From Undibacterium sp. YM2 (lineage in GTDB: Bacteria > Pseudomonadota > Gammaproteobacteria > Burkholderiales > Burkholderiaceae_D): a stretch of DNA of 64,000 nucleotides. Location: contig NZ_AP018441.1 in the NCBI RefSeq assembly GCF_009937975.1, positions 3,348,001-3,412,000 of the forward strand. Direction: 5' to 3'. A program made the position numbers and the translations under genes. Below the pieces are notes generated by a model. It ran no database searches. It was given only the letters and a program-made list of their open reading frames with translations, and was not told the origin of the DNA. This document shows, in pieces, positions 1 to 64,000 of the stretch (positions are counted from its first letter, which is position 1; each line of letters opens with the position of its first letter).

Positions 1-1
1 C

Positions 2-1960
2 AAGGAACTGACCAAGAAACTCTTGCATGCCGCTGGCGTACCTGTGCCTTTGGGCCGTTCAGTATCCGACCCGGATGATGCCTGGGCAGCAGCACTTGAA
101 ATCGGCCTGCCTGTGGTGGTCAAACCCAAGGATGGTAATCAGGGTAAAGGCGTGACCGTCAACGTTACAACACGCGAACAACTGGATGCAGGCTTCCATG
201 CCGCCAGCGAATTCCGCGATGACATCCTGGTCGAGCGCTTCTTGCCCGGCAATGACTTCCGCCTGCTGGTGGTGGGCAACAAACTGGTTGCCGCTGCCCG
301 TCGTGACCCGCCGCAAGTGGTGGGTGATGGCAAGCAAAGCGTGCGTGAACTGGTCGAGCAAGTCAATAAAGACCCGCGCCGTGGTAGTGGTCACTCTACT
401 TCCCTGACCAAGATACGTTTTGATGATATCGCCCTCGCCAGCCTGGCAAAACAAGGCTTTGTGGCGGATTCCATTCCACCCAAGGGACAGCGGGTGGTAT
501 TGCGCAATAATGCCAATCTCTCTACCGGTGGCGCAGCGACCGATGTGACAGATGATGTGCATCCTGAAGTTGCGGCCCGCGCAGTGGCTGCCGCACAAAT
601 GGTGGGGCTGGACATCTGTGGTGTCGATTTGGTCTGTGACAGCGTCTTGAAACCGATAGAACAGCAAAATGGCGGCATCGTTGAAGTCAATGCTGCGCCA
701 GGTTTGCGCATGCACCTCTCTCCTTCTTTTGGCAAAGGCCGACAGGTCGGTGAAGCGATTATCGCATCGATGTTTGATGACCATGACGATGGCCGCATCC
801 CTATCATTGCTGTTACCGGCACGAATGGCAAAACCACGACAGTACGTCTGATTGCCCATCTGTTGACAGCCAGTGGTTTGCGTACAGGCATGACCAATAC
901 GGATGGCGTCTATGTTGCAGGCCGCCAGATTGATAGCGGCGATTGCAGCGGCCCGCGCAGTGCCCGCAATGTCCTGTCCCACCCGGATGTTGATGCAGCC
1001 GTGTTTGAAACTGCCCGTGGCGGCGTCTTGCGTGAAGGCCTGGCTTATGACCGTTGCCAGGTTGCAGTCGTCACCAATATCGGTTCTGGCGATCACCTTG
1101 GCCTGAACTACATCACCACGGTAGAAGACCTGGCCGTATTAAAACGCGTCATCGTGCAAAACGTTTCCGACAACGGCTATGCCGTGCTGAATGCGGCTGA
1201 CCCTATCGTTGCGGCCATGGCCAGCAATTGCCCGTCTGCCGTGATCTTCTTTGCCGCAGACCACCAGCATCCCGTCATGGCAACGCACAGGGCTCAGGGC
1301 AAGCGGGTGGTATATATAGAAAACGGTCATCTGATCGCCGCAGAAGGCAAGACACGCCATAGCGTGCCACTGGCTGATATCCCTATAACCCGCAATGGAA
1401 GCATAGGCTTCCAGGTCGAGAACGTCATGGCATCCGTGGCCGCTGCCTGGGCAATCAATATTGACTGGGACAGCATACGCGCAGGCTTGTTGTCGTTTGC
1501 CAATGAAGCCGACAATGCGCCTGGCCGCTTCAATGTCTTCAACTTCCGTGGTGCAACCCTGATTGCCGACTATGGTCACAATCCGGATGCGATACTGGCA
1601 CTGGTGCGCGCGGTAGAAACCATGCCTGCCAAACGCCGCTCTGTCGTCATCAGTGGTGCCGGTGACCGCCGTGACCAGGACATACGCCAGCAGACTGAAA
1701 TCCTCGGCGAATCCTTTGACGACGTAGTGCTATACCAGGATCAATGCCAGCGTGGCCGCGCAGACGGTGAAGTTGTCGCCCTCCTGCGTGAAGGCCTGAA
1801 GCAGGCAACAAAAACTTCACGCATCGATGAAATCAATGGTGAATTCATCGCGATTGACCTGGCCATGGACAGACTCGAGGCAGGCGACCTGTGCCTGATT
1901 CTGATAGACCAGGTAGAAGAAGCTTTGGCGCATATCGCCAAGCGTGTTGCAGCAGGCTAA
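2..1960 (+). CDS. cphA: cyanophycin synthetase, C-terminal part (5' end outside window)
   Basis: This is the 3' part of a cyanophycin synthetase, which uses ATP to build the storage polymer multi-L-arginyl-poly-L-aspartate in the cytoplasm. The frame is open from base 2, so the start lies upstream; about 652 residues are visible of a usual 870 or so. The visible part starts inside the ATP-grasp domain (VVVKPKDGNQGKGVTV near residues 32-47) and continues into a Mur-ligase-like domain with an intact nucleotide loop, TGTNGKTTT, at about bases 815-842. The intact loop favours a true CphA over a degenerate paralogue. Many Burkholderiales carry two cphA copies in tandem, and which copy this is cannot be told. 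A strong terminator follows. Confidence 0.9.
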   Translation, partial: KELTKKLLHAAGVPVPLGRSVSDPDDAWAAALEIGLPVVVKPKDGNQGKGVTVNVTTREQLDAGFHAASEFRDDILVERFLPGNDFRLLVVGNKLVAAARRDPPQVVGDGKQSVRELVEQVNKDPRRGSGHSTSLTKIRFDDIALASLAKQGFVADSIPPKGQRVVLRNNANLSTGGAATDVTDDVHPEVAARAVAAAQMVGLDICGVDLVCDSVLKPIEQQNGGIVEVNAAPGLRMHLSPSFGKGRQVGEAIIASMFDDHDDGRIPIIAVTGTNGKTTTVRLIAHLLTASGLRTGMTNTDGVYVAGRQIDSGDCSGPRSARNVLSHPDVDAAVFETARGGVLREGLAYDRCQVAVVTNIGSGDHLGLNYITTVEDLAVLKRVIVQNVSDNGYAVLNAADPIVAAMASNCPSAVIFFAADHQHPVMATHRAQGKRVVYIENGHLIAAEGKTRHSVPLADIPITRNGSIGFQVENVMASVAAAWAINIDWDSIRAGLLSFANEADNAPGRFNVFNFRGATLIADYGHNPDAILALVRAVETMPAKRRSVVISGAGDRRDQDIRQQTEILGESFDDVVLYQDQCQRGRADGEVVALLREGLKQATKTSRIDEINGEFIAIDLAMDRLEAGDLCLILIDQVEEALAHIAKRVAAG

Positions 1961-1979
1961 GCTGTCTACATTCAGCAAT

Positions 1980-2016
1980 AAAAAAGCCGGGTCACTCACC
2001 ATGACCCGGCTTTTTT
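1980..2016. terminator. bidirectional rho-independent terminator
   Basis: A nine-base-pair stem, GCCGGGTCA/TGACCCGGC, has a seven-base loop and is flanked by A6 and T6. It lies between the convergent cphA (plus strand) and SDR gene (minus strand), so it can serve both. Confidence 0.92.
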
Positions 2017-2027
2017 GCGTAATTTCT

Positions 2028-2804
2028 TCAGGTGTTGCGGCCCGCCATGACGCCGCCATCTACATCCCATATTGCGCCTGTCACCCAGGCCGCTTTATCT
2101 GAGAGCAGAAAGCTAATAGCTTCCGCCACATCTTGAGGTGTACCGATACGGCCTATGGGGTGAAAACCATTAAAACCTTGCAGGGCAGCAGGAATATCTG
2201 CCTTGGGAATGAAACTTTCATACACCGGCGTCTCGACCACGGCGGGCGATACCGCATTCACCCGAATATTGGCAGAGGCAAGTTCCATGGCCAGGTGCTG
2301 GGTTAGTGAATGCAGGCCTGCCTTGGCCATGGAATACGCAGATGAGGGGGTCGCCGCAATCGCCTGCTTTGCCCACATAGAACCTATGTTCACGATAGCT
2401 CCTGCGCTGCCGCTGGCTATCATATTGGCCGCAACTTTCTGGGTAATAAAGAACAAGGCCTTGTTCAAAGCCTGGTACTGGTCATAATCACTTTCACTGT
2501 GTTCAAGAAAAGCCTTGGGGGAAAAAATGCCCGCCGCATTCAATAGCAAATCGATGTCCTTGTGTTTTTCATCAAGCGTATTCAAAAACTGCGTTACATC
2601 CTCTGCCCTGCTTAAATCTGCAGTCAGTGCAGTCACTTCCCCGGACAGAGACAATTGTTGTTGCGCAGATTCGGCTTTGTCCCTGCGCTTGCCGACGATC
2701 ACCACCTTGCCACCCTGATTGAGTACCATGCGCGCAGTTTCCAGCCCGATGCCGCTGGTGCCACCTATGACCAATAGTTTCTTGCCTTGGAAATCAGTAT
2801 TCAT
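2028..2804 (-). CDS. SDR family oxidoreductase
   Basis: This is a classical short-chain dehydrogenase/reductase of 258 residues. The nucleotide-binding glycine motif GGTSGIG is at residues 14-20, the NAAG element near 89-92, catalytic Ser142, and the YxxxK pair Tyr157/Lys161. The C-terminus ([10 protein letters not shown]) is typical of the family. The start has a GGAG ribosome-binding site seven bases upstream. The substrate cannot be read from sequence. It lies directly downstream of a TetR-type gene on the same strand, and the 77-base gap carries a palindrome that also occurs in the regulator's promoter, so it is probably that regulator's target. Confidence 0.9.
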
Positions 2805-2837
2805 TAATTACTCCTTTATTTCAAACACTACAATTAC

Positions 2838-2855
2838 CTACCTATCGAATGGTAG
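2838..2855. promoter_or_regulatory. candidate TetR operator in front of the SDR gene
   Basis: CTACC-TATCGAAT-GGTAG is an inverted repeat with five-base arms and an eight-base centre. The same TACC-N8-GGTA pattern recurs at 3501-3516 in the promoter of the adjacent TetR gene. Shared half-sites with equal spacing at both promoters suggest one regulator binds both. Confidence 0.6.
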
Positions 2856-2881
2856 TTTACATACGTAAAAAAATGCCAGTC

Positions 2882-3466
2882 TCAGACTGACACGGTGGAA
2901 AGAAAAGTCTGCGCAATTTCAGCCGGCCCTTGAGTGGTCCGCATGCCACGCCCCAGCACCATCGCCCCTTCGAGCGCACTCAGATAGGTTTGTGCCAGCG
3001 AGTCTGCAGCGCAATTTTTTGTGACCAGGCCAGCATGCTGGGCATCGCCTATAATCTGGGCCAGCCAGTCAAGGTTGACCTTAAAGAAGCGCGCCACTTC
3101 ATCCGCTGCAGATTCAGGCAGGGAACCAGATTCAGCACCAAGCATGCCGCAAACACAAAGACGCTTGTCACGGTTAAAGGTTTGCTCAAAAACGGCAGCA
3201 TAAGCACGCAGTCTTTCGACTGGACTGGCATGACGGCCTTCTATACCGAGTAATTCACCACGAAATACATGGGTATAGCGCTGCACCAATACAGAAACCA
3301 GATCCTCTTTTCTGGGGAAATGGTGATGGATACTAGGTTTTTTGATTCCTACCAGCTTGGCAATATCATCGTAGGAAAAACCGTTATAACCTTGTTGCTG
3401 TATCAGCCCCTGGGCGACATCAATAATGCGCTCTGCCATGGGTGAGATTTCTGAAAAATGCTTCAT
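2882..3466 (-). CDS. TetR/AcrR family transcriptional regulator
   Basis: This 194-residue protein has an N-terminal TetR DNA-binding domain; the helix-turn-helix spans about residues 27-52 (FSYDDIAKLVGIKKPSIHHHF). The C-terminal ligand domain has several cysteines (CVCGMLGAESGSLP), as seen in the YxaF/LmrA-like group that often controls reductases. It is probably a repressor of itself and of the downstream SDR gene, because TACC-N8-GGTA palindromes lie in front of both. The ligand is unknown. Confidence 0.88.
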   Translation of the reverse strand: MKHFSEISPMAERIIDVAQGLIQQQGYNGFSYDDIAKLVGIKKPSIHHHFPRKEDLVSVLVQRYTHVFRGELLGIEGRHASPVERLRAYAAVFEQTFNRDKRLCVCGMLGAESGSLPESAADEVARFFKVNLDWLAQIIGDAQHAGLVTKNCAADSLAQTYLSALEGAMVLGRGMRTTQGPAEIAQTFLSTVSV

Positions 3467-3500
3467 GCTCTATTTACCTGAGATGTGTTCGCCACACTTT

Positions 3501-3548
3501 TACCGTCTAGTTGGTAGGCATAATAGATATTATGCTTTGCTGTGTCAA
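3501..3548 (-). promoter_or_regulatory. tetR promoter with overlapping operator
   Basis: Read on the minus strand, TTGACA (3543-3548) and TATTAT (3520-3525) are separated by 17 bases, an almost perfect sigma-70 promoter. The operator-like palindrome TACC-GTCTAGTT-GGTA (3501-3516) lies just downstream of the -10, over the expected transcription start. A second palindrome, GCATAATA-GA-TATTATGC (3518-3535), covers the -10. The arrangement fits autorepression. Confidence 0.65.
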
Positions 3549-3618
3549 GCAACTTTTTTTGTGCTAGTGCAAGCATGCCAGCACCTGACTCGACATCAGG
3601 CGCAGGCAAAATAAATAC

Positions 3619-3963
3619 TCAGATCAAAAAACCTTTGGACTCAGCGCCCGCATTACGCAAACCGGCAAGCGGCACTTGCTTGTCATTGACGATTTCACCA
3701 TCAAGCATCAGCGAGGTATAGCGCAAGCAGCAAACCCGCAGGAAAGAAGAAAAATTATCGATCTGGCCACGGTAGGCAATCAACTCATCATACAGTTTGG
3801 TGATGAGTTGATTGGTATTCATGCCGTCGCGTGTGGCGATTTCTTCCAGCACATTCCAGAATATCTTTTCCAGCCGTATGGAAGTCACCACACCATGCAG
3901 GCGTAAGGAGCGCGCCCTGGATTCATAGAGTCCAGGGTCGGCTTTGACAAAAATCTCACACAT
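3619..3963 (-). CDS. ribbon-helix-helix domain protein
   Basis: This 114-residue protein resembles the RHH_4-type conserved proteins of proteobacteria. An N-terminal segment (CEIFVKADPGLYESRARS) is followed by a ribbon-helix-helix-like core (HGVVTSIRLEKIFWNVLEEIA...MNTNQLITKLYDEL, about residues 24-66) and a conserved NFSSFLRVCCLRY segment. Proteins of this type are assumed to bind DNA or act as small regulators; no target is known to me. GAGGAAAC just upstream is a good ribosome-binding site. It stands alone between the TetR and DJ-1 genes. Confidence 0.75.
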   Translation of the reverse strand: MCEIFVKADPGLYESRARSLRLHGVVTSIRLEKIFWNVLEEIATRDGMNTNQLITKLYDELIAYRGQIDNFSSFLRVCCLRYTSLMLDGEIVNDKQVPLAGLRNAGAESKGFLI

Positions 3964-4034
3964 GTTTCCTCCCGCACATCGTCAAGATTTATTTTCTGAC
4001 GATTATACGGTACTTGCCTAATTTACAAACTTGC

Positions 4035-4616
4035 TTACAAGCTTATTTCAGTGCCCAGCAATGTCAGGAACTGCCCTATCCAGGCTGGATGTGCTGGCCA
4101 GGCAGGTGCGGTCACAAAATTCTTGTCAGTGACTGCTTCAGTTACAGCGATATTGGCATAGTGCCCGCCTGCCGCCTCGACTTCTGGCTGACAAGCCGGA
4201 TATGCTGAGCACTTAATGCCTTCCAGCACCCTGGCGGCAGCCAGTATCTGCGCACCGTGGCAAACTGCGGCTATCGGCTTATTGGTCTGAGCAAAATGCT
4301 GGACGATGGCAATCACTTGTGGGTTCAGGCGCAAATATTCTGGCGCGCGGCCACCAGGTATCAGCAAGGCATCATAATCCTGCGCCTTGACACCGGCAAA
4401 GTCGTGGGTGATGCTGAATCTATGACCTGGTTTCTCGGTATAAGTCTGCTGGCCTTCAAAGTCATGGATGGCGGTAGCCACATAGTCACCGGGCTTTTTG
4501 TCAGGGCACACTGCGTGTACTGCATGCCCAACTGCCAGCAGGCTTTGAAAAGGCACCATGGCCTCATAATCTTCTACAAAATCACCGACCAGCATAAGAA
4601 TTTTTTTGGCTGCCAT
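4035..4616 (-). CDS. DJ-1/PfpI family protein
   Basis: This class-I glutamine-amidotransferase-like protein of the DJ-1/PfpI superfamily has about 193 residues. The nucleophile-elbow cysteine is in AAVCHGAQILAAA, and the upstream acidic residue lies in the GGRAPEYLR loop, as in PfpI/YhbO-type proteins linked to glycation repair, proteolysis or stress. I place the start at the ATG at 4616 (MAAKKILML), because AGGAGA lies just upstream; an in-frame extension to 4661 is possible but has no comparable site. The exact activity cannot be inferred. Confidence 0.87.
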   Translation of the reverse strand: MAAKKILMLVGDFVEDYEAMVPFQSLLAVGHAVHAVCPDKKPGDYVATAIHDFEGQQTYTEKPGHRFSITHDFAGVKAQDYDALLIPGGRAPEYLRLNPQVIAIVQHFAQTNKPIAAVCHGAQILAAARVLEGIKCSAYPACQPEVEAAGGHYANIAVTEAVTDKNFVTAPAWPAHPAWIGQFLTLLGTEISL

Positions 4617-4856
4617 GATGTCTCCTGAATCTTGGTTTGAAGGAGACCCATTGTTGAGCAAATTTCAGCATCGCAGGTAATGACGGGTTACTACATGGCT
4701 CAAGAGATTTCCGTCTGGAAATTAACTATATTTTGCGCATTCTTATTGATATTTTGCGACGTATTAATCAAACAGTAACAGGAACTCGTATAAAATCAAT
4801 TCATGCTCTGGAATTCGATCATACGGGGCGGGTATCGTTTATAGCCTGGAGACAAC

Positions 4857-6170
4857 ATGGCAGAAGCAGGACCGCTGTATAAAAATCGGGTATTGTTGCT
4901 TACGCAAACCTTTTTCATCATCGATAACAAAGAAGAGTTATTGATCGGTGCCCATAAGTACGACTTCGACATCCTGTTTTTTGACCAGATGAGCAGTTTT
5001 GTAAAGGCAGTCCAATCTTCCGAAGGTCATGACCTGTTCGTGATAGACCTTGATGTGCTGTACAACATGCAGGATGACATGCAGCACACCCGCCGCCAGA
5101 CCATGTTCCTCAGCGACTTGCTGCAGCGTCTGCCAGATGACCAGAGCTATATCTACCTGCAGACCGTGCGCCAGGGCGAGCGCTTCTTGCTGCAACAAAA
5201 ACTCGTTGATAGCAATTGCATGGCCTACGCAGAAAAACCCATCACCAATGAGGTGCTGGTCGATAAGCTGTTCAATATCTTTGCCCGCCAAAAGCGCGGT
5301 GAGACTAATACCATCGTGCTTTGCGGCGAGCTATCTTCACTCGACACTGCCCTGCTGGCAGAAAACCATATAGAACTGCTGCACAATCCCGATGCACGTT
5401 CTTTGCATGTGCGCGTCAAGGAAGCCCAACCAGATATCGTGCTCATTGATGAGGCCCAGTATTTGCAGACAGAAGCCTTGGTACGCGTACTCAAAAAGAA
5501 TATAGAATTTGACCCCAGCCGCGAAATCATCCTGCTGCAAAGCCGCCCTGATCCGGCCATGGCCAGGCGCGCACTTGATAGCGGCTTTGATGAAATACTA
5601 ACACCCAGCGACGCTGATGTACTGACACGCCAGCTACTGAACCGCGTCAATAAAATTCGCGCCAGCAAAGACCTGATCAGCCGCGACCGCGCCACTGGAT
5701 TGTTGAATAAAGTCGGTTTGCAGAAAAAGGCTCAGGAATGGATACGCCGCGCCAGTCGCGAAAACAAACCGCTGGCCTACGGCATCATCGACATCGACAA
5801 GTTCAAGAACATCAATGACACCTGGGGCCATTACTTTGGCGACATCGTCATCAAGCGTTTGTCTTTGGTCTTGTCCGCACAACTGGGCGAGCAAGATTTA
5901 CTCAGCCGTTTTGGTGGCGAAGAATTTGTCGTGGTTTTCTGGGATTGCACACCGGCACAAGGCAAACAAAAACTCGACGCCTTGCGCGAAGCCTTTGGCA
6001 AAATCGTCTTCGAAGTCAAACCCGGTGAAAATAAAAACTTCAGCTTCAGCGGCGGCATCGCCGACTTTCCGACCTGGAATACCGAAAATGCCATGTTCTT
6101 GCAGGCAGATGCGATGCTGTATCAGGCCAAGCAAGGTGGGCGGAATCAGGTTTGTGTTAGTGGCAAATAA
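4857..6170 (+). CDS. GGDEF diguanylate cyclase with receiver-like N-terminus
   Basis: This 437-residue cytoplasmic signalling protein has two receiver-like segments (about 10-125, with DLFVIDLDVL, and about 145-265, with PDIVLIDEAQ) followed by a GGDEF domain (about 280-435). The active-site motif is GGEEF at about residue 352, compatible with c-di-GMP synthesis from GTP. The four residues where an inhibitory RxxD site usually sits read GEQD, so product inhibition is probably absent. The receiver-like parts lack a clear full set of phospho-acceptor residues, so phosphorylation control is uncertain. GGAGACAAC precedes the ATG. It is monocistronic. Confidence 0.88.
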   Translation: MAEAGPLYKNRVLLLTQTFFIIDNKEELLIGAHKYDFDILFFDQMSSFVKAVQSSEGHDLFVIDLDVLYNMQDDMQHTRRQTMFLSDLLQRLPDDQSYIYLQTVRQGERFLLQQKLVDSNCMAYAEKPITNEVLVDKLFNIFARQKRGETNTIVLCGELSSLDTALLAENHIELLHNPDARSLHVRVKEAQPDIVLIDEAQYLQTEALVRVLKKNIEFDPSREIILLQSRPDPAMARRALDSGFDEILTPSDADVLTRQLLNRVNKIRASKDLISRDRATGLLNKVGLQKKAQEWIRRASRENKPLAYGIIDIDKFKNINDTWGHYFGDIVIKRLSLVLSAQLGEQDLLSRFGGEEFVVVFWDCTPAQGKQKLDALREAFGKIVFEVKPGENKNFSFSGGIADFPTWNTENAMFLQADAMLYQAKQGGRNQVCVSGK

Positions 6171-6184
6171 GCTACCCAGACTTC

Positions 6185-6577
6185 TTAAATTTGTTGCGTG
6201 TTGATATGCGCCAACGGAAGGCTGCAGGCTCGTTGAGCCCACATACCATCCTCCCAGGAAAAGATAGGTGACGAAAGTAATTTTCCTGTACCTGGCCATT
6301 CTCTACCGCGCGGAAGGCTTCTTTTAAAAAACAGTGCGCTTACAGGCTCATGTAGCAAAACATATTGACTCGCGAGACGCAATCGCCTCCTGCGCAGTTG
6401 GTGCATTGATACAGGCTTCTCCCATCCCCACTGAGGAAATGGTTTCTTCATTGAGTTCCTGTACTCAAGTATCAATACTCTGGTCAATTGGCGCTTTAAT
6501 TCTATCCTGCCCATGCGCGCGACTGGCTTTCTCCAAGGATGTACAGGCCGGAATTCACGCTGTTTTAGCATAGGCAA
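6185..6577 (-). CDS. hypothetical basic protein, doubtful
   Basis: This open frame of 130 codons fills most of the 425-base stretch after the GGDEF gene. The translation is very rich in Arg and Trp/Pro and shows no domain I recognise. No good ribosome-binding site or obvious partner supports it. It may be a remnant or may not be coding; otherwise nothing is seen between 6171 and 6595. Confidence 0.25.
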   Translation of the reverse strand: MPMLKQREFRPVHPWRKPVARMGRIELKRQLTRVLILEYRNSMKKPFPQWGWEKPVSMHQLRRRRLRLASQYVLLHEPVSALFFKRSLPRGREWPGTGKLLSSPIFSWEDGMWAQRACSLPLAHINTQQI

Positions 6578-6595
6578 ATAGTATCAAAAATCAGT

Positions 6596-7129
6596 TTACG
6601 AGTATTTTATGTACTCTTTTTTATATGCATCAACGCAGCGCTGTCTAGACTGACGAAGTGACTCACCTTTTTTTGCAAGCGGATAACCAATTGAACTTAA
6701 GAATTCATTGCAATCATTTATATCAAACAAAGACATGTGATCCAAAGAATCTTCATATGTAAGCAGCCTGCCATCTTTACCATAGAACAGGCATGGATCG
6801 AAAACACGCCTAGTGTAGTAATAATTGGGATGATTACTTTCTTTATCCAAATCAACATCTGGCTTTTTCTTTACTATTGATAAATAGGTAAAGAACATAG
6901 TGATACAAATCAACCAAGGACCAAGCAAAAAACACAGGAGGGCCACTATATCGCTACGAAAACTCAAAGCGACAACGCACAAGAAAAGTAAACTAATCAA
7001 TAACGAAAAAATTGCCTTATCCCCTCTTCTATGCATAAACATGACTATCAACAAAATCAGTGAAGCAGCCAAGGGAAATAAAATAACAACAAAAAGTAAT
7101 ATTATGGAATCTGAAGAACTAAAATACAT
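6596..7129 (-). CDS. hypothetical membrane protein (AT-rich orphan)
   Basis: I do not recognise this 177-residue protein. It begins with three hydrophobic segments (about residues 7-31, 38-56 and 60-87) and ends in a hydrophilic domain of about 90 residues rich in Asp, Tyr and Lys, probably cytoplasmic. AGAGG lies six bases before the ATG, a good ribosome-binding site. Its codons and base composition are clearly more AT-rich than every neighbour, which suggests recent acquisition. It sits alone between the GGDEF gene and uvrB with no mobile-element genes beside it. Confidence 0.6.
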   Translation of the reverse strand: MYFSSSDSIILLFVVILFPLAASLILLIVMFMHRRGDKAIFSLLISLLFLCVVALSFRSDIVALLCFLLGPWLICITMFFTYLSIVKKKPDVDLDKESNHPNYYYTRRVFDPCLFYGKDGRLLTYEDSLDHMSLFDINDCNEFLSSIGYPLAKKGESLRQSRQRCVDAYKKEYIKYS

Positions 7130-7256
7130 GCATACCTCTATTTGATACCACGAATAAAGCTAATGCCACTCGTCTCGTGAATAGTATTAATCCGCCTGCT
7201 GCATCTTTTGCTCAACTTACACTCTTTCAGGCCTTGTTGATAAAAGTACCTACAAC

Positions 7257-9347
<2,091 letters not shown>

Positions 9348-9408
9348 GATGCGATTACCTTTGCTAAAATAGGTGGCTGTATTATGCAATCTGCCTCATT
9401 CCAACCAT

Positions 9409-9428
9409 TACTGTCGGCAACGACAAAT
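9409..9428. promoter_or_regulatory. possible degenerate LexA box upstream of uvrB
   Basis: TACTGT-CGGCAACG-ACAAAT matches the CTGT-N8-ACAG LexA pattern except at the last base of the core. uvrB is an SOS gene in many proteobacteria, and the site lies in the 98-base divergent promoter region. The core is GC-rich, which is unusual for a LexA site, so this is only a candidate. Confidence 0.3.
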
Positions 9429-9445
9429 ATTTCCATATTATCACG

Positions 9446-10660
9446 ATGACTGCTTCCACATCTTCACCCCTGTTTTCCGCCATAGAAATGGCCCCCCGCG
9501 ACCCTATCCTGGGCATCACTGAAGCCTTTAATGCTGACCAAAACCCTGCCAAGGTCAATCTGGGTGTAGGCGTTTATTATGATGACAATGGCAAGGTACC
9601 ATTGCTGGAATGCGTCAAAAAAGCCGAAGCTATTTTGATGGAAAAATTCGCTCCACGCACTTACCTGCCTATCGAAGGCCTGGCTGCCTATGATAAAGCG
9701 GTACAGGAACTGGTGTTCGGTGCTGACAGCGATGTCGTCAAGGAAAAACGTGCAATTACTGCCCAGGCTATCGGCGGTACTGGCGCGCTGAAGCTCGGTG
9801 CAGACTTCCTGCAACGCTTTACACCAAATTCTGAAGTATGGATCAGCGACCCAAGCTGGGAAAACCACCGCGCCCTGTTTGAATCGGCTGGTTTTAAAGT
9901 CAACTCTTATCCTTACTATGATGCAGCGACACGCGGCGTCAATTTCGCTGGCATGCTGGATGCATTGAAATCCATGCCTGAAGGCTCCATCGTATTGCTG
10001 CACGCTTGCTGCCATAATCCAACCGGTGCTGACCTGACTGATGATCAATGGACAGACGTCATTGCCGTAGTTACTCAGCGCAACCTCATCCCTTTCCTCG
10101 ACATGGCTTATCAGGGTTTTGGTGATGGTATCGAAGCGGATGGCAAAGTAGTACGTCGCTTTGCTGAAGCTGGCGGCGCTTTGTTTGTCTCGAATTCTTT
10201 CTCCAAATCCTTCTCTTTGTATGGCGAACGTGTCGGTGCCCTGAGCATTGCGGCATCCAGTGCAGAAGAAGCAGCGCGCATCATGTCGCAATTGAAACGC
10301 GTGATCCGTACCAATTATTCCAATCCACCTACCCATGGCGGCCAGGTAGTAGCAACTGTGCTGGCAACACCAGAACTACGTCAACTATGGGAAGAGGAAC
10401 TGGCAGGCATGCGCGTACGTATACGCGAAATGCGCAATGCCTTTGTCAGCAAGCTCAAGGAACAGGCTCCAGGCCATGATTTTGATTTTGTGGTCCAGCA
10501 GCGCGGCATGTTCTCGTATTCTGGCCTGACAAAAGAACAGGTTGGCAAATTACGTGAGAACAATTCTATCTATGCGGTTGATACGGGCCGCATCTGTGTA
10601 GCTGCCCTCAATAACAAGAATATAAACAACGTTATTGAAGCAATTACCAAGGTTCTGTAA
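9446..10660 (+). CDS. tyrB: aromatic amino acid / aspartate aminotransferase
   Basis: This is a class-I pyridoxal-phosphate aminotransferase of 404 residues. The opening MAPRDPILGITEAFNAD and NLGVGVYYDDNGKVPLL is characteristic of the AspC/TyrB subfamily. The PLP-binding lysine is Lys254 in SNSFSKSFSLYGERVGALS, and the substrate-carboxylate arginine is expected in the C-terminal part. It interconverts aspartate or aromatic amino acids with their 2-oxo acids using 2-oxoglutarate. Sequence alone does not separate aspartate from aromatic specificity; Burkholderiales members are mostly annotated as aromatic. It is transcribed away from uvrB. Confidence 0.9.
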   Translation: MTASTSSPLFSAIEMAPRDPILGITEAFNADQNPAKVNLGVGVYYDDNGKVPLLECVKKAEAILMEKFAPRTYLPIEGLAAYDKAVQELVFGADSDVVKEKRAITAQAIGGTGALKLGADFLQRFTPNSEVWISDPSWENHRALFESAGFKVNSYPYYDAATRGVNFAGMLDALKSMPEGSIVLLHACCHNPTGADLTDDQWTDVIAVVTQRNLIPFLDMAYQGFGDGIEADGKVVRRFAEAGGALFVSNSFSKSFSLYGERVGALSIAASSAEEAARIMSQLKRVIRTNYSNPPTHGGQVVATVLATPELRQLWEEELAGMRVRIREMRNAFVSKLKEQAPGHDFDFVVQQRGMFSYSGLTKEQVGKLRENNSIYAVDTGRICVAALNNKNINNVIEAITKVL

Positions 10661-10678
10661 TTCACCAAGACTTGCGTA

Positions 10679-10707
10679 TTGACAAATCAGGGGTGAGCGA
10701 ATATAAT
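10679..10707 (+). promoter_or_regulatory. consensus sigma-70 promoter of the tRNA-Asn cluster
   Basis: TTGACA (10679-10684) and TATAAT (10702-10707) are both perfect consensus hexamers with exactly 17 bases between them. The first tRNA-Asn begins 13 bases after the -10, as expected for a strong stable-RNA promoter. Confidence 0.9.
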
Positions 10708-10719
10708 TTTTGTCTCTGT

Positions 10720-10795
10720 TCCCTGATAGCTCAGTCGGTAGAGCGACGGACTGTTAATCCGCAGGTCCCTGGTTCGAGTCCAGGTCGGGGAGCCA
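10720..10795 (+). tRNA. tRNA-Asn (GTT), copy 1
   Basis: A 76-base cloverleaf with anticodon GTT in the loop CTGTTAA; acceptor TCCCTGA pairs with TCGGGGA, and CCA is encoded. It is identical to the copies at 10895 and 11164. No terminator separates it from copy 2, so the two are probably cotranscribed. Confidence 0.97.
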
Positions 10796-10894
10796 CAGAA
10801 TTCGAAGTAAGTAGTGAACTTATCAAAAAATCACTGCGAACGAAGCAATAAGTATTAGTTTATAAAGTTTAACGAAGATCATCAAATCTTCTAT

Positions 10895-10970
10895 TCCCTG
10901 ATAGCTCAGTCGGTAGAGCGACGGACTGTTAATCCGCAGGTCCCTGGTTCGAGTCCAGGTCGGGGAGCCA
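10895..10970 (+). tRNA. tRNA-Asn (GTT), copy 2
   Basis: Identical in all 76 bases to copy 1, with anticodon GTT and encoded CCA. A hairpin with a T-run follows at 10985-11018. The upstream flank GAAGATCATCAAATCTTCTA is nearly repeated before copy 3. Confidence 0.97.
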
Positions 10971-10984
10971 AATTTGTAAAAGCA

Positions 10985-11018
10985 GAGTTACTTGCTAATG
11001 CTCGTAACTCTTTTTTTT
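10985..11018 (+). terminator. rho-independent terminator after tRNA-Asn copy 2
   Basis: The stem GAGTTAC/GTAACTC with a 12-base loop is followed by eight T residues. Confidence 0.85.
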
Positions 11019-11163
11019 CCGCCAGATTTGTCTGGCAGAGCATGAAAAAGCGAAATCCTGCAACGGGTTTCGCAGCAAGAAATGAAGTGAGCAGTGAACT
11101 TGACAAAAATCACTGCCAAAAAGAATGTAGTAAAAGTTTTATGAAGATCATCATATCTTCTAT

Positions 11164-11239
11164 TCCCTGATAGCTCAGTCGGTAGAGCGACGGACTGTTA
11201 ATCCGCAGGTCCCTGGTTCGAGTCCAGGTCGGGGAGCCA
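11164..11239 (+). tRNA. tRNA-Asn (GTT), copy 3
   Basis: Third identical 76-base tRNA-Asn with anticodon GTT and encoded CCA. Its own terminator follows directly. Confidence 0.97.
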
Positions 11240-11246
11240 AATTTAG

Positions 11247-11284
11247 AAAAGAGTTACTTGCCAGAGCCAGTAACTCTTTTTTTT
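11247..11284 (+). terminator. rho-independent terminator after tRNA-Asn copy 3
   Basis: The stem AAAAGAGTTAC/GTAACTCTTTT with a 12-base loop ends in a run of eight T. The region from here to 11533 holds no gene that I can support. Confidence 0.9.
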
Positions 11285-11507
11285 CCGCCCTGCCCTTATC
11301 AGGCATGACGGACAAGTAATACAGAGTTCAGAGTTTCATGGGCCAGGCTTTATGTACGCGGCGTAAATAGCGGTTCGAAACAACTCAAGAATTCAGGTGA
11401 ACAAATACCGGTTGACGTACTATCCCGGGCAAAGAAAATCGTACAAGTATTTCCCCATCCTTTCGCAGCAAACTCCCTCGACGTTTTGAAAAAATCTTAT
11501 CGACGAT

Positions 11508-11527
11508 TTTGATAGTCAACTATCAAA
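11508..11527. other. 20-bp palindrome at the 3' end of the iron locus
   Basis: TTTGATAGTCAACTATCAAA has nine-base arms around CA. It lies seven bases beyond the cytochrome b561 stop codon. It could be a weak terminator for the minus-strand locus or a protein-binding site; there is no T-run directly after it. Confidence 0.4.
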
Positions 11528-11533
11528 CGGCAT

Positions 11534-12087
11534 TCAATCAACATCACCGGGTTCTGGTGCTGTTTTTTTACCCGTCAGCATGGCCTTGACGAGGTTTTCG
11601 CGGTGTTGCCAGCCGGTATAGATGGCACCCAGCACATGCAGGGCAATCAGGCCAACCATGGTCCAGGCGATAGCGACATGCACGCGCACTGGCCATGCAT
11701 AACCCCAGAGCAAGTCCGTACCCATGGCCCAGCCGGTCAAAACCAGCAAACCCACACAGGATAGAAGTGCGAGCATCATCCAGCCCCCAGGGGATTGTGG
11801 CCTATGTAACGCGGGGCCTTGGAATGAATGACCAGACGCAGATACTGCAGCGTTGCCGGAACCGGCTTAAGGAATTGACTGAAACGTGCATAACGGTTGC
11901 CGATGCCGCCCCAGAACAGGCGTATAAGTACCAATACGCCAGCACTGTAGCCCACGTATTCATGGACAGAATTGGTCATGCCGCTGGTGATCCATGCGGC
12001 GATGATGGCAATGACCTGCGCCCAGTGCATCAGGCGCACAGGCAAGTCCCATACGGGCGTATCCCGTACGGACGGATTATTCTTCAA
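11534..12087 (-). pseudogene. cytochrome b561 family protein, frameshifted as read
   Basis: Two frames together encode one di-haem b-type cytochrome of the inner membrane. The first part (from 12087) carries VWDLPVRLMHWAQV with a likely haem-ligand His and ends at HNPLG; the second (to 11534) continues with WMMLALLSCVGLLVLTGWAMG and RVHVAIAWTMVGLIALHVLGAIYTGWQHRENLV. The break is at the C5 run 11784-11788. One extra base restores HNPLGGWMML and a 184-residue protein, a normal size. It overlaps the PepSY gene by 11 bases, so the two are probably cotranscribed and may work together in electron transfer. A real mutation is possible, but a base-calling error is more likely. Confidence 0.85.
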
Positions 12088-12358
12088 CGCGTTCGAATGT
12101 GACCGGGTTGAAGAAGGCTTCTACACGCTTGCCCTTAGGGTCTTTGGCATAGACTTCGTAGCAGCTGGTGGTTTTTTCCATACGGCGGATTTGCCAACCT
12201 TCCTTGACCAGTTTTGCTTCCAGTTCTGTATGTGGACGCCATTTTTCTTTTGGCTCGGTGGTGCATTTGACGTCGCCGTGCGCCCAGGCGCTGCTGGAAG
12301 ACATGGCAAATACTACAGGGACAATTGCAGCAAAAATAGCTTGTTTATTCAATCTCAT
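12077..12358 (-). CDS. PepSY domain-containing periplasmic protein
   Basis: This small exported protein has 93 residues. A signal peptide occupies about residues 1-26 (cleavage after AWA), and the mature part is a single PepSY-like domain (EAKLVKEGWQIRRMEKTTSCYEVYAKDPKGKRVEAFFNPVTFERV). Two cysteines (in VKCTTEP and TTSCYEV) could form a disulfide. Such genes are commonly paired with cytochrome b561 genes, as here. It probably acts in the periplasm next to that cytochrome; the role is not established. Confidence 0.82.
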   Translation of the reverse strand: MRLNKQAIFAAIVPVVFAMSSSSAWAHGDVKCTTEPKEKWRPHTELEAKLVKEGWQIRRMEKTTSCYEVYAKDPKGKRVEAFFNPVTFERVEE

Positions 12359-12385
12359 GGATAACTCCTGACAATGTAAAGTAAA

Positions 12386-13069
12386 TTAAGTAATTGCCCA
12401 GCGGCGCAACAAGTTGTGGTAAACGCCCGTCAGCCTCAGTAGCGCAGAATTTTGCGCATCCACCAGGGGCGTCAATTTTTGTATGGACTGATCCAGATCG
12501 TACAGCATGCTGCGCTCAGCCTCATCACTGACCATGCTTTCTATCCAGAAAAAGGACGCCACTCTTGCACCCTCAGTCACTGGCGCAACCCTGTGCAGGC
12601 TGGAAGAAGGATAGAGCACCATGTCGCCAGCTTCAAGCTTGACGGTCTGCGCGCCAAAGTCGGTTTCGATTTCGAGCTCCCCTCCTTCATATTCATCAGG
12701 CTCGGCCAGGAACAGGGTTGCAGACATATCACTGCGCAGGTTTTGGCGGGTACCAGGCATCATCATGACGGCACTGTCGACATGCAGGCCATAACCGCCG
12801 CCATCCTGATAGCGATTGAATTTTGGCGGATAAATTTTTTGTGGCAAGGCGGCAGAAATAAACACGGGATGCTCACCGAGTTTGCGCAGGATATGATTGC
12901 CAAGCTGTATCGCCAGATCTGATTCATCATCTATCTGCAGATTGTTCTTGACCTGCGAGGCAAGCGTACCTGCCGTGCGGGTACCATTCTGCCAGTCAGC
13001 CTGATCCAGGTAACTGCGGAACTGCCGCACCTCATCCTTGCTCAATACCCCTTCAATCACATTCAGCAT
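12386..13069 (-). CDS. piuC: PKHD-type Fe(II)/2-oxoglutarate dioxygenase, PiuC/YbiX-like
   Basis: This 227-residue protein is a non-haem iron hydroxylase of the PiuC/YbiX family, whose genes usually accompany catecholate siderophore receptors. The iron-binding triad is visible as His96 and Asp98 (GLHVD) and His159 (SSLHRV), and Arg169 is placed to bind 2-oxoglutarate. The substrate is not established for the family; modification of siderophore or receptor-related molecules is often proposed. Here it lies downstream of a TonB siderophore receptor with a Fur box, which supports an iron-starvation role. Confidence 0.9.
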
Positions 13070-13093
13070 AAATCCATCCCGTCTTTCGTCAAT

Positions 13094-14215
13094 TCACTCG
13101 TTACGTCCGCTACATTCGTTACGCAGCAAAGTGGCCTTGTCTATATCAGTCAGAGTGGCACATCCGGCCTGGGCCATGCATATCTCCAGCTCTTCCCGCA
13201 ACAGCTTGATCATATGCGCCACTCCCAGCGCACCGGCAACACTGAGCGCATACATCTGCAGTCGCCCCACCAATACCGCATTGGCACCCAAAGCCAGGGC
13301 CTTGAAAATATCAGCACCTGAACGTATGCCACCATCCAGCAACAAGGGGAAATCTTCGCCGACAGCAGCGCGTATTGCAGGCAATACGACGAGACTGGCA
13401 GGCGCACCATCAAGACTGCGGCCACCATGATTGGAAACAACAACACCCGCCACACCTGCCGCCTTCAGGGCCAGTGCATCATCGGGATGCAAGATGCCCT
13501 TCACCCATACAGGCAAGGATGTTTGAGCCAACAACCATTCCAGATCTGGCCAGCCTGGTGCAGCATGCATCGCCCCCTGGAAGATACGGCTGTCATCTGC
13601 GGTAAGTTGCACGGGCACATCGGCATCTGTCGATTGCAGGTTAAGCGCAACGCAGTCGGCTGGCATGCGGAATCCCGCCGCCATGGCGCGTGCACTTGCC
13701 ACCTGTATCGATGCGTCCAGCGTCACGACAATCGCGCTGTAGCCAGCCGCCTCAGCCCTTGCCAGCAGGTTGCGCGTTGCGTCGTGACTGGTTTGAAAAT
13801 ACAACTGAAACCATTTATGCGGGCCAGCAGCCTGCGCAACATCTTCCAGCAAGCTGGAGGACAAGGTGCTACATACCATGCAAGTGTCAGTCGCACTGGC
13901 AGCGCGGGCGGTGTCGATTTCACCAGCCGGATGTGCCAGCTTTTGAAAAGCAACGGGTGCCAGCAAAATGGGATGAAGGAAACTTTGATTACCAAGGCTA
14001 AGCCGCGTATGCCCGGCGGTGACATCGCGCAAAACGCGGGGATAGACTGACCATTGCGAAAAAGCTGCCAGGTTGGCAGTAACAGTCAGGTCGCGCCCGC
14101 TGCCACCTGCTACATAGGCGTAGCTGGGTGCGGCCATGCTACGCTGTGCTGCAAACTCATAGTCCTGGGCACAGCGTATGTCTGGCGGGATAACAAGATT
14201 AGCAGGGTTTTTCAT
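13094..14215 (-). CDS. FMN-dependent alpha-hydroxy-acid dehydrogenase/oxidase
   Basis: This 373-residue member of the lactate dehydrogenase (LldD) / glycolate oxidase family oxidises 2-hydroxy acids to 2-oxo acids with FMN. The conserved catalytic histidine is in VVSNHGGRSLDGAPA (about residue 260); VWVKGILHPDDA carries the FMN-contacting lysine, and the C-terminal LLDGGIRSGADIFKALALGANAVLVGR binds FMN phosphate. It lies between the TonB receptor and piuC on the same strand, an unusual place for a lactate enzyme. The acceptor (quinone, oxygen or a cytochrome) cannot be read from sequence. Confidence 0.88.
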   Translation of the reverse strand: MKNPANLVIPPDIRCAQDYEFAAQRSMAAPSYAYVAGGSGRDLTVTANLAAFSQWSVYPRVLRDVTAGHTRLSLGNQSFLHPILLAPVAFQKLAHPAGEIDTARAASATDTCMVCSTLSSSLLEDVAQAAGPHKWFQLYFQTSHDATRNLLARAEAAGYSAIVVTLDASIQVASARAMAAGFRMPADCVALNLQSTDADVPVQLTADDSRIFQGAMHAAPGWPDLEWLLAQTSLPVWVKGILHPDDALALKAAGVAGVVVSNHGGRSLDGAPASLVVLPAIRAAVGEDFPLLLDGGIRSGADIFKALALGANAVLVGRLQMYALSVAGALGVAHMIKLLREELEICMAQAGCATLTDIDKATLLRNECSGRNE

Positions 14216-14308
14216 TACTGAAAATTATAAATAAAGAACCCGTATTCTAGCTGAATCGCAAGAACCCACTGCTGTAGATGACATGGGCCCTTGCTCTCCA
14301 TCAAATGT

Positions 14309-16681
14309 TTACATTTCGTAGTTCAGAGTGAAGCGAACAGCGCGTGCGTCACCTTTGTACAGGAATGCGCCAGAACGATATACCGCTGTGTAGTAGTCTT
14401 TGTTAGTCGCATTCAGGACGTTGACACGAACGTCAAAACGGCGGGAGAAGCGATAAGCAGCAAACACGTCATACACGGTAAAGCCAGGTACTGGTTGTGA
14501 GCACAGGCCTGCAGTTGTGTAACCAGCTGCCGTATCTGGCTGACCACCGCAACGGTCACTCTCGTGACGGGCAACGCCGCCAAACGAGAATGCATTCGTC
14601 AACTGGTACTTGGCTTGTGCCGAGAAAGTCTTCTTGGCAAAGTTACTCAAAGGATTGCCAATATTGGCTGCTGTTGTCGATGCCAGTACTTTGGAGTCCA
14701 TGAATGCCGCACCAAACTGTACAGACAAATCTTCAGTCAGGTTGCCACTCAGGCCAAATTCCACACCTTGCACCCGGTTTTTACCTGTATTGAAGGTGCC
14801 GACCGTATCGTAGTTGGCACCTTCCATCACGTCTTTTTTCGTAGTTTGGAACAAGGCTGCTGTTGCCAGCAATTTGTCATCCATCAAGTTCCATTTCAGG
14901 CCCAGCTCGTAGTTGACTGAGGTTTCTGGCTTGGCACCGGCGATCTGGTTTTGGTACAGCACTGCGCCACCGTAACCACTGCTGGTACCGGCATCAGCTT
15001 CACCGCCATTGATGTCTTGTGCGCTGGCGACAGAACCGTAGGCGATCAGTTTAGGTGTGATCTTGTAGCTCAGGCCAAAATGACCGTTCAGCAAAGTATC
15101 TTTGTAGCCATAATCACCAGTGATCACGCCAGTGGTGTTATTACGACGAGTCAGGCTCAGATCAAACGAGTCTGCACGTACACCGCCGAAGGCAGTGAAT
15201 TTATCAGTCAGATCAACTGTATCCATCAAAGTCAGGGCCAGCGCCTTGATGTGCCAATCCTGGTTCCAGCTCAGACGGGTGGAATTACGGCCAGCCAGAT
15301 TGCTCAGGTTGGCAACAGGTGTGCCGTTGCTGTCTGTGAAGCAGTAGCCATTGTTAGCACCAATACCTGCCGTGGTTTTGCAGTTGAACGTACCTGTGTT
15401 GGTGATGCCATAAGTACCGGAGACAACTTTGTGGTCAGCATATTCAGCACCGAAGATGAATTCATGCTTCATGCCGCCAATTTGCTTGTCCCAGCGCAGG
15501 TTGGTCTGGTGAGCAAAGTAATCGATATCTTGCCAACCGGTGTGGCCGCCATCAAGAACCCCGGTCGTGTATGCCACACCTGTCGTGCCGTTGTAACGGG
15601 TTGCAGAAGATGCACCTGTCGTGACATAGCCGTTACTGGATTTGCCATAACGTGTCAGGCTGGTGATTTTCATATCTGGAGCAATGGTCCAGTTGACACG
15701 TGCTGTGACAGTATCGACATCAGATTTCAGGAAATCATTGGTCTGGCCATAGACCGGGACATTGGTCGCAGGGAAGCGGCTAGGCACGGTACCAACCAGG
15801 TAGTAACCCAGGTCTGGTGATGTGTCTTTGGTACGCAGACCATAGTAGTCCAGTGTCACAGACAGGTCTTTGCTGACTTCATACAGACCAGACAATGCAA
15901 TACCTTTGCGTGAACGGTTGGCTGGTGAACGATTAGGTACATCTTCATCGCCATACAACAAGTTGGTGCGCAATGCGAAATGTTCGCCAAAACCTTTGTT
16001 GATGTCAGCAGAAATACGTTTTTGTGAATCGCTGCCTATGCCTATGGAAACACGCTCAAAGTCATGGTCCAATGTTGCTTGTTTGGTGATCGCATTGATC
16101 GCACCACCGGCAGTACCACGGCCAGCGAAGCTGGAATTTGGGCCTTTGGAAATTTCCAGTTGTTCAACAGCGAAACTTTCGCGTGTTGACATGCCTGGGT
16201 CGCGCAAGCCGTCGACGAACACATCGCTGCGTGCTTCCTGACCGCGGATGATGTAACGGTCGCCAAAGGCATTACCGTTTTCACCAGTACCCAATGTGAT
16301 ACCTGGCTGTGCACCCAGCACTTGTTTCAAGTCTGTCAGGCCAGAATCATCCAGCGCAGCACGGGTCAGCACAGAAATTGTCTGTGGTGTTTCTGCCAGC
16401 GGACGTGTGTGACGAGAATCAGCAGAAGTCCTGGCTTTGTATGGGGAACCAACTTCTGCATTTGGATTGGACTCTACGCGCTTGCCCAGGATTTCTACTT
16501 CTGGCAATTTTTCTTTTTGTGTCTTGGTAGCAGGTGGCGTTGTATCTTGTGCCATCGCAAGCACAGGCATCAGCATCGCGCTGGAAATACCCAAGGCCAA
16601 AGTAGTTTTTTTCATGGAACCAAATACCTGATCATCTGTGTCACGTAGGCTTTTTGGTTTCTGCGCTTGCGAGTGCTTCAT
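14309..16681 (-). CDS. TonB-dependent siderophore receptor (catecholate type)
   Basis: This 790-residue outer-membrane receptor imports ferric siderophores using TonB energy. An N-terminal signal region (MKKTTLALGISSAMLMPVLAMA, residues 23-44) is followed by a plug domain (about 75-205, with RPLAETPQTISVLT, YIIRGQEARSDVFVDGLRD and SSFAGRGTAGGAIN) and a 22-strand type barrel ending FTLNYEM. The plug resembles Fiu/BfrD-like receptors. I keep the ATG at 16681 because AGGGA precedes it; the ATG at 16615 would give a more standard signal peptide. A Fur box overlaps its promoter. The ligand is unknown. Confidence 0.92.
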   Translation of the reverse strand: MKHSQAQKPKSLRDTDDQVFGSMKKTTLALGISSAMLMPVLAMAQDTTPPATKTQKEKLPEVEILGKRVESNPNAEVGSPYKARTSADSRHTRPLAETPQTISVLTRAALDDSGLTDLKQVLGAQPGITLGTGENGNAFGDRYIIRGQEARSDVFVDGLRDPGMSTRESFAVEQLEISKGPNSSFAGRGTAGGAINAITKQATLDHDFERVSIGIGSDSQKRISADINKGFGEHFALRTNLLYGDEDVPNRSPANRSRKGIALSGLYEVSKDLSVTLDYYGLRTKDTSPDLGYYLVGTVPSRFPATNVPVYGQTNDFLKSDVDTVTARVNWTIAPDMKITSLTRYGKSSNGYVTTGASSATRYNGTTGVAYTTGVLDGGHTGWQDIDYFAHQTNLRWDKQIGGMKHEFIFGAEYADHKVVSGTYGITNTGTFNCKTTAGIGANNGYCFTDSNGTPVANLSNLAGRNSTRLSWNQDWHIKALALTLMDTVDLTDKFTAFGGVRADSFDLSLTRRNNTTGVITGDYGYKDTLLNGHFGLSYKITPKLIAYGSVASAQDINGGEADAGTSSGYGGAVLYQNQIAGAKPETSVNYELGLKWNLMDDKLLATAALFQTTKKDVMEGANYDTVGTFNTGKNRVQGVEFGLSGNLTEDLSVQFGAAFMDSKVLASTTAANIGNPLSNFAKKTFSAQAKYQLTNAFSFGGVARHESDRCGGQPDTAAGYTTAGLCSQPVPGFTVYDVFAAYRFSRRFDVRVNVLNATNKDYYTAVYRSGAFLYKGDARAVRFTLNYEM

Positions 16682-16753
16682 GTAAGTCCCTGATTTTTTA
16701 AGGAAATTATTGGAAAGATTATTTTACTGCGGGTACATTAAGAATTAATACGA

Positions 16754-16786
16754 ATGATACAATTATTAACAATGAGAATCAATATC
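16754..16786 (-). promoter_or_regulatory. Fur box overlapping the siderophore receptor promoter
   Basis: AACAATGAGAATCAATATC (16768-16786) matches 15 of 19 positions of the Fur consensus GATAATGATAATCATTATC. On the minus strand, TTGATT (16777-16782) and TATCAT (16754-16759) are spaced 17 bases, so the Fur site covers the -35 element. Iron-replete repression of the receptor and probably of the genes behind it is expected. Confidence 0.82.
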
Positions 16787-16861
16787 ATTTACATTTGCGA
16801 TTGTTAAATACCTTTTCCTAGCCCCCCCTCATGACAGCATCAATTCACATGGCCTATCAAT

Positions 16862-16896
16862 AAAAAAGCCCCGCAACATTTGGTTGCGGGGCTTTT
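16862..16896. terminator. rho-independent terminator
   Basis: The stem GCCCCGCAAC/GTTGCGGGGC with a five-base loop is flanked by A6 and T4. It lies downstream of the minus-strand RND operon and before the receptor promoter, so it ends the efflux operon. Confidence 0.88.
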
Positions 16897-16950
16897 GTCC
16901 TGACTCGTTTTATCTGGTTATTTCCGATGAAACGATCTCAAACTACAAGC

Positions 16951-19900
16951 TCAACTTGCTTCTGTTGCGATGGCAGCAGCAGACTTGCCAGATAGTTTGC
17001 GCCTGATTTTTCCCAGTAAATGCTCAAAGTCATCAATGTAGGTGAACACTGCGGGCACCACCAACAAGCTCAACAGAGTTGAGGTAATCAAACCACCGAT
17101 TACTGCAATTGCCATCGGCGAGCGGAAGCTGGGGTCAGCACCCCAGCCCAGGGCCAGCGGCATCATGCCTGCCCCCATGGCTATCGTTGTCATGATGATG
17201 GGGCGGCTACGCTTGTGGCAGGCATCGACCAGGGCATCAAAACGGCTCATGCCTGCTTCCCTTGCCAGCACCGCATAATCAACCAGCAGGATAGAGTTCT
17301 TGGTGACGATACCCATGAGCATGATCAGACCTATCATCGATGGCATGGACAAGGCACGCCCTGTCACCAGCAAGGCCACGAAGGCACCACCTATACTCAA
17401 AGGCAAGGCAGCCAGGATAGTCACCGGTTGCAGGAAATCCTTGAACAGCAGAACCAACACGCCATAGATACACAGCACACCAATCAACATGGCGATACCG
17501 AAGCTGGCAAACAGGGCCTGCATCTCCTGCGCATCGCCAAGCTCAGCAATACTGACTGACGGTGGCAGGTTTTTCATGCTCGGCAAGGCGCGCGCTTCTT
17601 CATTGACTTCACCCAACTGACGGCTGCCCAGCTCTACATCCAGCGTCACATTGCGCTTGCGGTTCAAACGGTCTATCTGCGCGGGGCCAGATTCCATGGT
17701 GACAGTAGCAACGCTACCCAACATGACAGGGCCATTTTTACCAGGCACGGTCAAACGCTCTATCTCAGCCAGGTTTGCCCTGAAGCTGTCTGGCAACTTG
17801 ACGCGGATAGGCACCTGGCGTTGTGACAGATTCAGCTTTGGCAAAGCCTGGTCATAATCACCTGCTGTCGCCACACGCACAGTTTCACCTATAGAAGAAG
17901 CTGTCACACCCAGGTCCGCTGCCCTGGCTGAATCGGGGCGCACGATAATCTCAGGGCGCACCAGTGAAGCACTGGAACTGACATTACCCACACCTTTGAG
18001 TGTACGCAATTCCCTCTCCACTTTTTGTGCTGCTTCAAGCAAAGCCAAGGGGTCTTCACTTTGCAAGACCAGTTGCATCTTGACGCCAGTATCCGGTGGG
18101 CCAACAGTAAACCTGGCACCAGAAATATCTGCTATCCCGGTACGGATTTTGGCGTCAATATCCGCGATCGAATCTTTGCGTTTATTTCTGTGTACTGCGG
18201 TCACCGTCAAGACTGCGCGTCGTGCTTCCGCTGCCGCGCCTGGCGCAAAAGCATCGCCACTTGAACCACCACCGATAGAACTGAAGACATTGATAATCTC
18301 CTTGTTCTTCATGATGGCGATCCGGGCTTGCTCAGCGACGGCACGGGTTTCTGCCAGAGTACTGCCCGGTGGCAGCTCGATATTGACCTGTGTTTGTGCG
18401 CGGTCTGCAGAGGGAACGAAACCGGTTGGCAGCAAACCTACCAAGGCAATCGAGCAGACAAAAAATACCGTGGCAGCCGCCATTGTGATGAAGCGGTGAC
18501 GCAGGCACCACTGCATGGTTTTCATATAGCGTGTCATGAGCCAGCCATCGGCCTGACCATGTTCGCCAGACTTGCCGGGCTTGGGCGACTTCATGATGTA
18601 AGCCGCCATCATCGGCGTCAGCAAACGTGCCACTACCAGCGAAGCCAGGATCGCAATCACCGCCGTCCAGCCAAACTGCTTGAAGAACAGGCCTGGCACG
18701 CCACCCATGAAGGCCGTTGGCAAGAATACTGCTACCAGGGCAAAGGTGGTGGCAATCACCGCCATGCCGATTTCATCAGCCGCTTCGGTTGCCGCCTCCA
18801 TTGGTGTTTTACCCATGTGCAAATGGCGGGCAATGTTTTCAATTTCCACAATCGCATCATCAACCAGCACACCCACCACCAAAGCGAGGGACAACAAGGT
18901 CACGGTGTTGAGGGTATAACCAAAATACTTGAGGCCGAGGAAAGTAGGTATCACGGACAAGGGCAAGGCAGCAGCAGCCACCAGCGTTGCACGCCAGTCA
19001 CGCAAGAACCAGAATACCACCAGGATAGCCAGCAATGCACCTTCGTACAGCAAGTCCATCGAGCCATCGAAGTTTTCTTCTACCGGTTGGGCATTGTCTA
19101 TGGCTTCATGAAACTTCATGTTCGGATGCGCAGCCTGCAATTCATCGACTGCGGCATGTGAACCCCTGGCGACATCAACTTCACTGGCACCCTTGGTACG
19201 GAACACTTCAAAGCCGACCACGGGTTTGCCATCGAGTGTTGCCACAGAGCGTGGCTCGCTGACGGTATCAAGTACGCGCGCCACCTGATCAAGGCGTATA
19301 TGCCTGCCATCTGGCAAGGGAATATCCAGTACAGCCAGCTCAGCCGCTGTCTTGACGGTGGCAATGGTGCGCACGGATTGCTCGGCCCCACTGACATCAC
19401 CACGACCACCCGGTGCCTCTTGCTGCACCAGCTTCAAACGACGGGAAACATCAACAGCTGCAACATTGAGTGCAGCCATTTTGTCAGTATCAAGTTCAAC
19501 CCGCACTTCACGGCTGACACCACCCATGCGCCTGACTGCACCAACACCAGGTACGGCACGCAAGCGTTTTGCCACGGTGTTATCAACAAACCAGCTAAGC
19601 TCTTGTTCATCTGGCTTGCTGCTTTCACCAGCCACGACTTTACTGTCCTTGCCATCTTCCGCCGCTTCTACGGTATAAGTCATGATGACGCGGCCAGCAG
19701 TAGATGCCTTGGTCACGGTAGGGTCACGCATTTCGCTGGGCAAGTCGGCGCGCACGGTTGCCACTGCATCACGCACTTCATTGACTGCGTCTGAAATCAC
19801 TTTTTCCAAAACGAATTCGACCGTGACTTCAACATCACCATCGAGCACTTTGGTGTAAACGTTTTTTACGCCTTGCAGTGAAGCGACTGCATCTTCTATC

Positions 19901-20097
19901 TTGCGGGCGACCTCAGTTTCCAGCTGCGCCGGTGCGGCACCAGACAAAGGTGCGCTGACGGTGACGATGGGTAATTCAATATCCGGGAAATCCTGGACTA
20001 TGGTAGAGCGAAACGACAATATCCCTGCCAGCGTCAGCAAGATAAACAGCATGATCGCCGGTATGGGATTTTTAATGGAGAGGGCAGAAAAGTTCAC
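16951..20097 (-). CDS. RND efflux transporter permease (HAE1 family)
   Basis: This 1048-residue inner-membrane pump of the AcrB/MdtBC type exports drugs or other hydrophobic compounds using the proton gradient. It starts with SIKNPIPAIMLFILLTLAGILSF (TM1), has two large periplasmic loops, and shows the two central TM blocks (LLYEGALLAILVVFWFLRDWRATLVA; VDDAIVEIENIARHL, with proton-relay type aspartates in TM4). The C-terminal half repeats the pattern. It is the last gene of a regulator - outer membrane factor - adaptor - pump operon, nine bases after the adaptor gene. The substrate is unknown. Confidence 0.94.
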   Translation of the reverse strand: MNFSALSIKNPIPAIMLFILLTLAGILSFRSTIVQDFPDIELPIVTVSAPLSGAAPAQLETEVARKIEDAVASLQGVKNVYTKVLDGDVEVTVEFVLEKVISDAVNEVRDAVATVRADLPSEMRDPTVTKASTAGRVIMTYTVEAAEDGKDSKVVAGESSKPDEQELSWFVDNTVAKRLRAVPGVGAVRRMGGVSREVRVELDTDKMAALNVAAVDVSRRLKLVQQEAPGGRGDVSGAEQSVRTIATVKTAAELAVLDIPLPDGRHIRLDQVARVLDTVSEPRSVATLDGKPVVGFEVFRTKGASEVDVARGSHAAVDELQAAHPNMKFHEAIDNAQPVEENFDGSMDLLYEGALLAILVVFWFLRDWRATLVAAAALPLSVIPTFLGLKYFGYTLNTVTLLSLALVVGVLVDDAIVEIENIARHLHMGKTPMEAATEAADEIGMAVIATTFALVAVFLPTAFMGGVPGLFFKQFGWTAVIAILASLVVARLLTPMMAAYIMKSPKPGKSGEHGQADGWLMTRYMKTMQWCLRHRFITMAAATVFFVCSIALVGLLPTGFVPSADRAQTQVNIELPPGSTLAETRAVAEQARIAIMKNKEIINVFSSIGGGSSGDAFAPGAAAEARRAVLTVTAVHRNKRKDSIADIDAKIRTGIADISGARFTVGPPDTGVKMQLVLQSEDPLALLEAAQKVERELRTLKGVGNVSSSASLVRPEIIVRPDSARAADLGVTASSIGETVRVATAGDYDQALPKLNLSQRQVPIRVKLPDSFRANLAEIERLTVPGKNGPVMLGSVATVTMESGPAQIDRLNRKRNVTLDVELGSRQLGEVNEEARALPSMKNLPPSVSIAELGDAQEMQALFASFGIAMLIGVLCIYGVLVLLFKDFLQPVTILAALPLSIGGAFVALLVTGRALSMPSMIGLIMLMGIVTKNSILLVDYAVLAREAGMSRFDALVDACHKRSRPIIMTTIAMGAGMMPLALGWGADPSFRSPMAIAVIGGLITSTLLSLLVVPAVFTYIDDFEHLLGKIRRKLSGKSAAAIATEAS

Positions 20098-20106
20098 ATG
20101 ATCCCC

Positions 20107-21345
20107 TTAGTTTTTTACGGCAGCTACTGTGGCTGCGCTGGCTGCAGCAGCATTGGCTGGCTTGGTTGCGGCCACAACTTTTACCGTATCGCCATCATTG
20201 AGGAAGCCTGCGCCGCTGGAAACAATCGTGCTGTCTGCATTCAACCCAGAAACCACTTCCACCAGATCGCCTTGTGCATTGGATACCCTACGCCCGGTAT
20301 GCAATTTGATTTGTGTGACGCGACCATCAGCATTAAGGCGGAAGGCATAGCTGAAGCCATCCCTCACCACCACTGCCTGTTGTGGTATGGTCAAGGCTTG
20401 TGAGCTACCCATCACAAATTCACCCTTGGCATACATGCCAGGCTTGAATGCCAGAGAGGCCGTGGCTGCCTGTGGTTTGGCTGTACTGTTTGCGTCTGGC
20501 ACCAGATCAACATACACCAGCCCCATCCTGGTTTGTGCATCTACTGTCGGTGATACCACCCTGACCTTGCCTTTCCATTGCGTGCCGCCAGGTGCGGTAA
20601 CGACGGCTTCTGTACCCGGCACTATTTTTGCCATTTCACTGGCTGTTACCTCAGCACGCCATTCCAGGCGGCCCTGACGTATCATGCGGAATAATTCTGC
20701 GCCATTACCGACGACAGAACCCAGGGTAGCTGCACGCGCCGTGATGATGCCGCTGTCGGGCGCAAGAACGCGGGTATGACGCATGCGCAATTGCTGTGCT
20801 TCTACGCTGGCCTTGGCCGATTCCACCCTGGCTTTGGCGGTTTGTTCTGCCGTCAGGTATTGGCCTACTTGTTGGGCACTGAGTGCGCCGCTGGTTTGCA
20901 AGGCGCGGGTACGCTCTGCATTGGCTGCGGCATCAGCAAGATTGGCCTGCGCTTCTGCCAGGCTGGCTTGTGCCAATGCCAAATCAGCTTTGACGGTTTC
21001 GCTGGCAAAGCTGACCAGTAACTGGCCGCGCTGCACCACATCACCTATATTGGCATGCAACTCCTGTATGCGCAGACCTGTTGCTTCTGAACCGATCAAG
21101 GCTTCCTGCCAGGCAGCGACACTGCCATTGGCGGCGAGTTTAATGACGAGATTGCCGCTGCTGGCCTTAGTCGTCGTCACTGTCAACGCCGGCTTGACCT
21201 TGGCGGCAGGTGCAGAGGCACTGGCTGCCTTGGGCGGTTCATCAGCCGCATTGGATGTCGCTGACAGCCAGACGCCACCGGCGCCAACAGCGATCATGCC
21301 AGCCAGGCTCAGGGATAATGGTTTGCGTGAAATGAATTTCATCAT
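20107..21345 (-). CDS. RND efflux periplasmic adaptor (membrane fusion protein)
   Basis: This 412-residue adaptor bridges the RND pump and the outer-membrane channel. An N-terminal membrane anchor or signal (SLSLAGMIAVGAGGVWLSAT) is followed by a lipoyl half-motif (AWQEALIGSEATGLRIQELHANIGDVVQRGQLL), a coiled-coil hairpin rich in Ala and Gln (about 125-190), the second lipoyl half (VLAPDSGIITARAATLGSVVG) and beta-barrel/MP domains. It lies between the outer-membrane factor and the pump on the same strand. Confidence 0.93.
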   Translation of the reverse strand: MMKFISRKPLSLSLAGMIAVGAGGVWLSATSNAADEPPKAASASAPAAKVKPALTVTTTKASSGNLVIKLAANGSVAAWQEALIGSEATGLRIQELHANIGDVVQRGQLLVSFASETVKADLALAQASLAEAQANLADAAANAERTRALQTSGALSAQQVGQYLTAEQTAKARVESAKASVEAQQLRMRHTRVLAPDSGIITARAATLGSVVGNGAELFRMIRQGRLEWRAEVTASEMAKIVPGTEAVVTAPGGTQWKGKVRVVSPTVDAQTRMGLVYVDLVPDANSTAKPQAATASLAFKPGMYAKGEFVMGSSQALTIPQQAVVVRDGFSYAFRLNADGRVTQIKLHTGRRVSNAQGDLVEVVSGLNADSTIVSSGAGFLNDGDTVKVVAATKPANAAAASAATVAAVKN

Positions 21346-21376
21346 GTCTGATACGCTTTCTGTTTAATTTTTAAAT

Positions 21377-22795
21377 TCAGGAATTTGTCTGTGGTTGGGT
21401 AGCAGCCTGCGCATCCAAGTCCCAGCCACCGCCAAGCGCACGATATAGCGCGATCCAGGCACGATTTCTTTCCAGCTGCAAGGCGATCAGGGCAGACTGT
21501 GAAGCGAAGGCGCTGCGCCTTGTATCTTCGAGTTCCAGCAAGCTGGCCATACCCTTGTTGTAACGCTGCGCCGTTGCCTGTAAAACCTGGTCATATCCCT
21601 TGGCTGAAATTTCAGAATCAAGGCGACGGGCGTCTGTGCTGTTCAGGTTCACCAGCGCTTCTTCGACCTCGCGTACCGCCTGCCTGACCTTGCCGTGATA
21701 ATTGCTGCTGGCATTCAGGTAGCGTGCCTTGGCAGCTTCAATATTGGCCGTGGTCTGGCCGCCATTGAATATCGGCAAGGTCAAAGCCAGAGGGCCGACT
21801 GACCAGGTATCCATCCTCGTCGTACTGCCCGCAACGTCATAGCGCATGGTACCGATGGAACCGCTGAGCGTCAGACGTGGATAGCGATGTGCTTCTGCAG
21901 CACCGACCTGGGCACTGGCGGTTGCCACTTCTTTCTCGGCCGCGTATACGTCCGGTCTTTGTGCCAACAATTGTGCAGGCAAGGTGGTAACAGCCAAAGG
22001 CAGCAGGTTCTTAAAACTGGCCTGGGCAATTGTCAGCAATTGCCTGAGCTCAGGCTCTGGTTTGGCAGTCAGTGCGACCAGGGCCTTTACATCTAGGTCG
22101 CACAATGCGGCCTGTTGTATGGCACGACTATTACCTTCGGCAGCGCTGGCGCGTGCCAGTGCGGATGTCGCACTGGAGGACATGCCTGCCTGGGCACTGA
22201 GTTCAGTCAGCCTGGCAGTTTCTGCGCGTGACTTGGCGTCTTGCCAGGTCAGGTCTGCCGTTTGCTGGCAACTGATGACAGAGAAATACAGTTGCGCTAC
22301 TTCAGCCGCTACCGATATCCGCGCATCATGCCAAAGCGCCTGCGTACCTTCCAATTCTGCCTGGGCAGCCTGATTAGTGGCGCGGTTGGCGCCAAACACA
22401 TCGATTTCCCAAGCTGTCTGCAAGCCAGCTTGCGACGTGGTGGCAACTGGCATACCTGGCTGGTTTTTTGCCCGAGTTGCATTGGCAACTGCGTCAAGCG
22501 AAGGTAACAGTGTAGCGCCACTGGCAACTCTTGCTGCCCTGGCTGTTTCTATGCGTGACCAGGCCTGTGCAATGGTCGGGCTTACCTTCTGTGCCGACTC
22601 GATCAGCTCCAGCAAACTGGCATCACCATTGGCTTGCCACCAGTTGCGCAAATCAGTATTTTTTTCGGTAGCTGGCAATACCGCTTGCCATTGTGCAGGC
22701 ACGCTGCCATTACTGGATGTAACCGGACTGGCGGTCGAACATGCTGTCAGCGCTACGGCAATGACAGGAATTAAAATGGAACGTCGTATAGTCAT
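21377..22795 (-). CDS. efflux outer-membrane lipoprotein (OprM/NodT family)
   Basis: This TolC-like outer-membrane channel has 472 residues. A lipoprotein signal with lipobox LTAC places the lipidated Cys at residue 19. Two OEP repeats follow (WWQANGDASLLELIESAQ...; RPDVYAAEKEVATASAQVGAAEAHRYPRLTLSGSIG). It forms the exit duct for the adaptor and pump encoded downstream. Its start codon overlaps the stop of the CerR-type regulator gene by four bases (ATGA), indicating translational coupling. Confidence 0.94.
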   Translation of the reverse strand: MTIRRSILIPVIAVALTACSTASPVTSSNGSVPAQWQAVLPATEKNTDLRNWWQANGDASLLELIESAQKVSPTIAQAWSRIETARAARVASGATLLPSLDAVANATRAKNQPGMPVATTSQAGLQTAWEIDVFGANRATNQAAQAELEGTQALWHDARISVAAEVAQLYFSVISCQQTADLTWQDAKSRAETARLTELSAQAGMSSSATSALARASAAEGNSRAIQQAALCDLDVKALVALTAKPEPELRQLLTIAQASFKNLLPLAVTTLPAQLLAQRPDVYAAEKEVATASAQVGAAEAHRYPRLTLSGSIGTMRYDVAGSTTRMDTWSVGPLALTLPIFNGGQTTANIEAAKARYLNASSNYHGKVRQAVREVEEALVNLNSTDARRLDSEISAKGYDQVLQATAQRYNKGMASLLELEDTRRSAFASQSALIALQLERNRAWIALYRALGGGWDLDAQAATQPQTNS

Positions 22796-23565
22796 ATCGC
22801 TGTCGGAGAAGTTAATTTATCAGTGTCAGTTTTTGCTATCAAGCGGCGCCGCTTTTCATCTTCACACATGGCGATAGCGTAATCGACCAGGCGCGAAGCA
22901 TAAGCATCAATTGCCTTGGGTTTGGCGATCAACGCCGGTCTGGTCGCCTGTATCACGTCACCGCTGATCAGCAGTGAAATCGCCAGGCCGGTAATTGAAA
23001 TCGCCAGCCTGTGTACATCATCATCTGCCTTGGTGATGCCAAGATAGCGGCACAAAAGTCTGACAAAGCCCTGGTGCGAAGGCTTGATGACGGTGTCAAC
23101 TTCTTCCACCCACAGGCCTGTGGGTTCCAGCATTTCGCGGAAATGCAGCTTCATGCAGGTTTCCATGATTTCGCCCTGCTTTAGCGAATCGGTAAAAGTG
23201 CTGATCAGTTTCAGCAAAACAGCACGCATGTCTGCAACGTCCGCTTCAAATATCGCAGGATCGACATTTGGATTGGTACGCGGGTCATTGAACACTGCAT
23301 GGTACAAACCGGCTTTATCAGAAAAATAATAGCTGATGGCAGAAATATTGACGTCGGCCGCCTTGGCAATTTCACGTATCGAGGTTTTGGCATAGCCTTT
23401 TTCGGCAAACAAGATCAGGGCCGCATCCAGCAGACGTGTACGCGCCTCCATGCCATCGACACGCAAAATCTTTCCATCAGGAGTAGAAACCTGGCTATCT
23501 GGCTGGGCCCGCTGAGCTTGTTGCGCTGCGGTTTTTTTCTGACTGGGTATTTTCATGCGAAGCAT
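22792..23565 (-). CDS. TetR-type regulator with CerR C-terminal domain
   Basis: This 257-residue DNA-binding repressor has its helix-turn-helix at about residues 60-82 (TSIREIAKAADVNISAISYYF). The C-terminal part fits the CerR/CecR (YbiH) ligand domain. It has a 38-residue Lys/Gln-rich N-terminal tail before the TetR core, so the true start is uncertain (ATG at 23565 or 23556). It is the first gene of the efflux operon and overlaps the next gene. A perfect 20-bp palindrome ten bases upstream is its likely autoregulatory operator. Confidence 0.9.
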   Translation of the reverse strand: MLRMKIPSQKKTAAQQAQRAQPDSQVSTPDGKILRVDGMEARTRLLDAALILFAEKGYAKTSIREIAKAADVNISAISYYFSDKAGLYHAVFNDPRTNPNVDPAIFEADVADMRAVLLKLISTFTDSLKQGEIMETCMKLHFREMLEPTGLWVEEVDTVIKPSHQGFVRLLCRYLGITKADDDVHRLAISITGLAISLLISGDVIQATRPALIAKPKAIDAYASRLVDYAIAMCEDEKRRRLIAKTDTDKLTSPTAI

Positions 23566-23574
23566 ACTAACATA

Positions 23575-23594
23575 TAAATCAAACGTTTGATTTA
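23575..23594. promoter_or_regulatory. candidate operator of the CerR-type regulator
   Basis: TAAATCAAACGTTTGATTTA is a perfect 20-bp palindrome with no spacer, ten bases from the first start codon of the regulator. A TetR dimer site at this position would block initiation or early elongation and control the whole efflux operon. Confidence 0.75.
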
Positions 23595-23721
23595 ACTATT
23601 CCATTCAAGAGTACCAGACCTTTACAAATTGCAATTCAAAAACTCTACATATGACGAACAGACAAATCCTTGTTATTCATAAGGATGTTGCCCGTTGTCA
23701 CTGCATAGTCACATTGCAGGT

Positions 23722-23737
23722 TTAGGCTTCGGCCTAA
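23722..23737 (+). other. UUCG-loop hairpin in the chemoreceptor leader
   Basis: TTAGGC-TTCG-GCCTAA forms a six-base-pair stem closed by a stable UUCG tetraloop, 31 bases before the chemoreceptor start. No T-run follows, so it is not a terminator; it may protect the 5' end or influence translation. Confidence 0.4.
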
Positions 23738-23767
23738 TGCTTTCACAAACTCATTTGGTATCTCAAA

Positions 23768-25783
23768 ATGACCCTGCTTACCTCCCCCGCCATACACCTG
23801 CTACGCAATTTTAAAATTGCCCACAAGCTCAGTTTTGTCGCCCTTGCCTTTGCTGTGCCCTTGCTTGTAGTGCTGGCTCTGCTGTTTCAAAACCTGCGTG
23901 AAGATGTATTGCAAACGCAGGCAAAGCAAGTCGCGATTAAAAGCATCGCGGCAAAAAATGATCTGCGCCTGCTGATACAAAAACAGCGCGCCCTGCAACA
24001 CATGCGACTGCTGGGTAACAAACAACTCACAGCCAGCATCACTGAAAACCAGGGCAAGATAAACGCCCTGCTAAAACAAACTGATCAGGCCAGCCCGACC
24101 AAAAATCTGTGGGCTACGCTACTGGCAAAAGAGCCACAATTCAAGTCAGCAGAAAGTTTTATTGAATATACCAAGCTGTTAAATTCGCTGGAACTTGAGA
24201 TGGCAGAAATTGCCAATAGTTCAAAGCTGGCACTGGACAGTGATTTAACAACCCATCAACTGGTCAGCATCTATATCAATACCCTGCCGCAGATAGAAGA
24301 GAAGTTGTCCGTCATTGCCGGTCGTGGTGCGGCTTACATAGACACAGGTTTGTTTGAGGCTGGCGAAGATGTGATGCTCAATTCTCTGCACATGCTGGTA
24401 AAGCTGAACTTATCCGAGCTTGCCATGAGCATGCAGAATCTGGGTGGGTATGGGGAAGCCTATGCATCAACAAACACCACCATGCAGGCCAGCATTGCTG
24501 ACGCAAAAAAATTCCTCGAGCGTTCACAGGATGAAGTACTGGCATCCGTCAATCAAAGCAGCGGTGATGCATTCCTCCAGGCAGGTACAGATAATCTGAA
24601 CAAACTGGCCGCGACCAAAACAGCGATAGCTGGCCTTATCGCAAGCAATCTGGCGCAAAAAATTGAAAAGGCTAATCAATATGCCTGGCAAATGTCCGCA
24701 GGCATTATCTTACTCTTGCTGATCGCCAGTTATCTTCTGATGGCGATCTATCAGGCCTTAACGATGGACGTCAATACCTTGACAAAAGCAATCGCAGAAA
24801 CTGCCGCCGGCAATTTACAGAACCGCGTCAGCAGCAACGGCAAAGATGAACTGGCGCAGTTAATCAATTCCGTCGGCAGGATGAATGTGGAGTTGAGTAA
24901 CCTGGTCGCCAATATCCGCCACAGCGCACAAACGGTGGATATCATTGCGAGGGAAATTCACGATGAAAACACCGACCTGGCCAGCCGCACTGAGAGCCAG
25001 GCCAGCTCCCTGCAGCAGACAGCCTCTGCAATTGACGAACTGACCGCCACCATTACCGAGAATGCTGGCAACCTGGCGCAAGCAAACAGCCTTATGCATA
25101 GCTCGGCTGAACGCGTGCAACAAGGGCTGGAAGTCATGGAGAGCAGCATCTTGTCCATGCAAACCGTCAGTGCAAGCTCCAAAAAAATTACTGAAATCAT
25201 CGGCGTCATGGATGGCATTGCCTTCCAGACCAATATCCTGGCACTGAATGCTGCCGTGGAAGCTGCCAGGGCTGGTCAGGAAGGCCGCGGCTTTGCCGTA
25301 GTGGCTGCAGAAGTACGCAACCTGGCACAACGCAGCGCGAATGCAGCAAAAGAGATTAAGGGCCTGATCGCTTCTTCAGGCCAGGCAGTGGAAGCTGGCA
25401 GCAAAATGATTAACACGGCAGGCCAGACCATGCGCAATATTGCCGACAATGTGGAGGTGGTGACCGAACTCATCAAACAAATCGCCAAAGCCAGCCAGGA
25501 ACAAAGTACAGGAATTTCTGACGTGAACCAGGCGATAGGCGATATTGATCAAATCACACAAGATAATACCCGGCTGGTGGAAATGGCGAGTGAATCTACT
25601 GCAAAGCTGGAAGAACAGGCTGCCTCCCTCGGTGCTGCAGTCAGCGCATTCAAAACTCTGGAGGTGGTCACCACAGAAGCGCAGCGACTACATCTGGCCA
25701 GCAGCACTGAGGACCGCTTGGCGCTGACAGTAGCTAAAGTACATGGGACAAGAGTAGAAGAGAAGAAAAAACTGGCAGCATAA
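23768..25783 (+). CDS. methyl-accepting chemotaxis protein
   Basis: This 671-residue inner-membrane chemoreceptor has TM1 at about residues 20-43, a periplasmic four-helix-like sensor of about 260 residues, TM2 at about 307-330, and a HAMP domain (about 331-383). The signalling domain carries the hairpin tip [22 protein letters not shown] and [20 protein letters not shown] (about 480-525), which contacts CheA and CheW. There is no NWETF-type pentapeptide at the C-terminus, so it probably needs other receptors for efficient methylation. The ligand is unknown. It is monocistronic and followed by a terminator. Confidence 0.92.
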
Positions 25784-25822
25784 GACAATGCCGCCTTCTG
25801 GGTGGCATTTGTCATGTGCATG

Positions 25823-25861
25823 AAAAAAGCCACCGGGCAAATGCACTGGTGGCTTTTTTTG
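25823..25861 (+). terminator. rho-independent terminator after the chemoreceptor gene
   Basis: The stem GCCACC/GGTGGC, with A6 before and T7 after, encloses a smaller GCA/TGC stem. It can also act for the opposing merR transcript. Confidence 0.85.
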
Positions 25862-25905
25862 GGAATGACAGTTTGTTTTGCAGGTTTATTTCGCTGCCGA
25901 CCGTC

Positions 25906-26280
25906 TCAGACCTTCAGCAAACCCAGGATGGATTGCAATTCATCCCTGATCTGATGCAGATTCACCGGTTCTTCAACTGGCTCATTGGATGCCGACTCCG
26001 CATGACCGCCATTGACGTTGAGTTTATTTCTCGCGCCATTGATGGTAAAACCCTGCTCATATAATAATTCGCGGATACGGCGTATCAGCAGCACTTCATG
26101 ATGCTGATAATAACGGCGGTTACCGCGACGCTTGACCGGCTTCAGTTGCGTAAATTCCTGCTCCCAATAACGCAGGACATGCGGTTTAACGCCACACAAT
26201 TCACCAACTTCGCCTATCGTAAAATACCGCTTGGCCGGGATGGGCGGCAGTACAAAAGACTCAATCTTGATTTCAGTCAT
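25906..26280 (-). CDS. MerR family transcriptional regulator
   Basis: This 124-residue regulator has an N-terminal MerR winged helix (KRYFTIGEVGELCGVKPHVLRYWEQEFTQLKPVKRRGNRRYYQHHEVLLIRRIRELLYEQGFTI, about 18-82) and a short tail without metal-binding cysteines. The gene sits just after ihfA, a position kept across beta- and gamma-proteobacteria. The function of this ihfA-linked MerR protein is not well defined. Confidence 0.92.
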   Translation of the reverse strand: MTEIKIESFVLPPIPAKRYFTIGEVGELCGVKPHVLRYWEQEFTQLKPVKRRGNRRYYQHHEVLLIRRIRELLYEQGFTINGARNKLNVNGGHAESASNEPVEEPVNLHQIRDELQSILGLLKV

Positions 26281-26288
26281 GGAAAATA

Positions 26289-26702
26289 TCAGGCAGCATG
26301 GGCAAGAGGTTGATTACCGACATCATCGACCATGCCCTTGAGTTTCTGGCTGGCATGGAAAGTGACGACACGACGTGCAGTAATAGGAATTTCTTCACCG
26401 GTTTTAGGATTGCGACCAGGACGTTGCGGCTTGTCACGCAACTGGAAATTGCCAAAGCCGGACAACTTGACGGCCTCGCCCCTTTCCAGTGCATCACGGA
26501 TTTCATCAAAAAAAGTTTCTACCATGTCCTTGGCTTCGCGCTTGTTCAAACCTACATGTTCAAACAGGAGCTCGGCCAATTCTGCCTTGGTCAAGGTAGG
26601 CAATTCCTTTTCCGCCTGTGACCGCGCCCGGGCTTCCTGCATTGCGCGATTCAAATCAGCATCCAGCACCGACTGGAACTCGGCGGAAATCACATCATTC
26701 AT
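26289..26702 (-). CDS. ihfA: integration host factor subunit alpha
   Basis: IHF-alpha pairs with IHF-beta to bend DNA in recombination, replication and transcription. The HU/IHF fold ([33 protein letters not shown]) and the DNA-intercalating arm ([22 protein letters not shown]) are clear. At about 137 residues it is longer than the usual 100, with an N-terminal extension of about 35 residues before TLTKAEL. I choose the ATG at 26702 (MNDVIS), which lies 42 bases after pheT. The gene order pheS-pheT-ihfA-merR is conserved. Confidence 0.95.
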
Positions 26703-26744
26703 CTCGAAACTCTTCTCAATTAATACTAACAATTACAGACAAGA

Positions 26745-29171
26745 TCAACGCAGTTTGGCAGCAAATTGCTGACTCGCAGCTTGCACCAGGGCTTGCATTG
26801 CAGCCTCCACTTTATCGTCTTGCAGCGTACTTTGAGTATCTTGCAAGCTAAAGCGGAAAGCAAGACTTTTCTCATCTGCTTCCAGACCTTTTCCACGATA
26901 TTCATCAAACAAAACAAAGCCTTGCACGATTTTACATGCTTCGTTCTGCTGCGATTCCTGCTTGAAAACATCCAGCAGATTTTGCACTACAACTGTCTGT
27001 TTGACAACTAGCGCCAGATCGCGGGTCACTGCCTGGAACTTGGATATTTCCTGATATGAGGGCACCTGCACTTGTTGCAAGGCTGTCACATCGACTTCAA
27101 ATACCACCGGCGCCAAAGGCAGGTCATATTTTTGCTGCAGACGCGGGTGCAATTCACCAATAAAGCCAACGACTTTACCGTCAAATTCTATGCTTGCACT
27201 GCGGCCTGGATGCAGGGCGACATGCTCATTTTTAACAAAACGCAGGGCACCTGGTGCAAACAAGGCCTCAAGATCAGCCTTGATATCAAAGAAATCAACA
27301 TTGCGGGTATCCTGACCCCACTGCTCTTCTGCTACCGGGCCATAGGCCAAAGCTGCCAGGCGTTTAGGCTGGTGATAGCCAGCCACTTCCAGCGGACCAT
27401 CCTGCACGCCAGCATCTTGCAAATACACTGCGCCGATTTCAAAAATACGGACGCGATTCAGTTTACGGTTCAGGTTATAGCGAGTATTGGCTACCAGGCT
27501 ACCTATCATGCTGGTACGCATGACACTCATCTGGCTGGCGATAGGATTGAGCAATTTAACTGGCGCATCATTGCCAGCAAAATCTTTTTCCCATGCTTCT
27601 TCAACGAAGCTGTAATTCACGACTTCCTGATAATCCTGGTCAGCCACGAGGCGACGCACGGCAAACAGCGAACGCTGGTTTTCTGGTGCGATCAGCATGG
27701 CATTGGCAGCTACTGGCGGCAGTGCAGGAATATTTTCAAAACCATATACACGCGCTACTTCTTCGATCAGATCTTCTTCGATTTCTATATCGAAGCGATA
27801 AGATGGCGGTGTCACCAGGAACTCACCTGGCTGCTGGGTGAACTGCAAACCCAGGCGGGTGAAAATATCAGCAATCCTGGCATCATCCAGCGCCACACCG
27901 ATGACTTTCACGGCGCGTGCGGTACGCAGCTTGACTGGCGGACGTTGTGGCAGGTTGACTATCTGGTCATCTACCGGACCCAGCTTGACTTGTTCTGCGC
28001 CACCACAAATCTCAACGATCAGGGCGCTGATACGTTCTATATGCTCAACGATGGAGGCAAAGTCTACACCGCGCTCAAAGCGGTGCGCTGCATCGGTAGA
28101 GAAATTGAAGCGACGGGCACGGCCCTGTATCGCTTGCGGCCACCAGAAAGCAGCTTCCAGATAAATGTTTTGCGTATCCAGTGTTACAGATGTGGAATCA
28201 CCGCCCATGATACCGGCCAGGGATTCGATTTCTTTATCATCAGAAATAACACCAACCCAATCATCTACCTCAACAGTATTGCCGTTCAAGAGCTTCAGCG
28301 ATTCGCCAGCTTTACCCCAACGCACTTCCAGGCCACCATGGATTTTGTCCAGGTCAAACACATGGGAAGGACGACCAAGTTCCAGCATGACATAGTTGGA
28401 AATATCGACCAGCGCAGAGATAGGGCGTTGACCACTGCGTTCCAGCCTTTGCTTCATCCATTCCGGCGTCGCGGCACGGGCATTGACGCCACGGATAACA
28501 CGACCGGCAAAACGACCGCACAGATCAGGAGCGCTGACTTTAACTGGCAGGGTTTCTTGCAAAGTCACCGGCAGCACGACAGCCTCTGGCAATTGCATGG
28601 CTGTACCAGTCAGGGCAGATACTTCACGTGCCACGCCGAGTACCGACAGACAATCCGCCTTGTTAGGTGTCAGCTTGATGGTGAATTTCAGGTCATTGAG
28701 TTGATAGTAATCACGGAAGTTCTGACCGACAGGCGCATCAGATGGCAAGTCCATCAAACCACCGTGGTCCTCTGACAATTTCAATTCACGGGCTGAACAC
28801 AACATGCCGTAAGACTCTACGCCGCGCAGCTTGCCTATCTTGATTTCAAATGGTTTGCCATCTGCACCAGGTGGCAGGACGGCACCGACCATGGCGCACG
28901 GCACTTTCATGCCCACGCGTACATTCGGTGCGCCACAGACGATATTCAAGAGACTGCCTGTGCCTACATCGACCTGGCAGACATTGAGTTTGTCAGCATC
29001 AGGATGCTTGGCGATTTCGCGGATTTCCGCGACCACGACATTGTTAAATGGGGGAGCAACCGGCTCCACCTCTTCGACTTCCAATCCCGACATGGTGAGC
29101 ATATGGGACAACTCATCCGAAGTCATCTTCGGATCGACCATGGTACGTAGCCAGTTTTCAGAAAATTGCAT
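26745..29171 (-). CDS. pheT: phenylalanine--tRNA ligase beta subunit
   Basis: PheT is the large subunit of the (alpha-beta)2 synthetase that charges tRNA-Phe. It has 808 residues: an N-terminal EMAP-like tRNA-binding domain (about 39-150, [24 protein letters not shown]), B3/B4 domain (about 210-370, editing), B5 domain (about 400-470), catalytic-like core, and C-terminal ferredoxin-fold anticodon-binding domain ([17 protein letters not shown] to the end). It is 74 bases downstream of pheS and probably cotranscribed. Confidence 0.97.
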
Positions 29172-29245
29172 AATTCAGCCGTCTAATGTTGGATGCAGGG
29201 CGCGATGCGCCACTCAAAAATTCAGGGATGCGCTGTGTAATTCTT

Positions 29246-30262
29246 TTAGTTGAATTGCTTCAGGAAGCGCAAATCGCCTTCGTAGAACAGGCGCAAATCA
29301 TTGACGCCATAACGCAGCATGGTCAGGCGTTCGAGACCGGAACCAAAGGCGAAGCCTATGTATTTTTCCGGGTCCAGGCCCATGTTACGTACCACGCTAG
29401 GATGTACCTGACCAGAGCCAGACACTTCCAGCCAGCGGCCTTTCAAAGGGCCACTGCCAAAGGCGATATCGATCTCGGCGGAAGGTTCCGTGAATGGAAA
29501 ATACGATGGGCGGAAACGCACCTGCAAATCGTCAGTTTCAAAGAAGGCTTTGACGAAATTCAGGTACACGCCTTTGAGGTCAGCAAAGCTGATGTCTTCA
29601 GCAATCCACAAGCCCTCAACCTGATGGAACATCGGGGAGTGCGTGGCATCGCTATCGACGCGATAAGTACGACCAGGTGCAATAACCTTGATCGGCGGTT
29701 TGTTCATACGCGCATAACGCACCTGCATGGGGCTGGTATGGGTACGCAGCAATAATTGTTTGCCCTGGCTATCTTTGCCATCGACATAAAAGGTGTCCTG
29801 CATGGAACGCGCAGGATGGTTTTCAGGACTATTGAGCGCGGTAAAATTGGTCCAGTCCGTTTCGATTTCGGGGCCATCTGCAACGTCAAAACCGATGGAA
29901 CGGAAGATTTCTTCAACGCGCTGCCAGGTACGCATGACAGGGTGGATACCACCAACGCCACGGCCACGGCCCGGCAAGCTGACATCGATCGCTTCTGCAT
30001 TCAGGCGTGCCTGCATTTGCGCATTCGCCAGGGCATCGCGTCTTTCAGTCAGGGCTTCTTCTATCTGTACTTTGGCGGCATTGATCACTGCGCCCTGTAC
30101 TTTTTTTTCCTCTGGTGGCAATTTACCCAGACTTTTCATCTGTTCTGTAATCTGACCACTCTTACCAAGGTAAAGCGCTTTCGCGTTCTCTAATGCTGCA
30201 GCGTCATTTGCTGCCAGAAAATCAGCACGTGCCTGGCTGACGATTTGATCTAAAGGGTTCAT
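29246..30262 (-). CDS. pheS: phenylalanine--tRNA ligase alpha subunit
   Basis: PheS is the catalytic subunit of phenylalanyl-tRNA synthetase. It has 338 residues from the ATG at 30262 ([11 protein letters not shown]), with an N-terminal coiled coil followed by class-II motif 1 ([19 protein letters not shown]), motif 2 ([21 protein letters not shown]) and motif 3 ([18 protein letters not shown]). The frame stays open to 30328, but that extension crosses a terminator hairpin and is not conserved in the family. The leader may attenuate transcription. Confidence 0.96.
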
Positions 30263-30302
30263 GCCTTGTTCCCGCTTACTGTGAAGCTGAAATAATGATC
30301 TG

Positions 30303-30339
30303 AAAACAAAACGGGGCATAGGATTCAACCTCTGCCCCG
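30303..30339 (-). terminator. terminator / possible attenuator before pheS
   Basis: Read on the minus strand, CGGGGCA...TGCCCCG with inner GG/CC pairs is followed by TTTTGTTTT, a rho-independent terminator 40 bases before the pheS start. It may end rplT transcription or act as an attenuator of pheST. The downstream stem arm and T-run lie in frame with pheS and would encode a Phe-rich stretch (RFVFRSLF). Confidence 0.72.
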
Positions 30340-30394
30340 CTTGATATTTGCAACTGGCTTGCGCCAGTCACTACGACTCACTGATTGCGATCAC

Positions 30395-30539
30395 TAGAAC
30401 CTATTTACGATCTTACTGCGCGTGCGTGATCGGGGCTCATGTGCTGCTCAAAATGCTCGTGTACTACAGTACACTCCGCTTTTTGCGCTGCTCTTCACCC
30501 CGCTGACGCTCGCTCGCTACAGATCGTAAGCAGGTTCTA
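30395..30539. repeat. 145-bp long palindromic intergenic element (E1)
   Basis: The two halves are imperfect inverted repeats over their whole length. The left end TAGAACCTATTTACGATCT is mirrored at the right end with two mismatches in the first 19 bases, and the centre is GTGTACT-AC-AGTACAC. No coding frame is apparent. It fills the gap between rplT and the pheS leader. Confidence 0.8.
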
Positions 30540-30545
30540 ATGTGA

Positions 30546-30905
30546 TTAGGCAGCCAGGTTAGCTTTGACTTGATTAACAATCGCAGCGAATGCTGGTTTG
30601 TCAGTCACAGCCATGTCAGCCAGTACTTTACGGTCGAGTTCAATCGCGGCTTTTTTCAGGCCGTTCATAAACACGCTGTAAGTCAGGCCATGCTGACGAG
30701 CCGCTGCATTGATACGCGTGATCCACAAAGCGCGGAATACACGTTTCTTGTTGCGGCGATCGCGGTATGCATATTGACCAGCGCGCATAACTGCTTGCTT
30801 GGCAATACGGAATACCTTACTGCGACGACCACGGTAACCTTTAGCAAGGTTAAGAACTTTCTTATGACGGGCACGAGCTGTAACCCCACGTTTTACTCTA
30901 GGCAT
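30546..30905 (-). CDS. rplT: 50S ribosomal protein L20
   Basis: This 119-residue L20 starts [27 protein letters not shown], the invariant basic N-terminus that binds 23S rRNA during assembly of the large subunit. Length and sequence are normal. It follows rpmI by 28 bases in the infC-rpmI-rplT order. In enterobacteria L20 represses this operon at translation; hairpins in front of rpmI here leave that possible. Confidence 0.98.
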
Positions 30906-30933
30906 AATAACTCCTTAAATAATGAGTATGAGG

Positions 30934-31131
30934 TTAAGCTGTTGGCATCATGCGCATGACGGAAACCATGTTGGTGTCATGAACACCTACAGCACCGCGC
31001 AATTGACGTTTGTTCTTGGTAGTTTTCTTGGTCAGGATGTGACGTTTGAAAGCTTGACCGCGTTTAACGGTACCACCTGGACGGACGCGGAAGCGCTTCT
31101 TGGCGCTGCTTTTCGTCTTCATTTTTGGCAT
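30934..31131 (-). CDS. rpmI: 50S ribosomal protein L35
   Basis: This 65-residue L35 ([23 protein letters not shown]) is a small, very basic large-subunit protein. It starts with ATG at 31131, eight bases after a small hairpin. It is cotranscribed with rplT and probably with infC. Confidence 0.97.
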
Positions 31132-31139
31132 AGTACTAT

Positions 31140-31155
31140 CTGTCTTTTAAGACAG
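31140..31155 (-). promoter_or_regulatory. hairpin at the rpmI translation start
   Basis: CTGTC-TTTTAA-GACAG forms a five-base-pair stem eight bases before the rpmI ATG. A second stem, GACCCGC/GCGGGTC, lies at 31226-31246 in the same infC-rpmI gap. In related operons this gap holds the binding site for L20; no pseudoknot could be proven by eye. Confidence 0.35.
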
Positions 31156-31313
31156 CTCCACTTTTATATGATGGTAGGTGGCAGCAACAATCGCTACTCT
31201 TGGATGCCTACTTCTCACTTATTGTGACCCGCTGTTAAGGCGGGTCTGTCGTAATGCGCGCTGATGCGTGCCTCACAAACTCTAACCAGAAACAAGCAAA
31301 AACTTATTTCTCT

Positions 31314-31835
31314 TTATTTCTTTTTCTTAGGCGCCAGTATCATGATCATCTGACGACCTTCCATCTTTGGAAACTGCTCGACCTGGCCATACGGTTCCAG
31401 ATCAGCCTTCAAACGCTCCAACATACGCATGCCGATTTCCTGATGCGCCATTTCACGACCACGGAAACGCAGTGTGATCTTGGTCTTGTCGCCATCATCC
31501 AGGAACTTGGTCAGATTACGCAATTTGATATTGTAATCACCATCATCTGTACCCGGACGGAATTTGACTTCCTTGACCAGAATGACTTTTTGCTTCAGCT
31601 TGGCTTCGTGAGCTTTTTTCTGCTCCTGGTATTTGAACTTGCCGTAATCCATCAAACGGCAAACTGGCGGCTGCGCCGTCGGCGCTATTTCCACCAAATC
31701 AACATTGGCCTCTTCCGCCAAGCGGAAGGCTTCACCCAGTTTTACGATGCCCAGAGGCTCGTTCTCAACGCCGGATAAGCGCACTTCTGGCGCTGTAATT
31801 TCACCGTTGATGCGATGTGACTTGTCAGTAGCTAT
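31314..31835 (-). CDS. infC: translation initiation factor IF-3 (AUA start)
   Basis: IF-3 keeps 30S subunits free and checks the start codon. The conserved N-terminus [20 protein letters not shown] is present in frame upstream of the first conventional start codon (GTG at 31784). Its first codon is ATA at 31835, with AAGGAA seven bases before it, giving 173 residues. A rare start codon is typical of infC, because IF-3 discriminates against it and so autoregulates. The N domain, linker ([16 protein letters not shown]) and C domain are complete. It follows thrS on the same strand. Confidence 0.95.
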
Positions 31836-31870
31836 TGCAGTTTCCTTCGAAAATAATAATAAAAAGCTAT

Positions 31871-31898
31871 GCAGCCCTGTTTAAAACAGGGTCGCTGC
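31871..31898 (-). other. hairpin between thrS and infC
   Basis: The stem CCCTGTTT/AAACAGGG with outer GCAG/CTGC pairs lies in the 70-base gap. On the minus strand it is followed after a few bases by a T-rich tract, so partial termination between thrS and infC is possible. Confidence 0.4.
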
Positions 31899-31905
31899 TA
31901 ATCTG

Positions 31906-33813
31906 TTAAACCTTGGTTTCAACTTCGTTTTTCAAACGAGCTATAAAGGCGTCCAGAGGCATTACCCCCAGATCCAGATTGCCACGCGTACGCACAGCCA
32001 CTGTATTGGCATCCCTCTCTTTATCGCCTATCACGAGGATATATGGCAGTTTTTGAATGGAATGCTCGCGTATTTTATAGGTAATTTTCTCATTACGCAA
32101 ATCAGTATTTACTCTAAACCCTTGTTTCTTCAGGATTTCTGCAACAGATTGTGAATACTCAGCCTGCGATTCCGAGATATTCAGGACAGAAACCTGTACC
32201 GGCGCCAGCCACAAAGGCAAGGCAGCAGCATGATTTTCTATCAAGATACCAATGAAACGCTCCATGGAACCCACAATCGCACGGTGCAACATGATAGGCA
32301 CTTTGCGGCTATTGTCATCTGCGACATATTCTGCACCCAGACGGCCTGGCATGAAGAAATCGACCTGCATGGTACCAACCTGCCATGGGCGACCCAGGCT
32401 GTCTTTCAGGTGGTATTCAATTTTAGGACCATAGAAAGCACCCTCACCCGGCAATTCTTCCCACTCAACACCACAAGAACTCAAGGCGGTACGCAGGGTA
32501 GCTTCTGCCTTATCCCAGATTTCATCGCTGCCGATGCGGTTTTCAGGGCGCAAGGCGAGCTTGATGAAAATCTTGTCAAAGCCGAAGTCTTCATACACTT
32601 TCATCGCCTGTGGATGGAAAGCCATTACCTCATCCTGAATTTGCTCTTCAGTACAGAAAATATGGCCATCATCCTGAGTAAAGCCACGCACGCGCATGAT
32701 GCCATGCAGTGCACCAGACGGCTCATTACGGTGGCATTGACCAAACTCACCGAAACGCAGCGGCAGGTCGCGATAACTCTTCATGCCAGAATTGAAAATC
32801 TGTACATGGCCCGGGCAGTTCATAGGCTTCAGGGCATATTCACGGTTCTCGGATTCAGTGACAAACATATTGTCTTTATAATTCTCCCAGTGACCAGTCT
32901 TGCCCCACAGGCTTTTATCCAGAATCTGCGGGCCCTTAACCTCTTGATAGCCACAGTCCTGATAGACCTTGCGCATGTATTGCTCTACTTGCTGCCAGAT
33001 AGTCCAGCCCTTGGCATGCCAGAACACCAAGCCAGGTGCCTCATCCTGGAAGTGGAACAAGTCCAGTGCCTTGCCGAGTTTGCGGTGATCGCGCTTTTCC
33101 GCTTCCTCCAGCATGTGCAGATAAGCTTCCTGATCTTCTTTCTTGGCAAAAGCAGTGCCATAGACACGTTGCAACATCTCGTTTTTGGAATCACCACGCC
33201 AGTAGGCACCGGCCAACTTCATAAGCTTGAATACTTTGAGCTTGCCAGTGGATGGCACGTGCGGGCCACGGCACAAGTCAGTAAAATTACCTTCTGTATA
33301 CAGCGAGACATCCTGGTCAGCAGGGATCGATTCTATGATCTCGGCCTTATAGGCCTCACCTATAGATTTGAAGTAGGCAACAGCCTCATCACGCGGCAAG
33401 ACCTTGCGTGTAACTGGCTCATCCTTTTTGGCCAACTCAGCCATTTTCTTTTCTATCGCCACCAGATCATCCGGTGTGAATGGGCGCTTGTAGGAAAAGT
33501 CATAGTAAAAACCATTTTCGATGACCGGACCAATAGTGACTTGCGCATCTGGATACAACTCCTTGACAGCATAAGCCAGCAAGTGAGCAGTCGAGTGACG
33601 TATCACTTCGAGGCCATCAGCATCCTTGTCCGTGACGATGGCCAGATCCGCATCAGCATCAATCAGATGCGAGGTATCGACCAGCTTGCCATTGACGCGA
33701 CCAGCCAGAGCAGCTTTTGCCAGGCCAGCACCGATGCTGGCAGCGACTTGCGCCACCGTTACCGGCGCATCGAATTGTCGTTGCGAACCATCAGGAAGTT
33801 TTACTGAAACCAT
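31906..33813 (-). CDS. thrS: threonine--tRNA ligase
   Basis: ThrRS charges tRNA-Thr and edits mischarged serine. From the ATG at 33813 ([10 protein letters not shown], preceded by GGAGAGTGAC) it has 635 residues: TGS domain (1-60), editing domain with [16 protein letters not shown] and a cysteine/histidine zinc-like set, class-II catalytic core ([58 protein letters not shown]) and C-terminal anticodon-binding domain. The frame extension to 33840 is not needed. It heads the thrS-infC-rpmI-rplT block. Confidence 0.97.
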
Positions 33814-33880
33814 GTCACTCTCCAAAGCGGAAAAATACAAAAAGAATTGAGATAAAAGATGAGTCTAAAAAACGCAGACG

Positions 33881-33909
33881 AAAAAAAAGCACGGCTAGCC
33901 GTGCTTTTT
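33881..33909. terminator. rho-independent terminator between tRNA-Val and thrS
   Basis: The perfect palindrome GCACGGCTAGCCGTGC (33889-33904) is flanked by A8 and T5, so on the minus strand it ends in eight T. It ends the tRNA-Val transcript or, if thrS starts upstream, acts as a leader attenuator. Confidence 0.85.
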
Positions 33910-34040
33910 CAGTTTGTTTCAAACGAAAAGTATCCTCGACTAGAGTCGCTCCCAAACCAGTTTAGTGGTAGTTCGCGGTGTCATAACCAGGGATGCCTTT
34001 CTCGCTCTTAACTATAATGTTTTAATAATTTTAAATCCGT

Positions 34041-34117
34041 TGGTAGGCACGATTGGACTCGAACCAACGACCCCTACCATGTCAAGGTAGTGCTCTAACC
34101 AGCTGAGCTACGCGCCT
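34041..34117 (-). tRNA. tRNA-Val (GAC)
   Basis: A 77-base cloverleaf on the minus strand: acceptor AGGCGCG pairs with CGTGCCT, the anticodon loop TTGACAT gives GAC, and ACCA is encoded at the end. Confidence 0.96.
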
Positions 34118-34321
34118 AAGAAACAAGAGTATAGCAGAGCCTTTAGGAAAATTGCTAGTCCCCAAGGCAAAATATTTCCACGCCCTGTATAAACCTGAAT
34201 ATCAAGACTGCCTATTTAGCTCTATCAACTGAAAAAACAGCATCCATAAAATTGCCATGTATATATATGACCCAGCCTTAGGCTACACTAATGCCATATT
34301 TAACACAGCACCATACTCTAC

Positions 34322-35248
34322 ATGACCTCCCCCTCTCATCATCAGAGCAGCGAACATTTGCATGACCACAGGCGCGGCGATGCCGAGCACAGACATTATT
34401 TTGAAAACCGCAGCCAGAAAATCCTCGCCTGGGCCCTGGGTCTGACCTTGGGTTTTGCCGGCGTAGAAGTCGCGTTTGGTTTCATTTCCAATTCCCTGGC
34501 TCTGATCTCTGATGCCGGCCACATGGTGACTGATGCAGCCGCACTTGGCCTGGCTCTGCTGGCACAAATCATCGCCAAGCGTCCGCCGACGGCAAAAAAT
34601 TCTTTTGGCTTTGGCCGCGCAGAAGCACTGGCTGCCTTTGTCAATGGACTGGTGATGCTAGGTGTCATCATATGGATATGCAAAGAAGCGGTACAACGCT
34701 TTTCCACGCCAGAGACTGTGCAAGGTGGTACTGTCATGCTGGTGGCTGGCATAGGTCTGGCAATCAATATCGTGGTTGCCTGGGTGCTATCCCACGACAA
34801 GGACAGCGTGAATACCAAGGCCGCCCTGGTACATGTCATGGGCGACTTGCTGGGCTCTGTCGCAGCCATCATCTCAGGTGCAGTCATTTACAAAACCGGC
34901 TGGATGCAAATCGACCCTTTGCTATCGATTTTTGTTTCCCTGCTGATTTTGAAATCCACATTCTCAGTATTGAAGGAGTCTTACCACTTCCTGATGGAGG
35001 GCGTACCCCATCATATAGACTATGTACAAATCGGTAATGATCTTGAAGAGATCAATGGCGTCCTGTCGGTCCACGACTTGCATGTATGGGAAATGTCACC
35101 CGGTTACCCTGCCCTGATCGGCCACCTGGAAATTGAAGACCTTAGCGCCTGGCCTCGCATACTGGAAAGTGTCAAAACCATGCTGCTCAGTAAGCACAAG
35201 ATTGATCATATAACTTTGCAGGCAGAGGTAAGCGAAGAGGAAGAATGA
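34322..35248 (+). CDS. cation diffusion facilitator family transporter
   Basis: This 308-residue inner-membrane antiporter of the CzcD/ZitB type expels zinc, cobalt or cadmium against protons. The N-terminus is His-rich (HHQSSEHLHDHRRGDAEHRH). Six TM segments lie between about residues 32 and 210, with the metal site SDAGHMVTDA in TM2 (Asp64, His67, Asp71). A cytoplasmic C-terminal metallochaperone-like domain follows (VLSVHDLHVWEMSPGYPALIGHLEIED). The metal specificity is a family-level guess. The gene converges on the ADP-ribosylglycohydrolase gene. Confidence 0.92.
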   Translation: MTSPSHHQSSEHLHDHRRGDAEHRHYFENRSQKILAWALGLTLGFAGVEVAFGFISNSLALISDAGHMVTDAAALGLALLAQIIAKRPPTAKNSFGFGRAEALAAFVNGLVMLGVIIWICKEAVQRFSTPETVQGGTVMLVAGIGLAINIVVAWVLSHDKDSVNTKAALVHVMGDLLGSVAAIISGAVIYKTGWMQIDPLLSIFVSLLILKSTFSVLKESYHFLMEGVPHHIDYVQIGNDLEEINGVLSVHDLHVWEMSPGYPALIGHLEIEDLSAWPRILESVKTMLLSKHKIDHITLQAEVSEEEE

Positions 35249-35270
35249 TACGGCTTCGCAGCCTTTATAA

Positions 35271-36137
35271 TTATGACTGTCGCACAAGATGCGCACTTAA
35301 CACTGGATAGCGCCCAGCAAGGGCGACATCAAGCTTACGCAAATAACTGCTACCAAATTTACCGGCCTCAAGACCATTTACCAGCGATGCTGGAATATCA
35401 ACAACATATTCTGGCGTCAATGAAGCAAGCCCCATGGCGATCGCCGCAACACTGTCGACATCGCCACCAAAATTAACGCAATCGAGCAAGAGTGTTGACA
35501 TGCAGCGATTAGCCTGCAAGGCTGTATTGACCGCATGCAAAGTTTGCAAGGCATCGCATTCAACTTCAGCAGCCCAATCGCCTCGCAATATGAAGCCTGT
35601 GATTTCCAATATAAAATCAGGCAACTCGACCAATTTTGCCTTGTCATATAAAAGTGCATGCGACATGAGTGCAACAACATGCGAAGACAAAATACCTTCA
35701 GCCGTGTTGTGAGTCACCATGGCCTGCTCGCTTGCAGCTTGCGCCAACACATTTTTATCTGCGATCAAACCCAATGGAACCGAACGCATTGCAGCACCAT
35801 TGCGACGGCTTTCTGGTGAAATTCGCTGTCTGAGATCAGCGCCATTCACGCACAAATCCAGTAAACCCTGCAAGCCTTTGGCATACCCCTGTCGCTGGTC
35901 GCGTTTATAACATCTGACATAGGCATCGGCAAATGCGTCACTTGAATAATCGCTATTCGCCAGCAAGACTTCGGCAACCGCGATACTCATCTGCGTATCA
36001 TCAGTATAGCAACCTGCTTGTATCCCCAGTTCATGTGGCACGTAACTTTCAAGTGTATTACTGCGCATGATTTTCTCGCGCCCGCAAAACTCAAACCCAG
36101 CACCATAGGCATCGCCTATCGCTATCTCCAGTAACAA
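35271..36137 (-). CDS. ADP-ribosylglycohydrolase family protein
   Basis: This 288-residue protein of the DraG/ARH fold removes ADP-ribose from proteins or other targets. The two dinuclear metal motifs are visible: TDDT (residues 45-48) and the C-terminal GGDVDSVAAIAMG (about 232-244). The start is a TTG at 36137 with GGAGAAG four bases upstream. No ADP-ribosyltransferase (DraT) gene lies nearby, so it may serve a general or stress role rather than nitrogenase control. It is downstream of relA on the same strand. Confidence 0.88.
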   Translation of the reverse strand: MLLEIAIGDAYGAGFEFCGREKIMRSNTLESYVPHELGIQAGCYTDDTQMSIAVAEVLLANSDYSSDAFADAYVRCYKRDQRQGYAKGLQGLLDLCVNGADLRQRISPESRRNGAAMRSVPLGLIADKNVLAQAASEQAMVTHNTAEGILSSHVVALMSHALLYDKAKLVELPDFILEITGFILRGDWAAEVECDALQTLHAVNTALQANRCMSTLLLDCVNFGGDVDSVAAIAMGLASLTPEYVVDIPASLVNGLEAGKFGSSYLRKLDVALAGRYPVLSAHLVRQS

Positions 36138-36185
36138 ATTACTTCTCCACTCGCTTCAATACTGGCAAGCTCATATGTTTGAAAT

Positions 36186-38423
36186 TCAATTCCTGCGCAC
36201 TTCCAGCACACCACTGACTTCATGCAAGACATGCAGCGCCTTTTGCAATTGTGTAGTGCCGCCTATTTCTACAGTAAATGACATACGTGCCTGCGCTTTT
36301 GCACTCTGGGTATTGACGCCTATCACATTGATTTTTTCACGGGAAAATACCTCGGAAATATCACGCAGCAATCCCTGGCGGTCTTGCGCCAGCACAAAGA
36401 TATCGACGGGATAAACTGTGTCCTTGCCATGATCGCCCCAGGTCGTCTGTATGACGCGCTCGGGTGCCTTATTACGCATCTCGGCAAAATTCTTGCAAGT
36501 CAGGCGGTGTATGGATACGCCCTTGCCACGGGTAACAAAACCGACGATATCATCTGGCGGTGCCGGTTTGCAGCAACGCGCCAGTTGCGTCATCAAGCCT
36601 TCAGTACCGACCACCAGCACGCCGGATTTGGCGCCTTGCGTGACGCTGGATGCACGGCTTTTATTGGTGAAGCTGAGTTCATCCGGCTCAACTTCCGCCA
36701 CATTCTCACGCAAGACTGTTTCAATTTGCCTGAGACTGAATTCATCTTTACCAACGGACAGGAAGAGATCATTGACATCAGCAAAACCCAGCTTGCGTGC
36801 CAGTTCTTCAAGATTGACTGCAGTCTTGCCTTCGCGTTGCAAAGTTTTTTCTACCAGGGCACGGCCATTCGACAGGGTCTCTTCCTGATCGATGGCATTG
36901 AACCATGCGCGGATTTTGGTACGCGTGCGGGTACTCGCAGAATAATCCGGCGAGAGCCAGTCACGCGATGGGCCAGCCTGGGAAGAGCCTACTTTGAGAG
37001 TGATAATCTCTACCGTCTGGCCATTTTGCAAGGGCGTATTCAACGGCACCATGACATTATCAACCCGCGCGCCACGGCAGCGATGGCCAACATCGGTATG
37101 CAGGTGATAGGCAAAATCCACGGGCGTGGAATTGCAAGGCAATTCTATGACGCGGGCCTGCGGGGTCAGCACATAAATTCTGTCATCAAGGCTGGCGGCC
37201 TTGAGTTTTTCTACCCATTCGCGCTGCAACTCTTCCTGCTCAACGACGACATCGGTGACGTCAGTTTTCCAGGCCAGCAATTGCCTGAGCCAGGCGATTT
37301 TTTCATCGTATTCCTGGGCTGAAAAATTCGAGCCACCCGACTCTTTATAACGCCAGTGTGCCGCCACGCCATACTCTGCAAACTGGTGCATTTCACGCGT
37401 ACGTATCTGCACTTCCAGCGGCCTGCCATCTTCTACCACCACAACCGTATGTAATGATTTATAGCCATTCGGCTTGGGGCGAGAAATATAGTCGTCAAAC
37501 TCTTTGGGTATCGGTGTCCAGGCATTGTGAACCAAGCCTAAGACAGTATAGCAATCCTTGATATCATCAACGATAACGCGAAAAGCGCGCACGTCGTACA
37601 ACTCATCAAAGTTGACGGACTTGCCCTTCATTTTTTTCCAGATGCTGTAGATATGCTTGGGCCGCCCTGACACTTCGGCCTTGACGCCAGCTATCTGCAA
37701 TTCCTTGTTCAGCCTTTCTATCGCATTGACAACAAAGCTCTCACGTTCCAGGCGCTTTTCTTCCAGCATTTTGGCAATGCGCTTGTATTGTTGTGGCTCG
37801 AGGAAACGGAAAGACAGGTCTTCCAGCTCCCATTTGAGTTGCCATACTCCGAGGCGGTTTGCCAGCGGCGCATACAAGTCCATGGTTTCACTGGCATATT
37901 GCTGAGCCGCGCCATCTTCGCGCTTGCACTCAGCAAAATAACGCAAGGTAGTCACCCGGGATGCCAGGCGCACCAGCACCACGCGCATGTCGGTGGCCAT
38001 GGCCAGCACCATCTTGCGCAGGGTTTCCATCTGGCTGGCGGCTTTTTCGGCAGCGTCTTTGCCACGGCCTACATCATGCTGCGTCAGGGCAGCTTCACGC
38101 AGCTTCATCAGACGGCGTATGCCGGTGACCAGATCAGCGATCTCCTTGCCAAAGCGGATTTCTATCTGCTCTGCTGCAATCGGGTTCAATTCTGGCAATT
38201 CAAACAGGATGGCAGCGATACGGGTATCAACATCGGTACGCAACATGGCCAGCGTCGCCACCACACCATTCACAAATTGCAAGGCATTTTGCTCTGTGAT
38301 GACGCACTTGTTGGCATACAAAGGAGTGACATATTCCAGCGCCGAAATGACGCGCTCTGCGTCAGCTTCGGACAAGCCTTCCAGCAAAGCTGCTTCAGTT
38401 GCTGTGGTCGAGATTGATACCAT
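36186..38423 (-). CDS. relA: (p)ppGpp synthetase RelA
   Basis: This 745-residue RelA-type stringent factor makes (p)ppGpp on ribosomes with uncharged tRNA. The N-terminal hydrolase-like domain lacks the HD catalytic pair (AAILFELPELN where an HDxxED motif would be), so hydrolysis is not expected. The synthetase domain has RPKHIYSIWKKMKGK, YDVRAFRVIVDD and the acidic EFDD motif (about residues 306-310), the RelA hallmark, in place of the RxKD of bifunctional SpoT. TGS (IYVLTPQARVIELP), zinc-finger-like CC motif (LARCCKPAPPDDIVGF) and ACT domains follow. ridA ends five bases upstream. Confidence 0.95.
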   Translation of the reverse strand: MVSISTTATEAALLEGLSEADAERVISALEYVTPLYANKCVITEQNALQFVNGVVATLAMLRTDVDTRIAAILFELPELNPIAAEQIEIRFGKEIADLVTGIRRLMKLREAALTQHDVGRGKDAAEKAASQMETLRKMVLAMATDMRVVLVRLASRVTTLRYFAECKREDGAAQQYASETMDLYAPLANRLGVWQLKWELEDLSFRFLEPQQYKRIAKMLEEKRLERESFVVNAIERLNKELQIAGVKAEVSGRPKHIYSIWKKMKGKSVNFDELYDVRAFRVIVDDIKDCYTVLGLVHNAWTPIPKEFDDYISRPKPNGYKSLHTVVVVEDGRPLEVQIRTREMHQFAEYGVAAHWRYKESGGSNFSAQEYDEKIAWLRQLLAWKTDVTDVVVEQEELQREWVEKLKAASLDDRIYVLTPQARVIELPCNSTPVDFAYHLHTDVGHRCRGARVDNVMVPLNTPLQNGQTVEIITLKVGSSQAGPSRDWLSPDYSASTRTRTKIRAWFNAIDQEETLSNGRALVEKTLQREGKTAVNLEELARKLGFADVNDLFLSVGKDEFSLRQIETVLRENVAEVEPDELSFTNKSRASSVTQGAKSGVLVVGTEGLMTQLARCCKPAPPDDIVGFVTRGKGVSIHRLTCKNFAEMRNKAPERVIQTTWGDHGKDTVYPVDIFVLAQDRQGLLRDISEVFSREKINVIGVNTQSAKAQARMSFTVEIGGTTQLQKALHVLHEVSGVLEVRRN

Positions 38424-38428
38424 ATGAT

Positions 38429-38779
38429 TTATATCTGTGCTGCAGTGACAACGACTTCAATGAGCCAGGCAGGATTGGCCAGTTTAGCTTCTACAGTGGC
38501 ACGCGGTGGTGTATTGCCTTGTGCAACCCAGGCATCCCACACCTGGTTCATGCCACCAATGAGGCTGATGTCAGATAAAAATATCTGGCAACTGAGGATG
38601 CGCGACTTGTCGCTGCCTGCTTCAGCCAGCAAACGGTCAATATGGGCCAGTACTTGCGCTGTTTGCCCTGCGATATCCTGGCTGGCATCATCAGGGATTT
38701 GGCCGGCGAGATAGACGACTTTATTAAAAATCGCGGTTTCAGACAAACGTGGGCCTACATGAAATCTTTGGATACTCAT
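38429..38779 (-). CDS. RidA family protein
   Basis: This 116-residue YjgF/YER057c/UK114 protein forms trimers and hydrolyses reactive enamines and imines made by PLP enzymes. The active-site arginine is Arg93 in PPRATVEAKLANP. The gene lies between the hydrolase gene and relA with gaps of 21 and 5 bases, suggesting cotranscription. The N-terminal part (HVGPRLSETAIFNKVVYLAGQIP) fits the RutC-like subgroup of Burkholderiales. Confidence 0.92.
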   Translation of the reverse strand: MSIQRFHVGPRLSETAIFNKVVYLAGQIPDDASQDIAGQTAQVLAHIDRLLAEAGSDKSRILSCQIFLSDISLIGGMNQVWDAWVAQGNTPPRATVEAKLANPAWLIEVVVTAAQI

Positions 38780-38800
38780 TTTTTGACTCTATTTTTCAAC

Positions 38801-39670
38801 TTATTTCTGGTTCAATAAAAAATCAACAGCTACCGCTATCTGATCAGGCTGCACAAACGTCGGTGCATGTCCCACGCCGGCAAACTCCACCAGCCGGGCA
38901 CGCGGGCCACGCTGCGTCATCGCCTGCGCTGATTCAGCCGTCAGCAAATCTGACTCTGCGCCACGTACCAGCAAGGTCGGGCAGCTTATTGCATCATACG
39001 CTGTCCACAACATGGTCTGGGCAATTGCTGCCAATTCTGGCGTGCTGGCCTTGATAGGCTGCGCGAGACCCAGATCATAGTGTCGTACCCATTGCCCCTG
39101 CTCATTTTGACGCAGAACATCCCTCGCCAGTTTTTCCCACTGAGCCTCGCTATGTGGGCCAAAGGAAATCGAGATCGCCTTGATATAGGCTTGCGCTTCC
39201 TCAAAACTGTCAAAGCGCACATCCTGGCCTATGTAGTCGCCTATCCTGGCAAGTGCATCAGGATTAAGCACGGGCCCCACATCATTCAGAATCAACTTTT
39301 TGATGGGATTGTCAGGCAGGCTCGCAAGACTCATGCCTATCAGGCCACCCATGGATGTACCAAACCAGTGCACGGTCTGTGCGTCCAGCCTGGCCAGCAA
39401 GCTGACCATGTCGCTGACATATTGCGGGATCTGGTAATGCATGGGATTGCGCAAACGGCCTGAATAGCCACGCCCTACCACGTCAGGGCACACCACACGG
39501 TACTCATTGCATAATGCCACGGCCAGGGAATCAAAGTCCTCAGCCACCCGCGTCACACCGTGGACACAGACCAGGACCTTGGGATTAAGCGGGTCACCCC
39601 ACTCTTTGTATGACATGGCGTGCAAGCCGGTAGGCGAGATACATTGCACTGATTTGCGTCTTGCCTGCAT
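38801..39670 (-). CDS. alpha/beta hydrolase
   Basis: This 289-residue alpha/beta-hydrolase has its oxyanion-hole motif HGVT at residues 37-40, nucleophile Ser106 in GTSMGG, an acid after strand 6 (RGAESDLL) and catalytic His in FAGVGHAPTF near the C-terminus. The substrate is unknown. GAGGAAAATCC precedes the ATG. It is the first gene of the hydrolase-ridA-relA series and diverges from bdhA. Confidence 0.85.
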   Translation of the reverse strand: MQARRKSVQCISPTGLHAMSYKEWGDPLNPKVLVCVHGVTRVAEDFDSLAVALCNEYRVVCPDVVGRGYSGRLRNPMHYQIPQYVSDMVSLLARLDAQTVHWFGTSMGGLIGMSLASLPDNPIKKLILNDVGPVLNPDALARIGDYIGQDVRFDSFEEAQAYIKAISISFGPHSEAQWEKLARDVLRQNEQGQWVRHYDLGLAQPIKASTPELAAIAQTMLWTAYDAISCPTLLVRGAESDLLTAESAQAMTQRGPRARLVEFAGVGHAPTFVQPDQIAVAVDFLLNQK

Positions 39671-39844
39671 GGATTTTCCTCGTGAACAGTATTTTTACTA
39701 GCGCTTATGAGCGACATTTTACCTTTCGTTGCGCTTAAAATCATTGTTAACTGTTGGCATACATGTTTTTTTAACAAAAGAACATGCACTGACTGGCATT
39801 AAAACCAAACTTCCCTTGCAAAAAACGACATCTCAGGAGACAGC

Positions 39845-40639
39845 ATGGCAGCATCTTTCCTCACCGGTAAAACCGCATTGGTAACAGGATCCACATCAGG
39901 CATAGGTCTGGGCATAGCCCGCTCACTGGCTGCCGAAGGCGCGAATATCATTTTCAATGGCTTTGGCGACAGACAGGAAATACAGACTTTGCAAACTGCC
40001 GTAGAAAACGAATTCGGCGTGAAAACGGCCTATCACAACGCCGACATGAGTAAAGCGACAGAAATCGAAGCCATGATGGCCTACGCTGATAGTAACTTTG
40101 GTGGTGTCGATATCCTGGTCAATAACGCTGGCATACAACATGTGGCCAATATTGAAGACTTCCCGGTAGAGAAATGGGATGCCATCATTGCCATCAACCT
40201 GACATCAAGCTTCCATACCACCCGCCTGGCCTTGCCGTACATGAAGCAAAAAAACTGGGGCCGCATTATCAACCTGGCATCCGTACATGGACTGGTTGCC
40301 TCTGCACAAAAATCTGCCTATGTAGCAGCCAAGCATGGTCTGATTGGCTTTACCAAGACCACGGCACTGGAAACTGCGCAAACAGGCATTACCTGCAATG
40401 CGATCTGCCCGGGTTGGGTATTGACACCGCTGGTACAAAAACAGGTCGATGCGCGCGCAGAAAAAGACGGCGTTGATAATGAAACCGCAAAAAAACGCTT
40501 GCTGGCTGAAAAACAGCCTTCAGGCGAGTTTGTCACACCTGAGCAACTGGGTGCACTTGCCGTATTTTTCTGCAGCGCAGCGGCAGATCAAATCCGTGGT
40601 GTAGCCTGGAATATGGATGGCGGCTGGGTAGCACAATAA
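39845..40639 (+). CDS. bdhA: 3-hydroxybutyrate dehydrogenase
   Basis: This 264-residue NAD-dependent SDR oxidises D-3-hydroxybutyrate to acetoacetate, the last step of PHB breakdown. The cofactor motif TGSTSGIGLGIA starts at residue 14, NNAGIQHV follows, and the catalytic pair is Tyr159/Lys163. The family signature KSAYVAAKHGLIGFTKTTALE and the Gln/His-rich substrate segments fit bacterial BDH. Acetoacetate produced here is the substrate of the CoA-transferase encoded 1 kb downstream. Caution: SDR specificity is inferred from overall resemblance. Confidence 0.88.
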   Translation: MAASFLTGKTALVTGSTSGIGLGIARSLAAEGANIIFNGFGDRQEIQTLQTAVENEFGVKTAYHNADMSKATEIEAMMAYADSNFGGVDILVNNAGIQHVANIEDFPVEKWDAIIAINLTSSFHTTRLALPYMKQKNWGRIINLASVHGLVASAQKSAYVAAKHGLIGFTKTTALETAQTGITCNAICPGWVLTPLVQKQVDARAEKDGVDNETAKKRLLAEKQPSGEFVTPEQLGALAVFFCSAAADQIRGVAWNMDGGWVAQ

Positions 40640-40672
40640 GCCACAGAACAGAACTACGGTGCATCAAAGTAT

Positions 40673-40968
40673 TTAGAACTCATTTCATAGATAGGGATGA
40701 GTTCGAACAAGGCGATTTGGGATGCAGTGCTAGGCCTAAGGTGTGTACGCTGCGCAGCTAAGGCGTCCGCCTTTGCAAGCGAGGGGGTGACACACTACGC
40801 GCAGCAATGCGCCCAAATCGTCAGTTCCCGAAGGGTTTGCCTCATAACGCGCGCTGGACTGCGTTGGACTCGTTGTCAATAGGCAAAGCTATTGACTGCC
40901 TAGTCCGCCTTGCCAGCCCGCGTTATGAGGCAAACGCATCTCACCCCTATTTATGAAATGAGTTCTAA
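40673..40968. repeat. 296-bp structured palindromic element (E2)
   Basis: The ends are 29-bp inverted repeats with two mismatches, starting TTAGAACTCATTTCATA. Inside are two further independent inverted-repeat arms: 40711-40822 (GGCGATTTGGG against CCCAAATCGTC) and 40835-40935 (17 perfect bases, GTTTGCCTCATAACGCG). The second arm ends in GTCAATAG-GCAAAG-CTATTGAC. No transposase or credible frame is present, and no clear target duplication is seen. It occupies the gap between bdhA and the DUF3617 gene. Confidence 0.85.
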
Positions 40969-41033
40969 TTTCACTGGTAGCATCCCTGGGTTCAGATGTA
41001 TAGTTTCATCACTGATATGAATAGGGAGTACCC

Positions 41034-41567
41034 ATGCAAACTGCAATACATGCAATACGCATCGTCCTGGTTTCTGCAACTTTACTGAGTGCCGCCACTT
41101 GTACTGCGGCAGACAAAATGAAGCCTGGCCTGTGGGAAATGACAACCAAGTCAGATGCCATGAAGGCCATGCCCAAAATCCCGCCTGAGCAACTGGAAAA
41201 AATGAAGCAGATGGGCATCAAAATGCCTGATATGCAAAACGGTGCGATGGTGAGCAAGGTCTGCCTCACCAAGGAAATGGTAGATCAGGAAAAACCGCCA
41301 ACCGGGGGCCGTGAACAGCACTGCCAGAACAAGAGTTTCAACCGCTCTGGCAATACCTATACTGCCGAGATGGTCTGCGACAGCCCGGACATGAAAGGCA
41401 CAGGTATCGTCAAGGGCAGCATGACTCCTGATAGCGTGAACTCGGTTTATGATTTCAAAGGCGTCTCGCACGGCAAGCCAATTGATCATCATATGGAAAC
41501 CACAGGCAAATGGCTGAGCGCTGATTGTGGCGGCACCAAACCTTTCACCATGCCGCCGAAAAAATAA
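41034..41567 (+). CDS. DUF3617 domain-containing exported protein
   Basis: This 177-residue protein has a signal peptide (about residues 1-26). The mature part starts KMKPGLWEMTTKS, the hallmark opening of DUF3617, and contains conserved cysteines (KVCLTKEM, REQHCQNKSF, EMVCDSP, SADCGG) likely to form disulfides in the periplasm. A Met/Lys/Pro-rich insert follows the first strand. The molecular role of the family is not known. It is monocistronic. Confidence 0.85.
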   Translation: MQTAIHAIRIVLVSATLLSAATCTAADKMKPGLWEMTTKSDAMKAMPKIPPEQLEKMKQMGIKMPDMQNGAMVSKVCLTKEMVDQEKPPTGGREQHCQNKSFNRSGNTYTAEMVCDSPDMKGTGIVKGSMTPDSVNSVYDFKGVSHGKPIDHHMETTGKWLSADCGGTKPFTMPPKK

Positions 41568-41592
41568 ATCTCTTTCGTTGCTCAACAATAAC

Positions 41593-41627
41593 AAAAAGGC
41601 CGGTGCATGACACCGGCCTTAGTTTTT
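41593..41627. terminator. bidirectional rho-independent terminator
   Basis: The ten-base-pair stem AAGGCCGGTG/CACCGGCCTT has a CATGA loop, A-run before and T5 after. It lies between convergent DUF3617 and scoB genes. Confidence 0.9.
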
Positions 41628-41642
41628 AAGTCCCCCTGAATA

Positions 41643-42284
41643 TCAGGCTACTGCACTGACGTCCAGTGTTGCCTCGGTCTTGGCGATGATTTCTTCTTTG
41701 CTGACGCCGCTGGCCAATTCAACCAGTTTCAAGCCCGCCGGGGTCACATCAATGACACCGAGGTCAGTGATAATACGGTTGACCACGCCCACGCCCGTCA
41801 ATGGCAGATTACAGGCTTTCAATATTTTGTGCGCATCGCCCTTGGCGACATGCTCCATCAGCACAACGACACGACCTACACCTGCGACCAAATCCATCGC
41901 GCCGCCCATGCCTTTGACCATTTTGCCAGGTATCATCCAGTTGGCCAGGTCGCCATGTTCGCTGACCTGCATCGCCCCCAGAATAGCCAGATTGATCTTG
42001 CCGCCACGTATCATGGCGAAAGAGTCAGCTGAGCTGAATATGGAAGAACCCGGCAAGGTCGTTACTGTTTGCTTGCCAGCATTGATCATGTCGGGATCAA
42101 CCTCCTCTTCAGTTGGGAATGGGCCTATGCCGAGCAAGCCATTTTCTGACTGCAGCCAGACTTCCATGCCTTGCGGCACGTGATTGGCGACCAGGGTAGG
42201 CAAGCCTATGCCCAGGTTAACGTAAAAACCGTCTTGCAATTCTTGTGCTGCACGCGCAGCCATTTCATCACGATTCCATGCCAT
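41643..42284 (-). CDS. scoB: 3-oxoacid CoA-transferase subunit B
   Basis: This 213-residue beta subunit of a succinyl-CoA:acetoacetate CoA-transferase carries the catalytic glutamate in [11 protein letters not shown]. It activates acetoacetate to acetoacetyl-CoA at the expense of succinyl-Co[16 protein letters not shown] and [18 protein letters not shown] are family blocks. It is 18 bases after scoA on the same strand. Together with bdhA and the divergent regulator it forms a ketone-body use cluster. Confidence 0.94.
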
Positions 42285-42302
42285 GTCTTGTCTCCTGCTA
42301 TC

Positions 42303-43004
42303 TTATTTCGATGGGCGTACGGTACGCTGTTCTATACGTTTTTCTGGATTGGCATTAACGACAATGCGCTGTACGAAAATACCTGGTGTGTGGACTTCAT
42401 CCGGGTCCAGTTCGCCAGTTTCTACCAGTACCTCAACCTCGGCTACGGTGATCTTGCCAGCCATCGCTACATTGGGATTGAAGTTGCGTGCGGTCTTGCG
42501 ATATACCAGATTACCGGCCTTGTCAGCCTTCCAGGCTTTGACCAGAGAGACCTCGGATACCAGTGAGCGTTCCATCACATATTTCTGTCCATCAAATTCA
42601 CGGATTTCCTTGCCGTCGGCAACTATCGTACCCACACCGGTCTTGGTAAAAAAGGCCGGGATACCGGCACCACCAGCACGCAGCTTTTCTGCCAGCGTGC
42701 CCTGTGGGGTGAATTCCAGTTCGAGTTCGCCAGCCAGGTACTGACGTTCGAATTCCTTGTTTTCACCGACATAGGATGAAATCATTTTCTTGATCTGGCG
42801 GGTCGTCAGTAACTGGCCCAGGCCAAAACCGTCTACACCGGCGTTATTTGAAATAGCGGTCAATTCCTTGACACCGGAATCGCGCAAGGCAGCAATCAGC
42901 GCCTCAGGTATGCCACACAGGCCAAAACCGCCTACAGCGATAGTCTGACCGTCCTTGATAATGCCAGCCAGGGCACTGGCTGCATCAGGATAAACTTTGT
43001 CCAT
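42303..43004 (-). CDS. scoA: 3-oxoacid CoA-transferase subunit A
   Basis: This 233-residue alpha subunit of the CoA-transferase starts MDKVYPDAASALAGIIKDGQTIAVGGFGLCGIPE; the GGFGLCGIPE segment belongs to the CoA-binding region, and YVGENKEFERQYLAGELELEFTPQGTLAEKLRAGGAGIPAF is diagnostic for subunit A. It is the first gene of the pair and diverges from a PAS-LuxR regulator gene across 98 bases. Confidence 0.94.
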   Translation of the reverse strand: MDKVYPDAASALAGIIKDGQTIAVGGFGLCGIPEALIAALRDSGVKELTAISNNAGVDGFGLGQLLTTRQIKKMISSYVGENKEFERQYLAGELELEFTPQGTLAEKLRAGGAGIPAFFTKTGVGTIVADGKEIREFDGQKYVMERSLVSEVSLVKAWKADKAGNLVYRKTARNFNPNVAMAGKITVAEVEVLVETGELDPDEVHTPGIFVQRIVVNANPEKRIEQRTVRPSK

Positions 43005-43102
43005 ATTGTCCCCTCTCCAGGTTGTAAATCGATATTTTTTTTGTCAAATGACTGCCTGCAAATTACCGCAAACAGCCACACAAATCATTAGTCTTACAGG
43101 AT

Positions 43103-43735
43103 ATGATGCTGCGTTATACTGCGCAATACCGTAAAAATACGCCTTTACCAGTAACCTGTCAGTGGACCGCAGAAATGAACGCAGCACAGCCCATCGATTT
43201 TGAATCCATATTTCAACACGCACCTGTCGGTATGTGCGTGTCGCAAAACCGTATTATCCAGGCTTGCAATGATGATCTGGCCAAAATGTTTGGCTATCAA
43301 AAAGATGAATTGCTGGGCAAGTCTTTTCTGGTACTTTACCCCAGCCCCGACGAATTTGAACGTACCGGAGCCAGGATCACGCCCATCATGAATGCCAAGG
43401 GCTATTATTCTGACGAGCGCATCATGAAACGTGCCAATCAGGAGCTGTTCTGGTGCCACGTCTCAGGCCGTGGCCTGAACAAGGACAACCCTCATGCTGC
43501 CGGTATCTGGACTTTTGAGGATCTCAGTGCAAAACGCTCCGTCACCGCCGAACTGACACCAAGAGAGCGCGAAATTGCTGCCCTGCTGGTAGAAGGTAAG
43601 ACCAGCAAGCTGATTGCCCGCCAGATAGACCTCAGCCCCAGGACAGTGGAAATGCACAGGGCTAAACTCATGCGCAAATTCAATTCAGCCACATCCAGCG
43701 AACTGGTGCACAAATTGCTGGGCATCATGCGTTGA
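43103..43735 (+). CDS. PAS domain LuxR-type transcriptional regulator
   Basis: This regulator has up to 210 residues: a PAS sensor domain (about 35-145, FQHAPVGMCVSQNRIIQACNDDLAKMFGY) joined to a LuxR/GerE helix-turn-helix (about 150-207, LTPREREIAALLVEGKTSKLIARQIDLSPRTVEMHRAKLMRKF). There is no receiver domain or kinase partner. It is divergent from scoAB and is their likely regulator, possibly sensing a metabolite directly. The start could be the ATG at 43103 (or 43106, with AGGA before it) or the ATG at 43175 (MNAAQPIDF); the latter fits the domain edge. Confidence 0.85.
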   Translation: MMLRYTAQYRKNTPLPVTCQWTAEMNAAQPIDFESIFQHAPVGMCVSQNRIIQACNDDLAKMFGYQKDELLGKSFLVLYPSPDEFERTGARITPIMNAKGYYSDERIMKRANQELFWCHVSGRGLNKDNPHAAGIWTFEDLSAKRSVTAELTPREREIAALLVEGKTSKLIARQIDLSPRTVEMHRAKLMRKFNSATSSELVHKLLGIMR

Positions 43736-43760
43736 GCGCTGCAACAAGCTCAAATACAGA

Positions 43761-43782
43761 GGCGGGCCTGGCCCGCCCCTTT
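43761..43782 (+). terminator. possible terminator after the PAS-LuxR gene
   Basis: GGCGGGC-CTG-GCCCGCC forms a seven-base-pair GC stem followed only by CCTTT, so termination is plausible but weak. Confidence 0.45.
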
Positions 43783-43818
43783 CGTCATTTATTTACATCA
43801 TACATAGCTCAAGGCAAT

Positions 43819-44280
43819 TCAAATCTTCGCAGTCCTGGATAGACGTTTTGCGACCTTGATTTCACTGAGTTTTTGCTTGATGGCTTCAGGCAAGGGCTCG
43901 GATTTACCCGTCTCGGCAGATACCCACACCACTTTAGCCCCACCCTCGGCATACAGGGCATAACCATCACCGACTGAACGCATTTCCTGTATGGTTTCAA
44001 AACTGCTGCGGCCTGCTGCGCCGATATAGGTACACACTTCCACCTGTCCCGGATATTTCAGGGGCTTCTTGAAGGTGCAATAGGCATTGACGATCACCGG
44101 GCCATTACCCTTGTCATCCGGCAGGCACCCCATCATGCTCAGCCATTCTATCCGCGCCTGCTCCATATAACGGAAATACACGGTATTGTTGACATGGCCC
44201 ATGGCATCCATATCTCCCCACCGGATAGGAATGGTGACGGTATAGACCAGTTTCTTTTCCGTGACCTTGTTCTCTATCAT
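43819..44280 (-). CDS. acyl-CoA thioesterase, hotdog fold
   Basis: This 153-residue 4-hydroxybenzoyl-CoA-thioesterase-like (YbgC/FadM) protein carries the active-site segment RWGDMDAMGHVNNTVYFRYMEQARIEWL with catalytic Asp. It hydrolyses acyl-CoA thioesters; chain length cannot be told. Its start overlaps the stop of the upstream SDR gene by four bases (ATGA), so the two are translationally coupled and may act on the same acyl-CoA pathway. Confidence 0.88.
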   Translation of the reverse strand: MIENKVTEKKLVYTVTIPIRWGDMDAMGHVNNTVYFRYMEQARIEWLSMMGCLPDDKGNGPVIVNAYCTFKKPLKYPGQVEVCTYIGAAGRSSFETIQEMRSVGDGYALYAEGGAKVVWVSAETGKSEPLPEAIKQKLSEIKVAKRLSRTAKI

Positions 44281-45053
44281 TGCACGCTCATACCGTCATC
44301 GGCAGTAACGATGGCACCATTGAGGAAGCGGGATTCTTCCGCCGCCAGCAAGAGCAACAAACCATCGAGGTCTTCTGGTGTACCAACACGTTTTCTTGGC
44401 AGCATATCGACCAGTTTCTGACCTGCATCGGTAGAGAAATAGTCAGAATTGATTTCAGTCGAAATATAGCCTGGGCAAATCGCATTCACATTGATACCAT
44501 ACTTGCCCCACTCCACTGCCATGGCCTTGGTCATGTGCACCACGGCGGCTTTGCTCATGCAGTAAATGCCTATTTGCGGCAAGACGCGCAGACCGGCTAC
44601 TGAAGCGATATTGATGATGCGATGTTGTTTTTTTGGATCACCCTTGTGACGGGCGATCATGCGCTTGGCCGCTTCCTGCGCGACGAAAAACGCACCGCGC
44701 TGATTGGTATCCATGACATAGGCATAATCATCAGGCGTCACATCGACCAGGCGTTGTGTGGTAGATACACCAGAATTATTGATGAGGATATCGATAGGAC
44801 CAGCCTCAGTCTCTGCATGGGCAATCGCTGATTTGATGCTGCCGTAATCCGTAACGTCCAGAGCAACCACATGGGCAGCGCCGCCTTCAGACTCGATCTC
44901 GGCACGCAATTCCTTGAGCCTGTCTATACGGCGCGAGGCCAGCACGACCTGCGCACCTGCCTGTGCCAGGATTTTGGCAAACCGTGCGCCAAGGCCGCTG
45001 GAAGCGCCAGTTACCAATGCAATCTTGCCTTCGAAATTGACTTCTATGCCCAT
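44277..45053 (-). CDS. SDR family oxidoreductase
   Basis: This 258-residue classical SDR has TGASSGLGARFA at residues 15-26, NNSGV near 92-96, catalytic Ser151, Tyr164 and Lys168 (YCMSK), and the NVNAICPGYISTEIN segment. I choose the ATG at 45053 (MGIEVNFEGK), with GGAGAATCAG before it. Coupling to an acyl-CoA thioesterase and the surrounding fatty-acid genes suggests a 3-hydroxyacyl or 3-oxoacyl substrate; this is inference. Confidence 0.88.
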   Translation of the reverse strand: MGIEVNFEGKIALVTGASSGLGARFAKILAQAGAQVVLASRRIDRLKELRAEIESEGGAAHVVALDVTDYGSIKSAIAHAETEAGPIDILINNSGVSTTQRLVDVTPDDYAYVMDTNQRGAFFVAQEAAKRMIARHKGDPKKQHRIINIASVAGLRVLPQIGIYCMSKAAVVHMTKAMAVEWGKYGINVNAICPGYISTEINSDYFSTDAGQKLVDMLPRKRVGTPEDLDGLLLLLAAEESRFLNGAIVTADDGMSVQ

Positions 45054-45355
45054 CTGATTCTCCACGAATAATTTGAATAAGCTTACTACTCTATCTACCC
45101 GCTATGATGACATACTGATTATGCTTGTGTTGTATGGATTTGAATTAGTTGAGGATATTTACAGAAATTTTCCTGTCATTTCACATGATCTTGATGCACA
45201 CCAAAGTTGGCTCTGCGATAATTCCGAGTGTTTTGTACATCCACAACAATAAAAATTCGAGCACACCCTCGCTTGCGCAATACATTCACAGCAGATAACA
45301 TGCTGAGAGCAAATAAGCACGCTCGTTCGAAAATCTTCAGAAAGTGAAAATAGCC

Positions 45356-47019
45356 ATGACACAAAGCATACTTGAACAGTACGGCCCACGCGACGCGATG
45401 GAATATGACGTCGTCGTCGTCGGTGGCGGACCCGCTGGCCTGTCAGCAGCCATCAAGATCAAGCAACTGGCCGCAGAAAAAGGTACGGAAGTCTCAGTTT
45501 GCGTACTCGAAAAAGGCGGTGAGCCTGGTGCCCACATCCTGTCTGGTGCCGTCATGGACCCCAAGGCCCTGACTGAACTCTTTCCCAACTGGAAGGAAAT
45601 GGGTGCCCCCTGAACACTGAAGTGACAGAAGACCGCGTTCTTATCCTGACAGAAACCAAGGCTTACCGCACGCCTAACTGGATGCTGCCAGCCTGTTTCG
45701 AGAATCATGGCAATTACATCGTCTCGCTGGCCAATGTGACCCGCTGGCTGGGTCATCAGGCCGAAGCGCTGGGCGTAGAGGTATTCCCAGGCTTTGCTGC
45801 GGCAGAAGTCTTGTATAACGAAGATGGTTCCGTCAAAGGTGTTGCAACTGGCAATATGGGCGTAGATCGCCACGGCCAGCCCTCCTCTTCTTTCCAGCTT
45901 GGCATGGAGTTGCATGCCAAGTACACGCTGTTTGCTGAGGGTGCCCGCGGTCACCTGGGCAAGCAAGTCATTGCCAAATACGATTTGAACAAGGGCAAAG
46001 ACCCGCAATCTTATGGCATAGGTATCAAGGAATTGTGGGAAATCGATCCCAAACAACATAAGCCAGGCCTGGTCGTGCACACGACCGGCTGGCCCCTGAT
46101 GGACCAGTACAGCGGTTCTTTCCTGTACCACCTCGAAGACAATCTGGTGGCAGTTGGTTATGTGGTTGGCCTTGCCTATGAAAACCCTTACCTGTCGCCT
46201 TACGAAGAATTCCAGCGCTTCAAGACCCATCCCGCTATCCGGACCTTCTTTGAAGGCGGCAAGCGCGTTTCTTATGGTGCACGTGCCATTACTGCCGGTG
46301 GCCTGCAATCCTTGCCCAAACTGGTGTTCCCGGGTGGTGCATTGATAGGTTGCGATGCTGGCTTCCTCAATATGAGCCGCATCAAGGGTAGTCACGCTGC
46401 GATCAAGACCGGCATGCTGGCCGCCACTGCCGCATTTGAAGCAGTATCAGCCAACCGCCAGCATGATGAGCTGAGTGCTTATTCAACTGCGTTCGAGCAA
46501 TCCTGGCTGCATGAAGAGCTGTACACTGCGCGCAATGTCAAACCCCTGCTCAAGCGCGGCACTTATGGTTCACCACTGGTATGGCTGGACCAGGTGGTCT
46601 TGCGCGGCAAGGCACCGTGGACGCTGCATCACAGCAAGGCTGATCATGAATGCCTGCGCCCTGCTTCAGAATTCACGCCCATCGTTTATCCAAAACCCGA
46701 TGGCAAGCTGACTTTTGACCGCCTGTCTTCGGTGTTTATTTCCAATACCAACCATGCGGAAGACCAGCCCATTCATCTGACCTTGAAAAATGCCGATATC
46801 CCGGTCTCAGTCAACCTGGCAAAATTTGCCGGACCTGAGTCACGCTACTGCCCGGCTGGAGTGTATGAATTCGTGAAAACCGAAGAAGGCGCTGACCGCC
46901 TGCAAATCAATGCGCAAAACTGCGTGCATTGCAAGACCTGCGACATCAAGGACCCGACACAGAATATCGTCTGGGTGACGCCTGAAGGTGGGGGAGGTCC
47001 CAATTATCCAAACATGTAG
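45356..47019 (+). pseudogene. etfQO: electron transfer flavoprotein-ubiquinone oxidoreductase, frameshifted as read
   Basis: ETF-QO is a membrane-bound flavo-iron-sulfur protein that passes electrons from ETF (acyl-CoA oxidation) to ubiquinone. The first segment holds the FAD motif VVVGGGPAGLSAAI and ends at LFPNWKEMGAP; the second resumes with LNTEVTEDRVLILTE and ends with the 4Fe-4S ligands CVHCKTCDIKDPTQNIVWVTPEGGGGPNYPNM. The break is in the C5 run 45606-45610; adding one base gives 554 residues, the usual length. Given its complete conservation on both sides, the gene is probably functional and the sequence wrong. The ATG at 45356 is favoured over the GTG at 45344. Confidence 0.93.
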
Positions 47020-47022
47020 CAT

Positions 47023-47152
47023 GAGGTGCTGATTTAGCTACTGCGCCGCCTTACTTTTAGCCTGCTGTTTTTGCAAAATCGTCGCCGTACGCTTGTACGA
47101 CTGCGCTTCTTAACTAAAATTAAGACCGCTCGCTACGCTTACTCAGCGCCTC
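47023..47152. repeat. 130-bp long palindromic intergenic element (E3)
   Basis: Left arm 47023-47060 (starting GAGGTGCTGATTTAGC) pairs imperfectly with right arm 47114-47152 (ending CAGCGCCTC). The centre holds CGTAC-GCTT-GTACG inside a short stem. It begins three bases after the ETF-QO stop codon and precedes the terminator. The central CAAAATCGTCG..GTAC design resembles E1 at 30395. Confidence 0.7.
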
Positions 47153-47180
47153 CTGTTACGGAAATTGGATAACAGAAACC

Positions 47181-47216
47181 AAACGAAAAAGCCGCTAATT
47201 AGCGGCTTTTTCGTTT
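47181..47216. terminator. bidirectional rho-independent terminator
   Basis: A perfect palindrome of 18-base arms centred in AATT, with GCCGC/GCGGC core and AAACGAAAAA/TTTTTCGTTT flanks, lies between convergent ETF-QO and NUDIX genes. Confidence 0.92.
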
Positions 47217-47245
47217 TCAGAACTTTTTGCAATTCCTAACTGCAA

Positions 47246-47812
47246 TCACCACTTACCGGCCAGGATTTTCTCCAGCCAGAATGTGCCTATGACGGTTTTC
47301 ACGTCAGTGATCTGGCCGGATTTGATCCAGTCCAGCATTTCTGGCAATGTGGCGGTGAATACTTCGAGGAACTCTTCTTCGTCCAGGGCAGCCTGCCCTG
47401 CTGTCAGGCCTTTGGCCAGGTAGATGTCCAGATGTTCGTCGGAGTAAGCGATGGCGTTGTGTATGGTGCAGACGAAAGACCAGTCACTGGCTGTATAGCC
47501 AGTTTCTTCGCGCAACTCGCGCTGGGCGCACAGTAAGGGGTCTTCACCTTCATCTATCTTGCCAGCAGGGAATTCTATGAAGACCTGGTGTAAAGGATAG
47601 CGGAACTGTTTTTCCAGCAGGATGCGACCATCGTCAAACAAGGGAATGATAACCACAGCGCCAGGGTGACGTATGTATTCACGGGTGGCAGTCTGCCCAT
47701 CCGGCAAGGACACGACATCTTTATCAACCTTCAGAAAACTGCCTTCATACACCAGCTCACTGCTGATCTTGTCTTCTTGCAGATCAAGTTTGCTCGTGAC
47801 TTTCTCAACCAT
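47246..47812 (-). CDS. NUDIX hydrolase (ADP-ribose pyrophosphatase type)
   Basis: This 188-residue protein carries a complete Nudix box at residues 84-106 (GKIDEGED...REETGY), with the PAGKIDEGE approach typical of ADP-ribose pyrophosphatases. It probably cleaves ADP-ribose or a related nucleotide sugar to AMP and a phosphate ester. It overlaps the DUF2818 gene by eight bases and is the last gene of the complex I transcription unit, a conserved arrangement in beta-proteobacteria. Confidence 0.92.
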   Translation of the reverse strand: MVEKVTSKLDLQEDKISSELVYEGSFLKVDKDVVSLPDGQTATREYIRHPGAVVIIPLFDDGRILLEKQFRYPLHQVFIEFPAGKIDEGEDPLLCAQRELREETGYTASDWSFVCTIHNAIAYSDEHLDIYLAKGLTAGQAALDEEEFLEVFTATLPEMLDWIKSGQITDVKTVIGTFWLEKILAGKW

Positions 47813-48284
47813 GATCGCGCTTCAGGTAACGGTACACAAAACCGGGGAAAGCCAATACCAGGAACAGGCAAGCATTGATGGCGTAAAATTCCCATCCTTG
47901 CGGAAAGCGGTTACCTGCGGCAGACTCAAGAACAAAGGCGATTCCACCGACACAGAAATACAGGATGATAAGTTCAAGGAGGCGTAACCACAAGGACTTG
48001 ACCTGAACCATATTTAATTGCGCCGATAGTTCGGGCTGTGCAGGCATGGGGCGCATGGGCGCCTCATTCGTGGTAATTGCTGCCGCATTTGCATCGTCGT
48101 CTGTAGTTTCTGCAACAATCAAATTGGCTGCAGATGAGGACGCGGATTTCCAAAAGAAAATAGATTTGAGAAATGCAAAGCGCTGCAAGCCTATGATAGC
48201 AAAGCAGCGCTCATTCAAAAAAGGCAGGTTGGCAGCCAAAACTGCCAACACGATGATCAACCAGCTTGATGCAGAATTACCCAC
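47805..48284 (-). CDS. DUF2818 family membrane protein with an insertion
   Basis: This 159-residue protein belongs to the small family found right after nuoN in beta-proteobacteria. TM1 (about 8-25, WLIIVLAVLAANLPFLNER) and the C-terminal block (WLRLLELIILYFCVGGIAFVLE...FPQGWEFYAINACLFLVLAFPGFVYRYL) are typical. Between them lies an extra stretch of about 45 residues (FWKSASSSAANLIVAETTDDDANAA...) absent from the roughly 100-residue relatives I know. The function is unknown; the constant link to nuoN suggests a complex I accessory. Confidence 0.85.
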   Translation of the reverse strand: MGNSASSWLIIVLAVLAANLPFLNERCFAIIGLQRFAFLKSIFFWKSASSSAANLIVAETTDDDANAAAITTNEAPMRPMPAQPELSAQLNMVQVKSLWLRLLELIILYFCVGGIAFVLESAAGNRFPQGWEFYAINACLFLVLAFPGFVYRYLKRDHG

Positions 48285-48295
48285 TGCTGGCCGTA

Positions 48296-49780
48296 TCAGT
48301 ATTTAAGTGTATTGGAGATGGCGTTCACGCAGGCTGTCATCAGCGAGCCTGGCAAAATACCCATGACCACGACAATCAGGCCATTCACACTCAGGACCAT
48401 GCGCATGTCAGCGCTGGCAACGATAGGGCTATTATCTACCGGATCATCAAAATACATGAGTTTGACGATACGCAGATAATAGAAAGTACCTATCAGCGAG
48501 AACAGTACTGCAACGATAGCCAGCCACAATTTGCCAGTCGATAAGACCGCCTGCAGAACAGACAGCTTGGCATAGAAGCCCATCATAGGTGGAATACCAG
48601 CCAGCGAGAACATCAACAGCAGCATGACGAGGGCAAACCATGGATTGCGCTTGTTCAGGCCTTTCAGGTCTTCCAGGTTTTCTGCTTCAAAACCTGAGCG
48701 TGCCAGCAACATGATGACGCCAAAAGTACCCAGCGTCGTCAATACATAGGTGATGCTGTAGAACATGGAAGAGCTGTAAGCATCGACTGCCAGGTCAGAA
48801 TTACCATTTGCCACGCCAGACAACATGCCCAGCAACATGAAACCCATTTGCGAAATGGTGGAATAAGCCAGCATACGCTTCAAGTTGGTTTGCGCTATCG
48901 CGGTCAGATTACCTATCGCCATCGACAAGACCGCCAGCACTACCAGCATCTGTTGCCAATCCACCGCCAGCGGGAACAGGCCCTCGACCAGCAAGCGGAA
49001 GGTAATTGCAAACGCGGCCAGTTTAGGTGCACCACCCAGTAGCAAAGTCACCGCAGTTGGCGCACCCTGATACACGTCAGGTACCCACATATGGAAAGGA
49101 ACCACACCCAGTTTGAATGCCAGACCCGCAACCAGGAAAACGATACCGAACACCAGGATGGTTTTGTTTGCCGTAGCTGTTGCAGTGACTTTAACAACTT
49201 CATTCAACTGCAAAGAGCCAGTAGCACCGTACAACATGGAAATACCATACAACATGAAACCGGACGCCAGCGCACCGAGGATGAAGTACTTCATCGCCGC
49301 TTCAGTAGAAACAGTATGGTCGCGACGCAGGGCAACCAGGGCATACAGTGACAGGGACATCAATTCCAGACCCAGATAGATCACCAGGAAGTTGTTACCA
49401 GAAATCATCACCATCTGGCCCAGCAAGGCAAACAGGGCCAACACATAGTACTCACCACCAAGGTGGGTATTGGTCATCGCACGGTCGCTGACGTACTGGC
49501 GGGAATAAATCAGGGTCACGCCTACTGCAATGTAAGAAAACAGTTTCAGCAGTACGGCCATGGGGTCAGAAACGAACATATTGTTACTGACGTATTCCGA
49601 CTTCACCGGATCAGCGAATGTCACTGTCAGGACACCACAGATCGTCAATGCCAGTATGCTGAGCGCATAAGTCACATTGCGTTTGCTGTCCGGCAAAAAC
49701 ATATCAGTCAGCAAGATGCCGCAAATCGCCAGCAGCAAAAAGATTTCAGGGTAAAGTGGTATCAGGTTCATATTATTCAA
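48296..49780 (-). CDS. nuoN: NADH-quinone oxidoreductase subunit N
   Basis: This 494-residue antiporter-like proton-channel subunit of complex I lies in the inner membrane. About 14 TM helices are apparent, with the TM7-8 lysine region ([26 protein letters not shown]) and the TM12 lysine region ([24 protein letters not shown]). Size and order (after nuoM) are normal. Confidence 0.97.
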
Positions 49781-49853
49781 TTTTTACTAGCATTGATCTG
49801 CTGCCACGACTATCTGATACAGACTGCCGTGGCTTGCGTATCCAAATTCCCGG

Positions 49854-51344
49854 TCAAGGTATCAGCTTAGGGACTGCCACATGTCGCAACAGATCGGCTA
49901 CCGACACCTGCATTGCATCTGTAAATGGCGCCGGATACAAACCCATCACCAATACCGCTATTGCCAACACACCCAGCATGAAGAATTCACGTTTATTCAG
50001 GTCACTCAGGTGAGCTACATGCTCATTCGTGATATTGCCAAACACAACGCGCTTGACCATCCACAAAGAGTAAGCTGCACCAAAAATCAGGGCTGTTGCT
50101 GCCAGCATGCCTATCCAGAAATTAAACTGCACCGCACCCAGGATAACCATGAACTCGCCGACGAAACCGGAAGTTGCCGGCAAGCCGCAGTTAGCCATGG
50201 AGAACAGCACGAACAAGGCAGCAAATTTAGGCATGGTATTAACCACACCACCGTAGTCAGCAATTTCACGGGAATGTACGCGGTCATACAAGACACCGAT
50301 ACACAGGAACATCGCGCCAGAGATAAAGCCGTGGGAAATCATTTGTACGATAGCGCCCTGCACTGACATGTCGTTAAACATGAAGAAGCCCAGAGTCACA
50401 AAGCCCATATGCGCAATCGAAGAATACGCCACCAGCTTTTTCATATCTTTTTGTACCAATGCCACCAGGCCGATGTAAATAACAGCGATCAGCGACAACG
50501 TGATCATGAAACCTGCCATGTAATGGCTGGCGTCAGGAGCGATAGGCAAAGAGAAACGCAGGAAACCATAAGCACCCAGTTTCAACATGATGGCTGCCAA
50601 CACCACAGAACCACCAGTAGGCGCTTCTACGTGAGCGTCTGGCAACCATGTATGTACTGGCCACATAGGAACCTTGACTGCAAACGCCATCAGGAAGGCG
50701 CAGAAAATCATGATCTGGGTCGTCAACGGCAAAGGCAGTTTATGCCATACCAGGATATCGAAGGAATGACCCGCTTTCAGGTACAGGTAGATGATGGCAA
50801 CCAGCGTCAGCAGAGAGCCCATCAGTGTGTACAGGAAGAACTTGAATGCAGCATATACACGGTTCGGGCCACCCCAGACACCGACGATGATGTACATAGG
50901 GATCAGCGTGGCTTCAAAGAAGACATAGAACAACATGCCATCAGTTGCGCAGAACACACCTATCATCAGGCCAGACAAGATCAGGAAGGCACCCATGTAC
51001 TGAGCGACTTGTTTTTCTATGACTTCCCATGCAGCAATTACGACGATTACGGTGATGAAAGCTGTCAGAGGCACCAGCCACAAAGAGATACCGTCTATGC
51101 CCAGTGCATAGAACACATTGAAGCGTTCTATCCAGCTGTATTTTTCAACAAACTGCATGCCATGCGCAGCATTGTCAAACAGCTTGATCAAAGGCAGCGT
51201 GACAATAAAGCTGCAGATAGAACCGATCAGTGCAACACCGCGCACCAGGGAGGGATTGTTATCGCGCCCGAATGCCAGTATGAAGATACCGAAAACTATC
51301 GGTAACCAGATCGAAAGGCTAAGTAGAGTAGAAGTTGACTGCAT
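49854..51344 (-). CDS. nuoM: NADH-quinone oxidoreductase subunit M
   Basis: This 496-residue antiporter-like proton-pumping subunit shows the signature AFAVKVPMWPVHTWLPDAHVEAPTGGSVVLAAIMLKLGAYG, with the essential glutamate and lysine region, and LVQKDMKKLVAYSSIAHMGFVTLG. It is followed by nuoN after 73 bases that include a small GCCACG/CGTGGC stem. Confidence 0.97.
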   Translation of the reverse strand: MQSTSTLLSLSIWLPIVFGIFILAFGRDNNPSLVRGVALIGSICSFIVTLPLIKLFDNAAHGMQFVEKYSWIERFNVFYALGIDGISLWLVPLTAFITVIVVIAAWEVIEKQVAQYMGAFLILSGLMIGVFCATDGMLFYVFFEATLIPMYIIVGVWGGPNRVYAAFKFFLYTLMGSLLTLVAIIYLYLKAGHSFDILVWHKLPLPLTTQIMIFCAFLMAFAVKVPMWPVHTWLPDAHVEAPTGGSVVLAAIMLKLGAYGFLRFSLPIAPDASHYMAGFMITLSLIAVIYIGLVALVQKDMKKLVAYSSIAHMGFVTLGFFMFNDMSVQGAIVQMISHGFISGAMFLCIGVLYDRVHSREIADYGGVVNTMPKFAALFVLFSMANCGLPATSGFVGEFMVILGAVQFNFWIGMLAATALIFGAAYSLWMVKRVVFGNITNEHVAHLSDLNKREFFMLGVLAIAVLVMGLYPAPFTDAMQVSVADLLRHVAVPKLIP

Positions 51345-51373
51345 AGTAATTATCTTTTTATAGCCGTGGTCAC

Positions 51374-53425
51374 TTATTTAGCAAAGGGAAACAGCACTGT
51401 ATAAGCCAGGAATCCCATCACGCCGAGTATCATCACAAATGCATAGTGATAGATATAACCACTCTGCAAATGACGTATCAGTTTGGAGACCCAGCCAACC
51501 AGTTTTGCGCTGCCGTTAACTACCAGGCCATCGATAAGGCCTTTGTCACCAATATTCCACAAGCCACCACCGAGTACACGTGCACCACCAGCAAACACGA
51601 TCTCGTTGAAGCGATCCATGTAGTATTTGTTGTCCAGCAAAGTGTAGAGTGGCATGACGGCATTCTTGATCTTGGCTGGAATTTCAGGCTTGACCATGTA
51701 GAACACATAAGCAGTCACCACACCAAACAGTGCCAGCCAGAATGGTGGCGTCAGGAACGAGTGCAAGCCCATTGCACCAGCACCATGGAATTCATGATGC
51801 AGCTCTTCCATTGCGTGATGTGCTTCATTAACAAAGATCACGTCCTTGAAGAAGCCGCCAAACAGCATGGGTTCAATCGCAATCGCACCAATAAACAGCG
51901 AAGGAATTGCCAGCAAGACCAGTGGCAACCAGACAACCATAGGTGACTCGTGTGGTTTTTGACCTGGAGCCAGACCATGATGATGATCGTCATGGTGGTC
52001 GTCAGCAGCATGGTGATCATCTTGATGATCATGGGCATGCGCCTTGCCAAAGTTTTCCTTACCGTGGAAGACCAGGAAATACATGCGGAAGGAATAGAAT
52101 GCCGTGACAAACACACCTGCCAGCACAGCAAACTGCGCAAAACCGGCACCTGGTAAATGACTAGCCTGCACTGCTTCAATAATACTGTCCTTGGAATAGA
52201 AGCCGGACAGGAAAGGCGTACCTATCAATGCCAGAGAACCAGCCAGGGAAGTCAGCCAGGTGATAGGCATGTATTTTCTCAAGCCACCCATGTTGCGGAT
52301 GTCCTGATCATGATGCATACCGATAATCACGGAACCCGCACCAAGGAACAACAGCGCTTTAAAGAAGGCATGTGTCATCAGATGGAATACCGCAACCGAG
52401 TAAGCAGAAGCACCCAGTGCCACTGTCATATAACCCAGTTGTGACAACGTGGAATAAGCCACGACGCGCTTGATATCGTTCTGGATGATGCCCATGAAAC
52501 CCATGAACAGCGCAGTAATCGCACCTATCACCAGGATGAAGGACAAGGCAGTGTCAGACAATTCAAACAATGGTGACATGCGTGACACCATGAAGATACC
52601 TGCGGTAACCATGGTCGCCGCGTGGATCAGTGCAGAAATCGGGGTCGGGCCTTCCATCGAGTCTGGCAACCAGACATGCAGAGGGAATTGTGCAGACTTA
52701 CCCATCGCACCGATGAACAGGCAGATACAGGCAACAGTGATCAACATCCAGTCAGTGTGCGGCAACAACATCGCTGCCAGTTCATTTTTCTTGGCGAATA
52801 CTTCAACATAGTTCATGGAACCAGTGTTAGCGACCAGCAAGCCTATGCCCAGGATGAAACCAAAGTCACCAACACGGTTGACCAGAAAGGCTTTCATGTT
52901 GGCGTAGATTGCCGTTGGTTTGGTGTACCAGAAACCGATCAGCAAATAAGAAACCAGACCCACAGCCTCCCAGCCAAAGAACAATTGCAGGAAGTTGTTA
53001 CTCATGACCAGCATCAGCATGGCAAAGGTGAACAGGGAGATATACGAGAAGAAGCGGTTATAGCCTTCGTCTTCTGCCATATAGCCTATGGTGTAGATAT
53101 GCACCATCAGCGACACAAAGGTCACGACGCACATCATCATGGCTGTCAGGCTATCAACCATGAAGCCAACTTCCAGCTTCATGTTGCCGACCTTCATCCA
53201 TTGATACAGGGTTTCGTTATAGGTTGCGCCATCCATCACGGCAGACAAGGTCATGCAGGAGATGATCAGTGCAATCAGTACACCAAGTATGGTGACTGTA
53301 TGCGATACCTTGCGGCCAACCACATTGCCAAAAAACTTCGTTCCTAGCAGACCTGCAATAGCAGACCCGACCAGGGGCGCCAGTGGTACTGCCAATAATA
53401 ATTGTGGGTTAAGTTGCCCCGCCAT
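51374..53425 (-). CDS. nuoL: NADH-quinone oxidoreductase subunit L
   Basis: This 683-residue distal proton-pumping subunit carries GAMGKSAQFPLHVWLPDSMEGPTPISALIHAATMVTAG and the long C-terminal lateral helix region that braces NuoM and NuoN. A loop at about residues 463-495 is unusually rich in His and Asp (HAHDHQDDHHAADDHHDDHHHG) and could bind metal ions; it lies before the lateral helix. The gap of 97 bases to nuoK is larger than others in the cluster. Confidence 0.97.
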   Translation of the reverse strand: MAGQLNPQLLLAVPLAPLVGSAIAGLLGTKFFGNVVGRKVSHTVTILGVLIALIISCMTLSAVMDGATYNETLYQWMKVGNMKLEVGFMVDSLTAMMMCVVTFVSLMVHIYTIGYMAEDEGYNRFFSYISLFTFAMLMLVMSNNFLQLFFGWEAVGLVSYLLIGFWYTKPTAIYANMKAFLVNRVGDFGFILGIGLLVANTGSMNYVEVFAKKNELAAMLLPHTDWMLITVACICLFIGAMGKSAQFPLHVWLPDSMEGPTPISALIHAATMVTAGIFMVSRMSPLFELSDTALSFILVIGAITALFMGFMGIIQNDIKRVVAYSTLSQLGYMTVALGASAYSVAVFHLMTHAFFKALLFLGAGSVIIGMHHDQDIRNMGGLRKYMPITWLTSLAGSLALIGTPFLSGFYSKDSIIEAVQASHLPGAGFAQFAVLAGVFVTAFYSFRMYFLVFHGKENFGKAHAHDHQDDHHAADDHHDDHHHGLAPGQKPHESPMVVWLPLVLLAIPSLFIGAIAIEPMLFGGFFKDVIFVNEAHHAMEELHHEFHGAGAMGLHSFLTPPFWLALFGVVTAYVFYMVKPEIPAKIKNAVMPLYTLLDNKYYMDRFNEIVFAGGARVLGGGLWNIGDKGLIDGLVVNGSAKLVGWVSKLIRHLQSGYIYHYAFVMILGVMGFLAYTVLFPFAK

Positions 53426-53522
53426 GATGACCCTTTGTTAGCTTTATTACTTTTCTAAATCGCCAGCCTATACCGGACTACCGGACTGCCGCAGCAGACG
53501 GCAATCCGCACCATTAACCTGA

Positions 53523-53837
53523 TTAACCTTTTAATGCATCCAGATCTTCGACATTGATGGTATCCAGATTACGGAACAAGACCACCAGAATCGCCAGACC
53601 TATCGCTGACTCAGCAGCAGCGACGGTAAGTATGAAGAACACGAATACCTGCCCTGCTGCATCACCCAGATAATGGGAGAACGCGATGAAATTGATATTC
53701 ACGGCCAGCAACATCAATTCAATCGCCATCAGCAAGACGATGATGTTTTTACGGTTGAGGAAAATACCGACGATGGAAATCGCAAACAGGATTGCGCCCA
53801 AAATCAGGTAATGCGTCAAACTCAAAGTCAAAGCCAT
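53523..53837 (-). CDS. nuoK: NADH-quinone oxidoreductase subunit K
   Basis: This 104-residue subunit has three TM helices ([44 protein letters not shown], with the conserved membrane glutamate in AIELML; and a third ending LDALKG). It forms part of the proton path next to NuoJ. It starts one base after the nuoJ stop. Confidence 0.97.
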
Positions 53838-54485
53838 TTAAGCCTCCGGATTCACAGTAGCTGCCGCAGCAGTGGCATTATTCTCGGCGCGTTCGGATTC
53901 AGCTTTCATGCTGACGATACGGATACGGTCCTTGGCTTTTACTTTGACTGCCGCAGCAGGATCAAAATATTTGCTGTCTTTGCGACGACGCAAAGTCAAA
54001 GCAACTGCAGCGATAATAGCCAGCAACAGGATCGCCGCTGCAACCTCAAAAGCAAACTGGTAATGCGTGAAAATTTCCATGCCCAGGTACTTGGTGTTAC
54101 CTATCTTGTCAGCTGCTGCCGGTACATGATTGTCCGGACGCAAAAAGCCGCGCAGCAAGACTGCCGACATTTCCAGTACGATAATGACACCGACTGCCGC
54201 AGCCAATGGAAAGTGACTCCAGAAACCTTCCCTGAGTTTGTCGAGATTGATGTCCAGCATCATCACAACGAACAAGAACAGCACCATGACCGCACCTACA
54301 TACACCAGTACCAGCACGATAGCCAGGAACTCAGCTTTCAACAGCAACCAGATACCTGCAGCGTTGAAGAAAGTCAGCACCAGGAACAAGGCCGCATGCA
54401 CGGGGTTACGTGCAGAAATGACCTGGATCGCAGCGACTATCATGATCGCTGCGAAAACATAAAATAAAACGGTAGTAAATTCCAT
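53838..54485 (-). CDS. nuoJ: NADH-quinone oxidoreductase subunit J
   Basis: This 215-residue membrane subunit starts at the ATG at 54485 (MEFTTVLFYVFAAIMIVAAIQVI), the family start; an in-frame extension to 54560 would run into nuoI. It has five TM helices, with VYVGAVMVLFLFVVMML in the third. A cytoplasmic tail of about 45 residues rich in Lys and Ala (RRRKDSKYFDPAAAVKVKAK) is longer than in E. coli. Confidence 0.95.
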   Translation of the reverse strand: MEFTTVLFYVFAAIMIVAAIQVISARNPVHAALFLVLTFFNAAGIWLLLKAEFLAIVLVLVYVGAVMVLFLFVVMMLDINLDKLREGFWSHFPLAAAVGVIIVLEMSAVLLRGFLRPDNHVPAAADKIGNTKYLGMEIFTHYQFAFEVAAAILLLAIIAAVALTLRRRKDSKYFDPAAAVKVKAKDRIRIVSMKAESERAENNATAAAATVNPEA

Positions 54486-54501
54486 ATCGAACCAGGTCCA
54501 G

Positions 54502-54990
54502 TTAGCGGTATGTGGCATCAGCGGCGCGCGCTGCTGCAATTTGTGGCTCGTAACGATCACCTACAGCCAGCAACATCTCTTTGGTGAAATACAGGTCACC
54601 GCGTTTTTCACCGTGATATTCCAGTACATGGGTTTCCACGATGGAATCGACCGGGCAAGACTCTTCGCAAAAACCGCAAAAAATGCACTTGGTCAGGTCA
54701 ATGTCATAACGGGTAGTACGGCGGCTGCCATCAGCACGTTGATCAGATTCGATCGTAATTGCCATTGCCGGGCAGACTGCTTCACACAATTTACAGGCGA
54801 TGCAACGTTCTTCCCCGTTCGGGTAGCGACGCAGAGCATGCAGACCACGGAAACGTGGAGACTGAGGTGTTTTTTCCTCAGGAAATTGCACCGTGATCTT
54901 GCGGGCGAACATATAGCGGCCTGTCAGGGCGAGGCCCTTGATCAGTTCGCGCAGCATCAGGCTGCCAAAAAAATCCTTGATTGCTTCCAT
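54502..54990 (-). CDS. nuoI: NADH-quinone oxidoreductase subunit I
   Basis: This 162-residue ferredoxin-like subunit has two 4Fe-4S motifs, [12 protein letters not shown] and [12 protein letters not shown], which carry electrons from NuoG toward NuoB. An N-terminal amphipathic helix docks it to the membrane arm. Confidence 0.98.
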
Positions 54991-55002
54991 TTTTTTAGCC
55001 TC

Positions 55003-56067
55003 TTACTTCCAAATATTCCAGGATGTCTGCATCCATGCTGCGACGATAACCAGATAAACAATGGTCAGCGGGATAAATACTTTCCAACCCAGACGCATGA
55101 TCTGGTCATAGCGATAGCGTGGGAAAGATGCGCGTGCCCAGATAAACATGGAAACCACAACAAAAGTCTTGATACCGAGCCAGATCCAGCCAGGAATGAA
55201 ATCCAGGAAGCTGAACGGTGCAGACCAGCCGCCGAGGAACATCAAAGATGCCATGGCAGAGATCAGAATCATGTTGGCGTATTCAGCCAGGAAGAACATG
55301 GCGAAAGACATACCAGAGTATTCAACCATGTGACCGGCAACGATCTCGGATTCACCCTCAACCACGTCAAACGGATGGCGGTTGGTTTCAGCAATACCGG
55401 AAATCACATACACCACGAACATAGGCAACAGCGGCAACCAATTCCATGAGAACAGGTTGAAACCATGGCTGGCGGCAAAACCCTTGGTCTGCGCATTGAC
55501 GATATCCGTCATATTCAAACTGCCAGATACCATCAGCACGATAACGAGTACAAAGCCCATGGCGATTTCATAGGAAACCATTTGCGCAGATGCACGCATG
55601 GCACCAAGGAAAGCATACTTGGAGTTGGATGCCCAACCGGCGATGATGATGCCGTAAACTTCCATCGAGGTGATTGCCATGATCAGCAGCAAGCCTGCAT
55701 TGACGTTTGCCAATACAGTTTCAGGGCCGAAAGGAATCACCGACCAGGCTGCCAGCGCAGGCATGATGGTCATGATAGGAGCCAGCACGAACAAGACTTT
55801 ATTGGCCTTGGCGGGGATGACGATTTCTTTGAGCAACAGCTTCAGCGCGTCAGCAATAGGTTGCAGCAAACCCGCAGGCCCCACGCGGTTAGGACCAAGA
55901 CGGATATGCATCCAGCCTATCATCTTGCGTTCCCACAAGGTCAGGTAGGCGACGCAACCCATGACTGGCAAGGTGATGCAGACAATCTTGAGGAAGGTCC
56001 ACAAAGGCATCCAAGCAGCCCCCAGATAGTGCTGACCAAATTCATGGATAGAGAGCAGCAAATTCAT
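55003..56067 (-). CDS. nuoH: NADH-quinone oxidoreductase subunit H
   Basis: This 354-residue membrane subunit forms the quinone-chamber entrance, with eight TM helices. Signature segments are [41 protein letters not shown] and [27 protein letters not shown], with the acidic loop. Its start overlaps the nuoG stop by one base. Confidence 0.98.
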
Positions 56068-58373
56068 TATGCACGCTCCAGTTTGATGGCACCGAACATG
56101 CCGTCCAAATTACTTGTCAGGCTATGGCCTGCAGCGATCCTGACCACATTATCAGGCAGAGATTTATCTATTCCGACGGGGATCAGGGTAGAACCTGTTT
56201 TGCTCAGTCTGACCATGTCACCTTCGGCGATGCCGAGCTTGCTGGCATCAGCAGAGCTGATCCATGCTTGCGGTGCACGTGCATCGGCTGTCAGTTGCAG
56301 GGATTCTGCACGGCGTACGATAGCGTCTGTGCTGTAAATACCAACGTCAGCAATACGTTCCATGCCAGCAGCTGCGTTAGCAGGAACTGATGGAGCCAGT
56401 TTGGATGAGTTGTTCAACTGTGTAGTCAGGTCAGCTTGCGTCAATACTGTTGCGCGCACAGCTTCTGCTGTCTCAAAATCAAAGTTGTCCAGACCCAGCA
56501 AATTGCCAAGTACGCGCAAGACTTTCCATGCAGGACGGGTATCGCCTAGAGGTTTGACCACACCGTGGAAACTTTGTGCACGGCCTTCGCAGTTCACGAA
56601 AGTACCGGATGTTTCTGTGTAAGGTGAAACTGGCAGCAAGACGTCAGCATATTCAGCGCCGTGCTTGAATGGCGACATGACGACAACCATTTCAGCACTA
56701 TCCAAAGCTGCCTTGGCTTGTACCGGATGCGCGCTGTCAAGCAAAGGCTCGGCGTGCAAAACGATGTAAGCTTTTTTGGCTTCAGTGAATACTGGTTTGG
56801 CATTTTTGGCAGGGATCGCATTTGCGAGGTAGCCGCCAACAGTGTTTGCCGCTTCTGTCAGATAACCAAATTCTGTAGCTGCGTTTTCGGCTATCCACTG
56901 TGCCAGTGCATGCAATTGCGATGCTTCTGGATGGTAAGACGCTGCATTACCGAGGAATACACCGGCATTGCCGGCCAGCAGGCTGGCCGCAATTGCTTCT
57001 GCTTTTGCAGATGCTTGTACGGCTTCGAAGCCAGCTGGTTTGGCGATTTCTTTTTTGACTGCGATAGCAACGGCAACTTCAGCCAGGAAGGCTGTCCACA
57101 GCGATGGAGCTACGATTGCATTATTCGCCAGCTTGATGAGCAATTCATCATTCGTTGCGTGCAGGATGTTCAGCTTGGCACCCATTTTTACTGACTGACG
57201 CAGACGCGCTGCCAGCAAAGGATGGTCTTTACGCAGGAAAGAACCGATCACGAAAACGTTTTTCAACTGACCAAATCTGGCGATGCTGGTACCCAGCCAA
57301 GGCTTGACAGAAGAATCCAGCGCAAAGTCAGACTGACGCAGACGGAAATCAACATTATCAGAACCCAGGCCACGGACAACGAGTTGCAGCAGTGTCAGTT
57401 CTTCCAGAGTGGAGCTAGGTGCAGCAACCGCGGCGATAGCATCAGCGCCATGTTCATGCTTGACGTTACGCAGACCATGCGCGACATATTCCAGCGCTGT
57501 CTGCCAGTCAGTTTCCTGCCATTGGCCGCCCTGCTTGATCATGGGCTTGGTCAGGCGTTCTGTGCTGTTCAGTGCTTCGTAAGAGAAGCGGTCTTTGTCA
57601 GAAATCCAGCACTCATTGATGTCTTCATTTTCCAGTGGGACCACACGCATGACCTTGTTGTTCTTGACCTGAACTATCAGGTTGGAACCCAGGCCATCAT
57701 GGGCACTGACCGATTTACGGCGTGACAATTCCCAGGTGCGGGCGGAATAGCGGAAAGGCTTGGATGTCAGTGCGCCGACTGGGCACAGATCGATCATGTT
57801 GCCGGACAATTCGGAATCAACCGTTTTACCGACGAAGGAAGTGATTTCAGAATGCTCGCCACGGTTGAGCATGCCCAGTTCCATGACGCCAGCAATTTCC
57901 TGGCCGAAACGTACGCAGCGTGTGCAGTGTATGCAACGACTCATTTCTTCCATGGATACCAGAGGACCTACATCCTTGTGGAAAACCACGCGTTTTTCTT
58001 CTTCGTAGCGGGATGCCGTGCCACCGTATCCAACTGCCAGATCCTGCAGTTGACATTCACCACCTTGATCGCAGATAGGACAATCCAGCGGGTGATTGAT
58101 GAGCAGGAATTCCATCACTGCTTTTTGTGCTTTTACTGCCTTGTCGCTGGAAGAACGGACGATCATGCCCGGCGTAACCGGAGTCGCGCAGGCAGGCAAA
58201 GGTTTAGGTGCTTTTTCAACCTCAACCAGACACATGCGGCAGTTGGCCGCAATAGATAATTTTTTGTGATAGCAAAAATGCGGGATGTAAGTGCCAAGCT
58301 TATTGGCAGCATCCATCACCATACTGCCCTCTTGGACTTCGACTTTTTTGCCGTCTATTTCGATTTCAACCAT
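56067..58373 (-). CDS. nuoG: NADH-quinone oxidoreductase subunit G
   Basis: This 768-residue peripheral-arm subunit has an N-terminal 2Fe-2S ferredoxin domain ([20 protein letters not shown]...CATPV), a His/Cys 4Fe-4S segment ([14 protein letters not shown]), a second cluster motif ([16 protein letters not shown]) and a molybdopterin-oxidoreductase-like domain that no longer binds molybdenum. It relays electrons from NuoF and NuoE to NuoI. Confidence 0.97.
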
Positions 58374-58405
58374 GGTCTACTCTAAGTGTGCTAACCGAAG
58401 CTGGC

Positions 58406-59701
58406 TTACATGTAAGTGGGCACCAAGCAATGCTTATGCTCGATGTGATATTCAAATTCTTCGCGGAAATTCTTGATCATTGCGCGTACCGGCATCGCAG
58501 CTGCATCACCGAGGGCACAGATAGTCTTGCCTTGAATATTGTCAGCAATGGAGTTCAGCATATCCAGATCATCCGGACGGCCATGACCATGCTCTATCCT
58601 GTGCACCATGCGATACAACCAGCCGGTACCTTCGCGGCAAGGTGTGCACTGACCACAGGATTCTTCAAAATAGAAATAAGACAGGCGCAACAGTGACTTG
58701 ACCATGCAGCGTGTTTCATCCATGACGATGACAGCACCAGAACCCAGCATGGAACCGGCCTTGGCGATGGAGTCATAATCCATGTCAGTCGCCATCATCA
58801 CATCACCAGTCAATACCGGCATGGATGAACCACCAGGTATCACTGCCTTGATTTTTTTACCGTCACGCATGCCGCCAGCCAACTCCAGCAAAGTGGCAAA
58901 CGGCGTACCCAAAGGTACTTCGTAATTACCAGGTTTTGCTACGTCGCCAGACATGGAGAAAATCTTGGTGCCGCCATTGTTAGGCTTGCCTAGTGCAGCG
59001 TATTTCTCACCGCCCATGGCCAGCACAAAAGGTACGGCTGCAAAAGTTTCTGTGTTATTGATCGTGGTTGGCTTGCCATACAAACCAAAACTGGCCGGGA
59101 AAGGCGGCTTGAAGCGTGGCTGCCCTTTCTTGCCTTCCAGCGATTCCAGCAAGGCTGTTTCTTCGCCGCAGATGTAGGCGCCATAGCCGTGGAAAGCATG
59201 CAACTGGAAATTAAAATCGGAACCGGCGATTTTGTCACCCAACATGCCCGCAGCGCGCGCCTCTTCGATCGCTTCCTCGAAACGGTCGTAGTCAGCAAAA
59301 ATTTCACCATGGATATAGTTGTAACCTACCGTGATGCCCATGGCGTAAGCGCCTATGGCCATGCCTTCAATCAGCGCATGCGGGTTATAACGGATGATGT
59401 CGCGATCCTTGAATGTACCAGGTTCACCCTCATCTGTATTACAGACCAGATATTTTTGACCAGGGAACTGACGTGGCATGAAGCTCCACTTCAAACCGGT
59501 AGGAAAACCAGCACCACCGCGACCACGCAAGGAAGAAGCCTTCAACTCAGCAATGACTTGCTCAGGAGGGATTTTTTCATTCAGGATACGCTTCAGGGAT
59601 TCATAGCCACCACGTGCTACGTAATCTTGCAGATGCCAGTTTTTGCCATCCAGGCCAGCCAATATCAAAGGTTTAATATGGCGATTATGCAGACTCGTCA
59701 T
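58406..59701 (-). CDS. nuoF: NADH-quinone oxidoreductase subunit F
   Basis: This 431-residue NADH-oxidising subunit binds FMN and NADH through [15 protein letters not shown] (about residues 59-73) and [21 protein letters not shown], and holds the N3 4Fe-4S cluster in [15 protein letters not shown]. Its start abuts the nuoE stop with a one-base overlap. Confidence 0.98.
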
Positions 59702-60186
59702 TATTTAACCTCTTTCAATTCATTGACCAGACCGTCAATTTTTTCATTCGACATGAAGCTGCACATACGCTTGTTATTCACCAGCATCACAGGTGCGTCA
59801 CCACAGGCACCCATGCATTCACCCTCAACCAGTGTAAACTGGCCGTCTGCCGTAGTTTCCCTGTAATCGATGCCGAGTTTTTGCTTCAGATGATGTGCTG
59901 CACGTTCGCCACCAGACAAGGCGCAAGGCAGATTGGTGCAGACCGAAATCTTGAACTTGCCCACCGGCTTGGTGTTGTACATATTGTAGAAAGTCGCGAC
60001 TTCCTGCACTGCTACTGCGGGCATGCCGATGTAGTCAGCCAGAGTCTGCATGACTTCCGGGGAAACCCAGCCAGTTTCATCCTGCGCAATAGCCAATGCG
60101 GCCATCACAGCGGACTGCCGCTGGTCAGCCGGGAACTTTGCAAGTTCACGATCAATTTTTTTAAATGCCTGCTCTGATAACACCAT
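59701..60186 (-). CDS. nuoE: NADH-quinone oxidoreductase subunit E
   Basis: This 161-residue thioredoxin-like 2Fe-2S subunit carries cluster N1a with cysteines in [12 protein letters not shown] and [13 protein letters not shown]. It partners NuoF. The N-terminal helix bundle ([31 protein letters not shown]) is standard. Confidence 0.98.
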
Positions 60187-60223
60187 AGCTAATGCCTCGA
60201 TTCGACGTCCTCAGGACGCCGCT

Positions 60224-61477
60224 TTATCTGTCAATCTCACCAAACACAATATCCTGAGTACCGATGATCGTTACCGCATCAGCAATCATGTGACCTTTTG
60301 CCATTTCATCCAAACCCTGCAAATGCGCGAAACCTGGCGCACGGATTTTCAGACGATAAGGCTTGTTAGCACCATCGGACATCAAGTAAATACCAAACTC
60401 ACCTTTTGGATGCTCAACTGCGGCATACGCTTCGCCAGCAGGAACATGAAAACCTTCAGTGAACAGTTTGAAGTGATGGATGAGTTCTTCCATATTCGAC
60501 TTCATGTTCACACGATGTGGCGGTGCAACTTTGTGGTTATCAGTAATTACCGGGCCCTGGTTATTTCTCAGCCACTCTACGCATTGTTTGATGATGCGGT
60601 TGGACTGGCGCATTTCTTCCACGCGCACCAGATAACGGTCATAACTGTCACCATTGACACCAACTGGAATATCAAAATCCAGCAAGTCGTAAACTTCATA
60701 CGGCTGCTTCTTGCGCAAATCCCATTCGATACCGGAGCCACGCAACATAGGACCAGTAAAGCCCATGGCCATGGCACGCTCAGGCGACACTACGCCGATA
60801 CCAACCAGACGCTGTTTCCAGATACGGTTGTCGGTCAACAGTGTTTCGTATTCATCGACATATTTTGGGAAACGGTTGGTGAAGTCTTCGATGAAATCCA
60901 GCAGAGAACCCTGACGGTTTTCATTCAGCAACTTCATCGCTTTTTCATTCTTCAAAGCTGATGTCGTGAATTGCGGCATTTGATCCGGTAAATCACGATA
61001 CACACCACCTGGACGATAGTAAGCAGCATGCAAACGTGCGCCTGAGACTGCTTCATAGCAATCCATCAGATCTTCACGTTCACGGAATGCGTACAGGAAC
61101 ACCGCCATCGCACCCACGTCCAGAGCATGCGCGCCTATCCACAGCAAGTGGTTCAGCAGACGCGTGATTTCATCAAACATGACGCGGATATACTGCGCAC
61201 GCAAAGGCACTTCCAGACCCAGCATCTTTTCTATGGCCATGACATAGGCATGTTCATTGGCCATCATGGACACATAGTCCAGGCGATCCATGTAAGGCAC
61301 AGATTGCAGGAAAGTTTTTTGCTCAGCCAGTTTTTCAGTCGCACGATGCAGAAGACCAATGTGCGGATCAGCACGTTGTATCACTTCACCGTCAAGCTCC
61401 AGCACCAAGCGCAACACACCGTGCGCAGCAGGATGCTGAGGACCAAAGTTCAGGGTGTAATTCTTAATCTCAGCCAT
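60224..61477 (-). CDS. nuoD: NADH-quinone oxidoreductase subunit D
   Basis: This 417-residue 49-kDa-type subunit descends from NiFe-hydrogenase large subunits and forms the quinone site with Nuo[23 protein letters not shown] contains the quinone-site histidine, and the C-terminus ends DIVFGEIDR. It overlaps nuoC by one base (TAATG). Confidence 0.98.
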
Positions 61478-62072
61478 TATTTCATCCCGTAATTTTCTTC
61501 ACGAATCACACGCGGCACATTTTCGCGCGGCTCTATCGTGACAGGCTGGTAAACAACGCGCTTTTGATCTGCGTCATAGCGCATTTCAACATAGCCGGAA
61601 ACTGGAAAATCTTTACGGAATGGATGACCGATGAAACCATAGTCGGTCAATATACGGCGCAAATCATTGTGACCATCAAACAGAATACCAAACAGGTCAA
61701 ACGCTTCGCGCTCATACCAGTTAGCCGCATTCCAGATATCGATCAGCGAAGGCACGACCGGCATTTCATCATCCGCTGCAAACACGCGCACACGCAAACG
61801 CCAGTTATGTTTAATCGACAGCAAGTGTGAAACTGCAGCATAACGTGCACCTTCCCACAAACCATCGCCATAAGCAGAATAATCGACACCACAAAGGTCG
61901 ATCAATTCTTCAAAACTGGTTTCCGCATGGTCACGCAAAGTGCGCATCACATCCAGATAAGCAGTTGCAGAAACCACGATGGTGATTTCACCCAGCGCAT
62001 TCTTCAAGTCCAGAATACGCTCACCCAAGACATTTTTACTGCTGCCTCAAGGTTTTCCAGTTTGGTAGTCAT
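61477..62072 (-). CDS. nuoC: NADH-quinone oxidoreductase subunit C, frameshifted near the 5' end
   Basis: This is the 30-kDa-type subunit that stabilises the NuoB-NuoD junction. The uninterrupted frame ([13 protein letters not shown] to NYGMK, with [43 protein letters not shown]) starts only at 62028. The expected N-terminus [13 protein letters not shown] is encoded from the ATG at 62072 in another frame. One missing base in the T5 run 62033-62037 explains the break; restoring it gives 198 residues, the normal length. Probably intact in the organism. Confidence 0.93.
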
Positions 62073-62101
62073 AATTTATTATTGCCCCAGCGATCGCGCG
62101 A

Positions 62102-62578
62102 TTAACGAGCAATGGTATTGGTACGTTTGATCTTGTTTTGCAACTGTATGATGCCGTACATCAGCGCCTCAGCGGTTGGCGGGCAACCTGGCACATAAAT
62201 ATCAACTGGCACAATACGGTCACAACCACGCACTACTGAATACGAATAATGGTAGTAACCGCCACCATTGGCGCAAGACCCCATGGAAATCACCCAACGC
62301 GGCTCAGCCATCTGGTCATACACCTTGCGCAACGCAGGCGCCATTTTGTTGCATAGCGTACCGGCAACAATCATGACATCAGACTGACGCGGCGATGGAC
62401 GAAACACAACACCAAAGCGATCCAGATCATAGCGTGACGCACCAGCGTGCATCATCTCTACCGCACAGCAAGCCAGACCAAAAGTCATCGGCCACATGGA
62501 CCCGGTACGCGTCCAGTTAATCAGCTTATCGGCTGTTGTCGTAACAAAGCCTTCGTTCAATACACCTTCAATTGCCAT
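62102..62578 (-). CDS. nuoB: NADH-quinone oxidoreductase subunit B
   Basis: This 158-residue subunit holds the terminal 4Fe-4S cluster N2, with the vicinal cysteines in [13 protein letters not shown] plus [18 protein letters not shown] and [11 protein letters not shown]. It delivers electrons to quinone. The gap to nuoA is only six bases. Confidence 0.98.
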
Positions 62579-62584
62579 AATCCA

Positions 62585-62943
62585 TCACTCCCAATCCAGA
62601 GCGCCTTTTTTCCAGATGTACCAAAATCCAACGCCAAACTCGAGCACGAAGCCAAACATAATCAGAAAACCTGTCCAACCCAGGTCACGCATTGCCACAC
62701 CCCAAGGGAAGAAGAATGCCGTTTCCAGATCAAACAAAATAAACAGAATCGCGACCAGGTAATAACGCACATCGAACTTCATGCGCGCATCCTCAAATGC
62801 CTCAAAACCGCATTCGTAAGCAGAATTTTTTTGTGAGTCTGGTTTGTATGGAGCAAGAACACGCCCAGAATTTGCGGCACCACGCCAACGGCGATACCAA
62901 CCAGAATAAAGAGAAGAACTGGGAAATAATTTTCGAGGTTCAC
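62585..62943 (-). pseudogene. nuoA: NADH-quinone oxidoreductase subunit A, frameshifted as read
   Basis: NuoA has three TM helices and forms the junction between the arms of complex I. A GTG at 62943, with AGG nine bases before, starts [26 protein letters not shown]. The frame then slips, and [32 protein letters not shown] and the rest continue in another frame to 62585. One missing base near 62863 (ACGCCC, where ACGGCCC is expected) accounts for it; repair gives 119 residues, exactly the family length. This first gene of the cluster is probably functional. Confidence 0.92.
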
Positions 62944-63057
62944 GTTAGGCTACCTGTAATTGAATGCCAGATTGAAGCGAGATGTTTCTCAAGATCAGAC
63001 AACAAGAAACATCCACTTCCTCGACTGGGCCAGCAAAGAAAACTGACCCTATTTTTT

Positions 63058-63142
63058 TGGTGCCGACGACGAGACTCGAACTCGTACAGCTTTCGCCACT
63101 ACCCCCTCAAGATAGCGTGTCTACCAATTTCACCACGTCGGC
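63058..63142 (-). tRNA. tRNA-Leu (GAG)
   Basis: An 85-base class-II tRNA with a long variable arm. Acceptor GCCGACG pairs with CGTCGGC, the anticodon loop TTGAGGG gives GAG, and CCA is encoded. It lies between secG and nuoA on the same strand, as in other Burkholderiales. Confidence 0.96.
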
Positions 63143-63227
63143 TTAAGCCCAGCATTCTACTATGTATAGCCTCATTGTTCAACGCGCAATTGCAGCAATT
63201 CAATGTTTTTTGCTGAGCAAAATCAAT

Positions 63228-63632
63228 TTATTTTGGAATCTGACCAGACTGAGCCGCAGAAGAGGCAGGCACAGATGCCGCAGATGCTGCACTTGCAGCA
63301 GGAGCCGATGCTGGCGCACTGGCCGCAGCGGCATTAGCTGCTGGCTGAGAAACGGTAGTAACACCCTCCATCACACCACCAGAAGGCTTGCGTGCACCGG
63401 TACTAAACACCGCCAGACCCAAAGTCGCCGCAAAAAATATCGCAGCAGCTATACCCGTTGCTTTGGACAAGAAATTCGAAGAACCCGTCGCACCAAACAA
63501 GCTACCAGAAGCGCCAGAGCCAAAAGAGGCACCCATATCAGCACCTTTACCGTGCTGCAATAAAACCAGACCAATAATTGTCAAAGCAGACAGAATCTGA
63601 ATAACGATGACCAACGTGTGTAAAGTTTGCAT
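63228..63632 (-). CDS. secG: preprotein translocase subunit SecG
   Basis: This 134-residue SecG assists protein export through SecYEG. Two TM helices (about 5-25 and 55-74) flank the conserved segment VLLQHGKGADMGASFGSGASGSLFGATGSSNFLSKATG. The C-terminal tail is a low-complexity Ala/Ser/Pro stretch. tpiA lies 41 bases upstream on the same strand. Confidence 0.96.
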   Translation of the reverse strand: MQTLHTLVIVIQILSALTIIGLVLLQHGKGADMGASFGSGASGSLFGATGSSNFLSKATGIAAAIFFAATLGLAVFSTGARKPSGGVMEGVTTVSQPAANAAAASAPASAPAASAASAASVPASSAAQSGQIPK

Positions 63633-63673
63633 TCAAAACATCCAAGTAAAAATTAAGTACTACAATAAATCAA

Positions 63674-64000
63674 TTAACTGGCAGCGATGATCGCAAGAAA
63701 ATCTTGTGACTTCAGTGCAGCCCCACCAATCAAACCACCATCAATATCGGGCATTGCCAATAACTCCTTGGCATTTTCCGGCTTCATGCTACCACCATAC
63801 AAAATCTGTACTTTTTCTGCCGCCCCAGCGTCACGGGCAGCTACTTGCTGACGCAGGAAACGATGCACTTCTTGCGCCATTTCAGGCGTTGCGGTTTTAC
63901 CCGTACCAATTGCCCACACCGGCTCATAGGCAATCACCAGACCAACAAGACTATCCAGCACATCCAGCACTGCATTCAACTGCGCAGCCACAACCGCATT
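63674..64000 (-). CDS. tpiA: triosephosphate isomerase, C-terminal part (5' end outside window)
   Basis: TpiA interconverts dihydroxyacetone phosphate and glyceraldehyde 3-phosphate. About 108 C-terminal residues are present, including the catalytic glutamate in [13 protein letters not shown], the flexible loop 6 that follows it, and [31 protein letters not shown], which binds phosphate. The frame runs off the window edge. Confidence 0.96.

Follow-up and report, generated by a model that had tools for sequence, protein, structure and literature searches.

The window analysed here is a stretch of 64,000 nucleotides from Undibacterium sp. YM2, and the element that we describe lies at 40673–40968 within it. 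Its two neighbours point in the same direction, the one ending 34 bases before it and the other starting 66 bases after it, and they belong to the short-chain dehydrogenase (PF00106) and DUF3617 (PF12276) families. The element itself contains no gene, as had been noted previously, the longest listed frame inside it being 61 amino acids. Its features are as follows.

40673–40701, forward strand: left-hand P1 repeat of 29 bp, counting a T and the TA, 27/29 complementary to the right repeat; covaries in relatives
40674–40675, no strand: left TA of the target duplication, from the sequence and the empty sites in L009 and L010
40676–40965, forward strand: element body GAACTC...GAGTTC, one of the 17 two-ended copies in its own genome
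40711–40822, forward strand: arm 1 (P2), closed by GGCGATTTGGG/CCCAAATCGTC, from DNA and RNA folds and covariation in relatives
40827–40835, forward strand: tiny hairpin P3, CCC-GAA-GGG, from the invariance of CCCnnnGGG
40835–40935, forward strand: arm 2 (P4), 17 perfect basal pairs and an 8-bp apical hairpin, from folds, model R1 and covariation in relatives
40940–40968, reverse strand: right terminal repeat P1, from complementarity to the left repeat
40966–40967, no strand: right TA of the target duplication, from the sequence and the empty sites in L009 and L010

The predicted folding energy of the 296 nt is −93.1 kcal/mol for DNA (z −13.6) and −163.1 kcal/mol for RNA (z −15.0), none of 200 shuffles being as stable in either case, and the highly ordered structure reported in the preliminary description is therefore real. 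Of the 29 bp in the terminal stem exactly two are mismatched, as given there, and both the 17 perfect pairs at the base of arm 2 (40835–40851 with 40919–40935) and the perfect 8-bp hairpin at its tip (40875–40882 with 40889–40896) can be read directly from the letters. The closed junction with two arms also stands, but its description as three-way does not, because the CCC-GAA-GGG hairpin sits between arm 1 and arm 2 and makes the junction four-way. A model of arm 2 and the small hairpin (R1), built from an alignment of 25 sequences (A1) in which the window copy is one row, matches that copy at 40825–40942 with 131.6 bits.

Some elements are longer. Arm 2 carries extra structured sequence in L019, L022, L028, L073, L074, L079, L080, L111, L113 and L158, which measure 341–368 bp with the TAs, while arm 1 is extended by structured sequence in L146 and L060, and the tips of the arms look as if they are able to accept modules.

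No clear target duplication had been recognised at this locus, which is incorrect, as TA at 40674–40675 and at 40966–40967 flanks the body. The occupied site in the window reads CAAAGTATT-TA(element)TA-ATTTCAC, and in two relatives the site is unoccupied and the two-base target is present once, CAAAGTATT-TT-GTTTCAC in L009 and CAAAGCATT-GT-GTTTCAC in L010, so that TT and GT stand where the window has TA. The same flanks recur among copies of the element's own end type, to which this count applies: after removal of 17 insertion sequence (IS) loci from 134 names, 117 element loci remained, six of them without a paired end, and of the other 111 TA flanks 91 on both sides, 16 on one side and four on neither.

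Searching the element's own genome gave 48 matching stretches, which merge into 18 places and one lone end, with both ends present in 17 of the places. The preliminary description had proposed such a genome search, and the element is indeed multicopy. Matches were found in 17 of 60 genomes including its own, all of one genus, and of 43 genomes from that genus nine contain the exact 16-base end, compared with 0/43 for the reversed control. At L034 (G000:C1:2563730–2563763) two facing ends lie about 34 bases apart with no interior, perhaps as a deletion remnant. The window element matched no record of the plasmid and phage collections at an E-value of 1e-5, and plasmid or phage cargo was rejected on these grounds. 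For relatives, partial matches were obtained to plasmid records from Burkholderia (two), Azotobacter (two), Halomonas (one), Pseudomonas (one) and Variovorax (one), and other comparisons of this kind gave no match. Plasmid pAcX50f of Azotobacter chroococcum carries a copy (50.6 bits).

An IS with the same ends as the element is present in genome G063. It is 859 bp long with its TAs included and has two overlapping transposase frames, with the Pfam domains DUF4096 and DDE_Tnp_1; against the NCBIfam model IS5_3 (cut-off 110) the frames score 120.8 bits and, just under the cut-off, 108.6 bits. A full-length copy with 76% identity and exact ends occurs in G003, a part of the IS in G019 at a contig end (97% over its last 223 bases), and a 48-base end fragment in G004 (88%). 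In G092, where the element end reads GAACCCATTT, 12 of the 20 DDE loci carry an 859-bp IS with the GAACCCATTT variant at one end. In the element's own genome, the G063 IS matches by its ends alone, its second frame has no protein match and the IS5_3 model finds nothing. The copies there may therefore be stranded, since these searches gave no transposase that matches. Two further observations concern these genomes: at L340 (G063:C1 4996081–4996874) an IS5_3 frame (4996452–4996874) directly adjoins an element (4996081–4996431), and L288 (G092:C1, around 3338117) is a long inverted repeat of transposase gene sequence of about 1.7 kb (alignment score 520) in a genome rich in DDE transposases.

By each feature that can be tested, the element is a TA-inserting MITE, because it is multicopy, is flanked by TA, has empty sites in relatives and shares its ends with insertion sequences. 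Its body is 290 bp, below the 500 bp expected of a MITE, and has no coding capacity; the terminal inverted repeats are 29 bp with two mismatches; the target is duplicated, as judged from the TA flanks of 91/111 copies and from L009 and L010; copies are dispersed over the own genome; and an IS with the same ends exists in G063, G003, G019 and G092, though not in the own genome. The earlier suggestion of a non-autonomous element that depends on a transposase from another place thus agrees with the copy number, the TA flanks, the empty sites and the IS with the same ends. From these shared ends we infer that the transposase of an IS5-type element with matching ends moves the element.

What is new is the interior, since the same four-way fold stands behind different ends in other Undibacterium elements. 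The weak matches seen in other members of the genus proved to be whole elements, usually near 270 bp in length, which follow the same plan inside and have ends of the GGGCCTGTTAACA type. The end types are many, for example GAACTCATTT, GGGCCTGTTAACA, GAAGCTGTCTTAACCC, GAGCCTGTCTCATAAAAT, GTGCTCCATCC, GTGTCCCTTAACA and GGGAAACACTGATT. G011, G062 and further genomes have IS5-type elements whose ends are related to the GGGCCTGTTAACA type; for G062, IS and element ends agree at 18 of 22 bases, the first 11 being identical, and in G417 a 1220-bp IS and the resident element have GGAAACACTGAT in common. G220 and G252 have one DDE locus each, which does not match, no DDE match was found in G158 and G473, and a partner IS is shown for a minority of the other end types.

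The distribution of the interior is wide. At a threshold of E ≤ 0.001, R1 found matches in 73 of 196 genomes among relatives (35/103 genera), in 74 of 369 in a class sample (59/272 genera) and in 39 of 398 in a phylum sample (28/213 genera), these samples overlapping and each counting the own genome, with rough E-values and search filters that drop weak matches. Paired end repeats surround 52/59, 21/28 and 9/9 of the loci examined in three sets, the loci without paired ends lying at contig edges or having no clear repeat. A second model, R2, comprises 73 matches, opposite-strand matches of the palindromic arm among them, and was used in no search. In G170, G160 and G391 several matches fall within the first 200 bases of contigs (in G391, C43, C45 and C74 at 4–118), which is expected if these repeats break assemblies. 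Known Rfam RNAs were rejected: for 40500–41150 of the window there were six matches up to E 10, all far under the gathering scores, and for the loci of seven relatives 15 matches up to E 1, all under the gathering scores and outside the elements. Nothing recognised as this element family was found in the literature consulted, including the available parts of PMC10969869, PMC4853749 and PMC3733652, with ISfinder and subscription papers outside its scope.

Covariation was assessed in a sequence-only alignment (A2) of 21 elements, 12 with the element's own ends and nine of the other type; these were hand-chosen from 31 aligned elements, some being close kin, and the ten omitted for insertions or larger differences include the window copy (L016). 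RNAalifold predicts 99 pairs on A2. The stem cells are paired in 97.0% of 2072 cases versus 76.9% after shuffling, two-sided changes number 433 cells versus 148, and 65/99 pairs have a two-sided change versus 49.8; 0/500 shuffles reach any of these three values. When the partner is shifted by one to three columns pairing is at most 40.3%, and further pair types are no more numerous than in the shuffles (117 vs 117.0). By helix, two-sided change is seen in 15/22, 5/7 and 4/6 pairs of arm 1 and in 11/21, 0/2, 3/4 and 6/6 pairs of arm 2, and the small hairpin is invariant in A2 and so uninformative on covariation. The terminal stem has two-sided change in 21/29 pairs, for which the need of both ends to suit one transposase could suffice. 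CCCnnnGGG is invariant in 25/25 aligned relatives and conserved in at least 90% of 37 elements chosen widely by hand, over which the most conserved letters are those of the junction and internal loops.

The stems thus covary beyond shuffles, as the check proposed in the preliminary description was to establish, and its suspicion that the structure itself matters is backed by this result. In copy number (18 places and a lone end) and in its covarying stems the element also differs from the single, non-covarying and untranscribed copy that the description would have taken for a chance or decayed sequence. That one covarying fold is common to different ends points to a structured module which has gone from transposase to transposase, with slow change of the ends as a possible alternative to such switching. 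We consider it likely that this is a non-autonomous element with a structured interior, that several transposases carry it, and that selection keeps its fold.

Mutation could imitate such a pattern. An ordinary MITE might keep its palindromes complementary through hairpin-templated repair or template switching, with no selection on the fold, and the near-perfect complementarity with few wobbles (GU in 834 of 17450 predicted pairs) would be expected from this, as would two strands that fold equally well. In five orthologous insertions, moreover, 24 one-sided stem changes were found, 13 that still pair and 11 that are broken, together with 20 further changes in unpaired bases and no two-sided change, and the fold has not been visibly mended after insertion. 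Our reading, from small numbers and at a short divergence where two-sided changes would be rare anyway, is that copies drift once they have settled and that the fold is kept in the mobile lineages. Repair of this kind should also erase the mismatched internal loops, however, and the loops with conserved letters, GCTAGGCG/CAACAACG and GCGTTG/CGCCTTGCC, are retained among end types with wholly different stem sequences; a purely mutational origin is accordingly unlikely in our judgement.

The two arms appear to be related to each other. The arm-2 model matches arm 1 in 12 of 45 loci, always on the opposite strand, where 16 more matches are the palindromic arm 2 itself, and the inverted likeness of the arms exceeds all 100 shuffles by plain sequence in 14 of 44 elements. 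In the window copy this likeness is not detectable by plain sequence, 38/100 shuffles reaching the same value. It is therefore at the level of the family that the arms are supported as inverted homologues, without this being proven for each copy, and either strand would then present one arm of each kind. Arms inverted relative to each other, hairpins with conserved mismatched loops, and one module behind many different ends would also be expected if the arms were substrates of a second hairpin enzyme, for instance an integrase of the integron type or a REP-type tyrosine transposase, to which IS ends had been added later; yet the TA flanks and terminal repeats already explain movement of the whole element, and we regard this origin as very unlikely.

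The preliminary description had offered a structured RNA of the gap between bdhA and the DUF3617 gene as its other possibility. A structured RNA or leader that acts in cis on its neighbouring genes, and that has spread secondarily, would find encouragement in the very stable RNA fold and in the position of the window copy, 34 bases after one co-directional gene and 66 before the next. Its site is empty in relatives, however, and the 49 classified contexts comprise 25 co-directional, 14 convergent and 10 divergent arrangements, with the element in the sense of the genes in 14 of the co-directional cases and opposite in 11; these gene calls are crude (longest frames of at least 90 amino acids) and such frames overlap many elements, so that intergenic status is not claimed for every copy. 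Over 158 copies the two strands fold alike (mean difference 0.34 kcal/mol, sd 8.2), the forward strand being favoured in 70 and the reverse in 87. Within 40600–41050 there is no promoter-like site, and the sole terminator-like site is outside the element on the other strand, on which basis a terminator or promoter was also rejected. A locus-specific RNA is not supported, because relatives lack the element, contexts are mixed and neither strand folds better; a locus-specific riboswitch or leader was rejected on the empty sites and mixed gene contexts, and we find cis-acting control of the neighbouring genes the least credible of the explanations weighed here, at the edge of what is plausible. 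Wobble counts, taken at pairs that are at least 70% Watson-Crick, are GU 82 and AC 23 in class-A copies, GU 59 and AC 56 in the wide set and GU 28 and AC 28 in A2, and the direction of the lean differs by arm and data set.

These observations, together with the selected fold that we prefer, lead to the following model. The element inserted between the short-chain dehydrogenase and DUF3617 genes, at a site empty in relatives. Its ends vary by lineage, but its four-way fold is conserved across many genera at the level of order, class and phylum. One structured module would be carried by several IS5-type transposases, and selection in mobile lineages probably maintains its fold. The acting form may be a folded single strand, either as single-stranded DNA in replication or transposition or as a transcript from either direction, and this strand would serve the element's own spread, not the adjacent gene.

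The usual view of MITEs is that they arise by internal deletion and that their interior is dispensable. On a broader view, for and against which we are evenly divided, the elements are phylum-wide mobile structured nucleic acids, built as a module of two inverted arms that has repeatedly swapped transposases and needs its fold to spread, and each is a parasite of insertion sequences, not a deletion product. Were a family to preserve one elaborate fold across a phylum behind differing transposon ends, selection on a non-coding interior would be shown along with a route for switching transposases; there would be a testable structured module, a covariance model with which to annotate numerous repeats that now lack annotation, and an explanation of why contigs break in some of these genomes.

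Several known systems resemble the element in part. Correia/NEMIS, RUP and ERIC are TA-flanked palindromic MITEs; to our knowledge they are shorter and have no four-way junction, and they are set apart by this description. RUP and NEMIS are named as MITEs in the accessible part of PMC3733652, which also gives REPs as 20–40 bp; REPs and REPINs likewise contain imperfect hairpins able to pair up when inverted, whereas the arms of the element are about 100 nt each and lie inside transposon ends. IS5-family insertion sequences (NCBIfam NF033580) have the same terminal repeats and TA flanks, as seen in the 859-bp IS of G063, but the element lacks a transposase and has no likeness to them in its interior beyond the ends. 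QMITE2 of Coxiella burnetii is also a MITE of a related class, depicted with its transcript in a stable fold, and is set apart by its description in the portion of PMC10969869 available to us, at about 190 bp with direct repeats of 7–9 bp. The same portion of that review defines type II bacterial MITEs as non-coding elements under 500 bp with terminal repeats, a target duplication and IS likeness at the ends only, describes MITE families for single species or groups, and contains no mention of covariation. The element shares the size class, the absence of coding capacity, the terminal repeats, the target duplication and the end-only likeness to an IS with these type II MITEs, and differs from them in an interior that is a covarying fold, common to different ends across a phylum.
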